A DNA stretch of 64,000 bases. Source: Irpex lacteus. Taxonomy: Eukaryota; Basidiomycota; Agaricomycetes; Polyporales; Irpicaceae. A model generated the notes under the pieces. It saw only the letters and a program-made list of their open reading frames with translations. It was not told the origin of the DNA and did not search any database. Positions 1-64,000 of this stretch are shown piece by piece (the stretch's first letter is position 1; each line of letters begins with the position of its first letter). The DNA lies in NCBI GenBank assembly GCA_001986395.2, contig MQVO02000019.1, forward strand, positions 124,001 through 188,000. The letters run 5' to 3'. A program made the position numbers and the translations under genes.

Positions 1-3000
1 ACTCGATAATGATATGATACTCACCTGACGACCCTCGTTCTGTAGCCTTAACTCGATCTCTATGCACACCGTGCGCAGTTCCTACCATCGCGGACGCTGT
101 TCCGGGATGGATCAAAGTCCCGCGAGTAGGGTTCTAGGATTGATAAGTAAGTATTCGTGTTATTATATAATTAAATCCACGTACTTACCTAATAACCCTC
201 GTTCGACAGCCTCGACTACTCACAGATTATGCACGAGACTTGCACCGTCTGCTCAGGAAGTCTTGATCGTCGTGGCGCCGTGCTTGGCTGACGGACGAGC
301 GACGTCTTGTCATCGCGAACGTCGTTTCACGACGGATCGACGCCCAACGAGCAGACTTTCACAGTTCATAAGTAAGTACCCGTGTTATAGAACAATTCAA
401 ATCGTTATACTTACTGGATATCTTGTTTAACAGCTTTGGCGCACGTTCATGGTTCCAGCGAGCGAGGCCTTGCGTCGCGAACGGTTTTACGCAACGCATC
501 GACGTCCGGTGAGCAAGGTTCCACTGTTAACAGGTAAGTATTATCGTCATAGAGTAATTAAGGCCACTGTACTCACCTGATAAGTCTCCTTTGATAGTCG
601 TCACCGCACACGACGCCCACGCGTAAGTTACGTGTTGTTAACTTGAGACATGGGACGCGTTATCGAGAGGCCGTGTACGGCCAGCCAAGCGAGCGACGCC
701 TTGACGTGTTGACGTCGCGAACTCGTTCCGCAACGGATCGACGCCCGACGAGCTGGCTCCTACATCCAATAAGTAAGTACCCGTGGTATAAGACATTGGA
801 AATCGGTTATACTCACCTGATTCTTAACTCTTGTTTGATAGCTGCCACCGTGCACGACGCACACGGACGAGTCTCGCGTCGTTGACTTGAGACGTCGAGC
901 TCGTTAGGATGGTCATACAAGACTATCCGGCGAGTGAGGTTTTGGATCGCGAACGTCGTTCCGTAACGGATCGACGTCTCGCGGTCAAGGCCCTGTGGTC
1001 AATAAGTCAGTATTCGCACTATTATTCAATCAAAACACTTTGCTCACTTGATAACTCTTGTACGATAGGCATCGTGCACGACGCCCATAGAGGAGTCTCG
1101 AGTCGCCAACTTGAGATGTCGAGACTGTAGACATGGTGGATCGACGTCCGACGAGCACGGTCCTGTGATCAACAAGTAAGTATTCGTGTTATAGAAGAAT
1201 CAAGAATACTTTACTCACCTGACATCTGTTGTTTGGTAGCCTTCACCGCGCACCACGGCCGAGTCTCGTCTCTTTAACTTGAGAAGTCGAGTGCGATATC
1301 GAGATGCCGTGTATAGCCACCCAGCGAGCGACGTTTTGGCATCGCGAACGTTGTTCCGCGACGGATCAACGTCCCATGAGCAGGATTCTGTAATTAACAA
1401 ATAGGTATTTGTGTTATCGTACAATTAAAACACTGTACTCACTTAACATCTCTCGTACGATAGCCACCACCGTGCACGACGCCCACAGACGAGTCTCGCG
1501 TCGTTGACTTGAGTGGTCGAGTGCGCTGCGGAATTGCCGTGATGGAGGTCTTGACCGAGAACGTCGTTCCGCAACGGATCGACGTCCGACGAGCAAGGTT
1601 GCGCTGTTAAAAGGTAAGTATTGGCATTATACAGCAATTAAGGCGACAGTACTCACCTGATAAGTCTCGTTTGATAGTCCAAGAACGGTGCCCACAGCCA
1701 ATTTTCACGTTAACGACTCGAGAAATCGAGTCCGTTGACGTAGTTGCAGTGTATAATTGACCGACGAGCGACATGTTACCGTCGCGAACGTCGTTCCGCA
1801 ACGGATCGTCGTCCAGCGAGTGAGGTACTATGGGTAATAAGTAAGTGTTCACGCTATCATGCAATTAAGGCCACTGGCTCACCCGATAACTCTTGTTTAA
1901 CAGCCTCGGCGCACGTTCATAGATCCAGCGAGCGAGGTCTTGACCGAGAACGTCGTTCCTCGACGGATCGACGTCTCGCAAGCACAGTTCCGAGTCTACG
2001 GTTAGCAGGTCAGCATTCGCAATGTCATTCGATTAGAGCACTTTACTAACTTGATAGCTCTCGATTGGTAGTCATCACCACAGACGATGCCCATGGCAAA
2101 GTCTCACGTCGACGAGCCACGTGTTGCCGTCGCGAACGTCGTTCCGCAACGGATCGACGTCCCGCGAGCAGCTCCTACATTTGATAAGTAAGTACCCGTG
2201 TTATAAGACAATCCAAATCGTTTATACTCACCTGTTAACTCTTGTTCTATAGCCTTAAACACATCTTTCGTGCCCGTGCAAGTCTTGCCGCGATGGATCG
2301 ACGCCCGACGACCGACAGCATTTTGTCCTTGCGAACGTCGTTCCGCAACGGATCGACGTCCGGCGAGCAGGGTCCTGTGGTTAGCAGGTAAGTACTCGCG
2401 CTGCAAGCAACTCAATCACACCACGCACCTAATAACTCTCATTTAATAGCCCTCACCGCATCTTCCACCCCACGCACAAGTCTCGCGTCGCCAAGTTGAG
2501 AGGTCGTTCCGCGACGGATCGACGCCCGACGACCGACATCTTGATGTCGTTGAGAAGGTCGTTCCGCAAGGGATCGACGTCCTGCGAGCAACATTCTAAG
2601 ATTCATTAGTAAGTGTTCGCATTATCATATTCAGGCTTTACGCACCTGGTAACTCTCGTTCTATAGTCTCAAACACTTCCTCCCTCTCCGCAAGGCGTGC
2701 ACCGTTAACTTCAGAGGCTGAGACACGACGAATCGCCATCCGACGAGCGACTTGTTGGGCTTCGCAGGTCGTTCCGCAATGAATCTTCGTCCCGCGAGCA
2801 GGGTCCTGTAGTTCAAAGGTAAGTACTCCCTGTGTGAAGCAATTAAATCGCACTACGCACCTGAGAAGTGTTTCCCCCTAGTCTTAGCATCCAAGCCATC
2901 CACGCACACGTCTCCCGCTCGGTAAATCGAGCCATTTATGGCTAGCCGTGCGACGAAGGACTTGTGAAGTTGCGAAGATCGTTCCGCAATAGATCTTCGT

Positions 3001-3430
3001 CCGACGAGCAGGCTTCTCTGGTTTAAAGGTAAGTAGTTGCGTTGCGATGCAATTCGATCACAGTACGCACCTGATAACTCTTGTCCAATAGCCTTGGCAC
3101 GTCCGCCGACCACTTGCACGTCTCGGACTTGATAACTCGAGCGACCCGCGGCTCGTTAGGTCGTTCCGCAACGAATCTTCGTCCGGCGAGCGAGATCCTG
3201 TGTTCAAGGTAAGCACCGATCAAGCTCAAATACGATGTTACTCACCAATTCGCCCAGAACGACTTCAAACGCCTCCACCTGACCGTTCAACGCTGCAAGT
3301 GTACAATGCGCAGCTTCTACTGTACCAGGTGAGCAATATACTCTCCGCACAGCTGGAACGCACTCACCTCATTGTTGACTCTTCAAGGCATGGGGTCTTG
3401 TCGCCCATTTCGGAATCGGTGGCCAGATGC
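1..3430. repeat. Tandem array A of intron-containing repeat units (left edge outside window)
   Basis: About 17 degenerate units of 120-240 bp. Each has an exon-like block of about 100-150 bp with a hairpin-forming core, then an intron-like block of about 60-70 bp. Plus-strand donors (GTAAGT or close variants) lie near 147, 372, 534, 773, 1006, 1176, 1404, 1614, 1841, 2009, 2188, 2388, 2609, 2819, 3029 and 3209. A last unit near 3330 uses GTGAGC. Each donor is followed by CTCACCTGAT-like sequence and an AACAG or GATAG acceptor. The reverse complement of the same block also reads as an intron: GTGAGTAC donor, CTTAC branch-like site, then TAG or CAG 14-18 nt on. Exon blocks are partly open on either strand but do not chain in one frame, so coding status is unresolved. 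The last units (3200-3430) diverge toward the downstream locus. Confidence 0.85.
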
Positions 3431-3738
3431 GAGTAAGTAGAGTCAAGCTGAGCGGGTGATCGAAGTGGTCGCAGTGAGAGAGTGAGAGATGTGATAAGCG
3501 CCTGTTTAATCTCGCGCGTTGATCTGCCTCGTTCAACGACGACGAGGTTATTGAGCAGCTGGCCACTCCGGGACTTGAGGGCAGGTAGTTAGAAATAGAA
3601 AGTGACAGAGTACAAGAATTATTCGAGAGTTGTAAAATGTCCGTAGGCGGGAAACTCTGTCATTCTGAATCGCCAGCAGACGCCCGTCCGATCTGATCAC
3701 TCATTGACGCGTTCACGAGCAGTAGTGACAGTACCCAC

Positions 3739-3985
3739 TCGAAAGCGCTGCCGCGGGCTGGCAGCAGGAATCTTGCTCTCAGAGGTCTCAGTTTGGGAAT
3801 ACTATTCATTTATTTTCATACAAATCCATTGTACAACCGTGACCAAACGACGTACGGGTTTGAGAAGTAACACCTTGTAAACGTGGGAAACTTAGCGTTA
3901 TGTAATCTGTTGCTTAAAAAGTACTAGCTGCGGCTTAGACGCGTACCCTTATCGGTAAAGGAAAGCTTGCTCTGAGAGCAAGAAC
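3739..3985. mobile_element. MITE-like insertion present only in duplication copy A
   Basis: Copy A and copy B align on both sides (CCCAC / TTGTAAGGCGG), but copy A carries 247 extra bases. Inside are 13-bp perfect terminal inverted repeats, CTTGCTCTCAGAG at 3772-3784 and its complement at 3970-3982, which bound 211 bp. The right end can also fold on itself. No reading frame for a transposase is seen. No clear target-site duplication is visible, so a deletion in copy B remains possible. The terminal repeats favour a non-autonomous DNA element. Confidence 0.55.
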
Positions 3986-4720
3986 TTGTAAGGCGGCGTC
4001 ATCGAGTTATCGTTTGACCCAAACTGGCTACGGTAGACACCCACGGTCCGACAAACTCCACGGAATTGCAGCGCGAGTGCTGGCGAGTGGTCTTCGACAC
4101 TTCGTCTTTTGTTCGTCTTCATCTTCCTCGTCGATGTCGACGTCTTCGTGTAAAATTTTACTCCCACTGTTGCAGACGAAGCGGCTACCAAGCTATATGC
4201 AGCCATCGTAAGTCGCCGTCCGCCGCACATCGAACGCCAACGGTGGGAACGCAAGTGAAGGCTTTGGTAAGTGGCTGATGGAATTATACGTCGACTTCTG
4301 ATGCACGCACCGAGGCGCGAGCTGTGCTGCAGGGCAGACCGGGCAGGTATGACCAGATGACCTCGAGAACCCTTCACGAGACCTACTGGCCACGCGGCGG
4401 CGTTGGAGAGAAGACGTGAAGAACGCTGGCGACGATGGCATTGCCGTCGGTTGCATCGTTTATACGCGGTGAATAGGGTGTGCAAGGCGCATATACGGTA
4501 GGTTGGAGCTGACGATTGTTTTCCTTTCGTTTTGCGTACTGAACTGCTGACCATTTGTCGGACGACGTAGCGAAACATCCGTACATTCCTGCTCAGCTCC
4601 ATGGACCGCGCATCCTTGGACGAAGGGCGACAGAGTGCAGCAGTACCCGAACATCAGACATGGACCGTCTATCGAGAATCACGATGCAAGAGGAATTTGG
4701 ATGTGCTGCTCCGCGATTAG
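3986..4720 (+). other. Unidentified spliced locus, copy A (3' end at 4720)
   Basis: Plus-strand splice-like signals (GTAAGTGG near 4270, GTAGGTTGG near 4499 with a GTAG acceptor near 4579) bound blocks of protein-like reading frame. The last block begins RNIRTFLLS, contains EHQTWTVYRESRC and ends NLDVLLRD before TAG at 4718-4720. It stays open in both duplication copies, and several differences between copies are synonymous in this frame. The internal exon chain could not be resolved because alternative frames are also open. No family is recognised. It lies directly upstream of the GH3 promoter, so it could be a small gene or part of a transcript that runs through the array. Confidence 0.35.
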
Positions 4721-4746
4721 GTCAGTCGTACGTTTGGCGCACAGCA

Positions 4747-4754
4747 TATATAAA
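4747..4754 (+). promoter_or_regulatory. TATA box of truncated GH3 copy
   Basis: TATATAAA lies 116 bp upstream of the ATG at 4870 and is identical to the element in front of the intact gene at 17793. Confidence 0.55.
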
Positions 4755-4869
4755 CCGGTCTCCGTACCCCGCACTCCTTTCTCCTCGACGCGTACATCCA
4801 TACCGCCCCCGCTGCAGATCCACCTCAAAAGCCTCGAGAGCGTGTCAAGACGTGTAGGCACCGCCCAAC

Positions 4870-5725
4870 ATGGCTTTTCCTCGCACACTGCGTGCACTAC
4901 TTTTCGTGTTGCCGACCATAGTCAACGCGGCCTCTTCTGACTCTGCGGGAGCCTCAGCAACATCTGCGCTACAGTCCTTGCCGTCCGCCTCGCTCGTGTC
5001 ATCTGCCTCCGTGTTATCCTCTGCAGCACCCAGTGGAAGCTCTGTCTTGTCCTCCGCGTCAATCTCATTGAGCGTTCTATCGTCTGTCTCTACCTCTCTT
5101 TCAGCAAGTACGAGCTCTGCCTTGTCAAGTTCGCCGTCGTCTGTGTCGAGTGCATCAAACTCTGCAAGTTTCTCGACCATCTCAAGCAACGTGACATCGA
5201 GTGCAAGCGGGGCACTCACGTCTTCAGCCGCAAACGCCACTGCTACCGGTAGCCAGAGCTTCAACAGCGGCACGGGCACCGAGACAGGTGAGTCTTCCTT
5301 CTCCACCACGTATCACGCTTTCACCTCAATCACCCTTTCCCGCAGGCCCTATCACAGTCCCCATCACGCCCGTACCCTTCACACCCTTCCCAACCCCCTC
5401 CTCCCCAGTCGGCGTACCCGAGTTCCCTCCCGTGGACCCAGCAAAACCACCTCCGGTGTCTGACGCGCCAGGCTTAGGTGGCCACGTACCGGATTTCAGC
5501 GGTGCATGGGACAGTGCGTATGCACGGGCGAAGAGCGTCTTGAGCCAAGGATGGAGCAACGAGGATAAGGTGGCGTTGACTACTGGTGTGGGCTGGGAGG
5601 GTGGACTGTGTGCAGGATAAGGGGTTCCCGGGACTGTGCTTGGAGGTGCGTGGGATTCGTTTTGTTAGTCGGACGCGGGGGCTTATGTGTTTGCACTGGG
5701 ATAGGACTCTCCGCTGGGTGCTCCC
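4870..5725 (+). pseudogene. Truncated GH3 beta-glucosidase (copy A)
   Basis: This matches the intact gene at 17916 from the start codon through exon 2 and the second intron. Exon 1 is 4870-5287. Intron 1 is 5288-5345. Exon 2 begins at 5346. Signal peptide, Ser-rich stalk and the start of the catalytic domain ([20 protein letters not shown]) are still readable. Near 5611 a 20-nt deletion relative to copy B removes the CVGNIPS segment and shifts the frame. Homology ends a few codons into exon 3 at about 5725, after which unrelated repeats follow. The active-site Asp and the whole C-terminal half are missing, so the locus cannot encode an enzyme. The promoter is retained, so transcription remains possible. 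Confidence 0.9.
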
Positions 5726-5844
5726 TTTCCCTTCCATTTCCTTCGAGAGTCGAGCCCGGCCCCTTACACCCTTCTACATACGGTTTGCCATCCCTCGTGA
5801 GGGATGGCCGTTCTTCTTGCTTCTCCTGTGCTGATACACTTCGC

Positions 5845-6480
5845 AGAGGCCGTGACGAGCGGTGCGCGAACGCGCACGGCGTGGATGCGAAGACTCGCCT
5901 TACGGCGATAGGCAAGCGGTCGAGACGATCTCGAGAAGACGACAGCGGCGACGCAGTGAGGTGTTCACGCGGGATACGAAGAACGTGCAACCGTTCGTTC
6001 AGAACATCGACTGCGAGACGGAGGGTGGAGAGGTGGATTGAGAGGTTCACATGACGGACGAGGATATATGGAAATTGGGAGAGCAGCACGGGTTCAGGTG
6101 AGTACTCGTCTCGTCTCGTTAGTGTTCAATGGCCCCCTCCCTCTCGTCCCTTCCCCTTCTACTGGCCACGCGCACACGGGGCGTGGACGAGAAGACTCAC
6201 CTTACGGCGATGGGGAAGCAGTCGAGACGACGGTTGACGACGAGCTGGCACGCAAGCGGGGTGTTCACGCGAATCCGAAGAACGTGCACCCGTTCGTTTA
6301 CACCACCAACTACGAGATAGAGGGAGGGCTTAGAGATGGATTGGGAGCTTTACATGACGGACGAGGGTACACGATATCTGAGAGAGCAGCACGGGTGTTC
6401 GGTGAGTACTCGTCTCGTTGGTGGTCGATGGCCCCCTTTCCTCTCGCCCCCTCCCCTTCCATCGGCCACGCGCACGCACG
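5845..6480 (+). repeat. Degenerate tandem repeat of about 305 bp, two units plus a fragment
   Basis: Unit 1 (about 5845-6150) and unit 2 (about 6160-6460) share GCGAAGACTCGCCTTACGGC-like sequence, a GAACGTGCACCCGTTCG-like block, GAGAGCAGCACGGGT and a donor-like GGTGAGTACTCGTCTCG. A third unit starts near 6464 and is lost. Short protein-like pieces (NVHPFVYTTNYE, MTDEDIWKLGEQHG) occur but are interrupted. This is probably a duplicated gene fragment of unknown origin that fills the site where the GH3 copy was cut. Confidence 0.6.
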
Positions 6481-7128
6481 GCGTAGTGCACGATCGACGT
6501 CGACCTTCGGTCGTCTGCTCGTCGTGTCTACGTCTGTGCTGCTGCTGTTCCTCTTTTCCTCCCCTCGCACGAACGTCACTACACTACTACACTACGTAGA
6601 TGTAATGTACGTCGTTAACTTGCGTAGCACCAGCAATGTCATGCCGTTTCCCCCCTTACATTGCCCCCAAACCCTCGACCTTCAAGCGTCGTCGCCAGCT
6701 ACTTCAACGAGCAACAAGCAACGGCAGACGCGTGAATACGCTGTTGGTCGTGCGTTGCGTGCTGTGTGCTGCGTGGGCAGCGGTGTGAACGTCGAGCGTT
6801 GAGTTCTCGACGTCGTCCGTTTGCTTGCGAGTCCCTTCGCCTCCCCGTTATGTGGCCCTTCAAAAACAAGGATCATCGCTCGCATCGACGCACCACAAGT
6901 TGCAGGATGTGTTGTCTAGCAGTGTGCATAATGCGAGCGTCGTATGGTCCCAGTTTGACTTCGTCGGTCGGTCTGTTACCCATGGAACTCTGCGCCTCTG
7001 CATAGCACTTACCATTAAGATCACGAGCTTATTACTCATATCGACGCGGTGAAAATGCTTCGTTTAGGTTATACACCACTTAGGCTAACATTCTCAAGCT
7101 CCTACTCGGCCGTATGACGAGGAATGGC
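6481..7128. other. No gene recognised
   Basis: Several overlapping short frames on both strands, none with a family motif or consistent splice structure. A GC-rich block lies before 6800 and AT-richer DNA after it. Confidence 0.5.
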
Positions 7129-8520
7129 ACGGCTACGCCGTGCTCAGGTGTGTGGCCAGCAACACAAATATGCAAATATCTTTTTATTAACGTACGCTAC
7201 GCCTCTAGAACTTATTTTACATGTATCAGCACCTCTACGCAAGTCGGAAACCGCAGCCCGACCGTTGATTCGACGACTTTCGGAATTCCGAGTATGTCGC
7301 CGGATTCATACATGTTCTCATTAATCTTCGAAATCCGATGATCTGAAGCGTGCAATAGGCTCACCATATGGTATATATACGTACCGTATCAAACGTTCCG
7401 TGTATACTGCAAGACTCCGGCCGGTGTTCGATGTTTTGGCTTGGTGGCCACAGAATCAATATTCTGTATAACTCAATGATATCGAAGGATAGCTTCAATT
7501 AAACGTTGTACGTTTCGAGCTAACATGTTCGCTGACCTTATGCAGTAGCTCGTTTGGCCGAGCGTTAGCTGTAGCGACGGCTTCGCCGTCGTCTGCCTGT
7601 GGCCACCCCCACACAAAATCATCGACTGACGCAGCGCATCGTCGTTTGGCTGCGTGCGAATGTATCGCACGTATTCTGTCATGTTAATACACCAATATAT
7701 CATCACTTACCTCTGTTCTGACGACTTTTGGAATTTCGTCCATGATGACCGGTTCATGGACATTTTCATGACCTTGCTCGTATCTGGAATCTAAACGGTT
7801 ATTATTAGTAGTACATATGTGTAGAATGGGTACCTCAAACGCGTTTTGCGATATCGCCGTTTGTTCTCGCATAATTCGACTTTTTGTCATAACCTAAGAA
7901 AAGCGAAATCGCAATCCGCAAATGCGTTTCGTTGTCTATGGTCGATATAACGTTACATAACATTACCCAGCGGGCTAATCACCTGTTTTGAATCATTTTG
8001 AAGCCACCCGACGAGTTTTGCGCCGGGGGGACTGTCAGGGGCCCGTGGCCACACCCACAGAAATCCGCTATTAACTCAACAGCATCACGGCCACGTTGTA
8101 CGAAACTAACGGAGATAAATTAGATACTTTACGTAGATTAGATTATCGCAACGTACCGAGATTCTGTGCGCTTTTCTTGAAATGTTCATTGAGAGCGGTT
8201 CATGGAGATTTTCAGAAAAGTCGTCGTATCAGCTAATAGACCAACACATTAGAACACTGAATACGTACCTTATCGTAATATAAAAGCGCGATGTAGTAGC
8301 CTTACGCGTACGTGCGCAATCTGACATTTTGTCCGGACCTGCCAACATACAAGGATTAAAATTATCCTTGCGTTCCGTCAACAAGCATCAATATAACATC
8401 ACGGAAGACGAATAATAGCACGTACCATTCTCGTATGGAGCTTATACAGTCGTACCGAAGTGTTTACGGTGGCTACGCCGTCTGCTTATTCTTGGCCATC
8501 TCGAGCACCTCAAAGGGCTC
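7129..8520. repeat. Four decayed tandem copies of a roughly 450-bp element
   Basis: A marker pair, a GGC-TTC-GCC or GGC-TAC-GCC hairpin followed by GTGGCCA, recurs near 7129, 7575, 8017 (weak hairpin) and 8469. A second marker, GACGACTTT-GGAATT-like sequence followed by GGTTCATGGA-like sequence, recurs near 7270, 7716 and 8160. Spacing is about 445-455 bp for both. Copies are heavily diverged and AT-rich, with no shared open frame. This looks like an old tandem or nested non-coding element. Confidence 0.6.
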
Positions 8521-11500
8521 ATGCGTGGCTTCTCGACTTTGAGCGACAGCTGGACCCTAAAGCTTAGTTTAAAACACACGTATTACCTGGCATCCAATGC
8601 TTACCTCACCTTCCGCGATGCTTAACAAGGTTCCCTGTAATAGCGCACATGGGATGCGAATGCAGCCGCGGCTCGCATGTTAACTCAGAGGTTCGAGATT
8701 TGAACGTTTGAGTGACGGAGAGAGAGCGCTATCTGGATTCATCGTCGTTTATTAGTTCGTTGTTAGACTCATAAGTGGCCCAGACTAAATACCTTATAAT
8801 CTCACAGTCTTCTTGTTAAAACTTGCACGGCCGTACGTGGGGGTTACTTACTAATAGTAAGCAAATTCTTGAATCAGTACACCTCTTGTCTATGGAGTAC
8901 AAGGTAATACAAACTCACCAACGTTCTTGATAGATAGCAGTAAGCTACTTCACGTGGCATTTAACCTGTTGGTTGCCAAGTGGGCGGGCATAGTCTAGCG
9001 TAATGTGAACTATCAGTAGCAAGTCCAAGTTCAAAACTATATTAATGACGCACATGGTGGGAATGTACGTACTCATCGTCGATGAACGATTGATGCGACA
9101 TCACCTACAAAGCCTAGAATAGACACAGCATCCGGGCATTATGCATGCAGCATGCTGATAACAAAGTCAGACTCTACACTCTCGCGGCAAAGATACTTGA
9201 GAACAGAACTTACATATGTCATCTTGGGAGGTTTTACAAGGGACGGCGGACGGGGTTCTGCACATCATAACCATCTGGGTAAATATCGAAATTCAGTTAC
9301 TATGATAAATGACGAAAGCGAGATAACTTACATATAATCTCCACAGTAGCTTCGGCATACGTTGCCACTTCGCTGCATCACGTACGTACTCTCTACAAGA
9401 GCGTCACATCGTTCTGACGGTACCTGGACAAGATCAGTACGAGAATATAGACTGCAATAGGAAATAGGAATAACTTACTGTTCAGGTTCATAGTAGACCA
9501 CCGAATACTAGTACGACAGTCCCGGGACCCGTATGTTCGTTCAACGTCGAACACGAGAGCAATCGCGGGGGTAATGACTTTAATATAACGCTAGCACTAC
9601 TACAACAATACATGTTTCTAGTCAGCAGGGTACAATATCTTCAATTAACGAAAGCCTGCTCACCAAGCATCATGATGAGACGGAGGCTTCTTGTTGTGAT
9701 CCTGGCCAGTGTGTTAAAGGGTGAGGCGGAGTGAACATAGTGGACATGGGTAAATACGTGCGAGACACACATCTAGAGTGCCATGAGAACAGTGAGCTGG
9801 TATAGAGGCGGAAGAGAGGAGAGAGGGACCAGGATGCTGCGTCTCTGCCTCATCTCCTGCTCCTTTTATACACGAACACGGCAGTCGCATGCCGTTGAAC
9901 ACCTACGCACTTGTGGTCAGCACGGTTGATCAAAATCTAAGAAGGTCAGTAACAAGGCTTCACGGCAGCCGCCACTCACTATGAGGCCTGGAGATGAACA
10001 TACTCAGTCTTGCGAGCAATTCATCGTTTGACTCGTGTCAAGGTACTGCATGAGAACATCACCCCGTTTCCATGTACGTACAATGTGATATCTTCCAGAT
10101 GATATTTTCCGTGACTCGACTTGGGCGCAGATGGCCCAGACGAGTTAGGGTCTCGTCCATGCATCAGTAACGAGGAGGATTCCCTCCTGTCCTGCAATCT
10201 TCCGTGTTCATTGCGGGAAAATCTGAAACAACTGAAGTCACGTAAGTAGAGCGTCTCTCGCTTGGTGCACCCCTGAGCGTGATGCGGATAGCGAAGAGGC
10301 AAGTTGGAACACAGAAGCTTGAAATGCTCACCACTCGGATATACATGACAATCGCATACGACCAAGTTGGACCACTCCGCAACAGTGACACACCATATTA
10401 CATCCCTAGATTTTGAGCGCATTATCCATCAGACACATATCTCATAGCTCCGAGTGGACGCAGGACGGCCGTCGGCCGTTAGCTGAATCTTCTGGCGGCG
10501 AGACGAGCAAATAGCGGTTGTTATCGTTTGCATTGAATGCTTGAGCAATTAGAGTATGCGTAAGGGTTAAAAAATACCTGTAAGTCAGGTATTAAACTGA
10601 TTTCTGTAAGAGTGCCAGGTGAGAGAAGAATGGAGAGAGTCTGTTTTGATAGCACGATGAGGTTCGAGTGAGAGTTGCAGATGGACGAGTAAGCGTTTGA
10701 TTGACTACCATATCGGGAAGTTGATCAGCGTGGTGGCGCAGATTGCGTCTAGATCCACAGACATCTCTGCGCTCTCACCTTGAGTTCTTGACTATGACTT
10801 CGCCCTTGACTTGACCTGTATTCGCTGGCTCAGCTTCAAGATACTCATCACCACTTGCTGCCATTAATACAATTGTGTCTAAGTAATATCTACGAGTACC
10901 CCTACAAATGCCTGATATAGTGCGAATCATTGTCACGGTCATTTGGAGCATCCGGTTTGTCAACAGAGTATCGGAGTCTACAGGTCATGATAACTTCAAT
11001 TGGACATACACTAACCTTAAGAGACACACCACGAGGCTCAAGCGTGAAGCCACACAAGTTGCACATCTCTTGGCACTTAATGACTATCAAGTGAGTAGTG
11101 TTTGCTGCATGTACTCACTACTACGACTCAATCATACTGAAGTAAGTTGCCCGAGTCTAAGATGCAGGTTGCTCAATGGTGTCGACGACAGCAGAGCCAG
11201 CCAACAAGCTCCGACGAACCACAAGCAAGAGTGACATCGCTGTGGTATCCAATCATGAGCCCATCGGCTCTTGAGTAAGTGAGCATCTTGTCATTAGTTG
11301 ATCTCACTTGCCAGTCGGTTGCGCTGCTGCGTGCCCAGTCTCTATTCGGGATTTGGCATATCAGAATCATTCCAGCCGGATTCAGAACGATAGGCCCGTA
11401 AAGAAAAAATCGCAGAGGCTCGGTTCGAGCTGATCACAGGCGGAGGTGGGCGGGACGAAGGAATCGTGATGGCCGCCTCGTTCCTATTCGCTAGGGAGGG

Positions 11501-13099
11501 AGAGAAGAGAGTCGGGTGCGTGTTTCAGCGAAGTCCGACTGTGTGTATGTTTGGCGAAGGGGGCCTATCGTTTTGAATGTGGCTGTCATCTAGATGTTGG
11601 TCAACACGGAGGTGTCCTCGCTAACAGAGGCCCTGGATGTTTGAATGATTTGGGGTGACAGGCTGACAGCTCTGATTTGGTCACCCACAACAGGCCAGAC
11701 ATCCTATTTGAATACATGTTGAGTTGGATCGACTCATCCACATTCCAGACATCACAGGTAAGCGAGAGGCAGCAACCGGCAACTCATGTAAGTGCGCGTC
11801 TGATGTTTCCGACAGAACAAGTTCACTCTAACCTAAGTTATTACTTGACATGAATTTTGTCAGCTGTATACGTGAATTCGAAGGACAACAACTTTCGCGC
11901 TATGAGTCCTCAGGCTACTGTCTCTCATGGACTTAGTTTTTAAGACGGAACCATGTCTCCGGAGGCACATGTAAACAATCTCACTCAATCGGTCACCTCA
12001 TTGCAAACATGCTACACTGAATTCCGCCACTGGCATCCTCGCATAACTAAATAACCCATGAGGCCATGAGGAACTGGCCAGTGAAGCAGGAAAAAATATT
12101 GCTCCGAGTCCATCTATAACATCTGAATTACGCAACATGATTCCGTCTGAAACGTGCTAATGCATATTTCAGGCGAGATCATCTTGCATATCCGGCTGGT
12201 ACAGTGATATTTGTGAGCTGCATGGTAGTTCAGAGACTCACCGTGATTCGGTGGAACAACTGTGTAAGCTAAAGAATGTCACGCAGGGATAGATTTGACA
12301 AGGCAGCATCAAACCGTCCCTGTCAAGACAGTCTTGCATCTTCCAGCCCTCAAAAACTGAAACACGGAAGAAGAAATCTGTGGAATGAAGGTCTGTCAGC
12401 CTCAGCCAATACGTGAATTTACCGCCTACGCGCAATGCTCAGTATGGGGCTCGACCGGTTGCCATTACGGTAGGGTGATGGCAAGATTTGCAACGGCCTT
12501 CGCCCCAGGTTACCAAGATCGGAATGTACCGTTTTTCGTCAGTGTTCTCTTTGCATTCACATTCCGCTCACGCATCCCCCTCGCCACTTACACACACCCT
12601 GCGTGAGCCAGTATCCAACCACATTCGAGTCCTTGCTCCTCCACTATGTCCCACTTGCTGCTCTGACCCCACTTCAGGGCACTCTCACCCTCTCACTCTC
12701 TCGAGCAGTCATATACACGTCTTTGTTCGGCTGACCGCCTGCAGCTTAGCTGGACACGACACGTACCGAACGACTCGAAGAACGTTCGAGTATGTTTTCT
12801 GCTGTCACAACTTATGTGTGCCCCGTAAGTCATGACCAGGTTTGAATTGCTAGACAACGTGCTTACTCGTTTTGATGACCTTCGTAGCTCATATCAAACT
12901 TGGTTGCGGAATTCCAAGTCCTCAGACGTCGCGATGAACAGACAACGTCGCTAAGCGACCTGTTTTGACTCTCCGTCGACATGAAGAAACCCGAAAGCGA
13001 TCGTACATCACCTCTCGAGTCCTCTATACATAGAAGTATGTTCATACGGACACTTATTATTTGACTTTGTACGAGTATTCACCGAAGTATAAAAACGTC
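8521..13099. other. Repeat-derived, gene-poor DNA
   Basis: Only short, unsupported frames on either strand (longest 133 codons at 10021-10422 minus, no recognisable motif). An 8-bp stem hairpin with AATACCTG arms lies at 10573-10593. Pyrimidine-rich DNA occupies about 12,600-12,730. No RNA gene or transposase motif was seen. Confidence 0.5.
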
Positions 13100-16000
13100 G
13101 AAACCCTCGCGCTACGTAACGTGAACAAGGTGAGTCCTTGCATCACGAGGGGATTAATACGGGAGAGCTCACCATGTAACTCTCGTTCCTGTAGCGTTGG
13201 TCGAACTCACTATGTATTGGCGGTGCTTGCGTCGTCGAGTCGAGAATACCAGCTCATGATATCGTGATGTATCTTCGTCTGGCGAGCGACATGCTGGGAT
13301 CGAGGTGAGTACTCGGATTTGCGAGGTAATCGAAAAAGCTAGAGCACTCACTGATATCTTGGTTCTCCAGCCCTGATCCGACCATCAAGCATCAAGAACT
13401 CTCGTGCGACGTACAACAACGTATCACGGTTCAGCGAGCGACGTCGTACTTCTGTCGCGAGCTTCCTTGAACGACATACGACCAGCCACGTCTCCAGAGG
13501 CTGGTACCCATGATGTAGCGACATATCGACGTCTACGGAGCAGAGTCTGGTGGTCTTGGTGTGTACTCGTGTTCGTAGGTGATCCAGTTCCGTGTACTGA
13601 TTTGTATTCTTCGCCTTTTAGCCGTTTGCGAGCCGTATCAAGGCGTCGTGCGCGGAATTGAACACCGAGTTCGCGATATCACGATAGATCGTCTTCTGGC
13701 GAGCGATGTCCTGTCGATTCTTATTATTAAAAAATAAAGAAGAATAAATATAAAGACGTGCCCACGCCCAGCTGTCTGGCGAGCGAGGTCGTCTGGTGTG
13801 GGTGGGTGCTCGCGCTAGCAGGTAGTCTAAAATAATATACTCACCTTATTTTCCTTCTCTCATAGATGTATTCAACTTCCCTTAATGGGGGGAGATGTTC
13901 GTCGTGAATTAAGCCTCGCGGCCGCGGTTCTGTAATGGATAGCCGTCCGGCGCGTAAGGTCTAGACATAAGTAAGTACTCGCGTTGTGGGATAGATAATG
14001 ATACGGTCCTCACCTGATAACTCTCGTTCCGTAGCGTTGACTTAATCCATATGCACGCCATGCACGAGTTTCTGCCATCGCGGACGTCGTTCCACGATCG
14101 ATCAAAGTCCCGCGAGCAGGGTTCTATGATTGGTAAGTAAGTATTTGTGTTCTTATATAATTAAATCCCTGTACTTACCTGATAACCTCGTTCGACAGCC
14201 TCGACTACTCACAGGTTATGCGCCAGACTTGCGCCGTCTGCTTAGAAAGTCTTAGTCCGTACGTAGATGGGCGATGAGCGACGCCTCATTGTCGCGAACG
14301 TCGTTTCACGACGGATCGACGCCCAACGAGCAGACTCTCATAGTTAATAAGTAAGTACCCGTGTTATAGAACAATACAAATCGTCATACTTACTTGATAT
14401 CTCTCGTTTAACAGCTTTGGCGTACGTTCATCGAACGAGGTTTTGACCGGGAACGTCGTTCCGCAATGGATCGACGCCCGACGAGCAGGCCCCTGCATTT
14501 AATAAGTAAGTACCCGTATTATGAGACGATTCAGATCGTTATACTCACCTAATACTTAAACTCTCGTACGATAGCTACCACTGTGCACGACGCCCTCGGC
14601 TAAGTCTCACGTCGAGGACTCGAGAAACCGAGTCCGTCGACGTGGTTTCAGATTATAACTGATCGAAGAGCGACGTCTTCACGTCGTTCCGCAACGGATC
14701 GACTTCCCGCGAGCAAGATTCTATTGTTAAATGGTAAGTATTCGTGTTATCGTGCAATAAAGTGACTGTACTCACCTGATAAGTCTCGTTTAACAGCCTC
14801 GGCGCACGTTCATAGATCCAGCGAGCGAGGTCTTGACCGAGAACGTCGTTCCTCGACGGATCGACGTTCGGCGAGCGAGGTTCTATTGTTAAAAGGTAAG
14901 TATTCGTGTTATCGTACAATTAAACCACTGGACTCACCAGATACATCTCGTACGATAGCCTTCACCGCGCACCACGGCCGAGTCTCGTCTCGTTAACGCG
15001 AGAGGACGAGTGTGCCAGCGAATTTCCGTGACAACCATCCAGCGAGCGAGGTCTTGACGTTGCGAATATCGCTCCGCATTAGATCGACATCCGGCGAACG
15101 AGGTGCTATGGTTAACAAGTAAGTGTTCACATTATAGAGCAATTAAGTCACTTTACTCACCCGATAACTCTCGTACGATAGCCACCACCGTGCACGACGC
15201 CCACAGACGAGTCTCGCCTCGTTAACTTGAGAAATCGGGCGCGTTACCGAAATGCTGTATATGCCATCCACCGAGGGATGTCTTGGGTCGCGAACGTCGT
15301 TTCACGACGTATCGCCGTCCGACGAGCGAGGCACTATGCTTAATAAGTAAGTATTCACTTTATCGTGCAATTAAGTCACTGTACTCACCTGATAGTACCT
15401 CTCGTTTAACAGCCTCGGCTCACTCCCATCGTCCACGCGAACATCGTAGGCTCGAGAAGTCGATCTACCATGTATGGCCGTCCGGCGAGCGAGATCTTGG
15501 GATGCGAACGTCGTTTCACGACGTATCGACGTCCGGCGAGCGAGGTCTTGTGGTTAATAAGTAAGTGTTCGCATTATCGTATAGTCAGATCACTGTACTC
15601 ACCTGATGGTACCTCTCGTTTAACAGCCTCGGCGCACGTTCATAAGCCCAGCGAGCGAGGTCTTGACCGAGAACGTCGTTCCGCAACGGATCGACGTCCG
15701 ACGAGCGAGGTACTAGGATTCATTAGTAAGTGTTCGCATTATCATATCATTCAGTCTTTACGCACCTGTTAACTCTCGTTTAATAGCCCTCACCGCATCT
15801 TCCACCCCACGCACAAGTCTCGCCTCGCCAAGTTGAGAGGTCGTTCCGCGACGGATCGACGCCCGACGACCGACATCTTGATGTCGTTGAGAAGGTCGTT
15901 CCGCAACAAATCTTCGTCCCGCGAGCAGGGTCCTGTGGTTAACAGGTAAGTACCTGCATTGTAATGTAATTCAATCACATTACGCACCTGATAAGTGTTG

Positions 16001-16760
16001 TTCCGTAGTCTTAAACACTTTATCCCTCTCCGCAAGGCGTGCACCGTTAACTTCAGAGGCTGAGACACGACGAATCGCCATCCGACATCCTGATGCCGTT
16101 GGGAAGGTCGTTCCGCAATGGATCTTCGTCCCGCGAGCGAGATCCTATGGTTAACAGGTAAGTACTCGTGTTGCAGAGCAGTTCAATCACATTACGCACC
16201 TGATAAGTGTTTCCCCCTAGTCTTAGCATCCAAGCCATCCACGCACACGTCTCCCGCTCGGTAAATCGAGCCATTTGTGGCTAGCCGTGCGACGAGCGAC
16301 TTGTGAAGTTGTTTGGTCGTTCCGCAATGGATCTTCGTCCGACGAGCAGGCTTCTCTGGTTTAAAGGTAAGTAGTTGCGTTGCGATGCAATTAGATCACA
16401 CCACGCACCTGACAAGCCTCGTTCTATAGTCTTAGCACGCCCGCCGACCACTTGCACGTCTCGGACTTGATAACTCGAGCGACCCGCGGCTCGTTAGGTC
16501 GTTCCGCAACGAATCTTCGTCCAGCGAGCGAGATCATGTGTTCAAGGTAAGCACTGATCAAGCTCAAATACGATGTTACTCACTAATTTGCCCAGAACGA
16601 CTTCAAACGCCTCCACCTCTCCGTTCAACGTTGCAAGTGTACGACTCGGATGCGCTGCTTCTACTGTACCAGGTGAGCAATATACCCTCCTCGCGATTGG
16701 AGCAGACTCACTTCATTCTTAACCCCAGAAGCTGAGAAGTTCAACAAGTCTTGTTGGCCA
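13100..16760. repeat. Tandem array B of intron-containing repeat units
   Basis: Second, more complete copy of the array. Degenerate units start near 13129, 13304, 13556 and 13797. Well-kept units have plus-strand donors near 13971, 14137, 14350, 14505, 14732, 14896, 15119, 15346, 15560, 15725, 15945, 16158, 16367 and 16547, and a last GTGAGC unit near 16672. The best unit has an exon-like block of 103 bp between two intron-like blocks. As in array A, both strands of each intron block carry donor, branch-like and acceptor signals. Units after about 13,990 match array A almost one to one; those before it have no counterpart inside the window. Confidence 0.85.
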
Positions 16761-17076
16761 GCCGGATGAGAGTAAGTAGAGTTAAGCTGAGCGGGTGATC
16801 GAAGTGGTCGAAGTGAGAGAGAGAGAGATGCGATAGGCGCTCTAACGATCCTGCGGGTTGATCTGCCTCGTTCAACGACGACGAGGTTATTGAGTAGCTG
16901 GCCACTCCGGGACTTGAGGGCAGGTAGCATAGAATACCAAGTGACAGAGTACAACAATTAATCGAGAGTTGTGAAATGTCCGTAGGCGGGAAACTCTGTC
17001 AGTTTGAATCGCCAGCAGACGCCCGTCCGATCCGATCACTCATTGACGCGTTCACGAGCAGTAGTGACAGTACCCA

Positions 17077-17766
17077 CTTGTAAGGCGGCGTCATCGAGTT
17101 ATCGTTTGACCCAAACTGGCTACGGTAGACACCCACGGTCCGACAAACTCCACGGAATTGCAGCGCGAGTCGTCGCTGTCTTCGTCTTCGTCTTCCTCGT
17201 CGATGTCTCTGTGCAAAATTCGACTCCCGGCTACCAAGCTATATGCAGCCATCGTAAGTCGCCGTCCGCCGCACATCGAACGCCAAAGGTGGGAACGCAA
17301 GTGAAGGCTTTGGTAAGTGGCTGATGGAATTATACGTCGACTTCTGATGCACGCACCGAGGCGCGAGCTGTGCTGCAGGGCAGACCGGGCAGGTATGACC
17401 AGATGACCTCCAGAACCCTTCACGAGACCTACTGGCCACGCGGCGGCGTTGGAGAGAAGACGTGAAGAACGCTGGCGATGATGGCATTGCCGTCGGTTGC
17501 ATCGTTTATACGCGGTGAATAGGGTGTGCAAGGCGCATATACGGTATGTCAGAGCTGACAATTGGTTTCCTTTCGTTTTGCGTACTGAACTGCTGACCAT
17601 GCGTCGGACAATGCAGCGAAACATCCGTACATTCCTGCTCAGCTGCAAGGACCGCGCATCCTTGGACGAAGAGCGACAGAGTGCAGCAGTACCCGAACAT
17701 CAGACATGGACCGTCTATCGAGAATCACGATGCAAGAGGAATTTGGATGTGCTACTCCGCGATTAG
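17077..17766 (+). other. Unidentified spliced locus, copy B (3' end at 17766)
   Basis: Counterpart of 3986-4720. Protein-like blocks include GGVIELSFDPNWLR near 17090, RRRWREDVKNAGDDG near 17450 and a last block starting RNIRTFLLSCKDRASL near 17618 and ending NLDVLLRD with TAG at 17764-17766. The change GAC to GAT in the middle block and CTG to CTA in the last block are synonymous against copy A. Here the frame also reads through the putative last intron without a stop, unlike copy A. No known domain is recognised. The end is 150 bp before the GH3 start codon, so 5' UTR and 3' UTR must be very close or overlap. Confidence 0.38.
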
Positions 17767-17792
17767 GTCAGTCGTACGTTTGGCGCACAGCA

Positions 17793-17800
17793 TATATAAA
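17793..17800 (+). promoter_or_regulatory. TATA box of GH3 beta-glucosidase
   Basis: TATATAAA lies 116 bp upstream of the ATG at 17916, at a distance that leaves room for a short 5' UTR. It is conserved in copy A. Confidence 0.6.
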
Positions 17801-17915
17801 CCGGTCTCCGTACCCCGCACTCCTTTCTCCTCGACGCGTGCATCCATATCGCCCCTGCTGCAGATCCACTTCAAAAGCCTCGGAAGTGTGTCAAGACTTC
17901 TAGGCACCGCCCAAC

Positions 17916-20900
17916 ATGGCCTTTCCTCGCACACTACGTGCACTGCTCTTCGTGTTGCCGACCATAGTCAACGCGGCCTCTTCTGACTTTGCGGGAGCCT
18001 CAGCAACATCTGCGTTACAGTCCTCGCCATCCGCCTCGCTCGTGTCCTCTGCCTCCGTGATATCCTCTGCAGTATCTGGAAGCTCTGTGTTGTCCTCCGC
18101 GTCAATCTCATTGAGCGTTCTATCATCCGTCTCTACCTCTCTTTCAGCAAGTACGAGCTCTGCCTTGTCAAGTTCGCCGTCTGTGTCAGGTGTATCAAGC
18201 TCTGCAAGTTTCCCAACCATCTCAAGCAACGTGACATCGAGTGCAAGCGGGGCACTCACGTCCTCAGCGGCAAACGCCACTGCTACCGGAAGTCAGAGCT
18301 TCAACAGCGGGACGGGCACCGAGACAGGTGAGTCTTCCTTCTCCAACACGCATCACGCTTACACCTCAATCACGCTTCCCCGTAGGCCCTATCACAGTCC
18401 CCATCACGCCCGTCCCCTTCACACCCTTCCCAATCCCCTCCTCCCCAGTCGGCGTACCCGAATTCCCTCCCGTGGACCCAGCAAAACCACCTCCGGTGTC
18501 TGACGCGCCAGGCTTAGGTGGTCACATACCGGATTTCAGCGGTGCGTGGGACAGCGCGTATGCACGGGCGAAGAGCGTCTTGAGTCAGGGATGGAGCAAC
18601 GAGGATAAGGTGGCGTTGACTACTGGTGTGGGGTGGGAGGGTGGATTGTGCGTGGGTAATATACCGAGTGTGCAGGATAAGGGGTTCCCGGGACTGTGCT
18701 TGGAGGTGCGTACGTTCTGGTAGACCAGTAGAACGCAGGGAACTTATGGCCCGGCATAGGACTCCCCGCTGGGCGTTCGAGACGTCGACTTCGTGACTGC
18801 GTTCCCGACGGGGTTGAGTGCTGCTGCGACGTGGAACCGGACGCTCATCCGCACGCGTGGGCTGTTCATGGGCCGCGAGCACAAAGCAAAGGGCGTGAAC
18901 GTCGCGCTGGGGCCCATGATGAACATGGGGTGCGTATCCCAGGTACTTTGAGAGTACGAGTGGTCGCTCATGCACATGCTCGGTTTCAGTCGTATAGCTC
19001 AAGGCGGACGGAACTGGGAAGGGTTCGGCGCGGACCCGTTCTTGAGTGGTGAGAGCGCATATGAGACGATCTTGGGCATGCAGGCGGGAGGTGTGCAGGC
19101 GTGTGCAAAGCATTATATCAACAAGTGCGTTCTCTTATCCCCCTGCTGTATAGCAGAACGAGTAAGTAGGTTTGGATGCTGACGATATCAATGGGGATAC
19201 AGCGAACAGGAGCATAAACGCACGCAAGAGTCCTCGAACGTCGACGACAGGACGCAGCACGAGATATACGCACATCCGTTCTTGAGGAGCGTCATGGCCG
19301 GCGTCGCCAGTGTCATGTGCAGCTACAGTACGTCTCTACGCCCTACTCACTCCTTCCAGCGCAACGTCTCATTGGGATGAATCTAGACCTTATCAATGAT
19401 ACGTACGCGTGCGAGAACGAGAAGATGCTCGACGACGTGATGAAGCGCGAGTTCGGCTTCAGGGGGTACATCATGACCGACTGGAGTGCGCAACATTCAA
19501 CGATGAGCGCTGCCGTCGGGCTCGACGTACGTTCGCCTTCCCTTCTATACCTGTAATTCGCTGGATATCCGTCTGACACACGTCGGTGTAGATGACCATG
19601 CCGGGAGATATCACCTTCAACTCTGGGACGTCGTGGTGGGGCCAGAACCTGACTGACTTTGTCGCAAACGGTACGATTGCGCAGGCGAGGCTTGACGATA
19701 TGGCTACGAGGATCCTCGCATCTTGGTTCTTCCTCGAGCAGGACAGCGACTACCCGGCAGGTAAGCTTCGTCTTTGACGACTAAGACGCCTTATGTATGT
19801 CAATGGTCATCGCAGTCTCTTTCAACGCGTTCAACAACCTCGATGGCAACAACACGCATCTCGACGTCCAGGACGATCACTTCACTGTTGTTCGTGAGAT
19901 TGGAGCTGCTGGTGCCGTACTACTCAAGAACGAACGAAACGCGTTACCGCTCAAGCTCGGCAAGGGCAGTATCAAGAGCATAGCCGTCATTGGTCAGTTT
20001 TTTACTCGTTATGAACATTCATTCAAGTAACTAATCGACCTTCCTGTTTATTGCAGGGAACGACTCTGGCCCTTCTACGTATGGACCAAATGGGTTTGGA
20101 GACCGAGGCGGCGACGACGGTATCCTCGCCATGGGCTGGGGTTCCGGCACCGCCCAGTTCCCCTACCTCATCGACCCACTCTCAGCCATCCAAGCACGCG
20201 CACGCAAAAGCAAGAAGAGCTCCGAACGCGCGATCGTATCGTGGTGGAGGAGCAACTGGGACTTAGCGGGCGCCGCGAGCACCGTAACGGAGCAAGACGT
20301 CGCCATCGTGTTTGTCAACGCTGACTCTGGCGAGGGCTACATCACCGTCGACGGGAACGAGGGCGACAGGAAGAACCTAACGTTGTGGGGGAACGCGGAC
20401 GCGCTGGTTGGTGCTGTCGCTGCTGTGAATAGGAACACGGTCGTCGTGGCGCATTCGGTGGGCCCGGCGATCATCGAGCCGTGGGTCGAGCATCCGAACG
20501 TGACGGCCGTCGTGTGGGCGGGGATTCCTGGCCAGGAGGCGGGGAACTCGATTGCGGACGTGCTGTTTGGTGATGTGAACCCGTCGGGGAGGTTGCCGTA
20601 CACGATTGCGAGGAACGCGAGTGATTATGGTGCACATCTTGTCACTGGAGGGGACGCCGCGGCGATTTTGAGCATTCCGTATACTGAGGGGCTGTTGATT
20701 GACTATCGGTGGTTCGATGCTGTGAGTGAACTATTGGGCTCTCTTGATGGGTGTCGTACTTACATGACGATGATCAGAACAACATCGAGCCTCGCTTCGA
20801 ATTTGGTTTTGGTCTTTCGTACACCACATTCCAGTACTTCAACCTCCGCACCAGTGTCATCTCGCAACCCGACTCTGACTCCAAACCGCTCGAAGCTGCG

Positions 20901-21330
20901 TGGGCCGCCGGCAAGGCAACGCCCATCGCCGAGGGCTCATCGACTGCGCTGTGGCTGCATAGGCCATTCGTCAAGGTACAGTTTGAGGTGCAAAATACTG
21001 GTGACGTCGATGGTGGCGAGGTGAGCATCCTTCACTCTCTCTTCCTTCTCCATGGTCGTTCGTGGGCGCTGACGGGAATTCGTACAGATCCCCCAGCTTT
21101 ACCTCCACCATCCGGCCTCTGCGGGTGAACCGCCGTCGGTCCTGAAAGGCTTCGCCGACGTCTTCTTGCACAAGAACCAGAAGAAGACGGTGACCATCAC
21201 GTTGTCGAGGTATGATCTCAGCGTGTGGGACGTCGTGCGCCAGGGGTGGGCCAAGCCGAAGGGCAAGATCACGTTCTCGGTAGGAGCGAGCAGTAGGGAC
21301 TTTAGGCTCAAGGGAACTGTGCCGGTTTGA
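17916..21330 (+). CDS. GH3 family beta-glucosidase, secreted, 932 aa
   Basis: Predicted to hydrolyse terminal beta-glucosyl residues (cellobiose and other beta-glucosides) outside the cell. Eleven exons: 17916-18327, 18386-18705, 18760-18929, 18990-19124, 19203-19327, 19387-19526, 19592-19760, 19816-19992, 20057-20721, 20778-21020, 21088-21330. Every junction keeps phase and the total is 2799 nt. An N-terminal signal peptide (ends near VNAAS) is followed by a Ser/Ala-rich stalk of about 120 residues and a Pro-rich linker. The N-terminal GH3 barrel has [41 protein letters not shown] and the nucleophile motif MTDWSAQH, with Asp at about residue 419. The C-terminal GH3 domain ([32 protein letters not shown]) and a fibronectin III-like end ([12 protein letters not shown] onward) follow. 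Length is usual for fungal GH3 enzymes apart from the long stalk. Intact paralog of the pseudogene at 4870. Confidence 0.95.
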
Positions 21331-22169
21331 TTCGGCGTAAAAAGGGAGGAGGAGGATGCGTCAAAAAGAGATGCCCTGCGCGTGGACTCAGAGTTATGAC
21401 CAGTACAGTGGACTGTTGGACTTTATTTCCGTTGCGCTATTTCAAAAATGACTTTGTAGTTGCATGTGTTGCCTACTACTATTATAAACGTAGCAAGTAG
21501 GGACTGTATGTCGTGCGTGCTGTCAGGATTCATGAGATGACTTTATACCTACCTCCATATTCAGAGTGTGCATACGTTCTGTTGCTGGACAATTTTCCTC
21601 GCACCCGGGACTGTAAGTATGTTGGGTGACAATCACGAGCAACATACACCGTAGGTATCGAGTGATTACGGTACTAGGAACCTCAATGTTCGGTAGTCCA
21701 ACGTTCAACGTTCAACGTTCAACGTCCGAGTTAGATCTCCCCGCCGTGACTGGGACACTTCGCGCCGAGGCTAAGATCTGAGGGCGCATCAATTGAAGCA
21801 AAATCGATGCGCCTCTCCATCGAGGGCAGTGAACCTACGAATCGGACAACATATCGCACGCGTGGTACGCAGAAACATACTATCACATGAAGACAAAATA
21901 GGCCAACAATAGTCCAGATCTTTACAATACGAGATTTACGAATCTACTTCATTCTATAGTCCGGGTGCGAAGACACCGAGTCGAGGGGGAGGGAAATGAA
22001 CGGACAAGCCATGCAGCTACAGCTAGTACTAGTGTGGAGTGGGTCGTAGTTGTACGTGTGCTATCCGAGACAGGTGGGGGTGGGTAGAAGGAATGAATGT
22101 TCGAGAGCGTAATATTATGGTGGAAGTCCGTGATAGAGACGACGACGACGATCGATCGATCCTCAGTGT
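21331..22169. other. Shared 3' region of convergent GH3 and amylase genes
   Basis: Untranslated and intergenic DNA between two convergent genes. Holds about three tandem ACGTTCA heptamers (about 21,700-21,725) and a CGCATCAATTGA motif at 21785 that resembles palindromes in the reductase cluster. No gene seen. Confidence 0.6.
21785..21800. promoter_or_regulatory. Half-matching copy of the CGCATCAATTGATGCG motif
   Basis: CGCATCAATTGAAGCA matches the first 12 bases of the palindrome at 40058 exactly, followed nearby by an inverted GATGCGCC. It lies between the convergent GH3 and amylase genes. Confidence 0.3.
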
Positions 22170-24018
22170 CTAGAAGAAGAATTGAACGGCGACAGCGATG
22201 GCAGCAAGCGCGGTGCCAATGGGGAACAACACAGTCGAAGGTGCGGATGCCGAGGAAGACTGCTTAACGGAGACGGTGGCAAAGTTAGGGCAGGTGCGAC
22301 CAGCGGCAGTAAGGGCAGATGTCGGGAGGAGGACCTAACGAATACACGGTAAGTGATTAAGGACATTGAATTAAGCTGAATACACACCTGAGGCTTGCCA
22401 CCGGAACCAGTGACAGTGAGAGCACCGTTGCCATCAGCAGTGTACTTCGTGCAAGTGAGCACATCGTAGACTTCCTCATTCGCAGAGTAGTTGGCTCCGT
22501 TGACGGTCCAGGTGGGCGTCGACGAGCTTCCTTGGTTGGTGAGCAGAGCGACTAGAGGGGCCTTGGAAACGACGAGGCTGGATGCGCTGGAGTTGAGGAA
22601 CTGAACCTTCGTAGACAGGAAGTTGCTGTTGGCCTTGGCCGCAGCCTGACGAGCGGCAACCAATGCTAATGTGTGGTTGAAGAGAACATTGTTGGTGCTA
22701 TACCCAGAGAGCCAGAGACTATAATGCACATATGAGAAATCATAGTGTCGATGATACTATTGCACTTACGCTTCACGGTTGGCGGGGTCGGCGCCACCAG
22801 CATATCCTTGCTCTTGACCTGTGAAGACGTCAGACGGACTCACTGCGGCGAAATAACCAGTTCTGCTCACCATAGTACATAATCGGGATACCATCGCCGA
22901 CGAAGGGCCAGGCCATGGCGTTCATGATGAGCTGGTAATGGTGGTTGTTAGTCTAGTAAATGATAAACTTAGAAGAGACACTCACCGATCTGTCGTTGGT
23001 CTGGGAAGCGAGACGGGGCTGGTCATGATTCTCAAGGAAAGAACCGGTGTTGAAAGCGCCGTTCTTGTACGTGGTCTGGGAGGCCTTCACGGTTTCCGCA
23101 AGAGCAGATAGGTTTCCGGTGGTGGAGACGAAGCCGTTGATGAGAGGGTACCAATCAGGGTAGTCGAGCACAGAGTCGATGACCTGAGTGTAGTCGTTGA
23201 CATAAGTCGTCCTGTTATCGAGAACTTCTCCGATAGTGAAAACCCCAGCGGACTTGGCAAAGTCTGGCCAGAAGTCCTTGCGCACGTGCTTCACCGTATC
23301 GATACGAACACCATCGATGCTGTAGTTCTTCACGAGATCGCCAATCCACGAGTTCCAGGTGTTGACGATGTTCTGGTCCTCGGTGTTGACATCCGCAAGA
23401 GGCATCTTGCTGTCACCCAGCCAGCACTGTTCCACCGCCGTCTGGTTGTTGAAGTAGTCGCTGCCTTGGATGAGACATTCCGTGTGGAAGTCTGACTGCG
23501 TGTTGAATGGGGCAAAGGAGCCAAAGTTGGGTGGGTCCTGGGTAGCAGCCATGTGGTTCACGACGACATCTACCATCAGATACATTCCACGGTCATGGAG
23601 AGCCTTCGACAGCGCCTTCAAGTCGTCAGCGGAACCGAAGTGCGAGTTCAGCTGGGTGATGTCAGACGTCCAGTAGCCGTGGAACGCCTCGCCGTAGGCC
23701 GTCTCGCCTTCGACGTTCTTGACAACAGGAGATATCCAAACGGCGTCGAATCCCATCCCCTGGATGTAGTCTAACTTCTTGATAACGCCCTGCCATGTTC
23801 CGCCACAGTACTTGCGGTTCTCTGTATCGCACGACGGACTGGAACCATCCGGCGTCGCGAACCTATCTGTTACCAACTATTCGGGAAGATAAGTGTCGGG
23901 CCGACGCGCGCACGAAGCCGATGCTTACCTGGTAAATCGTTCGGTTTTGCCAGTCAGACGCACTGGCGGCGAGGGCTGGGGCAGCCAGCACAGAAGAAAG
24001 GAGGAGATACTTGAACAT
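22170..24018 (-). CDS. GH13 alpha-amylase, secreted and probably GPI-anchored, 528 aa
   Basis: Predicted endo-hydrolysis of alpha-1,4-glucan (starch, glycogen). Six exons on the minus strand: 24018-23929, 23876-22986, 22931-22871, 22818-22770, 22718-22388, 22334-22170, total 1587 nt with all phases consistent. Residues 1-18 form a signal peptide (MFKYLLLSSVLAAPALAA). The GH13 barrel shows VDVVVNH, GVRIDTVKH (nucleophile Asp about 223), IGEVLD (acid/base Glu about 247) and ENHDQPR (Asp about 315), i.e. all catalytic residues. A C-terminal beta domain follows. The last 55 codons end in a Ser-rich segment (KQSSSASAPS) and a hydrophobic tail (VLFPIGTALAAIAVAVQFFF) with no charged residues after it, the classic GPI-attachment signal. 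This suggests a wall- or membrane-tethered amylase. It is convergent with the beta-glucosidase. Confidence 0.94.
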
Positions 24019-27000
24019 CGTGGTGGTTTGGGGGAAAGGGGTGACACCGGTGAGGTTGGAATCGAGGCCTTAAAAATGAGCGGTGTTGAAGGACCGTGTT
24101 TGCAACGAGCGTCGATCTATGCCGGCGGCGCGAAAGGGTTTGGTCGCTAAAGGTAATGTACCGAAGAGAAGTAACGAAAGTCGTCTACAACGTCGTCGCC
24201 AACAAATACTTACGCTGAAGAGGTCGTCGTCGTCGTCGTCGTCGTAAAGAAAGAAACGGAGGACGTCGAGCTGTCGAACTTGGCACTTTCCCATTTTGGG
24301 TGACCGGCTCGTCGGCATCAAAAGCGGGGTACGAACCTTTTAGCGCGCATTGGATAACGTCACATCCTTAGACGCGAGCGTTTTCGTTATGCTATAGCTG
24401 TTACTTCGTCGTGCTGCCATGTACTGTAAGGTGTATCCATCAGCAGCCGCCTTCAAGCATTGTAACTCACCTATAGTACATTTTCTAGGTTTATTTCCAG
24501 CAATATCTGAGACCATGTACCGCGAAATCAATAAATTGGCTGCCGCATGAATTTCTTGGCACTTGCCAGTGACCACCCTCGGAATCGTCGGCCAACTGCT
24601 TTCATTTGCGGATAATTATTCAGATTGCATGGCATATGCTACCCGCCCTGTAATTTCCATGACCGCCCGCTCATAGTACGGGAGGCCTACGAAGGATGCG
24701 CCACTGGTGCAACAGACTGGTTGAAGCTTATACTGCGATACGTGCAGATTGAAATCAACAAATCAGTATGCAAATGTAGCGGTGACATACCTCACATTAT
24801 ATCTCTATGGTCGACGCTAGAATTATAGCTATAATCCTTTTTCTTCCCTGCGGTGGTTGGACTCACTGGCAGTAAATCATGAAGGCTGAGCGGCTGGAAT
24901 GTCTGGATGGCAGGCAGAAACTTGAAGTCAACCGGGGTCAACCGACAGTTTGACGAAGGTACAAAGGTATTTTGCTCAATTTTCTTAGGCGGACCGCCAT
25001 CTATTCGAGGCCATCTAGCAGATTTGACATTAGCCTGAGGCCCCTGTGGTCTCTGTTAATAACATGGATGGCTCACCAGCTTGGAATTGCAAGCGTTATC
25101 GCCAGCTGGAAAGAATTTATGAAGCAAGACTGCCGATGAGGTGCGTGAAGCTAAGCTGTTTGGCCATGCCACTGTCTAACTTTCGATAGGATAGGTTTAG
25201 AGTTGCGTAGAGGCTATCAGAGGGAGTGCGGCTGCCTTGGGTGGGTCACTGGCTTTCCACGGCCTGCGTTTCGACATCCTGGGCGTTATGTTGCTCAGGG
25301 TCTACCGACCCACGGTCCCTTCTTTGAACTAGGCTGAATTAGTGCAACCAGGTTCACTGAGGCGTCAAGCGTCATTGATACCGTGGTCGTATACTCCGCG
25401 AACCAGAACCCCATTATGATCGCGGAAAGCTCTCTCATCATCTTCATTGGACCCTTTCTGTAAAAGGCCGGTTTTTCCACCACTCCGTCCTTCTTTATAC
25501 CCACATCTTCTAGCGAGCTAACCCTTCCTGAACACCAGTACACTATGCAGATCCGCATCGTTACCGCATGTTCCCACAGCCCATGACAACTGGACGATTC
25601 ACGTCTTATCTTGCAGGCCTGTCGCCCGAAGTAACATCGTGCGTATATATTCTCCGAGAGCTTCACTGCCGACTGTCATCTTAGGGCGACCCCACGAGCC
25701 TACCTCCTCATCGCAGTTAGCCATCCGAGTCGCTCTCGCATCGGCGCCCGGTTCGCAATACACATCCCCAATCATAATATGACCATAACAGTGGGCATTG
25801 TGCTTCTGGAAATCACGAAGTGCACTCAACATTGGCTGTTCTTGGCTGCCGAAGTGTTGATAATATCATGATGCTGGTCATATGAAGACGAAGGTGCGTC
25901 TCGCCTGCGTTGATTCAATGTGAAAGTCTCAATATGTTGACGCAGAGTTCGAGCATCAAGTACTAGTCAGACATACCTTGCGCGTTCGAGACATGGCAGC
26001 TATCTTTACACGCCTGGAAACGCAGACACTTGGTCAAAGCCGTGTCAAGAGCAGTAGGTAAGGATAGTTTTTAGAGTCAAGCGAAGTCCACCCACTATGA
26101 CCCGTTTCTATGATTCAGACACACCGCACCTATCTCCTGGAAGCCGACTCGCCTCTCTTCGTCGTCATCTCCGTCGTAGGCCGTTTCTGACGCACCGAGT
26201 CCTGTAAGTCTCCCTAAGCAATTGCAACCCATGCCTCTGCCCCGCGTCTTCTGAGCGAGCGCGGCTGCAATAGCACGAGGTGGACCCTTTCCGGAGACGC
26301 TGTCAATCATGCCTCGCGGCACGCTTAGATTCTACCGATTCAAGTTCGCCCTTCGCTTCTTCGCATCGCCCACAGCTCATTGTTATCGACGTATGTTTTC
26401 ACAAAAACATAGCCTTTGGAAATTAACACAGCATCGGATTGCTGGATCAGATAATTTTCCATAATGACCCTAATGAAATTAGGAAAGGGTCTTCGGGCGA
26501 TGAGGAGGATACACCGACCACGCAGAGAGAAGCGGAAGGAAGAGACCGTGGCTTTTGTTCCATATTCAGAGCCCTTCCTTGGTAGGCCAATATCCTCCAG
26601 CCGGCTGGGTAGAGGCCATTAACGAGAGTTGCGGCAATAAGTCTCGGATGGTACGCCGGGAAACCGCGGGAGCGGCACGGCTGGAATCTTTCATTGACCG
26701 TTGAGCTTGTCCGATTGGTGGCGTTTGAGTTAGATGCTCAGGCGCAGATCATATGTATGTGTCATGGGAAAGTCACATACAAAGCGATCGATGTTGGTCT
26801 GGAACTCTCCTACGAATATGACGCCGAAGGTGTAAAGTTATATGTATTCAAACCTTCGTCTCGTACTGTAATTAAACTATACGGGATTAACTTTATGTAC
26901 AGTACAATAGCGTAACATGTGGCGTGGTATACAAATGAGAATGCAAACGAGGGATACATTTTCTGGAACAATGCCTGGTGTATGATAAATGTCGATTTTT

Positions 27001-27169
27001 AGTGTGAAATGTGGTGCTCGCACTACGCCGTTGACGACAGCTGAGCCAGCTTTGCGCCGAGCCACCATGTCCGAGTCGAAGGTTTTCAACAAGCGAGCAT
27101 ATAGAGCGACAGCGGAACAAAAACAGTACCTCCACCAACAGAAGACCAAGAGGAAAAACGGCAACCCTG
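24019..27169. other. Intergenic region upstream of amylase; no gene recognised
   Basis: The amylase 5' region lies at its left end. A perfect GTC triplet run occupies 24223-24245. Several frames of 60-120 codons occur on the minus strand (for example 25295-25666), without motifs or plausible splice chains. The 26,480-26,600 stretch is purine-rich. Nothing supports an RNA gene. Confidence 0.5.
24223..24245. repeat. GTC trinucleotide microsatellite
   Basis: Uninterrupted GTC repeats, just over seven units. On the minus strand they read as an Asp run, but no gene is supported there. Confidence 0.85.
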
Positions 27170-28761
27170 CTACTGATACACGAAACTGTCAAAGAGAGCA
27201 GTCGCGTCCATATACGGATCACATGCCAACGAAGTCTGCGGCTCCGTCAGAGCCAAAGGCGAAGGAGGAAGCGGTGATCTCGAGGAGACGGAGGAGGCCG
27301 AGGAAGATATGGATTGGGCATAGTTCCAAAGTCCGTTGGTAGGATAGTCGACCGGCGTGCTCGGGTTACTCGAGCATTCGTCCTCAAAGTTGAAGAGGAG
27401 CTCAGGCATACCTACCAGTGCGGTACCCCCGAGTAACGGTGGAGTGCGTAACATTGCGGCATCGATGAGTGGACTTGGCTAGACAACGTCAAATGAGAGG
27501 GTCGTCAGACTCGGTTAGAGTTGACAGTGTATAGTAAGTTAGGTAACTGACCGACGAGCCGGAAGAGAGCGCCGCAAAGTCCGCCTCCACTTCTCCACAA
27601 CTAGAGCGTGGGGACAGTGGAGGGGTGTAGGCGGCCAACGCATATGCAGGGGCAGAAGCATCTACGAAGTGGTAAATGGTGGAGAGAAGGACAGAAGACA
27701 TGTTGTTGACATCGGTGGGCATTGGAAGGCGGACGACCTGCAGATGGATGGTGTAGGCTGACAGATCTGTGGAGCACAGGCCAGTCAGTTAACAATCTCG
27801 TGAAAGCGCCAAAATGAAACTCACCGTCTATCTCACACAGTAGCGACCAGTGCTGAGGGACAAGAGTTGTGCTGTACGTGTACAGCGGAAACGAACTGCC
27901 AGGTTCGGATATCGGCGGTCCACAAGAGACGGTCATGGGAGCGCACTCTTGCTGGACGAAATGGCCATTCTTGTAAATATGGAAGACAGCCTGACAGAGC
28001 ATTTGACCGCGAAGCCTAAAGCTGACGGTGGGGTCGATTGCGTGGAGGGGCCGTGCATCATGTGCATTGATATCGGAAAGCAAGAGAGACGACGAGGGGG
28101 GATAGAAGGCGCTGTGAGGAGGCAGGATGTTGATGTAAACCTCGTTGGATACCGAGATGGCAAGAGGCATCGAAGACGAGGTCAAATGTGGTTGCGCTGC
28201 CACTGGGCGTGATCCCGACGGGCGTGCTCTCCCGTCCTCGCTGTGAGGACGTTTAGGATGCATCATCTCGTAGTGTTTATCCGAGATTGCTTTCAATACT
28301 GTTCAATAGTCAGTGTTGCGCTCCGCCACCGTATCCAAGCCACTTACTGTGCTTTCCGGAGCTCGTGTCCCTCAGCTGCTGTATCCGGCTCCCGACCTGT
28401 TTCGGGGTGCGACGGTGCCCTGTTGTCTCAAATATGTGGTCCGCTACAAACTTGTTTCGCATAGGGAAGCGGCCTAGCACCCGATTTGACTTTGCTTCGG
28501 CCGGCCGATATCTTTCCAGTCCTGTTCATTGGTTAGTATCGTGTGCTGGGAGTGATAACGACCAACCACACCTTCAATCAATGCTGATTCGAGTTCAGGA
28601 GGCCAGACGGCCTCCTCCTTCCCTTTCATATTCCTCCAGCATTTGCGTGAGTTGAGTATGGTCTTCACTGCTTTGCTGGTACCGGCATCCGAACCGTCAT
28701 CGGGTGACGCATCCCGAAGAGCTTTTACAGTGGCACGAACGGCTGAGGCGGAGGCAGGCAT
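27170..28761 (-). CDS. TEA/ATTS-domain transcription factor (AbaA/Tec1-like), 453 aa
   Basis: Predicted nuclear DNA-binding regulator. In ascomycetes and yeasts this family controls conidiation or filamentation; the basidiomycete role is inferred. Five exons: 28761-28572, 28521-28348, 28298-27825, 27766-27552, 27478-27170, total 1362 nt, all phases consistent. The TEA domain spans exons 1-2 (residues about 45-120): VWPPELESALIEG, RPAEAKSNRVLGRFPMRN, ADHIFETTGHRRTPKQVGSR, IQQLRDTSSGKH. This includes the conserved recognition helix with RRTPKQVGSRIQQL. The middle region (EVYINILPP, VSFRLRGQMLCQAVFHIYKNG) resembles the conserved C-terminal half of fungal TEA proteins. A Ser/Pro-rich, presumably disordered activation region ends the protein. 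It stands alone with long intergenic flanks, as is common for developmental regulators. Confidence 0.92.
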
Positions 28762-31175
28762 CGTATGCTTCCGTAGAGAACAGAGAGTCGAGGGGTGGAG
28801 GGATGATGGCCATCCCGTCTAAGGCATGGCGCTATTTGTACTAGCGTGCAGACCCAAGAGTGGCAGTAGGACGCGAAGCTCGCGTATCCACACGTAAGAT
28901 GGTGTCGACTAGATTCCCGAGAATATGATACTCCCTAAAAGGCAACAGATGTGAATCTACCTGAAAAGGGTTGACATGATCGTATCCCAGGCACTGCAAT
29001 CCGGTAGCGTGGTGCCTTGCGTTAAAGGACCCTGAGGGCTTAAGATAATTCGGAGCGGGCGAAAGCAATGACCGATCAGCTACAGCGATGCGATGCTTAC
29101 TGGTTCTTGTTTCTGTGTTGATGAAGCAGACCTCACTCATGCAGGAGCTGGCAGACCTGTACAGTGAACGTGTTCGCACGCCCGCGGTCCGAACATGGCA
29201 TCGTGGAAATGTGGTGCAGTAGTCTAGCATATCGAGCTGGCTTGTTGCTGGTGATCCCATCTTTCCAGTTGTATTCGCAGCCGCACAAAGCAGAACAAAA
29301 CAGAAGGTGGTGCGAATCATGCAGCCTGTCCCGTGAGATTAGACAGATGCATTGGTGCGGGGCCAGACAACCTTACTCACAGAAATCGACTAGTACCAAT
29401 CGAGAAACATGGCATCTCCGAACGCGCGCCCCGCCACTAGTAAACGTGTGTTCACCTAAAGATATAATACGACCCAGACTCGACGGTGGGTCCGTGAGTT
29501 GCAGTTAATTATCGATCCTCGTGCTCGGGTCAGCAGCCGCTAGCCTCGGGGTTGGGCTTGCGTGACGGGGAGATCTGCTAAATCGACGCGTACCTGCTGT
29601 AATAATTGTATTGCACGTCCGGAGACATCTAAACACCTACTTTCGACTGCGTCTGGACTGAAAGACTACCATTCGCGTCTTTGAAGATGACAGTCAAGAG
29701 ACAGCTCGATCAGTGGGCAAAGAGGACACGAGAGGAGACGGCGATACTATCTCTGCGAATATGGAGATTGCCGAAGCAGATCCTCCTTTCTGGGTATATG
29801 TCTAAGTTCGAGCTTCTTCCACATTGAGCAATTTCACAAAAATAGGCAAGCGTTCAATCCAAGATTCTATACCTTGTATATCAGAATAACATACCCACGC
29901 GCGTGAGCAGATACATAACTTACAAGAAGGTATACTTACTCCATTGATGATTCGGTCTCGCGTCTATGAGCGGATAGGTCGGCCGAATCAGCCGCCCCCA
30001 GGCTGTCAACAGAGTGCGCGTGCCCAATAGGGCTTTGTACAACGGGTTGTACCTTAGTGAAGAGTCGGACTAGGTACGCACCGATAACTTAAGAGAGTGT
30101 AGCCTACACAAAGATAGTCTATGAAAGCGGCTTTGGTCTTGTTCACGGTGCTATTTGCTCGTCACAGGCTCCGTACCGTTCATCAGCATTCGGGAAGACT
30201 GTATCTGCGGGGATTGAGACGTACGACGACATGGCGGATATCAGCAACACTGTGAACAATAGGCACAGAAGATAGATCTAGCAGCTGGTTTTGCCTTCCT
30301 CTTTGCTGTGTAGCGAGCGTTGGGCCCGAGCATCAAGCTTCTTTCAAGAGATGTAGTACGCGTACGAGTTTCAGATGTCCCTATGACGGATGGCTAGGGT
30401 CAAAGTGACGGTTCCGCATCTTGTTTATTGGACTACGTTTGTATATAGAAACCTGTTGCTCTGCTACTATCAGTGCATGTCAGTTTTGCCACCCATTACC
30501 AACAATGGTGGTAGTCAGTGAACACATCTGGACAAGGAACTGAGCCGTATGCGTCATACGATGGGAGGCATGGATGAGCGAGCCACAGTTCCGGTCTCTA
30601 ACCGTCACTGTGACATGGCGATCATGGCAGATACGTTCTCGCGAATGATCTTGACCACATTCGCGGGAACGACTATTCAGTCCGAATCCTGCTCAGCCAC
30701 CGTACGCCAAGCGGTTGCATTCTAAGACAATAATCGTGTACTGTTCCACTCAGTACGACGGATGCTATCAATTAAAAACGGTGCATTGTGAGTCCATGAA
30801 TGACTCACGACGCCGCTACTCGGTGTACTTGACCACCGACACATCGCGTACCTGGTACAACCATGCATCCACAAACCTGTCGTTTATTGAGTTGTTATCC
30901 ATCAGTACTCCATGCATAAAAGCGACGGGTGGGGTAACCGACGTTGGCCTTCATGGTCTCCCTCCAATAAGGTGAGTGCAATTCGCGAGGTAGGTCCTGT
31001 TATTGATACACTGCGCTCCATAATAATGACAGATGTGATAGTTTGTAGACTGTGGAAGCTGATTCAGGCTGAGGTAGAGTGAAGTAAGTCGATGGTGAAA
31101 ATTCGTGATCCATGTTCGTCGTGTCGTTGTGGGGTCTGTCACGTAGGCGACAAACCTGGGAGGTAGCTTGTGGTC
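28762..31175. other. Long intergenic region, no gene recognised
   Basis: 2.4 kb upstream of the TEA gene and downstream of the permease. A 159-codon minus frame at 28841-29320 and shorter ones have no motif and no conserved structure. This may be an extended promoter of the transcription factor. Confidence 0.5.
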
Positions 31176-33919
31176 TCAAAGGCTTATGATCCGGGTGCCA
31201 AAGTCGGCGACGGAAAAAGAAAATTGTCGACCGGGGCAGGACATGAACATCAGCGTTGTTGGTATATTGAGGTAGTGGGCGAGCGCAGCGACGTTCTGTG
31301 GCGTAAATTGACCTTTGACGAGAATCTAAGTGGAGTTGCAAGTTCGGCGGATTTACACGGTACCATAATTGAGGAAATAGCGGCCCATTTGTCAGCCATG
31401 ATGGACAGGGTGTCGAGGTGGACTATCAAACTCACTAGGTCAACTGTGATCTCCGGGAATGCTTCGTCAAGAACTGTAGAGAGTCTACGGTCAGTCACTG
31501 TGCTGCCAATCGGTCGGCTATGTACGTGGTGATCCTAAACTTGAAAAGCAGGAAACACACCGCCGAAAAAACACGAAGGAAACAATCACGCACTCTTCCA
31601 GTTAGCTTCCATCTCTGACGGGATGCCATACTCCTCATCATAAAAATGAACTAGTTTCAAACAGGATGTTTCCTCGTTCTGGCTCACGTATAACAGCTTG
31701 TGGAAAAGGATATTGATCTATCGCAAACAGAAAATCATGCATGTCAATTGGAAGTCGGATACTGCGCTAGAGGGATTGGTGGTATGGAAGCCATACCTCG
31801 TCCGATTTGACCAAAATGCACACGGGCTGCCGTCGCAGGTGGCTCATCGCGGTTGTCAAACTGACGCCCCAGTTCCGTGTCCACGCGGCCTTCCGCACAT
31901 ATTTTGATTGATCGTAGAGCCATAGAACGGCGTGGATTAGGCGAGAGGCCTTCATCGTCCCGTAGAAGAACGCTGCAATCACGAAAAAGTACGCAGCAGC
32001 GTATCTACCGAGACATCGGAGTGAGAATCAGGAATCGGCGGTATCGAAAGACTGTAGGCCTAACACGTACCCGACGATACTAGGGTCAATGGCTACGTTG
32101 CCTCCAATCATAACGGCAACGATGGCCAAAGTCAGTAGTACCTCCACAAGTGGCGCACTTGTTTCCCTGTACAAACGACCGCGGTTGAACTTGAGCAGCA
32201 GGGCGGCAAGTGGGAAAAGTGCCATGACCGTCAACCAAATCAGCGAAAACCTGTTAGGCGGTTATTTCAAGCCCTATGAGTGCAATCCGTAAACTTACAT
32301 CTTTGAAACGATGCTCAGATTGGCTCCGGAAATTGCGTACAGCGCAAAGCTGAACCCGAAGAAAGCGAGGATTGAGTATGCAGGAGCATCGGTAATAGGA
32401 AGTCTCCGCCTGAACAATTGCGGCAACAAGCGATCTCGTGCGAGGCGTTCGAACAGCTCACATGCACTCAGTATACCTAAAGATACGACAGCGTTTCAGC
32501 GCGCAGAAGGGCGGTTCGACTACACCTCTGGGACGTGAACGGCACCGACCACTTACCGTTTAGTACTCCACCACATAATACAATGACAGCATCTGCAACT
32601 GTTATGATACGCAACCATTTCCCAGCGGCCTGTCGGAAAGGGTTCAATATAGTCGCGCTTTGCACTTTGCTATAAATGTCCACTTACGGTTTCCGCAAGT
32701 ATACTAAGAACATTGCCACCGCTGAGAACCGTGTCCAGCGGAACGAGTGCAAGAACAAACAGCATTGCCATCACATCTACAACGATCGCCGGATAATGTA
32801 AATTCCGCAGCACCTTCGGGTAACGACTGTGCTTTATACTTGAAGCATATGACGGTATGCCTGAATCGAGCCTAATAAGTATCGTGGGAAATGAACATAG
32901 GACAGCACGGAAACGCACATTCAAACCCAGTGAGCCCCAAAATCCCAATGCACACACCATTAAAAACCTGATGGGCTATCTCGCTTGCGGAAAGGGTCCT
33001 CAGCCCGATATGCCAGTTCTGGCTGATTTGCGAGTTCCCTTGACGGCCCCAAGCAACGGCAGAAGCAATAAAGAGAGTAAGCATCGTGCCGAGCTGAACA
33101 TCAGAGTCAGGATATACCGGCTTACGAGTCACGATACCTCACTTACGTGTAGCGTAAAAACCACCAAAGCTATACGGGCGCTCTCTCTAAGACCGCTCAG
33201 GCTTATCGTGGCAAATATGACCAGGATGAGGAGCGTCCCAACAATGACGGGGAAGGGCAGATGCACCTCCCCGGCAAGGTATGACACTGCTGTTGCCGCT
33301 GATACGACGGCAGTAGCTGCGTAATCGAGCAATAACAATGCCGCACTTATCAGTGCTAGGTTTTTGGAACCTACATTGAGCCTGAATAAGGAATACAGTC
33401 ATTGGGAAGAACAATCGATGCGAACTCTAAATAGGCTCACAAGTAGGTGTACGGCGCGCCGCTTATCGGCAGTGCAGACGCCAGCTCCTCCATTATAGGC
33501 CTCCAGAACCACACAATCATAGTCGATATGGTTAAGGAGATGGGAGAACTATAAAGCAGTTAATAATAAGATTACACGGAGGCTCAACAGAACCTACAGC
33601 ACACTGGAGACCGCGACAACCGCCGGAAGTGTATAGAACACACCGCCTAGGATAGAGTTTCCAGCTATGGCGCTCGCTGAGAACTGTCCCAAGGTGACCC
33701 TTCGGCGAGCGTCTTGAATGTCTTTCTCCCCTTTGGAGAGCTCGGGCTCTCGCAGTTCAACCCGGGACAGCGTGCCCCAGCCAGAGAACTCGAACGCGTT
33801 TGGCAAATGAAAGAAGCGAGAGGGTATGCTTGTAGATTTCACACCCCCGCCTTCGCGCGGCCGTTGCCGCTGTCTGCGTAGGATGACATCAAACTGTGCA
33901 GATTCGAATGAGGGAGGGG
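31176..33919 (-). CDS. APC-family amino-acid permease (first exon not resolved)
   Basis: Predicted plasma-membrane transporter with about 12 membrane segments. Exon ends on the minus strand: first seen exon about 33919-33598, then 33548-33441, 33381-33147, 33093-32919, 32860-32688, 32629-32557, 32476-32299, 32250-32071, one from 32004, and further 3' exons to TGA at 31176. Phases agree throughout. Family features: the cytosolic start FESAQFDVILRRQRQRP, first helix GNSILGGVFYTLPAVVAVSSV, WRPIMEELASALPISGAPYTYL, LGLTGFECIPSY, ALVPLDTVLSGGNVLSILAE, then a hydrophilic tail with LRRQPVCILVKSDE, CLKLVHFYDEEYGIPSE, LDEAFPEITVDL and LMFMSCPGRQFSF. The frame is open upstream of 33842 to an acceptor-like TAG near 33930, so the initiator must lie in a short upstream exon that could not be placed. 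Substrate unknown. Confidence 0.88.
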
Positions 33920-34629
33920 GGCGGCCACCTATGAATAAGTAGCACCCAGCTGTTTAGCGATACAATGAAAATACGTTTGTTCTACAGACCTATGGGGGAC
34001 GATGCAGGGCTATGAAGGGATGAACTTGATAAAGGTTCCACGGCTACCCATTCCTCTAATGCGTATGTATCCGTGGAGGCTTCTTCTGGGTGAGGGTGCT
34101 TGTCCATGTTCCTAGTAGGTTGTGTATGTAGAACGCGCTTTGTTCAAGTTTTGATAAAATAGTGATGAAAGAACAGTGCGGGTACAATGTCAAATAAATA
34201 GGAGGAGTGCAAGTTTTCGAGCAGTCTTTGCCATGAGACAGTGCCCGAGGTGTTGGTTGAAGTCCAAGTTTCGAAAACATAAGTCATGGTGTGATAGATT
34301 TCTCCTGAGCGTCGCGCCGTTCGATTGGCCCTCTCACGATCGGAATCGGCAGATCATATCGGGACTTTTACGATGTGGCGGCCTCTAGCATGAGCTCAGC
34401 ACCGTATGTTTATCTCAGCAAATAATCCGTCACTCTTGAGTATGCTATAGTCACAAACACATTAAAGTTATGAAACATGAGACAGGCGAGTTCCACGTGC
34501 TACGATAAGCAATTATTCTAGCGATGTGGTCAACTGGGCTTCGATGTCCTCCCACCACTACTTATGCTGCAACCTCTTTGGGTGAGCCTTCAAGCTTCAA
34601 TATTCAGCGTCCCACTGACACGCTTCCAA
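33920..34629. other. Intergenic: permease 5' region and reductase A 3' region
   Basis: Contains the unresolved first exon and promoter of the permease on the minus strand. No other gene seen. Confidence 0.5.
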
Positions 34630-36374
34630 TCATACATGACCGTGTGTCCAAGTAGGGCGGTATGGGTCCTCGAGATATTGTATCTCCGCAGGGGTAAGCT
34701 TCACGTCCAAGCCGGCTGCGAAATAGTTGACGTTGGAACGTTCACAACCGCTCGCAGCAAAGACACGCTTACCAATCATGTCCTTCAAATTGTCCAAATT
34801 CGTGGTTCCAATAATAGGTGCGACAACGCCATCTTTGGAGATAATCCAGGCGATAGACACCTGCGCCATGCTGACGCCTTTCTTCTTAGCCACCTCTTCA
34901 ACTCTGAACACGTTCATTTCAGCGACAGTGGCGATCTGTTCATTAAACACCTCGTACATACCTCGAGACAATTTCGGGAGTACCAGGCCCTACATAGCCT
35001 TTAATCATACTGTGAAGCACGTCAGTGTCGATGTCGACGCCACGACACTGACTGTATGCACTTACTCATCCACTTGAGACCGTGTTGTACCGTCTCTCGC
35101 TGCGAACGGGCGAGCCAAAAGTCCGCGAGCTAAAGGAGACCATGGAATAGATCCTACTCCGAATAGCTGGCGAGAATCGAGCTTATGAGTTGGAAACAAA
35201 ATGCGGGGGATCCAATGAGCAAACCTTCATGGTAGGGAACATCTCGCGTTCCTCTTCACGATAGAGTAGATTGTAGTGGTTTTGCATCGAGATGAAAGGC
35301 GTGAGGTTGTTCGCAATAGCATAATCTGCGTTCAGTATGGTGATCAACGAAATGATGGTACCCCATGCTAATTAAGCATACGCACTTTGCATTTGATGGA
35401 CTGCAAAGAACGATGATGGTCCAAACTTCAGTGGCGTCTTAACCGACTCGCGCACGATACGTACATTGATAGGCATAACAGGAACTCATACCAATATAAC
35501 GAACGAGGCCAGCTTGTACGACATCATGGAGCGCTTGCATGGTCTCTTCAATAGGCGCATCGTGATCGAATCGGTGACCTGCAGTGTGTGTCAGTCGGTT
35601 GCGAGTACAACGAAGATGCTCATGATATTTACTCACATTGCAGAACGTCGATATAGTCAAGTTGAAGACGCTTGAGACTGGCCTTTATAGAGTCGAAGAT
35701 ATGCTGTTACTTGGGAGTCAGAGACAGTTCTCCGCCTCGTCAGGGAATTACATACCTTGCGATTCAAACCGCGGTGATTGATAACACCAAGATACTCGGC
35801 GGTCATAGTTGCAGACTTCAGGATGTTAACGTCGTATGAAGGTGCGACTAGAGGTGTCCGTTGAGAATTTCAGTCAACACAACGGGGATGCTTAGGTAGA
35901 TTACCTATGACGAAGACTTTGGTCATGATGACTAGCTCTTCTCGTGGTAGATTCAACTTCTTTATTGCATTGCCTAGAATTACCTCAGAAAGGCCGTTGG
36001 AGTAGCCCTTCAGGTCAATTAGTCTACCACACGAAATAGCAGTGGGGAGTGTAAACGTACATTCGCTGTATCAAATGTCGTGATTCCAGCATCGTATCTG
36101 AAGAAGCAGTTTTTTCAGTCTGTGTCAGCGACAGCTTTTACAAGTGGGTTCCTCACGCAAACTTGATATGCTCGATCGCTTCATCCTCTTCCAAGACCCA
36201 GTTGTTCCAAGCTTTAGAGCCGTATTGCATCGTACCAAGGATTATCTTCGATACCTTTAAGCCAGACTGGCCAAGACGAACTGGATGAGATGATGTCAGT
36301 CATTACGCGTAGGATTCTTGACAAATGCGAGATTGCTGACCGTACGGCATTTTTGCTGTCGGACGGTCAGACAT
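34630..36374 (-). CDS. Aldo/keto reductase A
   Basis: NADPH-dependent TIM-barrel reductase of aldehydes or ketones, of the fungal type often annotated as versiconal hemiacetal acetate reductase or aryl-alcohol-dehydrogenase-like. Begins [11 protein letters not shown]. Early exons are 36374-36341, 36280-36157, 36097-36061 and from 36007. The first three total 195 nt in phase. Motifs: [20 protein letters not shown], the catalytic-Asp region [20 protein letters not shown] with the Lys, [12 protein letters not shown] with the His, [18 protein letters not shown] and the C-terminal cofactor site [20 protein letters not shown]. It uses the family's 15-nt microexon (35386-35400). The Tyr of the tetrad is in GYSNG. 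First and most diverged of the two minus-strand copies; ends WTHGHV rather than NVFGH. All motifs are present, so probably functional. Confidence 0.88.
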
Positions 36375-36451
36375 TCCCGTAGTATTGTAACGCAATGAGA
36401 TGTTCGGAGAAAGAGATGAGTGAGGGGAAGCTACTTCAGCTAAGAGTAGGC

Positions 36452-36458
36452 ATTTATA
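36452..36458 (-). promoter_or_regulatory. TATA-like box of reductase A
   Basis: TATAAAT on the minus strand, about 78 bp upstream of the ATG at 36374. Confidence 0.45.
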
Positions 36459-36578
36459 TGATCTTGCACGGAGCCGCCCTGGCGAGTTGAAAGGTAGTGG
36501 CTTCGAAAGGCTTATCAGAATGCCGAACAACGGCAGTATCCTCTACTAGAAGTCAACTGAGTGCGATAGAAGCTAAGG

Positions 36579-36616
36579 ACGAGTCATTGGTAGAGAAACG
36601 AGTCATTGGTAGAGAA
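36579..36616. repeat. 19-bp tandem duplication
   Basis: Two perfect copies of ACGAGTCATTGGTAGAGAA in the upstream region of reductase A. Confidence 0.9.
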
Positions 36617-37186
36617 CATACCTCAGGGAGCTTACGGTGGTGTACGAGTCATGAGAACACCCATACCTCGGTGCCGGTCTACAAATTAGAGCAATCACCA
36701 ATTGGGTCCGTTCTGCATACATGCTATATGCTACGTAGCCTGAGTAGCTTAGTATAGAGCCTGCGGTTATTGCAGTAATAGGGCAAGCCGGAGAATTCCT
36801 TCAAGAGTACAGTACCGGCAGGATACCCGAAGGGTACGCAGAGCAGTTTCTGCAGTTGCTTCGCTTCGTGTGGCACAACTGGTAGATATCCAGAGCCTCT
36901 CACAAAGCCATTACAGGTAAATAGTGAGGGCCAGCTGTAACCAGAGTCGATAGTTTTCGTGAGCGCAGTTCGAAAATCGTACTGAAAGAACCCAGTCGCT
37001 CACCAGATGGGTTCTCATATAATAAAAACTTGCAAGTTTTAGTGGCGAAGGGTGTCACAAATCGTCAAATTTTGAATAAAGGCTTAGCACAATGTTGAAC
37101 GCTGCGGTACAAAAGGTACAAAGGTGTTCGGGTCGAAGAACGCCGCGGGCGGTGAAACCAATTGCAGGCGTTTAAAGGCTAAAAGG

Positions 37187-37202
37187 CGCATCAACTGATC
37201 CG
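37187..37202. promoter_or_regulatory. Degenerate copy of CGCATCAATTGATGCG palindrome
   Basis: CGCATCAACTGATCCG, two mismatches from the perfect palindrome at 40058. About 0.8 kb upstream of reductase A and just 3' of reductase B. Function not known; see findings. Confidence 0.35.
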
Positions 37203-37217
37203 CCCCTGTCATGAATA

Positions 37218-37245
37218 GATGATCGGTCACGGGTCACCGATCATC
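37218..37245. promoter_or_regulatory. Inverted repeat with 10-bp arms
   Basis: GATGATCGGT and ACCGATCATC separated by 8 bases. It could be a dimeric regulator site or a cruciform; it lies between reductases A and B. Confidence 0.4.
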
Positions 37246-37398
37246 GATTATCTCACGTTCTGGTCACAAATATGACGATCTCCTTTCAAGCGCAAATGTT
37301 CACGCTGAACAAAGATCCATGAACAATACTCAAGTTCCGTCGAATCCGGGTATCTCTACACAATACATGATCACAGTGGTACAGCATTTGTAAAGCGT

Positions 37399-39104
37399 TT
37401 ACTGGTGGCCGAAGGGCTTGACGGGTTGGTAGGGCTCCTCCAACGACTTGATCTCTTCAGGTGTCAACTTGACATCGAGACCACCTGGAAACAAGGGCGT
37501 AATCAGTAAATGCGAGAGAACATAAATATCACGGAATGCGCACCGAGAATATCCTTCAAGTTGTCCAAGTTGGTAGTACCAACAATAGGAGCAGAAACAC
37601 CATCCTTAGAAAGAATCCACGCGAGAGCGACCTGAGCCATGGTGATACCCTTGGCCTTGGCCAAGTCCTCAACCCTATCGTCGCATGAGCATTGAGTTGA
37701 TAAATCACGATAATTTCAAACAGAGAAAGACATACCGCTTGATAATCTCGGTGAGCCCAGCGCCGGAGTAACCCTTGATCATACTGTTCAAAGTTGCTGC
37801 GTTAGAAAAGACGGCGCAATTCATGATTGGGAGGGTACATACAGATCATAGGCACCACGAACAGTGTTATCCCTAGCACCAAGAGGACGGGTCAAGAGAC
37901 CACGAGCAAGCGGGGACCAAGGGATAGCACCGACACCGAAGAGCTGAGTTATCATCCTAGGGTCATCATTTGCATACAAAACTGATGAGCGGGGAGCATA
38001 CCTTGAGAGTGGGGAACATCTCACGTTCCTCCTCACGGTAGACAAGGTTGTAGTGGTTTTGCATGGAGATGAAAGGGGTGAGGTTGTGAGTGATAGCGTA
38101 GTCTATCGTCACATAACAGGTCAGCTTTGTGCTAACAATCTCTACGATGCACTGGACTCACTTTGGAGTTGCTGGACTGGTAGATGGTCATCATCGTGGT
38201 CAGGCACTCGTCAGGACAAGCGATATCATAGATTACTCACATTGGTAGGCGTGGCATGAGCTCATGCCGATGTAGCGGACGTAGCCAGCCTTCACAACAT
38301 CGTGCAAGGCTTGCATGGTCTCCTCAATGGGAGTGTTGTAGTCGAATCGATGGCCTGCGCATAGGATGAGTACTCGAGCTGATAGAGATGTTGAATAAGT
38401 ACTTACACTGAAGAACATCAATGTAGTCGAGCTGGAGACGCTGCAAGCTAGCCTTGACAGAGTCAAAGATGTGCTTGCGGTTCAAACCCCACTGGTTGAT
38501 GACGCCAACGTCGAGAGGCGTAAGACGAGCCTTCACCATATCAATCGAGGGATCGGCAGGGACTTCATATGATCGATTAGTAAAATCACGATGGCCGGAT
38601 GTCGAGCGTTCGCACCTGGCGCAAAGACCTTAGTGAGGATGACCAGCTCCTCACGAGGAAGGTTAAGCTTCTTGATGGCGTTTCCGAGGACAACCTCAGA
38701 GAGACCGTTCGAGTAAGCCTGTCACATACAGTTAGCATTCAATAATCTATGGAGTAGGTTTGAGTGTGAGAGCATACATTAGCTGTGTCGAAGGTGGTGA
38801 TACCGTTGTCGTAGCTGCGAAACGATACAGTTGAGATCTTATCAATCTTCTAAAGCATGGTAAGAGTACTCACGCAAATTTGATGTGCTCGATAGCCTCA
38901 GGCTCGTCGAGCACCCAATCCTGCCACTTGCTAGAACCATACTGCATTGTTCCAAGAATAATCCTGGACACCTTCAGCCCGGAGTTTCCAAGACGCACTG
39001 CACATTGCCCAGGATGAGTCCGTCCGATCTTACCAAGAACCGACAGACAATCACATACCGTATTGCATCTTCTTCTTAGCAGCGTTCGCGACGTTGGCGG
39101 CCAT
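37399..39104 (-). CDS. Aldo/keto reductase B
   Basis: Paralog of reductase A on the same strand. Starts [15 protein letters not shown] and ends PVKPFGHQ with TAA at 37399. Keeps the catalytic tetrad regions: [14 protein letters not shown] (Asp, Tyr), LVILTKV (Lys), [14 protein letters not shown] (His), plus the cofactor site [13 protein letters not shown]. The 15-nt microexon is 38162-38176. One intron, between NQWGLNRK and HIFDSVKAS, that is present in copies A, C, D and E is absent here; both segments are read in one exon. A loop after TKVFAPG ([19 protein letters not shown]) differs from the other copies and lies where substrate loops occur in this fold. Predicted cytosolic NADPH-dependent carbonyl reductase; substrate unknown. 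Confidence 0.9.
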
Positions 39105-39171
39105 TTCGAATATGTGCAGATGGTTAGTGGTGGGAAAAGGTATTCTGCGCGCCAGAGAGATCGAGGAGCTC

Positions 39172-39178
39172 TTTTATA
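39172..39178 (-). promoter_or_regulatory. TATA box of reductase B
   Basis: TATAAAA on the minus strand about 70 bp upstream of the ATG at 39104. Confidence 0.55.
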
Positions 39179-40057
39179 TGTATTCGGGAGAGGTCGTCAT
39201 TTGATAACGATCAAACCCTTGTTCAAGAAATCCCTGGGCCGAGATTACGCGGCCCTGGATTGCTGGGGCTCTGGAGCTGGGTAAGTCTCCTGGCCTCGTT
39301 GATATTGTCAAGCTCTCCATTATGGGCTCATAATCGAACAAAACGCAGACGTTGATTGAGCAATCTCGAGGCTGATAGGATGATTTCGTTGAATATCAGA
39401 ACACAGCTATGACAGAGAAGCAGCTACGATTGGTGCAACACATACAATCAAGGGTGGCTGGCCATGTTCCTGAAGGCAAGTCGCGAAGTGCGTAACGACT
39501 TGAGGCTGATGAGCACGTATATGACCGCTGTGGATCTCCGCTGTATCAGCTACATATAGATACGGCCTTTTGGAACACGATAACGCACTATGTTTCCTTG
39601 GGCGACGCGCTGGGGACTTTGCGGATGCAAAAGATCCGCCAGGGTCTAAGTTACTCAGGTCTTCAAGATCCATATTCTCGAACTCTCATAGGAAACAATA
39701 GGAAGAACTCCATACAAAGCAGTCCGCTTGAAGGTTCGTGAGGCCAGCTGTTGCAGCTCTTCACTGCGATCGCGGTCGATCAATAGAGTTCGAAGACAAG
39801 TCTGGGGTCGGCCGACGCTGTCTCTCAACAACGGTGAGAGCTGTCATGGTCAGCGTGGCTGTGCGAAGGTGAGTGCTAAGACAAAGATAAATGTCAGAGA
39901 CTTACTCTTGACAAGTTGCAGCTTGCGTCGTTGTCGAGTCTGCGCGATGAGTTCGAATGTTCATGGTTGTACACGTACGACGTGCTGAGATGCCGGCGGT
40001 AACCTACTTGGCTGGCACGCATAACGTGAACGTCATAAGTTGTGCCTGTCCGAGCGG

Positions 40058-40073
40058 CGCATCAATTGATGCG
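40058..40073. promoter_or_regulatory. Perfect 16-bp palindrome CGCATCAATTGATGCG
   Basis: Lies 565 bp upstream of reductase C and 955 bp upstream of reductase B. Related sequences lie at 37187 and 21785. Candidate binding site for a homodimeric regulator, not demonstrated. Confidence 0.45.
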
Positions 40074-40543
40074 TACCTCCGTAGGTCTCCGATACCGCAA
40101 TCACCTGTCCATGGCGCCGATGCATCGGTGATCAAGCTACTACTTATCATGAACTCTCGGAGTCCAGCAGTCATGACTTTAAACAGCAGTCTGACCAGTA
40201 ACTAGTAATTCCCGGTATGTCGCGATTTCTACTCGCACACTGTATAAGTCCTCACTCGTTACATTTTACCGGCAAGGTCAGCAGGTAAGAGCCTCACCTG
40301 CCTGAGAGGTCCCCAGACGTCAATGCTTAAGTCTCGCCGCGGCGGATGGCTCCGGTTGCAACGTTTACGGTCCAGCCGCCGTAAAACTCTCTTGACTCGT
40401 CGCACGCGAACTCGAGAGCAATGACTCGGCATCCACAGTGACGCAAGCTGCTGCCCATGTATACCGACTGAGCCGGCATATATCTTGTTATCTGCGGTGG
40501 CTTGCTTGCGGCTACTGTGAGAGTTCTTGACAGGCTGGCCGGG

Positions 40544-40550
40544 TATAAAA
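40544..40550 (+). promoter_or_regulatory. TATA box of reductase C
   Basis: TATAAAA in a GGGTATAAAAG context, 94 bp upstream of the ATG at 40638. Reductase D has the same context at the same distance. Confidence 0.65.
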
Positions 40551-40637
40551 GTTCCTTGCATTGTGATCGACAACACCCCCCTTGTGTCTTTTTTTTGAGA
40601 CTTCGCATCCCTCACATCACACGCATAAGCAGGCAAA

Positions 40638-42352
40638 ATGAGCGCAACGACTTCCAAAAAGATGACTTACGGTGAGTCATTTTCTGGCCACGTCTGAAGG
40701 AATATGTCTAACCGATACGCACGGTGCAGTCCGTCTGGGCAACTCAGGGTTGAAGGTGTCGAAGATTATCCTAGGGACGATGCAATACGGAGATAAGGGT
40801 TGGCAGAAGTGGGTCATCGACGACGAAGAGGAGGCTTTCAAACATATCAAGTTTGCGTGCGTATTTGCTCTAGTGACGGCTGCAATGCTTGGGTCATTGA
40901 CTTTCCATATAGATATGACGCTGGTATAACTACCTTTGACACCGCCAACGTAAGTGAACAGCAAGGAGTAAAGTATCTTCGGATTCGGTTACTTATAAAG
41001 TGTGGAAAAGGTGTACTCTAACGGACGATCTGAGGAGATTCTTGGTGCCGCAATCAAGAAACTTGGCTTGCCTCGAGAGGAGTTGGTTATCCTGACTAAG
41101 GTGCGCTTCCTGACGCATGGTCTGCGCCGCAGGGGAGCTTATAGTATTTTAGGTTTACTTCCCCGTTGGACCGAGGGGCGTGAATGTCAGTCAACCCGGC
41201 ACGACTCCTGAAGAATATGGAATCATCAATCAGAAGGGGTTGAATCGCAAGGTGTGTCTTGCATTTACACACTTCACTCATATATATACTCAGAAGAATC
41301 CAACAGCATATCTTCGACTCTGTGAAGGCCAGCCTGAAACGCTTGCAGCTCGACTACATCGATGTCCTTCAGTGTACGTTAGCAATCGCCTTGGCGTGCA
41401 CTAAATGCTGATGCCTCTTCAGGTCATCGATTCGACTATGACACTCCAATTGAGGAGACCATGCAAGCCTTACACGACGTCGTCAAAGCTGGTTATGTTC
41501 GGTACATCGGCATGAGTTCTTGCTATGCCTACCAATGTAAGTCTTTGGTCGTTCTCAAGTGTCACCACTCAACTGACGATTCCACATCAGTCACCGCCAT
41601 GCAGAGTGAGTTATCAAACATTCACCCGATACTCAACAGCGGCTGATCCGAAACCATAGACTACGCAATCACGAACAAGCTCACACCATTCATATCCATG
41701 CAGAACCATTACAACCTCGTTTACCGCGAGGAAGAGCGAGAGATGCTCCCGACGCTCAAGGTAACATTCAAGCTGAGGGTAGTTGTTAAATTACACTCGC
41801 TAATGTGATACATACAGTCGTTTGGTGTTGGTGTCATTCCGTGGTCTCCCCTCGCTCGCGGTGTGCTCACTAGACCATACGACGAGCTACAAGCAACCTC
41901 GCGCGGACAATCTGACCCGTAAGGCATCCTCCGCACTCAAACAAATAATCTGAGACTAAACAATAATTTATAGCTGGGCTTCGGGCTATACCGGCGCAGG
42001 TGTTCCTGGCATTCTCAAGCGGTGAGTGGCGGCGCATAACAAACAGTTTTCCATCGATCTGATGCTGCTGGCTTGTCAGGGTCGAAGAGCTCGCAAAGAA
42101 GAAAGGCATTACTATGGCGCAAGTCGCTGTTGCATGGACGCTGGCCAAAGATTCGGTGACTGCACCCATTGTTGGCACCACCAAGCTTCAGAACCTCGAG
42201 GACATCATCGGTATGTAGCACATCATCGAGTGGCCTGTTTAGTTCTAAAGAACCTCTGGATTATAGCTGCCGTCGATATTAAACTTACCGATGAGGAGGT
42301 CAAGTCATTGGAGGAGCCCTACCAGCCGACGAATGTTTTCGGTCATTGGTGA
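40638..42352 (+). CDS. Aldo/keto reductase C, 349 aa
   Basis: Best-resolved member of the cluster. Thirteen exons were traced with consistent phase, from [11 protein letters not shown] to NVFGHW. Catalytic tetrad by position: Asp63 and Tyr68 in TFDTANVYSNG, Lys96 in LVILTKV, His153 in DVLQCHRFDYD. The C-terminal cofactor-binding strand has [14 protein letters not shown]. Introns are 45-75 nt. The 15-nt microexon is 41591-41605 and encodes part of QFTAMQN. Nearest to reductase D (same strand, same intron plan, long identical stretches), so C, D and probably E arose by tandem duplication. Predicted soluble NADPH-dependent reductase of aldehydes; roles in this fungal group (aromatic aldehyde detoxification or secondary metabolism) are inferred, since no biosynthetic core gene lies in the window. 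Confidence 0.93.
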
Positions 42353-43068
42353 AGAGCACTTAATTACCCCACCGGCAGTTCTTAGACAGCGCATGGGGAA
42401 ATCGTTGTTACGTCACTAGGTGCTCGGATAGGCACATAGCCGTGACGAATATCATAGTCACTTTACCATGTCTTCTCCTGTGTGCAGCTACTTGTGTGGA
42501 GGAACTTCGAATACATACTACTAGAAGATCGCTTTACCGTGACTTATGATTATCTCGAGTTTATCTTGCATTTACACTGATCCGAGCTCGGCGCATCCGG
42601 CGCACTATGATCCGCACGCCTCAGCTATGCCCGTGTGTACGCCGTAAATATGTCATGGGTGTACTCCAGCGTCGACCATGCTTTCGTATATTCTTCTCCT
42701 CGTATCTAAGCTCTCGGGACCTGATGCCTATAGAACTCATGACCACCTTGATGCTCAAGTAGCATAGTCAGATGTGGTAAGATTACATTGTCTCGTTTAC
42801 ACTCATCGGGTTGACCGGCAGCTTCAGTGAATACGAATCACGCAAGATCGGCGGCATGAGCATGTATTTTGACGACGTCGTCATACATAGCCAGAAGCCG
42901 TGGGTACTGTAAGTCACAACCAGTCCTGGGCTACCGACAAGGTTGTGTTCGAGGGAGTGGGTATAAAAGCGTCTTGGGAAATTTCCCACTCCTCATCGAC
43001 CTTGACCCGGTCCATTCACCTCACTATTGTCGATATCAGCCTTGTGAACTTGAAGTGGACCTCTGAAA
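42353..43068. other. Intergenic between reductases C and D
   Basis: Promoter region of reductase D with a GGCGCATCCGG segment near 42590 and a TATA box at 42962. No gene seen. Confidence 0.6.
42962..42968 (+). promoter_or_regulatory. TATA box of reductase D
   Basis: TATAAAA in a GGGTATAAAAG context, 107 bp upstream of the ATG at 43069. Confidence 0.65.
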
Positions 43069-44812
43069 ATGAGCGCAACGATCAAGAAAATTCCCTATGG
43101 TGGGGTGGCATTTTGCGTTCTTTCTATACATTTATAGCTGAAGAATGCTCGCAGTTCGACTGGGCAACTCTGGACTAAAAGTCTCTAAGATCATCTTGGG
43201 GACGATGCAGTACGGTGATAAGCTGTGGGCAGACTGGGTCATCGATGACGAGGAAGAGGCGTTCAAGCATATCAAGTTTGCGTGCGTACCGTATGTGCAT
43301 CTGAGCTGGTCCGTAGCTGACAGTCGTTGCGAATGCACCAGGTATGACGCTGGTATCACTACGTTTGATACCGCAAATGTGAGTGTGATACCCCTTCTGT
43401 GCTGATGCGCTGGTTTCATCGTTATCTTGTGTACGCTTGTAGGTGTATTCCAACGGACGATCGGAAGAGATCCTCGGTGCTGCGATCAAGAAGCTAAATC
43501 TTCCCCGAGAGGAGCTAGTGATTTTGACAAAGGTCAATGATTTCTGATCAGCTTTCAGCGTTCATCTTATCGAAAACCCATTCAGGTCAGCGGTGCCCTC
43601 ACTGACAAACGCGTCAACGTGGGCCGTTCGGGGAAGTCGCCTGAAGAGTTCGGCATAATCAACCAGCGTGGACTGAATCGCAAGGTCAGGGGATGCGGAT
43701 TCTTGCTGCGGAGACCGCTCCTCTGAAACTTCACTCCCTTGACAGCATATATTTGACTCCGTCAAAGCCAGTTTGAGACGTCTGCAACTAGACTACATTG
43801 ATGTTCTTCAATGTACGTCGACAATCTGATTCTCGCTCATGCCACGGACTGACCACGGGTTGGTAGGCCACAGGTTCGATTATACGACTCCAATCGAGGA
43901 GACTATGCAGGCGTTGCACGATGTTGTCAAGGCAGGCTATGTGCGATACATTGGTATGAGCTCGTGCCACGCATATCAATGTAAGTCTCAGATGGCCTAT
44001 GCCCACATCTAACGCTGATAAATCTCTGATTTCTGTAGTCCATGCAATGCAGAGTAAGCCGACTTGTACGACTTGATACTCAAATACACTAAATTAAGTC
44101 AACAGATTATGCTATCAATAACAAGCTCACACCGTTCATCTCCATGCAAAACCATTACAACCTGCTTTACCGCGAGGAAGAGCGGGAAATGCTTCCGACG
44201 CTGAAGGTATTACTACTTCACATGAGAATATGCAGGGCGTTGACCACTGACGAAACGTCAGCTTTTCGGTGTCGGTGTAATCCCATGGTCTCCACTAGCC
44301 CGCGGTGCATTAACGCGTCCCCTCGACGATGTCAAAGGAACCTCTCGTGGCCAAACAGACCCGTGAGTGCCATTACGGTTCTGTGCAAAATTCGTGCGTG
44401 TACTGACGTTCGCAATGGAAAAGATGGGCATCAGGATACAATGGGCCGGGCTCCCCTGAAATCCTCAAAAGGTAAACTTCTCGATGGGCCTAATCCCCTT
44501 ATCGCTACTTGGATGCTGATGGCTACACACTTCCACAGAGTCGAAGAGGTCGCAAAGAAGAGAGGCATCAATATGGCGCAAGTGGCTGTTGCCTGGACCC
44601 TAGCGAAAGATGCCGTTACTGCGCCCATCGTCGGATCGACAAAGCTACAGAATCTTGAAGATATCATTGGTACGGCGACACGGATGTAGTTGCTGGTTCA
44701 CTGTGTACTAATGCAGTTGCCCCTAGCTGCCGTGGATATAAAGCTCACGGAAGAAGAGATCAAGTATCTTGAAGAAGCTTATAAACCCACCAACGTCTTT
44801 GGCCACGTCTAG
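43069..44812 (+). CDS. Aldo/keto reductase D
   Basis: Tandem paralog of reductase C with the same intron plan. Begins [10 protein letters not shown], then [20 protein letters not shown] across the first intron, and ends PTNVFGHV with TAG at 44810-44812. Tetrad regions are intact: [34 protein letters not shown]. The cofactor motif [14 protein letters not shown] is present. The microexon at 44039-44053 encodes part of QFHAMQN. The loop after TKV reads [17 protein letters not shown], different from copy C, and the segment before the penultimate helix is [15 protein letters not shown]. Both regions line the substrate entrance in this fold, so substrate choice may differ. No frame damage found. 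Confidence 0.92.
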
Positions 44813-45272
44813 TTTGCCTACAGAGAAGAGGCTCGAAATGCAAGAGAGCTTGAAGAGAAGGAGCTGATACCTCGTACTGTGTATGTAGTATCGCATGTTT
44901 GTAAGCTGTACTTTTATGCGCGGTCCAAATAAGATGAAGGACTCTCAAAAGCCACGCAAGCCGTGGAGCAGTTTATCTACGACAATAGTAGTTCAAGCTG
45001 CAGTTATGCCTCGGGCCATTGAGCGCTATGGAATCTTACCAGGATCTGACGGTCAGATACAAAACCTGGATTTGTCAGCCAACGATCACTAACTGTGGTC
45101 ATAAAATATACGTCATTGATAACCTGCAGGATCATATATATGAACGTTCTTGATCCACTACATCCATTCACCACTGGATCTGTCGACCAGTAAGTACATC
45201 GTCTGACTTCCCCTGTGGCTTCGATAATTGTACAACCGATCGGAATACTTCATAGCTTCTTACCATCCGGCC
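44813..45272. other. Intergenic between reductases D and E
   Basis: Promoter region of reductase E. Contains an imperfect palindrome TCTGACGGTCAGA near 45046 and an AT-rich ATATATATG-like stretch near 45136. No GGGTATAAAAG box such as C and D have. Confidence 0.55.
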
Positions 45273-46993
45273 ATGGCTTCCAAGAAGATGCAATACGGTA
45301 TGTTTTCTCTACCTCTGCTGACCCGTTCTCCTCACGATCGTGCTTCCTAGTTCGCCTCGGCAATTCTGGACTGAAAGTGTCGAGGATCATCATGGGTTGC
45401 GCGAATTTTGGCCATCCAGGCTGGAACGCATGGGCCATCAGTGACCAAGAGGAGTGCAACAGACAGATCAAGTTCGCGTACGTCCTGTCTCCTAAGCTCA
45501 CCGAGCCCCGCCGACGAGAAACAATTCACATAATCTACTCCTTACTGTAGCTATGATTCAGGTATTCAGACGTTTGACACTGCAAACGTAGGTCCCGATT
45601 AAACGGCATATGATACATAACCTGTGAGAAGATCTGACCCAATCCACAGGCGTACTCGAGCGGATTATCGGAGATCATGCTCGGCAAGGCTATCAAGGAC
45701 CTCGAGCTACCTCGTGAAGAACTTGTTGTTATGACTAAGGTGAGAGATTCTGTATTTACTGGGCATAGCTCTTGCTCATGTGAGCTTTCGACACTAGCTC
45801 TTCGTCGCGCTCTCTCCAGAGTACGGCATGAATATAATACGGTCTGGGAAGAAACCTATCGACTACGGCATTATCAACCAATGGGGACTCAATCGCAAGG
45901 TTGGCTCGTCATTCGTATCGTCATAACGAAGTTCTAACTTAGTCATTATAAAGCACATCTTCGATTCAGTGAAGGCGAGTTTGAAGAGGTTACAGTTGGA
46001 CTATATCGATGTCTTGCAGTGTGAGCACGCTTGCCAGGAATGTCCGAATCTTCTAAAGTCCCGTTACTCCAGGCCATAGGTTGGATGCTGACACGCCGAA
46101 GGAAGAAATCATGCATGCCCTTCACGATGTCGTCCAGGCCGGCTATGTTCGTTACATCGGTATGAGCTCCTGCTATGCATACCAATGTGAGTAATAACTC
46201 TATTCAAATACTTGTATGTGTAGACCTAACGCAACTCTACCCCAGTTCACTCCTTACAAAGTATGCAGACACTTCACGTAGCGCACGCGTCAGTACACGG
46301 GCTAACTCACTGTTCATCTAGACTATGCGATAACCCATGGATTAACTCCTTTTATTTCAATGCAGAATCATTATAATCTGCTATACCGTGAAGAGGAGAG
46401 GGAAATGGTCCCTACGCTTAAGGTTCGCCCTAGTTCTTACCACTTAATACCTTGTATGTGTTTAACCTTTGGTATCGTAGGCGTTGGGTGTGGGCATGAT
46501 CCCCTGGTCTCCTCTCGCGGCAGGTCGCCTCGCAAAGCCGCTAAACAACGCTGAGGTTACCACGCGCAGCGCAGCTGACAAGTGATTCCCTATCAACTCA
46601 TACTAATGTTGATCGGTCGCTAACCAGCATTTCTTGTCATCTTTTGTCCCTCTGCTATACAGAACACAGAATGGATACAAAGGTGCAGGAACACCGGACA
46701 TCCTCATCCGCGTGGAAGAGCTAGCAAAGAGGAAAGGTGTGAAGATGGCGCAGATCGGTCTGGCTTGGATGTTGAGCAAGGACCACGTCACCGCACCCAT
46801 CGTCGGTGCATCGAAGTTCCAGCACTTGACAGATGCGATTGGTAAGTTTATGTTCAGAGACTCTCCTGATTAGCTGAGCTCTGTCTTTCTAGCTGCTGTG
46901 GATATCAAGCTCACCGAAGAGGAGATCACATATTTAGAAGAGTGTTATCAGCCAACGCAAGTCATGGGCCATTCAGAGGCGAGGGTTCTGTAG
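45273..46993 (+). CDS. Aldo/keto reductase E (divergent paralog)
   Basis: Fifth family member. Starts MASKKMQY, then [20 protein letters not shown], where other copies have GTMQYG. Tetrad regions are kept: TFDTANAYSSGLSE (Asp, Tyr), LVVMTKL (Lys), [14 protein letters not shown] (His). The cofactor site reads APIVGASKFQHL, and TTK is replaced by ASK. It ends QVMGHSEARVL, seven residues beyond the usual GH terminus. The microexon is 46246-46260. Divergence is concentrated in the first barrel strand and the loop after the catalytic Lys (VALSPEYGMNIIRSG), which suggests a different substrate. Intact reading frame; introns as in C and D. Confidence 0.88.
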
Positions 46994-47192
46994 ACATTGT
47001 CAAGTACTTGCAACTCCCGTGTATGCAACTACGAATATGGATATTCTACATGTCAGTAAGGCTAAGCCATATATTGAAAGACCACACATTCAAGGTCTAT
47101 GCCTACACTGGTGTATTGTATCGCCTTCCGTCCACGACGGATTCTGGCTATCGTAAGAGACTGGCTTCCCCTCCGCACGACAATCCATCCCA

Positions 47193-48060
47193 CTACGCCT
47201 CATCCGGATCCAGTTTGACTCCCTCTCTACTGTACCCCTTGAGTGACGCGTCTTCCTCAATCTCCTTCATGAATTTCTCGTATAACGTTTCCGCGTAGTA
47301 TTGTGGACCCCATTGGTCAATGATAATTCGATCCATCCCCCACTCGTGCGCATCCTCCGCGATTAAATGCAAGCAAAGCGTTCCACAGAGCTTCTTGACG
47401 AGCTCAGTGCATTCGCCGTAGGCACGAGTTTGATCTTGCCCCACGTCTCGTAGAGCTCTCTCGCGTCTCACAGTAATGGTGGCGATTTTGCGGTCTACTA
47501 TTAGCCAGTCACGGTAAATACCTCGATAGGCGGGTATGACCTTTTTACCCTCCTTAAATCGCCGTGTGATCCAAAGGAGTACATATACAAATGACTCCAC
47601 GTCATATTCTGCACCCCTGCTCGTTGAGACTCCCTCGAAGAACAAAGAAGCTGGAGACAAACCGTAGCGACGTGAAACATCTTTCAGTTCACTCAGCAAG
47701 AGTTTTTTGGCCAGGAACGGCAAGGTACCCGTACGTTCCTCCAGATCATCGCGAGAGGCCACCGCTGCACGACCAAAGTCGTCCAGTACGCCAACGACGC
47801 TTCCCTGTGCATCCCTGTAGTACATGAGGGCGCATGGATTGATGTCACAGTGGTAGAAGCCGGTCTGCCATAGTTCATAGTGGCCTATGATAAGTAGATG
47901 AATTATGAGAGCCATTGAGTACACAGGCTCGAGCTCATAGAGTTGTCCCGTACGTAAGCCCACCCACATCGAAAGCAATCCAGCCAGGCGATCATAAGCT
48001 CGAGTCCTTCCAACTCTTGAATTGGTGCAATTCGGTGACTACGGTTGAGAAAAAGTGCCA
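47193..48060 (-). pseudogene. FunK1-type protein kinase fragment, N-lobe missing
   Basis: The main exon 47884-47193 and the end of an upstream exon (47966-48060, ELEGLELMIAWLDCFRC) match the C-lobe of fungal-specific FunK1 kinases as seen in the gene at 50053. It has VLDDFG (metal-binding Asp), EERTGTLPF (activation segment) and EYDVESFVYVLLW. The catalytic loop reads HCDINPCALMYY instead of HRDISPGNLMYH: the Asp is kept but the Arg, Gly and Asn are lost. No N-lobe with ATP-binding Lys is found upstream in 48,060-50,000. A 5'-truncated, decayed copy is the simplest reading. A pseudokinase with an unrecognised first part is less likely. Confidence 0.7.
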
Positions 48061-50052
48061 TCGCTTGTGTGTGAGACGAAGATAGAGGCGAGCTTGGTGT
48101 AATGGCCCGGGTGTCCAGTGTCCGGACCCGTGTCACTGAGGTAAGTAGAACACCATGACGTTAAACTCAGAAGCACCCACCCTGACGGAGCTACGCGACC
48201 ATGGTCCATGATGCACAATGAATATGTACATGGATGGAGTCTAGAAATTGCAGCCAAATCGTGTCGGGTTTGTACTATTCTGTATTTTGCCAAAAGCGCA
48301 CAGCTACTGGATGCCTACCCGTAAGCGTTTTAGTGATTTAGGGATTTCTAGATGCTTGCGGAGAATGAAATGTCTGATGGGGCCCTCCTAGCGGGGTTTG
48401 AGGTTTGTTGCAAGATGTGCATGCCGATGGGCCGACTGCTTCTATAATCGGAAGATCCAGATATCTATAGCGACATCAACGCATCACTAATGCCGTCGTA
48501 TGCCGCCGCACTCGCCAACGTCTAAAACGCTCCCTAAAGCTAGAATCTGTGTCGGTCACCGGAGGCCTCCTCAGATTCAAAAGTTTAGGGACTTCGTTAG
48601 ATGCTGGCGCTTAGCTACCTCTACTCGAGCAGTGACCTCTCGAGCACGTAGGTATACGTCGTTACCTCTCGGCGGCCACAGAGTCAGTGCCAGGGTGCAA
48701 TATCTTGAGAAACAAAACTGTCAGGTAAGTTCGATGCCTTCTAACAGTAGTATCATGCAATGACGGGCTCCGAGATGTCGAATACGCTCTCGCGCGTATT
48801 TGGCGTGCTTCCACGATTGAGACGCAGAGGCACCATGGTACTTATTCATAGAATGTGGTATGCTCACGTATAATACCGTGGGCTACGTGCATGCTATCGT
48901 CAAGTAAGTGAGCAGTCGCTTTCCATTGCTATTGATGATTATACTGCTCGCGGATGCCTCTAACCCTGGCTCGCTCATGGAATGGTGAGCATGCCAAGTA
49001 TCAATCACATAAAGTAACTACTGACATACCCAAGGAAATCTGCTTTACGACAATCAGGTTTTCGCATGCGACAGCAGGGCTAGCAAGGCTGATTGCCCAG
49101 TCTAGTCGCACACTGCCGGCTCACCAATTGTCAAGTACACGACTTAGGCAATAATTCGTCCTCACAAAGGCGCTGTAAGAGGGCACACGTATACAAGTAA
49201 GCCGTTTTTTTCGTTCTACTTGCACCGTGGAAGGGCGTTCGGGGAGGTACACAGATCTGACTCTCCTTCCCAGCGCTTATTATCGCAGCTCATGCGCTCT
49301 CGCCATAGCATAGCCTGCGAGTTGAAGGTCCTTCGCGCCGGCTCACAGTCCTCGTTGAGATGTGCGTACTAGTATGCGATACATACTAGTATCTGTACAG
49401 ATGCTATACATATACGTGTTACTTCTCCATAGTCGAGAAGCGCAAGACTCGGACTCACCCTGGACTCCCACTAGTGCCATCGGGGAGCGACTCTTGTCTA
49501 CAGCATTCTGAAAGACGCTCCTCATTTGCTCCCTGGGTATATAACTCCGTTGATTATCGTTATTTGATCTACTTATACCTCTTCCCCTGCAACCAGTGTT
49601 GCATACGAGGGCTCGCTTTGCCTCATTCAGCCCAGGAAGTGGCACGGCCGCACGGCTGGCCCATACGACGCCAGAAATGTTATTTTCAACGTGGCATCAC
49701 CATAACATGTTGTATTCCCTCTCTTTCCATATTTACTGAGGGTTCTTCTTAACATATGCTGGACAATATACTCGATAGTCGAGCAACTATAGTAGTACAG
49801 ACCGCAGCGCTTCTCATGATCTTCGTGCCGCTAAGCAATCAGTTCGGCATTCGTTGATTGTGCCAATCAGACAAGGGCGTCAACATTGACTCAGGCGGAG
49901 ATGCAAATTTAGAGCTCTCTAAATCCTTAAACCCTTACGGGTAGGCATCCACTTAATCTGAGCGCTTCACGAGCCTAACATGAGCCTGAGGGAGTACTAG
50001 GGCAAGCGATCATAGATATCCAGGTGCTACACAGTAGAGTACCCATACACAA
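48061..50052. other. Gene-poor region between FunK1 loci
   Basis: Short frames only. ATACTAGTAT-like palindromic repeats lie at about 49367-49392. No RNA gene or transposon motif recognised. Confidence 0.5.
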
Positions 50053-52858
50053 TCATGAAGTTTGTTGCTCTTTGCAACGCTGCTGCTCCTCGCGACGCTG
50101 CTGTTCTTCACGCCATAGCTTGCTAACCATTCCTTTCCTCTCCAATTCTGTCCACTTCCGCGTAGCTAAATCCAACTCCCTCGTTGCAGTACCCTTCAGT
50201 GCTTCGTCTGTCTCGGTCTTCGCCTCAAATCTCACACATACCACTGTGATGTATTGTTGGTCGAATGGACCAAGCAGTTTGTCGCTGACTGTTCCAAGAA
50301 CCTTCTCAGCCGAGAAACGGAGAAGCTCCTCACAGAGTGCCTTCACGACTTCGGTGTATTCGCCGTAGACTTGAGTTTCGGCGTCCGCCACGTCTAGTAG
50401 AACTTGTACATGAGCTGTCCTGATGATGCGAGTGTTGTCTCCTTGCCAGGCTTCCTGATTGTCCCGAGCCTGTGGCGTCAGTTCACAATCTTGATCACGG
50501 CTTGAGACCCAGACGAGTACATAGATGAATGACTCAATGTCATATTCTACATCACCGGCTCGTTGGGACGACATCAATGAATCAGAACGGTGAGCACTCA
50601 CCGTAAAGATGTGGCATTGGCGCGTGTCTGTTCATCAATAGTTCATTAGCCATGTAAGGCAAGGTACCCGTACGCTCCTTTGAGCAAAGGTCGGGCGAAG
50701 AGGCCAGCACAGAAAGATCAAAGTCGTTGAGCACCCCGACGATACGGCCTTTTTTCGTTCGATGGTACATCAAGTTGCCCGGACTGATGTCGCGGTGATA
50801 TAACCCCCACTTCCACAGATGAAAATGACCTAATCGTGAGTAAGCCCGTCAGCAGAGGTTCTCGAGCGGGGTGCAAAAACGCACATCGAAAGCAGTCCAG
50901 CCAGACAGTCATCAACTCCAATCCTCTCAGGTCGTGAATAGGTTTAAGCTTGATGAGTACTAGGATACGTAGGCAGCGCGGGGTCAAATTCTCTCCATTG
51001 AGCGAGAGAAGTGCCTTCCTCTTGATGATGGGGCGATCCTGTGTACAGAAGGAGCCAGAGGCGATTAGCGTAGGCAAATGGCCGCGCACCGCCTGCGTCG
51101 CCTCGGGTTGGCTGCTGACAGCGTACGCGTAATACAACAGCTCGTCCTCGGCGTATCGTCGTTCTTCAGGCCAAGAAACTTTCGCGACCAACTCTACGTC
51201 GCGGAGATCGTTGTTCGGCTCAAGAGGATTGCTCGATTCGCTGGTGACAGGAATTATAAGAGTGCCACGACCAAAAAGGACGAGTCTAGATGGAGCCCAC
51301 TCTTTGGCCACGAACTTGGTAGCACCAAGGGAAAATTCCAGGCGGCCGTTCTTCAGTTGAGAGAAGATCTCCGGACATTTGCCCCACGCTTCCTTGTCAA
51401 ATTACTTGAGAATGACGAGCAAGACCATGAAATACGGAAAGTCTGCAAAGAAATCAAGACTGTGTGATCGGATGCATCCGCCACGTTCGTACCAGAGCAG
51501 CCACAGTCGCTCGTCTGGAAATAAACTACTGTTAATCCGGGGAGAAATCGAATCTATGAATCTACCGAATTTACTCACTGATGACTACTGCGTTCAGGGC
51601 GTGAGTGAGGAATGGCGAGGCACAGAGACGTTTAGCTGCATAGATCGCGCTCTGAACTTCCGCGGAAGAGTTTCGCGAAGTGCTGTTGTAGGGGTCCGTG
51701 TGCGAGGTGGAGGATTGGTCCGCATCGCTCTTATGCTTAGCTTGAGAAGTCAACGACCTTCGAGGTGCCTTGGAGACTCTACCTGAACCTTCAGCTTCTT
51801 CCATCGCAGACGCCTGTCGTTTTGCGCCATTGATCTTGGAGGCTGCTAAGGTAGACGTAGGAGTGTGGCTTGTATGTGCGGAAGGCGGTGTCCGAGCTTT
51901 CGGAACAGTCGAAGTTAGGGACAGAAATGGGTATGATTCGCACGCGGATAGCGCGCGATGTCTGAAGGAAGAGGGTACGGAAGGCACCCTCTCTTCGCCA
52001 GCGAACTCAACTACCCAGCTCATGAGGACCTCTGAGAAACCTGGAGTATGATGAGCACAATCGGGTGCAATCTTCGCGTGCTTGACCCAGCTGTCCGACG
52101 TGAGCGGTGTGTCGTCGAAATTGTTGTTGCAAGTCTTCATCGCGGTTTTGAGCGGAAGTGCAATGAGGTCTGGAGACCTTTGGGAGTCGCCATGCAGACG
52201 ATGACCATCGACGCTCCTATGAGTGGAGGTGGATCGAGGATCGTTCCTCTGAAGTATGAGACTTTGATCGTCACTTGGGCGCCGGAATCCCGTCTCGTGT
52301 TCCAGCTCTTTTCGATGCAGATTCCATGCATCGAGTACCGTATTTGCTAACTGCGTGAACGGTTTGTACCTGTCCTTCTCAAAAGCATCGACGTCACAAC
52401 TGACAGCAGACTCGTGAGCAAAAACACAGATCGGTAAATGGCATGACTTACTAGTTCTGCAGGTACTTTCTGAATGCACCCGAATACCACGCAGCATCAT
52501 GTAGGCACTCTTTTGTGTTGTCTTTGGTGTCGTCATCTGCAGTTTCGGAGTTCAACTCGCTCAGATTATGATCTGATTCACCCATAGCAGCAGTTGGTAA
52601 GGTGTTGCACGTATTCAGAGCGAAACCGTATAACTTGTTCAGCTGTGTCTCGAGCTTGCCCCGGTCGTCTGAGTGCAAAGCGTGGCCCAGCAGAAACAGT
52701 AGAAAATTCTCAAAGGGGACATCTTCGGAGTGACATGGGAGGTTCTGCTCATAGAAAGCATCCATCTTTGGAACACTACGTTCCGCCGTTGAGATGGGAA
52801 GAGCAGAGTAAGTATTAATGCGAACGTACCTTGTAGTATCCGTGGTTGAGTCATTCAT
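50053..52858 (-). pseudogene. FunK1-type protein kinase with an in-frame stop
   Basis: Near-complete fungal-specific FunK1 kinase. Exons include 52858-52452 (start MNDSTTDTTR; an optional intron near 52,830 is possible), 52399-51579, 51514-50885 and two 3' exons to TGA at 50053. The N-terminal FunK1 region (FTQLANTVLDAWNLHR) leads to a Ser-rich insert (SVPSSFRH to KHKSDADQ). The kinase part has ELVAKVSW (Lys), HRDISPGNLMYHR, VLNDFDLS and KERTGTLPYMANELL, all canonical. In exon 3 a TAA at 51402-51404 interrupts a conserved segment (LLVILK, stop, FDKEAWGKCPE). The flanking frame is otherwise open and family-like on both sides, so this is a single disabling change, a readthrough site or an error. 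A GTAATT donor overlapping the stop could splice it out only by deleting conserved residues. The C-terminus is rich in Gln, Arg and Glu repeats (REEQQRREEQQRCKEQQ). Confidence 0.75.
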
Positions 52859-53459
52859 TAAGTAACGCAGTATTCTCAGTCTTGTAAGGCTTGGCGTAAG
52901 CGAGACTTGAAAGTTGAATGCTCGGACACTGTAGGACGAGTGAAAAGTTAAAACGAGTGGTTTATTGAAGGTCGTTCATGATGGACGAGGATGGACATCG
53001 GCGGTGGTAGACAGTCACAGTAAAGCAGTTTTTAAGCAGACACATGTCACATACGTCACGTTAGTCTCCCTGAGGCAGAGTAGACAAGTTCAACCTTCGG
53101 GGCTCAGGATCTCGTGTCTGACCGTCACGTGCATGTGACGCCCATGAAGTAGCGGCCAGTCGCTACTGTGATCTCGAACTCATATAAGTAGTAGATGCTT
53201 TCCGCTATTATCACCGACAGACCAAGACAATAAGACTAGAGCAAAAAGCCCAGTAGGATAAAACATAGAAGCTGTACACTATCGAACACGGCTTAGTGGG
53301 TGTGTATTTTACTATCAGCATCGACTGCATTACCATGTATACATACATAGCATGAAGTCGGAATACCATGTCTGAGAAAAAATTGGGGTATACTACGGCT
53401 GCGTATCCGCCCCTCTCGTTTACTACAAGAACATTTATTCAACTACGGATACCGGGACT
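52859..53459. other. Intergenic: FunK1 upstream and RBR ligase 3' region
   Basis: No gene seen. Short palindromic CACGTGCATGTGACG sequence near 53126. Confidence 0.5.
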
Positions 53460-56274
53460 TCATCTGCGCCTCCTCCTCTGTGCAGCGACCGCGACAGCTG
53501 CCGCCGCAGGTGCAGGTACAGGCGGTGGTACCTGGACAGGCTGCATCCGACCGTCCATGACATAAAGCATTGCACCACCAGGCAGCTCTTGAGGCATCAC
53601 AGGCTGTCCGTTCATACGGACCGTAATCTGCGGCATATGCCCAGCCCGATGCTGCTGAGCGACGGGGGCCGGGGCTGCAGGAGGGCGCACGGCATTCGCT
53701 CTGAGAGGCAACCCTCGTACTGGCCGCTGAGCTTGTGCTGCCTGAGCATGAGCCTGGGCGTGAGCATGAGCCCGCGCCAGCGCCTGTTGATTCCGAGCCC
53801 GCACGAGCTGTCTCTCCCTCTCGAACTGCTGTCTGAGGGCCACCAGTCGTTGTTGCTCTACTTGGGCGTTCAACCCGTGATGGACCGCCCCAGCCGCAGG
53901 TGCAGGTGCGGCGTGGTGGTGCACATGCACATGATGGGCCCCGCCGCCGACTACGACGGCACCACCGCCACCGCCAACGACGACTTGCACACCCGGACGG
54001 GCTGCGACGTTCGACGGGCCTGCGACGGCGGCCTTCGGCAGTTCAACCTGGAGCTCCTTTTCGTCCACTCCGGGATTGGCGCGTTTCAATTCCTCGAGAG
54101 CTTTCTTCGCTGCGGCGGCCACCTGTTGACAGCAGGGTGATAAATCAATATATGCAGAGCAGCGAAGGCTGACTACTTCGAGGCTGCTCTTACTGACCTC
54201 GTCGGCATGTCGTTGTTCGATGTTGACATGGTCCCACAGCGGACACTTGTTGGGATCCGTGACTGGGCTATTACCCGGCATCTAGAGCGGCAGAGTGTAT
54301 TAGCCACGCAAAGGACAGTTGCATATTATATTCACCTGGGGACGAACCTGATTGAAGTGATCGTACCCCTTGATGATCTTGCGACAGATATAACAGGATA
54401 GTGTCTTGCAGTTTGGGCAGGTCATCTTGTTGCACTAAGATTGGATACAAACACGTCAATCATAGTAAGGCATTGACGATGAACGAAAGGGGGTACGTAC
54501 GCCAGCCTCTTTCATGAAAGCTACAATCAACAGCTTGTAAGTCACCGCCATAGGCGAAGATGATTTACTGACCTTTACTGCAGCTTGGACAATTCCTCAA
54601 TAGCGCTCGTGCTATCGAAGGTCGTTAGAGGGTCGTCTATTAGAGGATCATGTCACTCACTCATCGCTTCCTCAACGGCATGTCTAGCATCCAATGTCTT
54701 GTCACTCTCAGCCTCTGCATAATCACACAACCTGTCAGAAGGTGCAAAACAGACAAAGACTCTGCAACCGGTACCTTGACAGCTCTTTGGCAGATGATCC
54801 TGTTACGCGATTCAGCATACACACCACAAACGTACCCAGACGAATATAACATACAGGTTTTTTGCAAGCCCGGCAACTGACAACACCACAATCATCCCTC
54901 GCGCATCTGAACAGCTTCTCGTGCGGGTTCTCGATGATCACCTTATAATCGCAGAACGGGCATTCTTCCAGATTCTCAACGCCGGCGGCCTCGATCTCCT
55001 TCCTTTGCTTCACGCGATAATACAGTTCGAGCAGCTTCTCCGAAAGGAACTTCTTGAGCTCGTCTTCATGGAATGCGAGCTTGCACCCGGATTGGTCCAT
55101 GCAGACGATACTTATGTCGTGCTCCCCGAGTTTGGTTTCCGAGTAGTGCGTCATGCAATCTCTGCAGAAGAGATGAGCATCGGGACATTGAATCATCTTG
55201 CGCTGACGTTTCATGTCGTCGTCAATATATGCGGCGCAAATAAAAAAGGGGAAAGTTACTTACGAGAGGGTACTCAGAGAAGCAGCACCCGCACTCTATC
55301 TGGCAGTCTTCGGCATCCTGGAGCTGTTCCGCCAACTGTTTATCCCGTGCGACTCTATCCGCCTCAGCCTTGTCAATTATCCAACGCTTCTCCTTCTCCA
55401 GCTCTTCATCTACGCGGTCGGCCTGTTTGCCCTTCACCCTAGCTCGAGATGACGCTGAACCATTGGTAAGACGTTGGTACGGAAGCTGACCACTGCGAAG
55501 TTCCGCTTCAAGGGCGAGATGGGTCGGAGCGTAGAACACATTTTGCTGAGTGAACGTCCGCCGGATATGCGCCATTGGAATAAAAGGGAAGTCAGCACGC
55601 AGTTGCTCCTGCAAACTCTGTCAGCTGGCGAAGCATCTCTACAGTTTGTTATTGCGACTCACGATAGCGAGTTCGTAGTATAATGGCCCACCCAAACGTT
55701 GCCTGTCCTTACTAGCGTAGTCAATCTTGACTGCTTTCGATGCGCCTGAGCTCCCCTCTTCCCCCTCATCTTCACCGTCTCGCTTCCTCTTACCCTTTCC
55801 TTTGTTCTGCGTCTTCGGGTAATCAGGGTTCTCCAAAAGGACGTTGACTACTTGCCCGACGACATCACCCTCACTCTGCTGCACAAGACCGGTAACATAT
55901 GCGAGATCCACATCCGGGATAATATCGAGCACCTTCGCGACATAATAGTCGTTCAAGTCGATGGATTCCTGCGCGTTTTCGGGAGGAGGCGCGCCTGCGG
56001 CCATCGGTGCGGGTGGCGCGACTCGAGCCTCCTCTTCGTCGTCGTCCTCACTGTCGGACAGAAAAAGTGGATTATTACGCGTCTCAGCTGGTCTACGCTG
56101 CACCGATGGCCCTGCCTGGGGTTCTTCGTCTTCGTCGTCGTCGGAAGAGACCTCTATGACATCGGCCGGTGCAACAAAAGGTGTCCTTCGTGCGGCTTGT
56201 ACGCGACCACCGCCACGCCCCCTGAAGCCCGAACCCATAAACTCAATCTCGTCGGAATAAGAATCGGTATACAT
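53460..56274 (-). CDS. RBR-type E3 ubiquitin ligase (RNF216/TRIAD3-like)
   Basis: Predicted RING-IBR-RING ligase that takes ubiquitin from an E2 onto its own RING2 Cys before transfer. Exon 1 is 56274-55663 (204 codons: acidic, Ser-rich, then a CUE-like segment DIIPDVDLAYVTGLVQQ). Exon 2 is 55617-55264, with a coiled-coil (DEELEKEKRWIIDKAEADRV) and the first RING Cys pair (IECGCCF). Exon 3 from about 55202 carries RING1 (MIQCPDAHLFCRDC) and IBR (CPFCDYKVI, CARDDCGVVSCRAC). Small exons follow: PDHLPKSCQ, DARHAVEEA, then RING2 with NCPSCSK, AFMKEAG (20-nt exon 54501-54520) and CNKMTCPNCKTLSCYIC. The catalytic Cys is the first of CNKMTC. Then NKCPLWDHV and a low-complexity, Ala/His/Arg-rich tail ending RRRRR. 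Order and linker length fit the RNF216 subgroup. Substrate unknown. Confidence 0.9.
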
Positions 56275-56779
56275 TCATGAAGGCAGGACGGCGGTGAAGG
56301 GGGGATAAGTCAAGAAAAGGGTCAGGAGGTAGTCGTTCTGGTCTGGGTTTATATGTAGGCGCCTGAATGGTGGTCGGTCGTGGTCCGTCACGGTCACGGT
56401 TGTGGTCGATCACGATAAAAATGCGAACCAAGACTAAAATGAGAAAGGTATGCAACGTATTTCATCATACAAATTCGCTGTTACAAAACGTTTGAAGACC
56501 CTGCACAGCGTTGGCCATACGGGCCTATCACAATGTTCAAGATCTAACCTAGATCGTCTCGTCAAGCGCTGGTAGGCTAGAAGGATGACAAGTTGGGGGT
56601 GTTCGCTATCTTCGCATTTTGAACGCACAGAGGAAAGAAAATGTGTCACACATGACTCATAGCCTATACAACAGAGGATATAATAACACGCAGTGGATAT
56701 ATACAACACAGCATACTACATTACATAGTGAAGGCAAATTATCATGAATCACGAGGCCTTGATATGATACTGCTTTCAT
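56275..56779. other. Intergenic: RBR ligase upstream region
   Basis: GT- and CA-rich stretch near 56,340-56,410, otherwise featureless. No gene seen. Confidence 0.5.
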
Positions 56780-57726
56780 TCAATAACATACATTGACCTG
56801 CTTTCCCTCGAACTGATCCCAGTCGGCAACCGCTTGCTCGACAATGAAGTGGGCAACATCCTTCCTCGAGATCGTATATCCGTTATGCTGGTGAAGCTCC
56901 TGGTCTGTCCCGAACTTGTACGGACGTGTATTCGATTTCTTGTCACTATCGGCAACGCATTCGCCGTCCGTCAAAAACGCCGGGCGCACGATCACGACAT
57001 GCTTGAAGGATCCTCTCGCCGGTGTACCCTCCTGTGTCTCCCACCCGCGAGCCAAGATAGCCTCCTCAGGTTCCTTGTCATTCCACCCCTGGCCTGTGCA
57101 GTGACTAATCACGCGCTCCATACCAAACTTGTCCTTGTGAGGACTGGAAAGGAACCAAGAGTAGAGCGGTTTCCAAGGGAGAGGGAGGTTATCATGCGAT
57201 TCGCGGGTGCAGCCCGTCGAGGTGATGGCAAGTAGCTTCACGGTAGAACGTAGAGAGTCAGGAGTTGTGCGGATAACGTTTAGTAGGGAATGTGTGCAAA
57301 GGTTTGGGGGATCAAGGACGATGCCTTTTAGAGTGAGCGACGGTAACCCGCCTGCAGAATTCGTTGGTTAGTCGATGCGCCTGAGATGATAGTAGATGTA
57401 CTCACCAAGCGTGAAGAGGACCAGATCCACTTGTGCAGAAGGAGAGGCGGCTTGTGCGGTTGTCCAACCACGGGCGACATCGTCAGATTTCAATCCGTCG
57501 CCTTGTACGAGAAACGCCTTTCCTGCCTGCACGTATTTTTGTATCTCAGCATCATCCTTGAATGTATCGGGTGAGCGGAGCAGAAAAGTGACTGTTGCGC
57601 CCTTGCCTATACAAAACAGATTTAGTTCCGGTGAAGCCAATGTAGATAGAGGGTAAACGTACGCAGCAGCCTCAATGAAGCGAAATACCCGATGTTGCGG
57701 GAAGCACCTATAGCGTAGACGTTCAT
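56780..57726 (-). CDS. NAD(P)-binding Rossmann-fold protein (atypical SDR), 278 aa, paralog 1
   Basis: Three exons: 57726-57663, 57606-57406, 57351-56780, total 837 nt in phase. Begins MNVYAIGASRNIGYFAS, a nucleotide-binding GASRNIG turn after the first strand. Other landmarks are KGATVTFLLRS, FLVQGDGLKSDDVARGW, VDLVLFTLGG, LLAITSTGCTRESHDNLP, WKPLYSWFL, GMERVISHCTG, VVIVRPAFLTDGEC and a C-terminal ISRKDVAHFIVEQAV. The overall plan is that of NmrA-like or atypical short-chain dehydrogenases, which sense or reduce with NAD(P)H. The classical YxxxK dyad is not evident, so catalysis is uncertain. Same three-exon plan, with an identical 201-nt middle exon, as the gene at 62691. Confidence 0.9.
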
Positions 57727-58108
57727 GTCTGTCGGTATATGAGATGAATGGAATCCCAATGTGAGCTTGAAGTACTTTAGGAGACGAGTGAGGAAGGGGT
57801 GGTGGCCGTATTAGAAACTGTTGGTGTTGTCCGTAGTCGACTAACTACTCTTATATATGTAGGTTTGAACGTGAGTTTGCGGAACGCGTGCTCCATGCTC
57901 CATGTACTCACAGCGATAGCGAGGAATACGTATCATAACGCGCCGTCGCATCTGACAGGACAAGCTAGAGTGGGGCGCTTACCAGACACATATGACAAAG
58001 TGCTGCGCTGTGGCTGCGGCTTATCACTTACGAAAACGTACGTGTAGATGATCGTGCATTGCAACTCACAGCTGCAGAGTATATCTAATTGCTGTGCCTG
58101 GAACTAGA
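57727..58108. other. Intergenic between NAD(P)-binding paralog 1 and MRD1
   Basis: Holds the promoter of paralog 1 and the 3' UTR of MRD1. No gene seen. Confidence 0.6.
57850..57857 (-). promoter_or_regulatory. TATA box of NAD(P)-binding paralog 1
   Basis: TATATAAG on the minus strand about 125 bp upstream of the ATG at 57726. Confidence 0.5.
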
Positions 58109-60764
58109 TTATGATAGATCGGTGTCAACGACCATCGCGCTGTCACCGCCCATGTCCAGCTTCCGCTTCCGACCAGGTAGCTCCTTGCCGCCACCAAACC
58201 CAACTCCAGCCTTCTTACGCAGCTCGTCGATATCCGTAGTCGAATCGTCTTCTACCCACTCGAGAACGAGATGGCGGCCGAGCAAGTGCGTATGCTTGAG
58301 CGCCGCGTACGCGTTCTCGGCTTCGTGGCGAGTGACAAACTCCAGGAACGCGAAACCGCGCGAGCGGTGGTCGAACTTCTTCGGTAGTCGAACAGATTTG
58401 AGTTGACCGTGAGAGCTATACAAGGCACAAGAAGGTCAACATAGAGCACAACAAACCGCAGGTGTCAACATACCCAAACAGTTCCCTGATGTCCTTCTTC
58501 GTGGCTTCGAACGGCACGTTCTTGACAATCATCTTCGTCGTATGGCTCTTCACCTTCTTCCCGTCCTTGCCCTCGTCCTCCTCAGCACCACGTCCAGCGA
58601 ACTTTACGACCAACGCATGCCCATCCAACACGAACCCCTGCATACTCTTCATTGCCTTCTTCGCCGCCTCCGAGCTCTTGAACCCAACGAACCCGTACCC
58701 CATGCTCAACCGCGCGTTCTCAGACGCAGGCCTCTTCGGGTCTGGCTTCGTCTGCACGCGCGCGAACGCAAAGTCTGGTAAATTACGAAACGCGTTCGCA
58801 AACCGGTCCGACGTCGTGGCGAATGACAGGTTCTTGACGAACAATGTCGTACCAGCAGCCACAGGCGGCTCCTCCGTGCCTGTGGAGGCGTCGTCGATGG
58901 TGATCGGTTTGGCTCCGGTGGATGTAACAGGTGCGCTGGGAGGTGCGCTGTTTCCATCCTCTGTGAACATCCCGACAGGACCCTTCTCGAGATAAATCAC
59001 GGAGTCACCCATACGACGGTATGCGACAGCTCGGAATGCCTTCCGACCCTCGTCAGGGTGCACGAACTCGACAACGGCCATCGTCCCTGCAGGTGGCACG
59101 AGAACCCGCTGAAGCTGTCCGTGTGGCTCGAAGAGCTCGCGAATCTGTTCAGCGGTAGTACCGTACGGAATGTTCTTCACGAGTATAACCGTGTCGTCTC
59201 GAGCTACACGGCCACCGGATAGCGAGGATAAAACCACCCCATTGGCCTCCAAGAACGATTTCGTTTCCTGAATAACGTGTGTCTCCGCAAGTGCGAGCTT
59301 GACAGCCGCATTGCCCGACTCCGGGCTCAGAATGTCGGCTTTGGAAAGGTTCATGCGGTCGGCGACGGAAGATAGAACAGCGTCGCTCTACGGCGGCAAA
59401 GGAGCACAGCGAAGTGAGAAAAAGAGGCAAATATATTGTGACTGCTTAAAGTACATACATTCATGTACAACATAGCCCAGTTAAACTCCTTCCCAGCCAT
59501 CGCTTTCCGCATCGCATCCTTCTCTTCCTTCACCGTCTTCGGCTTACCTGCCTGCTCGACGCTGATAATACCCCTCCTATCCACAGCGGGAAGAATATGC
59601 AGCAGTCGCCCCTGGAAAGACCTCTTGTCCAAAGCCTTATACGCCACGACAGCATTCGACGGGTCGGCAAACGTCACGTAGGCCATACCCTTGGAAGACT
59701 TCGTAACGGGGTCGAGTGGTACGTGGACCTAGAAGAGTGCAGCAGGTCAGCATCGAGTAAAAACATATCGGAGGCAGATGTAAAGTTCAGATAATTATTT
59801 CTACTATCGGAATTTCCCTGAGGAATCAACATTCCCGTATGGGTCTGATGTCCCTATGCTGTTTATCATCCCAACGACGACAAGACTTTGCGTCGGTCTA
59901 CGATGGTGAAGATACTCACTTGAGCGACTTGCCCATACGGCTGGAACCACTCCTGGAGTTCCTCTTCAGTACACGTGAACGCCAGGTTGCGTAAGAACAG
60001 TCGACCACTCTGAAGAATAGTCGCGGTAGCATCATCTACAGCTGGAGGCTGCTAAAACCACGAATAATGAGGTTAGCCCCACACGAAGGATGCGAAGATG
60101 AACTTACCTGAGTCGTACTGACGTCCTGCATTTCCTCATCAGGCTGATCAAAAGCAATCGCTTCAGTGTCCAAAGCTGACTTCGTGTGCTGCTTCAACCA
60201 ATCAAGGTCCGACGCGACCTCAGGCTGGACTTCACCGTCTTCGCTCACATGCTCTGTTTCGGTAGATGTAGCGGGCTTGTTCTTCGCCTTCTTAGTCGCT
60301 ACTTGAGGCTCCTCAACGGCGCCGTCCTTCCACGATGGGCCCTTCTTGGCGCGAGACTTCATAACATCAAGGAACTCCTCCAGCTGAGGGTCCTCAGCAG
60401 CCTCCGAACCCTTGCCTTTCGGCTCCTTCGCCTTCTCGACAACCAGGACGTCGTCACTAGGAGCTGGCCCAAGTCTTGGCTTTTTGTTAGGTCTAGGAGC
60501 AGGAGCGTCGTTCGCCCCGTCAACGATAGCAACACTAATCCTCGACGAATGTATGAAGGTTTTGTCAAACCATTTCTGGGCCTTCTGGGCCTCGGCCTCC
60601 GTCTTGTAGCCAACAAAACCAAATCGACGAGAGGTACCGTCGCGTTTTTGAAGGACCTTGACGTCAGTGAGAGTCCCTCCTGGGCCGTCCTTTGACTGGA
60701 AGTGCGAACGAAGGGAATCCTGTGTTAGATAGGCTGGGAGATTCTTTACGATTAACCGTGACAT
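58109..60764 (-). CDS. MRD1: Multiple RNA-binding domain protein 1, about 759 aa
   Basis: Nucleolar factor for 18S rRNA maturation and small ribosomal subunit assembly (known role of yeast Mrd1). Exons: 60764-60108, 60051-59920 (start could be 60048), 59728-59459, 59387-58474, 58415-58109, in phase. Five RRMs: the first at the N-terminus (MSRLIVKNLPAYLTQDSL, RRFGFVGYKT); an acidic, Lys-rich linker; the second (GRLFLRNLAFTCTEEELQE, KGMAYVTF); the third (TVILVKNIPYGTTAEQIREL, MAVVEFVH); the fourth (TLFVKNLSFATTSDRFANAF, MGYGFVGFKS); the fifth (KMIVKNVPFEATKKDIREL, RGFAFLEFVT). Ends with ELRKKAGVGFGGG, GRKRKL and a short acidic tail typical of Mrd1. Divergent from prefoldin subunit 3 with only 262 bp between start codons. 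Confidence 0.95.
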
Positions 60765-61026
60765 TGTTTGTATATAGCTATGGTTAGAATGGGAGCGTAT
60801 TATCCGGGGTTGAAGGTGAGGATGAAAAGGAGAGAAGAAAGTGGTGGAGAGGACATGAACGTAGAGAGTAGAGACGAAAAAGAGCGAAATAGCAATTTTA
60901 TGCACGTTCGGCAGTTGCCGAAATGCGCGTCGGGCAGTAGACGCTGGGCAATATCGCCGTGCTCGCAACTCTCAAGCTTACCACTGTACTTCTCAATCCT
61001 TTGCATCGTATTAAAAGAGTACAAGC
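60765..61026. promoter_or_regulatory. Bidirectional promoter region of MRD1 and prefoldin 3
   Basis: 262 bp separate the two start codons of divergent housekeeping genes. No TATA box is evident for either. An imperfect inverted GCACGTTCGGCAG / GTTGCCGAAATGCG segment lies near 60902-60930. Confidence 0.6.
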
Positions 61027-61896
61027 ATGTCTTCAAGCACAGCGATATCGCAAGAAAAGAATGCACGAGGCATCCCAAAAGCTCCGTTCATCGTAAGCCT
61101 TCTCGCTCCTTTAGATAATCGCGTTCTGAGCACAAACGTCTCAGTCTGATGTTACAGAACATCTAGGACCAAATCCCGATGTTGAGACCGCGTTGAAGGA
61201 GATCCAGTCTGCTCTAGCGTGAGTGCTCAGTATTGTGGGATTAAGCCTCACCTTATGTTCGCCTGCACCCAGAAAATACCGTTACATGGATCAGAGCCTG
61301 GCACAGAGACGCAGAGGGCTTGAGGACAAGATACCAGACATTAAGAAAACCTTGAGCATGATTGAGTTCTTGCAGGAACGGAGGGTATGTTGCTGTGCTT
61401 TTACATTACGATCATCTCTGGCTTAATGTCATGACTGTAGGCAGGCAAGAAAGTAAAGCAAGGCGGTGAGGATGAGGATGAGGACGACTTGGAGGACGAT
61501 GACGATCTCGACGAGGATGAGGGCGAGAAGAAGCCGCTTCGGACTACATTCGAACTGAATGATACGCTATATGCTGAAGCAGAACTGGAAGATACAGACA
61601 CTGTCTACCTATGGCTTGGCGTACGTCTTCATCTCTATATGCACTTTCCTCCCACTTATAAGTCCCCGTAGGCGAATGTTATGCTATCCTACAAACTACC
61701 AGCTGCAATTGCACTGTTACGAGACAAGCTCAGCTCTGCAGAGACCAGTCTCGCAAGCGTTATTGAAGATCTGGAGTTCCTGCGAGAACAGATCACAGTC
61801 ATGGAAGTCAACACAGCGCGGGTATATAATTGGGATGTGAAGAGACGACGGGAGCTCAGAGAACAGGAAGCGTTAGAGCAGAAAGGCAAGAGTTAG
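61027..61896 (+). CDS. PAC10: Prefoldin subunit 3 (VBP1/Pac10-like), 218 aa
   Basis: Alpha-class subunit of the hexameric prefoldin chaperone, which hands unfolded actin and tubulin to the CCT chaperonin. Five exons: 61027-61092, 61145-61218, 61273-61384, 61441-61620, 61672-61896, total 657 nt in phase. The acceptor at 61144 rather than 61157 was chosen because it alone keeps the frame (ISDVTEHLGPNPDVE). Family motifs: NARGIPKAPFI at the N-terminus, KYRYMDQSL, IPDIKKTLSMIEFL (first coiled-coil helix), FELNDTLYAEAEL and TVYLWLGANVMLSY (beta hairpins), then the second helix LASVIEDLEFLREQITVMEV and NTARVYNWDV. A long acidic insert (GGEDEDEDDLEDDDDLDED) sits between first helix and hairpin, larger than in the yeast protein as recalled. 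Shares a promoter region with MRD1. Confidence 0.95.
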
Positions 61897-62690
61897 TCGA
61901 TTACTTGATGTACGTTGATTACGCCGTTCTATTTACTGCGATCCAATACGCTATATACTGGCTCTGGCCTGTGACTGTGGCTGAATCGTGGCGTTTGAAT
62001 TTCTGTGGTACGTCCAACCGTGGTGTTTGCGTTTCACTCGAGGCTGACGCTGAATTGTTATAAACAGCGGCCGTCTATCATATATCATATACCATTCGTT
62101 ATTTAACAGAGGTCGGCCTTTGTTGCCCTACATACACCTACACTGGTCGTACCTGAGTGCTTTAAAAGGCTGATCGCAGCTTGGCCAGTGTTTGCGGTTT
62201 ACGGTCAAACGCAGGTGCGTACATGAGCAAGCCGGTGCGCAGACTAATTCGTTTGCTGATGCCGAAGCGTCACACCCTCGGGTCTTCCAACACCAGATCC
62301 CTAATTCCATCGTGGTACAAGAATGGATTTACGTGGCTTCACGGACTACGCACAGCCATTGAGGTTGCGATGCAGCAATGTCTAAACTGATTAGATTGAA
62401 TGTGACGCCGCAGCCAATGAGCAGCGCCCCGCAGCTCCTTGTCATCACGATGGGGTAAGCAGCGAGCGTCTTTACACTGGCCTGAACTGTCAACTACGCC
62501 GGCACTTACAGCGCTCAAGGCACCTGGAGACTTAGGTTCTAGTGCATTGCTACCACGTAGTGCGAACCCAGCGGAGAGTGGGGTTTAAACATATATAAGA
62601 GATGATGAGATGAAGTCAGAAAGTCATTAACCACTCCCACCTGTTCCACCTCCAGCAGAACAAGCTATATAAACCTACACAGTACTCAAC
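61897..62690. other. Intergenic upstream of NAD(P)-binding paralog 2
   Basis: 790 bp with no gene. Short frames in 62,180-62,390 lack motifs. The promoter of paralog 2 is at the right end. Confidence 0.55.
62666..62673 (+). promoter_or_regulatory. TATA box of NAD(P)-binding paralog 2
   Basis: TATATAAA only 25 bp upstream of the ATG at 62691. If it is used, the 5' UTR would be almost nil, or translation starts at a downstream ATG. Confidence 0.45.
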
Positions 62691-63683
62691 ATGTCAGCGA
62701 ACCTGAACGTCTACGCCGTTGGTGCTTCTCGCAACATTGGATACCATGCATCCCTGCGACTACTACGTATGTATATTTCTTACGTCTATGTCTAATTCAA
62801 GCTCATCTCACCTCGGATTACAGGCAAGGGTGCTACTGTCACCTTCCTACTTCGCTCTCAAAGTGCTTTCAAGGACGACCTCGAGGTACAAGGCTTTATA
62901 AAGTCCGGGAAAGCATTCCTTGTCCAGGGAGACGCATTGAACTCTGAAGACGTTGCTCGTGGCTGGGCGACCGCACAAGCTGCTTCGCCCACCTCGCAAG
63001 TCGATCTTGCTCTCTTCACCCTCGGTTAGTACTCAAACCATCGCATTGACTATCTGAGTCGTCAACTGACAACATCACTTCTCGCAGGTGGTACACCTAC
63101 TATCACCTCAAAGGGCGCTATCATCAACCCTCCCGATCTATGCACGCATTCGCTCCTGAATTTCATACGCACCACCCCCGAGTCTCTTCGCGCTACCGTC
63201 AAGCTACTAGTAGTCACCTCGACTGGATGCACCCGCGAATCACACGATAACCTTCCACTTCCCTGGAAGCCATTCTACTCCTGGTTCCTCGCATGTCCAC
63301 ACAAAGACAAACTTGGGATGGAGCGCGTGCTTTCTCACTGTACAGGCCAGCCGTGGAATGAGCCTGCACCCGAGGAGAACATCCTAGGAAAAGGGTGGGA
63401 AAAGCAGGAGGGTACGCCGGTAGAAGGATCTCTGAGGCACATCGTGGTTATACGACCTGCGCTGCTGACTGATGGCGAGTGTCTCGCCGATAAGTACGCG
63501 GAGAAGAGTTTGAAGAAGCCACACAAGCCGCAGAAGGTTGCGTACAAGTTTGGTACGGACGAGGAGCTGGGAAAGCATAATGGGTATACTGTGTCGAGGA
63601 AGGATGTGGCGCACTTTATGGTAGAGGAGGCCGTTCCTAACTGGGATCGTTTCGAGGGCAAACGGGTGAATGTGTGCTATTAA
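62691..63683 (+). CDS. NAD(P)-binding Rossmann-fold protein (atypical SDR), 290 aa, paralog 2
   Basis: Exons 62691-62766, 62824-63024, 63088-63683, total 873 nt in phase. Begins MSANLNVYAVGASRNIGYHA, four residues longer at the start than paralog 1. Same landmarks: KGATVTFLLRSQSAF, FLVQGDALNSEDVARGW, VDLALFTLGG, LLVVTSTGCTRESHDNLP, GMERVLSHCTG, IVVIRPALLTDGEC, VSRKDVAHFMVEEAV, ending FEGKRVNVCY. The variable loop near AEKSLKKPHKPQK is longer than in paralog 1 and Lys-rich. It lies on the opposite strand and on the other side of MRD1 and prefoldin 3, so the pair is an inverted duplication. Substrate unknown; nucleotide binding is well supported by GASRNIG. Confidence 0.92.
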
Positions 63684-64000
63684 TTCAGGACGCTCTCAGT
63701 GTTGTTCGTGTTGTGGTGGACGGTGTATTCGCTTGACGATGTATGTATTACTTAGACGATATACTCTCATATTTATACCAGTACATTACATATACATCGC
63801 TGTTTCAGTGCCTAAGCTGGCGTTGACCTGTACAAGGCTGCGTGTGATTAATATTAAGGTGCATGTTGGTTTCCCCGGAAGAAGCTGACTATCGAGATGG
63901 TCAGCCTCATCCCAGGTACTTGTCCCGGAGACCGCGTAGAGGTCTGCACCAGGACAGCCTCCAATACACAGGTGGCTGCCCTCCTCCAGGTGGCCCCACT
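63684..64000. other. 3' region of NAD(P)-binding paralog 2 to window edge
   Basis: 3' UTR-like sequence, then GC-rich DNA. No gene seen before the window ends. Confidence 0.5.

Follow-up and report, generated by a model that had tools for sequence, protein, structure and literature searches.

Candidate non-coding RNA genes of Irpex lacteus with tandem introns that appear spliceable on both strands

Two paralogous arrays of exon-intron units

The window, a stretch of 64,000 nucleotides of the Irpex lacteus genome (contig MQVO02000019.1, positions 124,001 to 188,000), contains 36 exon-intron units in two paralogous arrays, with 17 introns of array A in view and 19 in array B. The upstream thirds of the two arrays are 96% identical, as befits segmental duplicates. 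Both arrays are located on C51, in the vicinity of ordinary genes and outside any obvious centromere. One reading in the preliminary description, that of a gene or non-coding RNA grown by amplification of exon-intron units, agrees with the arrays in its non-coding form: their layout fits duplication of such units as the mode of growth of a non-coding gene.

The features are given below. For each intron, the outer limits are followed by the predicted plus and minus introns and their scores (plus/minus), a score of at least 17.5 being the level of true introns.

Array A and its flank
1..3450, no strand assigned, in-window part of array A, 17 introns; the array begins ~0.9 kb upstream of the window
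134..209, dual intron, + 147-209, - 188-134, 20.1/21.3
356..433, dual intron, + 372-433, - 414-356 (AAG acceptor), 20.1/17.1
524..597, dual intron, + 534-597, - 576-524, 21.1/20.8
753..841, dual intron, + 773-841, - 816-753, 19.6/20.8
993..1068, intron with weak + donor GTCAGT, + 1006-1068, - 1047-993, 15.1/17.9
1163..1239, dual intron, + 1176-1239, - 1218-1163, 20.0/20.8
1388..1463, intron with decayed + donor, + 1401-1463, - 1442-1388, 14.4/15.5
1604..1677, dual intron, + 1614-1677, - 1656-1604, 22.3/20.8
1828..1903, dual intron, + 1841-1903, - 1882-1828, 20.3/18.2
1996..2071, dual intron, + 2009-2071, - 2050-1996, 17.5/17.4
2175..2252, dual intron, + 2188-2252, - 2231-2175, 20.1/20.6
2375..2449, dual intron, + 2388-2449, - 2428-2375, 20.6/19.3
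2596..2666, dual intron, + 2609-2666, - 2645-2596, 16.9/18.6
2806..2881, dual intron, + 2819-2881, - 2860-2806, 18.9/18.8
3018..3091, dual intron, + 3029-3091, - 3070-3018, 21.8/18.8
3198..3257, dual intron, + 3209-3257, - 3245-3198, 20.4/20.9
3320..3387, dual intron, + 3329-3387, - 3367-3320, 16.9/21.0
3385..3660, minus, pyrimidine-rich, promoter-like flank at the array's 5' end on the minus strand, resembling the block found in the other loci less closely

Array B, its flank and an exonic motif
13100..16790, no strand assigned, complete array B, 19 introns, segmental duplicate of array A
13112..13194, dual intron, + 13130-13194, - 13172-13112, 22.0/19.6
13294..13370, dual intron, + 13305-13370, - 13351-13294, 21.0/19.4
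13559..13621, plus, forward-only intron, reverse score 5.2
13793..13865, dual intron, + 13802-13865, - 13844-13793, 17.3/18.9
13961..14034, dual intron, + 13971-14034, - 14013-13961, 20.1/16.7
14124..14198, dual intron, + 14137-14198, - 14178-14124, 21.2/20.9
14337..14414, intron, minus weak (GAG acceptor), + 14351-14414, - 14393-14337, 20.1/14.6
14493..14574, dual intron, + 14506-14574, - 14548-14493, 19.6/21.2
14721..14796, dual intron, + 14734-14796, - 14775-14721, 22.1/20.6
14883..14958, dual intron, + 14896-14958, - 14937-14883, 22.3/20.2
15106..15181, dual intron, + 15119-15181, - 15160-15106, 19.6/20.2
15334..15412, dual intron, + 15347-15412, - 15388-15334, 20.1/20.6
15547..15626, dual intron, + 15561-15626, - 15602-15547 (AAG acceptor), 19.8/18.8
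15664..15715, minus, one example of the exonic motif, in minus sense GCTCGCCGGACGNCGATCCRTYGYGGAACGAC
15713..15786, dual intron, + 15726-15786, - 15765-15713, 19.2/18.6
15933..16008, dual intron, + 15946-16008, - 15987-15933, 20.6/18.8
16145..16220, dual intron, + 16158-16220, - 16199-16145, 20.6/18.6
16356..16429, dual intron, + 16367-16429, - 16408-16356, 22.7/18.8
16515..16595, intron, minus weak (distant AAG), + 16547-16595, - 16583-16515, 20.4/13.9
16664..16728, dual intron, + 16673-16728, - 16711-16664, 18.9/19.5
16725..17000, minus, promoter-like flank at the minus-strand 5' end, the same flank as in array A

Splice signals on the two strands

Each intron stretch holds a plus-strand 5' site, branch and acceptor together with a slightly offset minus-strand set. 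In arrays A and B, the minus intron mostly starts ~20 nt inside the 3' end of the plus intron and mostly runs upstream past the 5' end of the plus intron by ~10-15 nt. The forward introns are 49-69 nt long, and the distance from the forward donor to the reverse donor falls short of the core length of 60-70 bp given previously.

The scores were compared in 11 arrays comprising 112 introns, namely the 36 units of arrays A and B and 76 units of nine other loci, the control being 29 predicted introns in 12 ab initio chains of putative protein genes within the window. Under one intron model, 78 of the 112 array introns score at least 17.5 on both strands, compared to 3 of the 29 control introns. 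As the remainder consists of 20 reverse-only introns, 11 forward-only introns and 3 that are neither, dual use is not universal. The reverse-score medians of the individual arrays are 18.9-21.2, whereas the antisense of the control introns has a median of 13.8 (quartiles 11.7-14.9). For arrays A and B together the reverse median is 19.1, and Markov shuffles give ~10-12 with 95th percentiles of 17.4-18.0. The forward medians are 18.0-20.4 in 10 of the 11 arrays (14.8 in C18b, which has two units), and that of the control introns is 19.3; the forward scores of the outside units are biased upward, because we picked these units from their forward donors, and degenerate units are not included. Judging by score, the donor, branch and acceptor resemble those of host U2-type introns on the minus strand in all 11 arrays and on the plus strand in 10 of them. 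The units are not independent, as they share common descent, and independence is strongest between loci. An unguided scan found 26 dual-strand pairs in the 7.25 kb of the arrays, whereas the remaining 56.75 kb of the window, about eight times as much DNA, yielded 8. The splice signals previously noted on both strands are real, and the observation is stronger than claimed, the window having 36 units and the signals being conserved in 11 arrays.

Individual sites tell a similar story. The forward donors of arrays A and B have GT in 35 of 36 units and G at +5 in all 36, while the AG count of the forward acceptors (36/36) is circular because the acceptors were placed on AG. The reverse 5' sites are mostly CAG/GTGAGT or CAG/GTGCGT. 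A reverse TAG or CAG following a branch-like site had also been described, and 32 of 36 units do have such a [CT]AG ending 9-18 nt past the reverse branch (54/76 in the nine other loci, 8/29 in the control); where it is absent from its usual place 13, 12 of the 16 units concerned carry one elsewhere within the span searched. YAG ranks first of 96 patterns at the place of the reverse acceptor in both unit sets. With rigid anchoring, the reverse acceptor does not stand out (0.83, 0.70 and 0.28 bits per column), but it does if its position is allowed to shift by a few bases. It weighs against the two-strand reading that in the outside loci the forward acceptor ranks only fourth of 96 in a wide search span (60/76, with C-rich patterns reaching up to 62) and that 9 of 19 control branch sites also have an A making GTNAGT on the opposite strand. 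The trivial likeness of GTNAG to CTNAC is common to the controls and does not explain the signals on both strands. The refuting condition named previously, a drift of the splice bases as fast as that of their neighbors, was not borne out: the information content is 1.06-2.00 bits at donor positions 0 to +5 in the units of arrays A and B, compared to mostly less than 1.0 bits at neighboring exon positions. Hence, selection very probably acts on the splice signals of both strands.

An introner-like family frozen in tandem, that is, a mobile intron able to splice in whichever orientation it lands thanks to its mirrored ends, would need such dual spliceability, and fungal introner-like elements and stwintrons are described as symmetrical (PMC8469720). 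However, the terminal inverted repeats proposed initially are absent beyond the splice signals themselves, as the inner self-complementarity is 0.269 compared to 0.267 after shuffling (31 of 36 units were measurable), and the repeated unit comprises exon and intron together. In a core pattern search, at least 18 of at least 24 matches fell in array loci, the other 6 being at the 3-mismatch limit, compared to 3 matches in the control. In a second search, all 12 matches listed were in arrays or in the C296:884k fragment, and in a third all 3 listed were in C51. Among the matches listed, the cores and the exonic motif are confined to roughly twelve array loci plus a single fragment, and these searches listed no lone cores in ordinary genes. 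An introner origin is for this reason not supported, and we regard it as the least probable of the alternatives.

Exonic motif and coding potential

The exonic motif pattern has 97 matches genome-wide, of which 25 are in the C51 arrays. The earlier statement that neither strand gives a chained open frame holds, as the best chain in array B is 464 nt in the forward and 605 nt in the reverse direction. Pfam gave no match above the cut-off among six translations. A protein-coding array on either strand was rejected as the main reading after the chain search, a frame-by-frame analysis and the Pfam comparison.

A decayed protein-coding gene with repeated minus-strand exons encoding the peptide LAGRRSIAERR deserves separate consideration. 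Several minus exons are open in this frame. Among six frames tested, the amino-acid identity of the motif in this one is higher than in column-shuffles, of which 2 in 300 are as high, and because of this identity a protein-coding reading is retained at low odds. The motif frame, however, has 24 stops in 1143 codons over 23 exons, which is not below the neighboring frame (21 in 1142), and 8 in-frame stops occur among 85 motif copies. In addition, the exon phases fail to chain, and two motif copies 50 nt apart are in different frames. A decayed gene is thus very unlikely. No conserved reading frame was found, as expected of a non-coding RNA gene, with the amino-acid identity of the motif being a weak hint to the contrary, and we hold with considerable confidence that the arrays are non-coding. 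A point against our reading is that the three minus frames pooled have 82 stops in 3422 codons, fewer than composition would lead one to expect (0.024 compared to 0.040).

A hairpin in the exonic motif was considered and rejected. Single copies fold and some changes seemed compensatory, but RNAalifold gave 0 pairs in 30 copies and, in 86 copies, only a weak helix of 4 pairs with a covariation term of -0.35, and no covarying pairs were found. Base-pair tables of the motif showed the loop pair to be uncoupled. An early hint of strand, namely that A-C pairs outnumbered G-U pairs when the motif was read forward, was dropped together with the hairpin. No Rfam family scored above threshold within the window, and no tRNA was found in the known-RNA search. 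The motif may be the functional element that the RNA repeats.

Direction of transcription and comparison with known systems

A 23-base element in the flank occurs at five sites in the genome (control, 0), always at the end of an array that is 5' on the minus strand, and is surrounded by a longer conserved block. No block common across families was seen at the opposite array end. This conserved flank, being at the 3' end as seen from the plus strand, suggests that the minus strand is probably the main one. The first intron from the minus 5' end scores 16.9 forward and 19.2 reverse in C295 and 16.2 and 19.0 in C221; by eye, it is also better in reverse in C187 and C67. On the other hand, the arrays of C221 and C307 carry at their 5' end on the plus strand an intron that by eye is plus-only, a finding that fits plus transcription and not a purely minus gene. 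A TATA-like box ahead of the first plus intron of array B is lost in array A (TATAAAAA versus TACAAAAA) and, as it is unconserved, we do not claim a plus promoter.

The promoter-like block at a single end would also suit a gene in which transcription and splicing are limited to the minus strand, with the plus signals being by-products of an unusually stereotyped minus intron and shared descent. The excess of reverse-only over forward-only units and the modest enrichment of the forward acceptor outside the window point the same way. Nevertheless, the forward medians equal that of true introns and not that of their antisense, the forward GT is retained in nearly every unit of the window, and even loci without alignable sequence retain the forward donor, branch and YAG. 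We therefore consider a one-strand gene rather unlikely, although it is the strongest of the alternatives.

We propose instead that the arrays constitute a family of non-coding RNA genes with multiple exons, transcribed mainly from the minus strand and enlarged by duplication of exon-intron units, whose introns are kept spliceable in both directions; we give this reading as a whole a probability of about 0.5. Spliceability both ways would be most simply explained by transcription of both strands, which we slightly favor, with selection preserving the splicing of both RNAs. As the most concrete guess at their role, the arrays might yield spliced RNAs in sense and antisense pairs that could feed RNAi, but a link to RNAi is doubtful. 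More generally, the arrays may tentatively represent spliceosomal introns selected for both-strand splicing in convergently transcribed non-coding arrays, with sense and antisense multi-exon RNAs whose exons are offset.

Selection is usually taken to act on the splice signals of one strand, and strand is often deduced from such signals. As far as the signals go, RNA from either direction could be spliced in the arrays, and the adjoining ordinary introns differ in this respect. If true, introns usable both ways would break strand inference in annotation, would allow the question of why antisense RNA gets spliced (export, protection from early termination, RNAi) to be studied in a natural system, and would show long non-coding RNA genes built by duplication of exon-intron units.

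FIRRE, XIST and the snoRNA host genes are repeat-bearing multi-exon lncRNA genes, and they resemble the arrays in their tandem exon-intron units and in the exonic motif that recurs along a long, spliced non-coding RNA. To our knowledge, dual-strand introns are not known in genes of this type, and searches of the open-licence literature aimed at introns that splice from both strands or regardless of orientation gave no report of such a class.

Introners, as described in PMC9860276 and PMC7789003, are repeated similar introns, as are those of the arrays, and some families have inverted ends and insert in either orientation. However, introners are scattered in genes, whereas the array cores form part of non-coding loci built of tandem exon-intron units and are without the terminal inverted repeats of those families. 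The stwintrons reported from Hypoxylaceae (PMC8469720) are likewise fungal introns similar to their own reverse complement, but they owe their internal symmetry to inverted repeats of 45-55 nt, whereas the array introns mirror splice signals only; no nested intron, the stwintron feature, was seen in them.

The heterochromatic repeats of fission yeast, as presented in PMC11696164, are also repetitive non-coding loci with multiple introns. Both of their strands are transcribed, as would be those of our arrays, and their cryptic introns are required for siRNAs. By analogy with these repeats and with the stalled-spliceosome route of Cryptococcus, the arrays could be RNAi or heterochromatin loci in which introns recruit the spliceosome, and thereby RNAi, to both transcripts. 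The genome encodes RdRP and Piwi families, and the repeats are present at many loci, in keeping with this possibility. Given the position of the C51 arrays beside ordinary genes, it appears quite improbable; moreover, the cryptic introns of fission yeast are spliced inefficiently and mainly on one strand, whereas the signals of the arrays are near consensus on both.

Two tandem arrays and their introns

The window makes up 64 kb of the 44.3 Mb assembly (317 contigs) that was searched. One protein encoded in it matches best to Irpex rosettiformis (68% identity) and Irpex lacteus (62%), so a phlebioid polypore is the probable host. Two tandem arrays of exon-intron units lie in the window as follows.

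Array A: window 1-3450, starting ~0.9 kb upstream of the window; both-strand introns, 17 introns placed
Array B: window about 13100-16790; both-strand introns, 19 introns placed

The arrays are segmental duplicates with 96% identity in their upstream part. Beyond it, nearly identical segments are interspersed with strongly diverged ones and entire units have been gained or lost, a pattern that unequal exchange or gene conversion would be expected to leave. The same duplication includes the beginning of a secreted protein gene, found twice (4858-6500 and 17904-19100), which we take to resemble a beta-glucosidase; the first copy contains a 299-base tandem repeat (5878-6475). An extra plus-strand intron-like stretch (GTAAGTCATG...CTTCGTAG) is found upstream of array B at 12826-12888 and also in the flank of A, and given this stretch the true array starts may precede the limits drawn here.

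The donor matrix of our intron score was trained on 29 introns from 12 protein chains predicted within the window; the branch was scored against yUnAy and the acceptor against YAG. Median scores in the window arrays were 20.1 forward (plus strand) and 19.1 reverse (minus strand), compared with 19.3 and 13.8 for control introns of predicted protein genes; Markov shuffles scored 9.7-12.3, with 95th percentiles of 17.4-18.0. At nine loci outside the window the medians were 19.9 and 20.4 (76 units, which we picked from forward donors). The splice signals on both strands noted in the preliminary description are thus borne out: 78 of 112 array introns (A 11/17, B 14/19, others 53/76) scored at least 17.5 both ways, versus 3/29 controls when all were scored with the same geometry. 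The remaining array introns were reverse-only (20), forward-only (11) or neither (3). A dual-strand intron pair also occurs at 8857-8940, in a non-coding stretch between A and B, and is one of 8 such pairs outside the arrays.

Mirroring, inverted repeats and the third signal

GTNAG is the reverse complement of CTNAC, so any intron casts shadow signals on the opposite strand. The controls show this donor/branch shadow, yet the third signal, a reverse acceptor, is missing there; hence the dual signals of the arrays go beyond the usual mirroring. A reverse [CT]AG ending 9-18 nt past the reverse branch was present in 32/36 window units, 54/76 other units and 8/29 controls, and it ranked 1 of 96 patterns in the window and outside units separately. 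On contigs C67, C187, C295 and C307, distinct words recur for the two roles, with CTGAC or CTAAC as the branch on the plus strand and AAG|GTACGT as the 5' site on the minus strand. Weighing the other way, enrichment of the forward acceptor was less clear at the outside loci (60/76, rank 4), and 9/19 control branches likewise read GTNAGT on the opposite strand.

The terminal inverted repeats proposed earlier did not hold up, as core self-complementarity outside the seven end bases was 0.269 against 0.267 in shuffled sequence (31/36 units). Genome searches with single cores had array loci and one fragment among the matches listed; 6/24 single-core matches fell elsewhere, all at the mismatch limit, and the control gave 3.

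A dispersed family

A short exonic motif, read in the minus sense, had 97 matches genome-wide (22-base pattern, up to 2 mismatches) and the control pattern 0.

Exonic motif matches by contig (C51 carries A and B)
C51: 25
C221: 18
C257: 12
C67: 10
C187: 8
C295: 7
C307: 7
C215: 4
C296: 3
C18: 3

Judged by sequence, the motif-bearing loci on other contigs are arrays of the same kind as A and B. C215 looks nearly copied from C296, and one C221 array likewise from C295 (by eye, about 1.4 kb); these pairs are probably allelic contigs, and the counts omit C215 and the C221 copy resembling C295. A long inverted repeat at C215 (L012 1960-2500) is missing from the near-identical C296 locus. C296:884k is a broken array fragment, a single unit with its second piece inverted (L013 3700-4400), beside presumably retrotransposon-like sequence. 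At C257 (L050 2700-4700) the motif occurs a dozen or so times with few intervening intron cores, so it can multiply without introns.

Strand, coding potential and possible function

A 23-base element occurs in five exact or near-exact copies, all on the plus 3' side of arrays (C67, C221 twice, C257, C295), and at no other place in the genome. The surrounding region is alike in C295, C221, C67, C187 and C257, and weakly so in C51; the stretch that follows in the minus sense is pyrimidine-rich and, in our reading, resembles fungal promoters. The plus 5' end shows no block common to the families; the likeness of C295, C221 and C67 at that end is due to duplication. Counting from the minus 5' end, the first intron of C295 and that of C221 score higher in reverse than forward, whereas a plus-only intron is seen by eye at the plus 5' end of C221 and C307. 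We infer that the gene is read from the minus strand and that the plus strand is transcribed to some extent.

The absence of a chained open frame, also noted earlier, was confirmed: the longest chain in array B reaches 464 nt on the plus strand and 605 nt on the minus strand. After 7 of the 30 given minus exons were dropped for lacking the motif, the motif frame had 24 stops in 1143 codons over the other 23 (neighbour frames, 37 and 21). One of six motif frames shows some amino-acid conservation, at a level reached by 2/300 shuffles; in that frame the 85 copies contain 8 stops. Covariation in the exonic motif is absent or weak. The predicted array RNA is probably non-coding and not clearly structured.

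Minus-strand transcription would yield a long RNA with around 10 copies of one motif in its exons, and plus-strand transcription an antisense RNA of the same locus. Each would be spliced separately via its own sites, leaving overlapping exons with offset junctions. Three Piwi-family matches of equal score (C66:14130, 26307, 33046) form a tandem Argonaute-like cluster on one contig. With both RdRP and Piwi families encoded in the genome, double-stranded RNA from the arrays could in principle be put to use.
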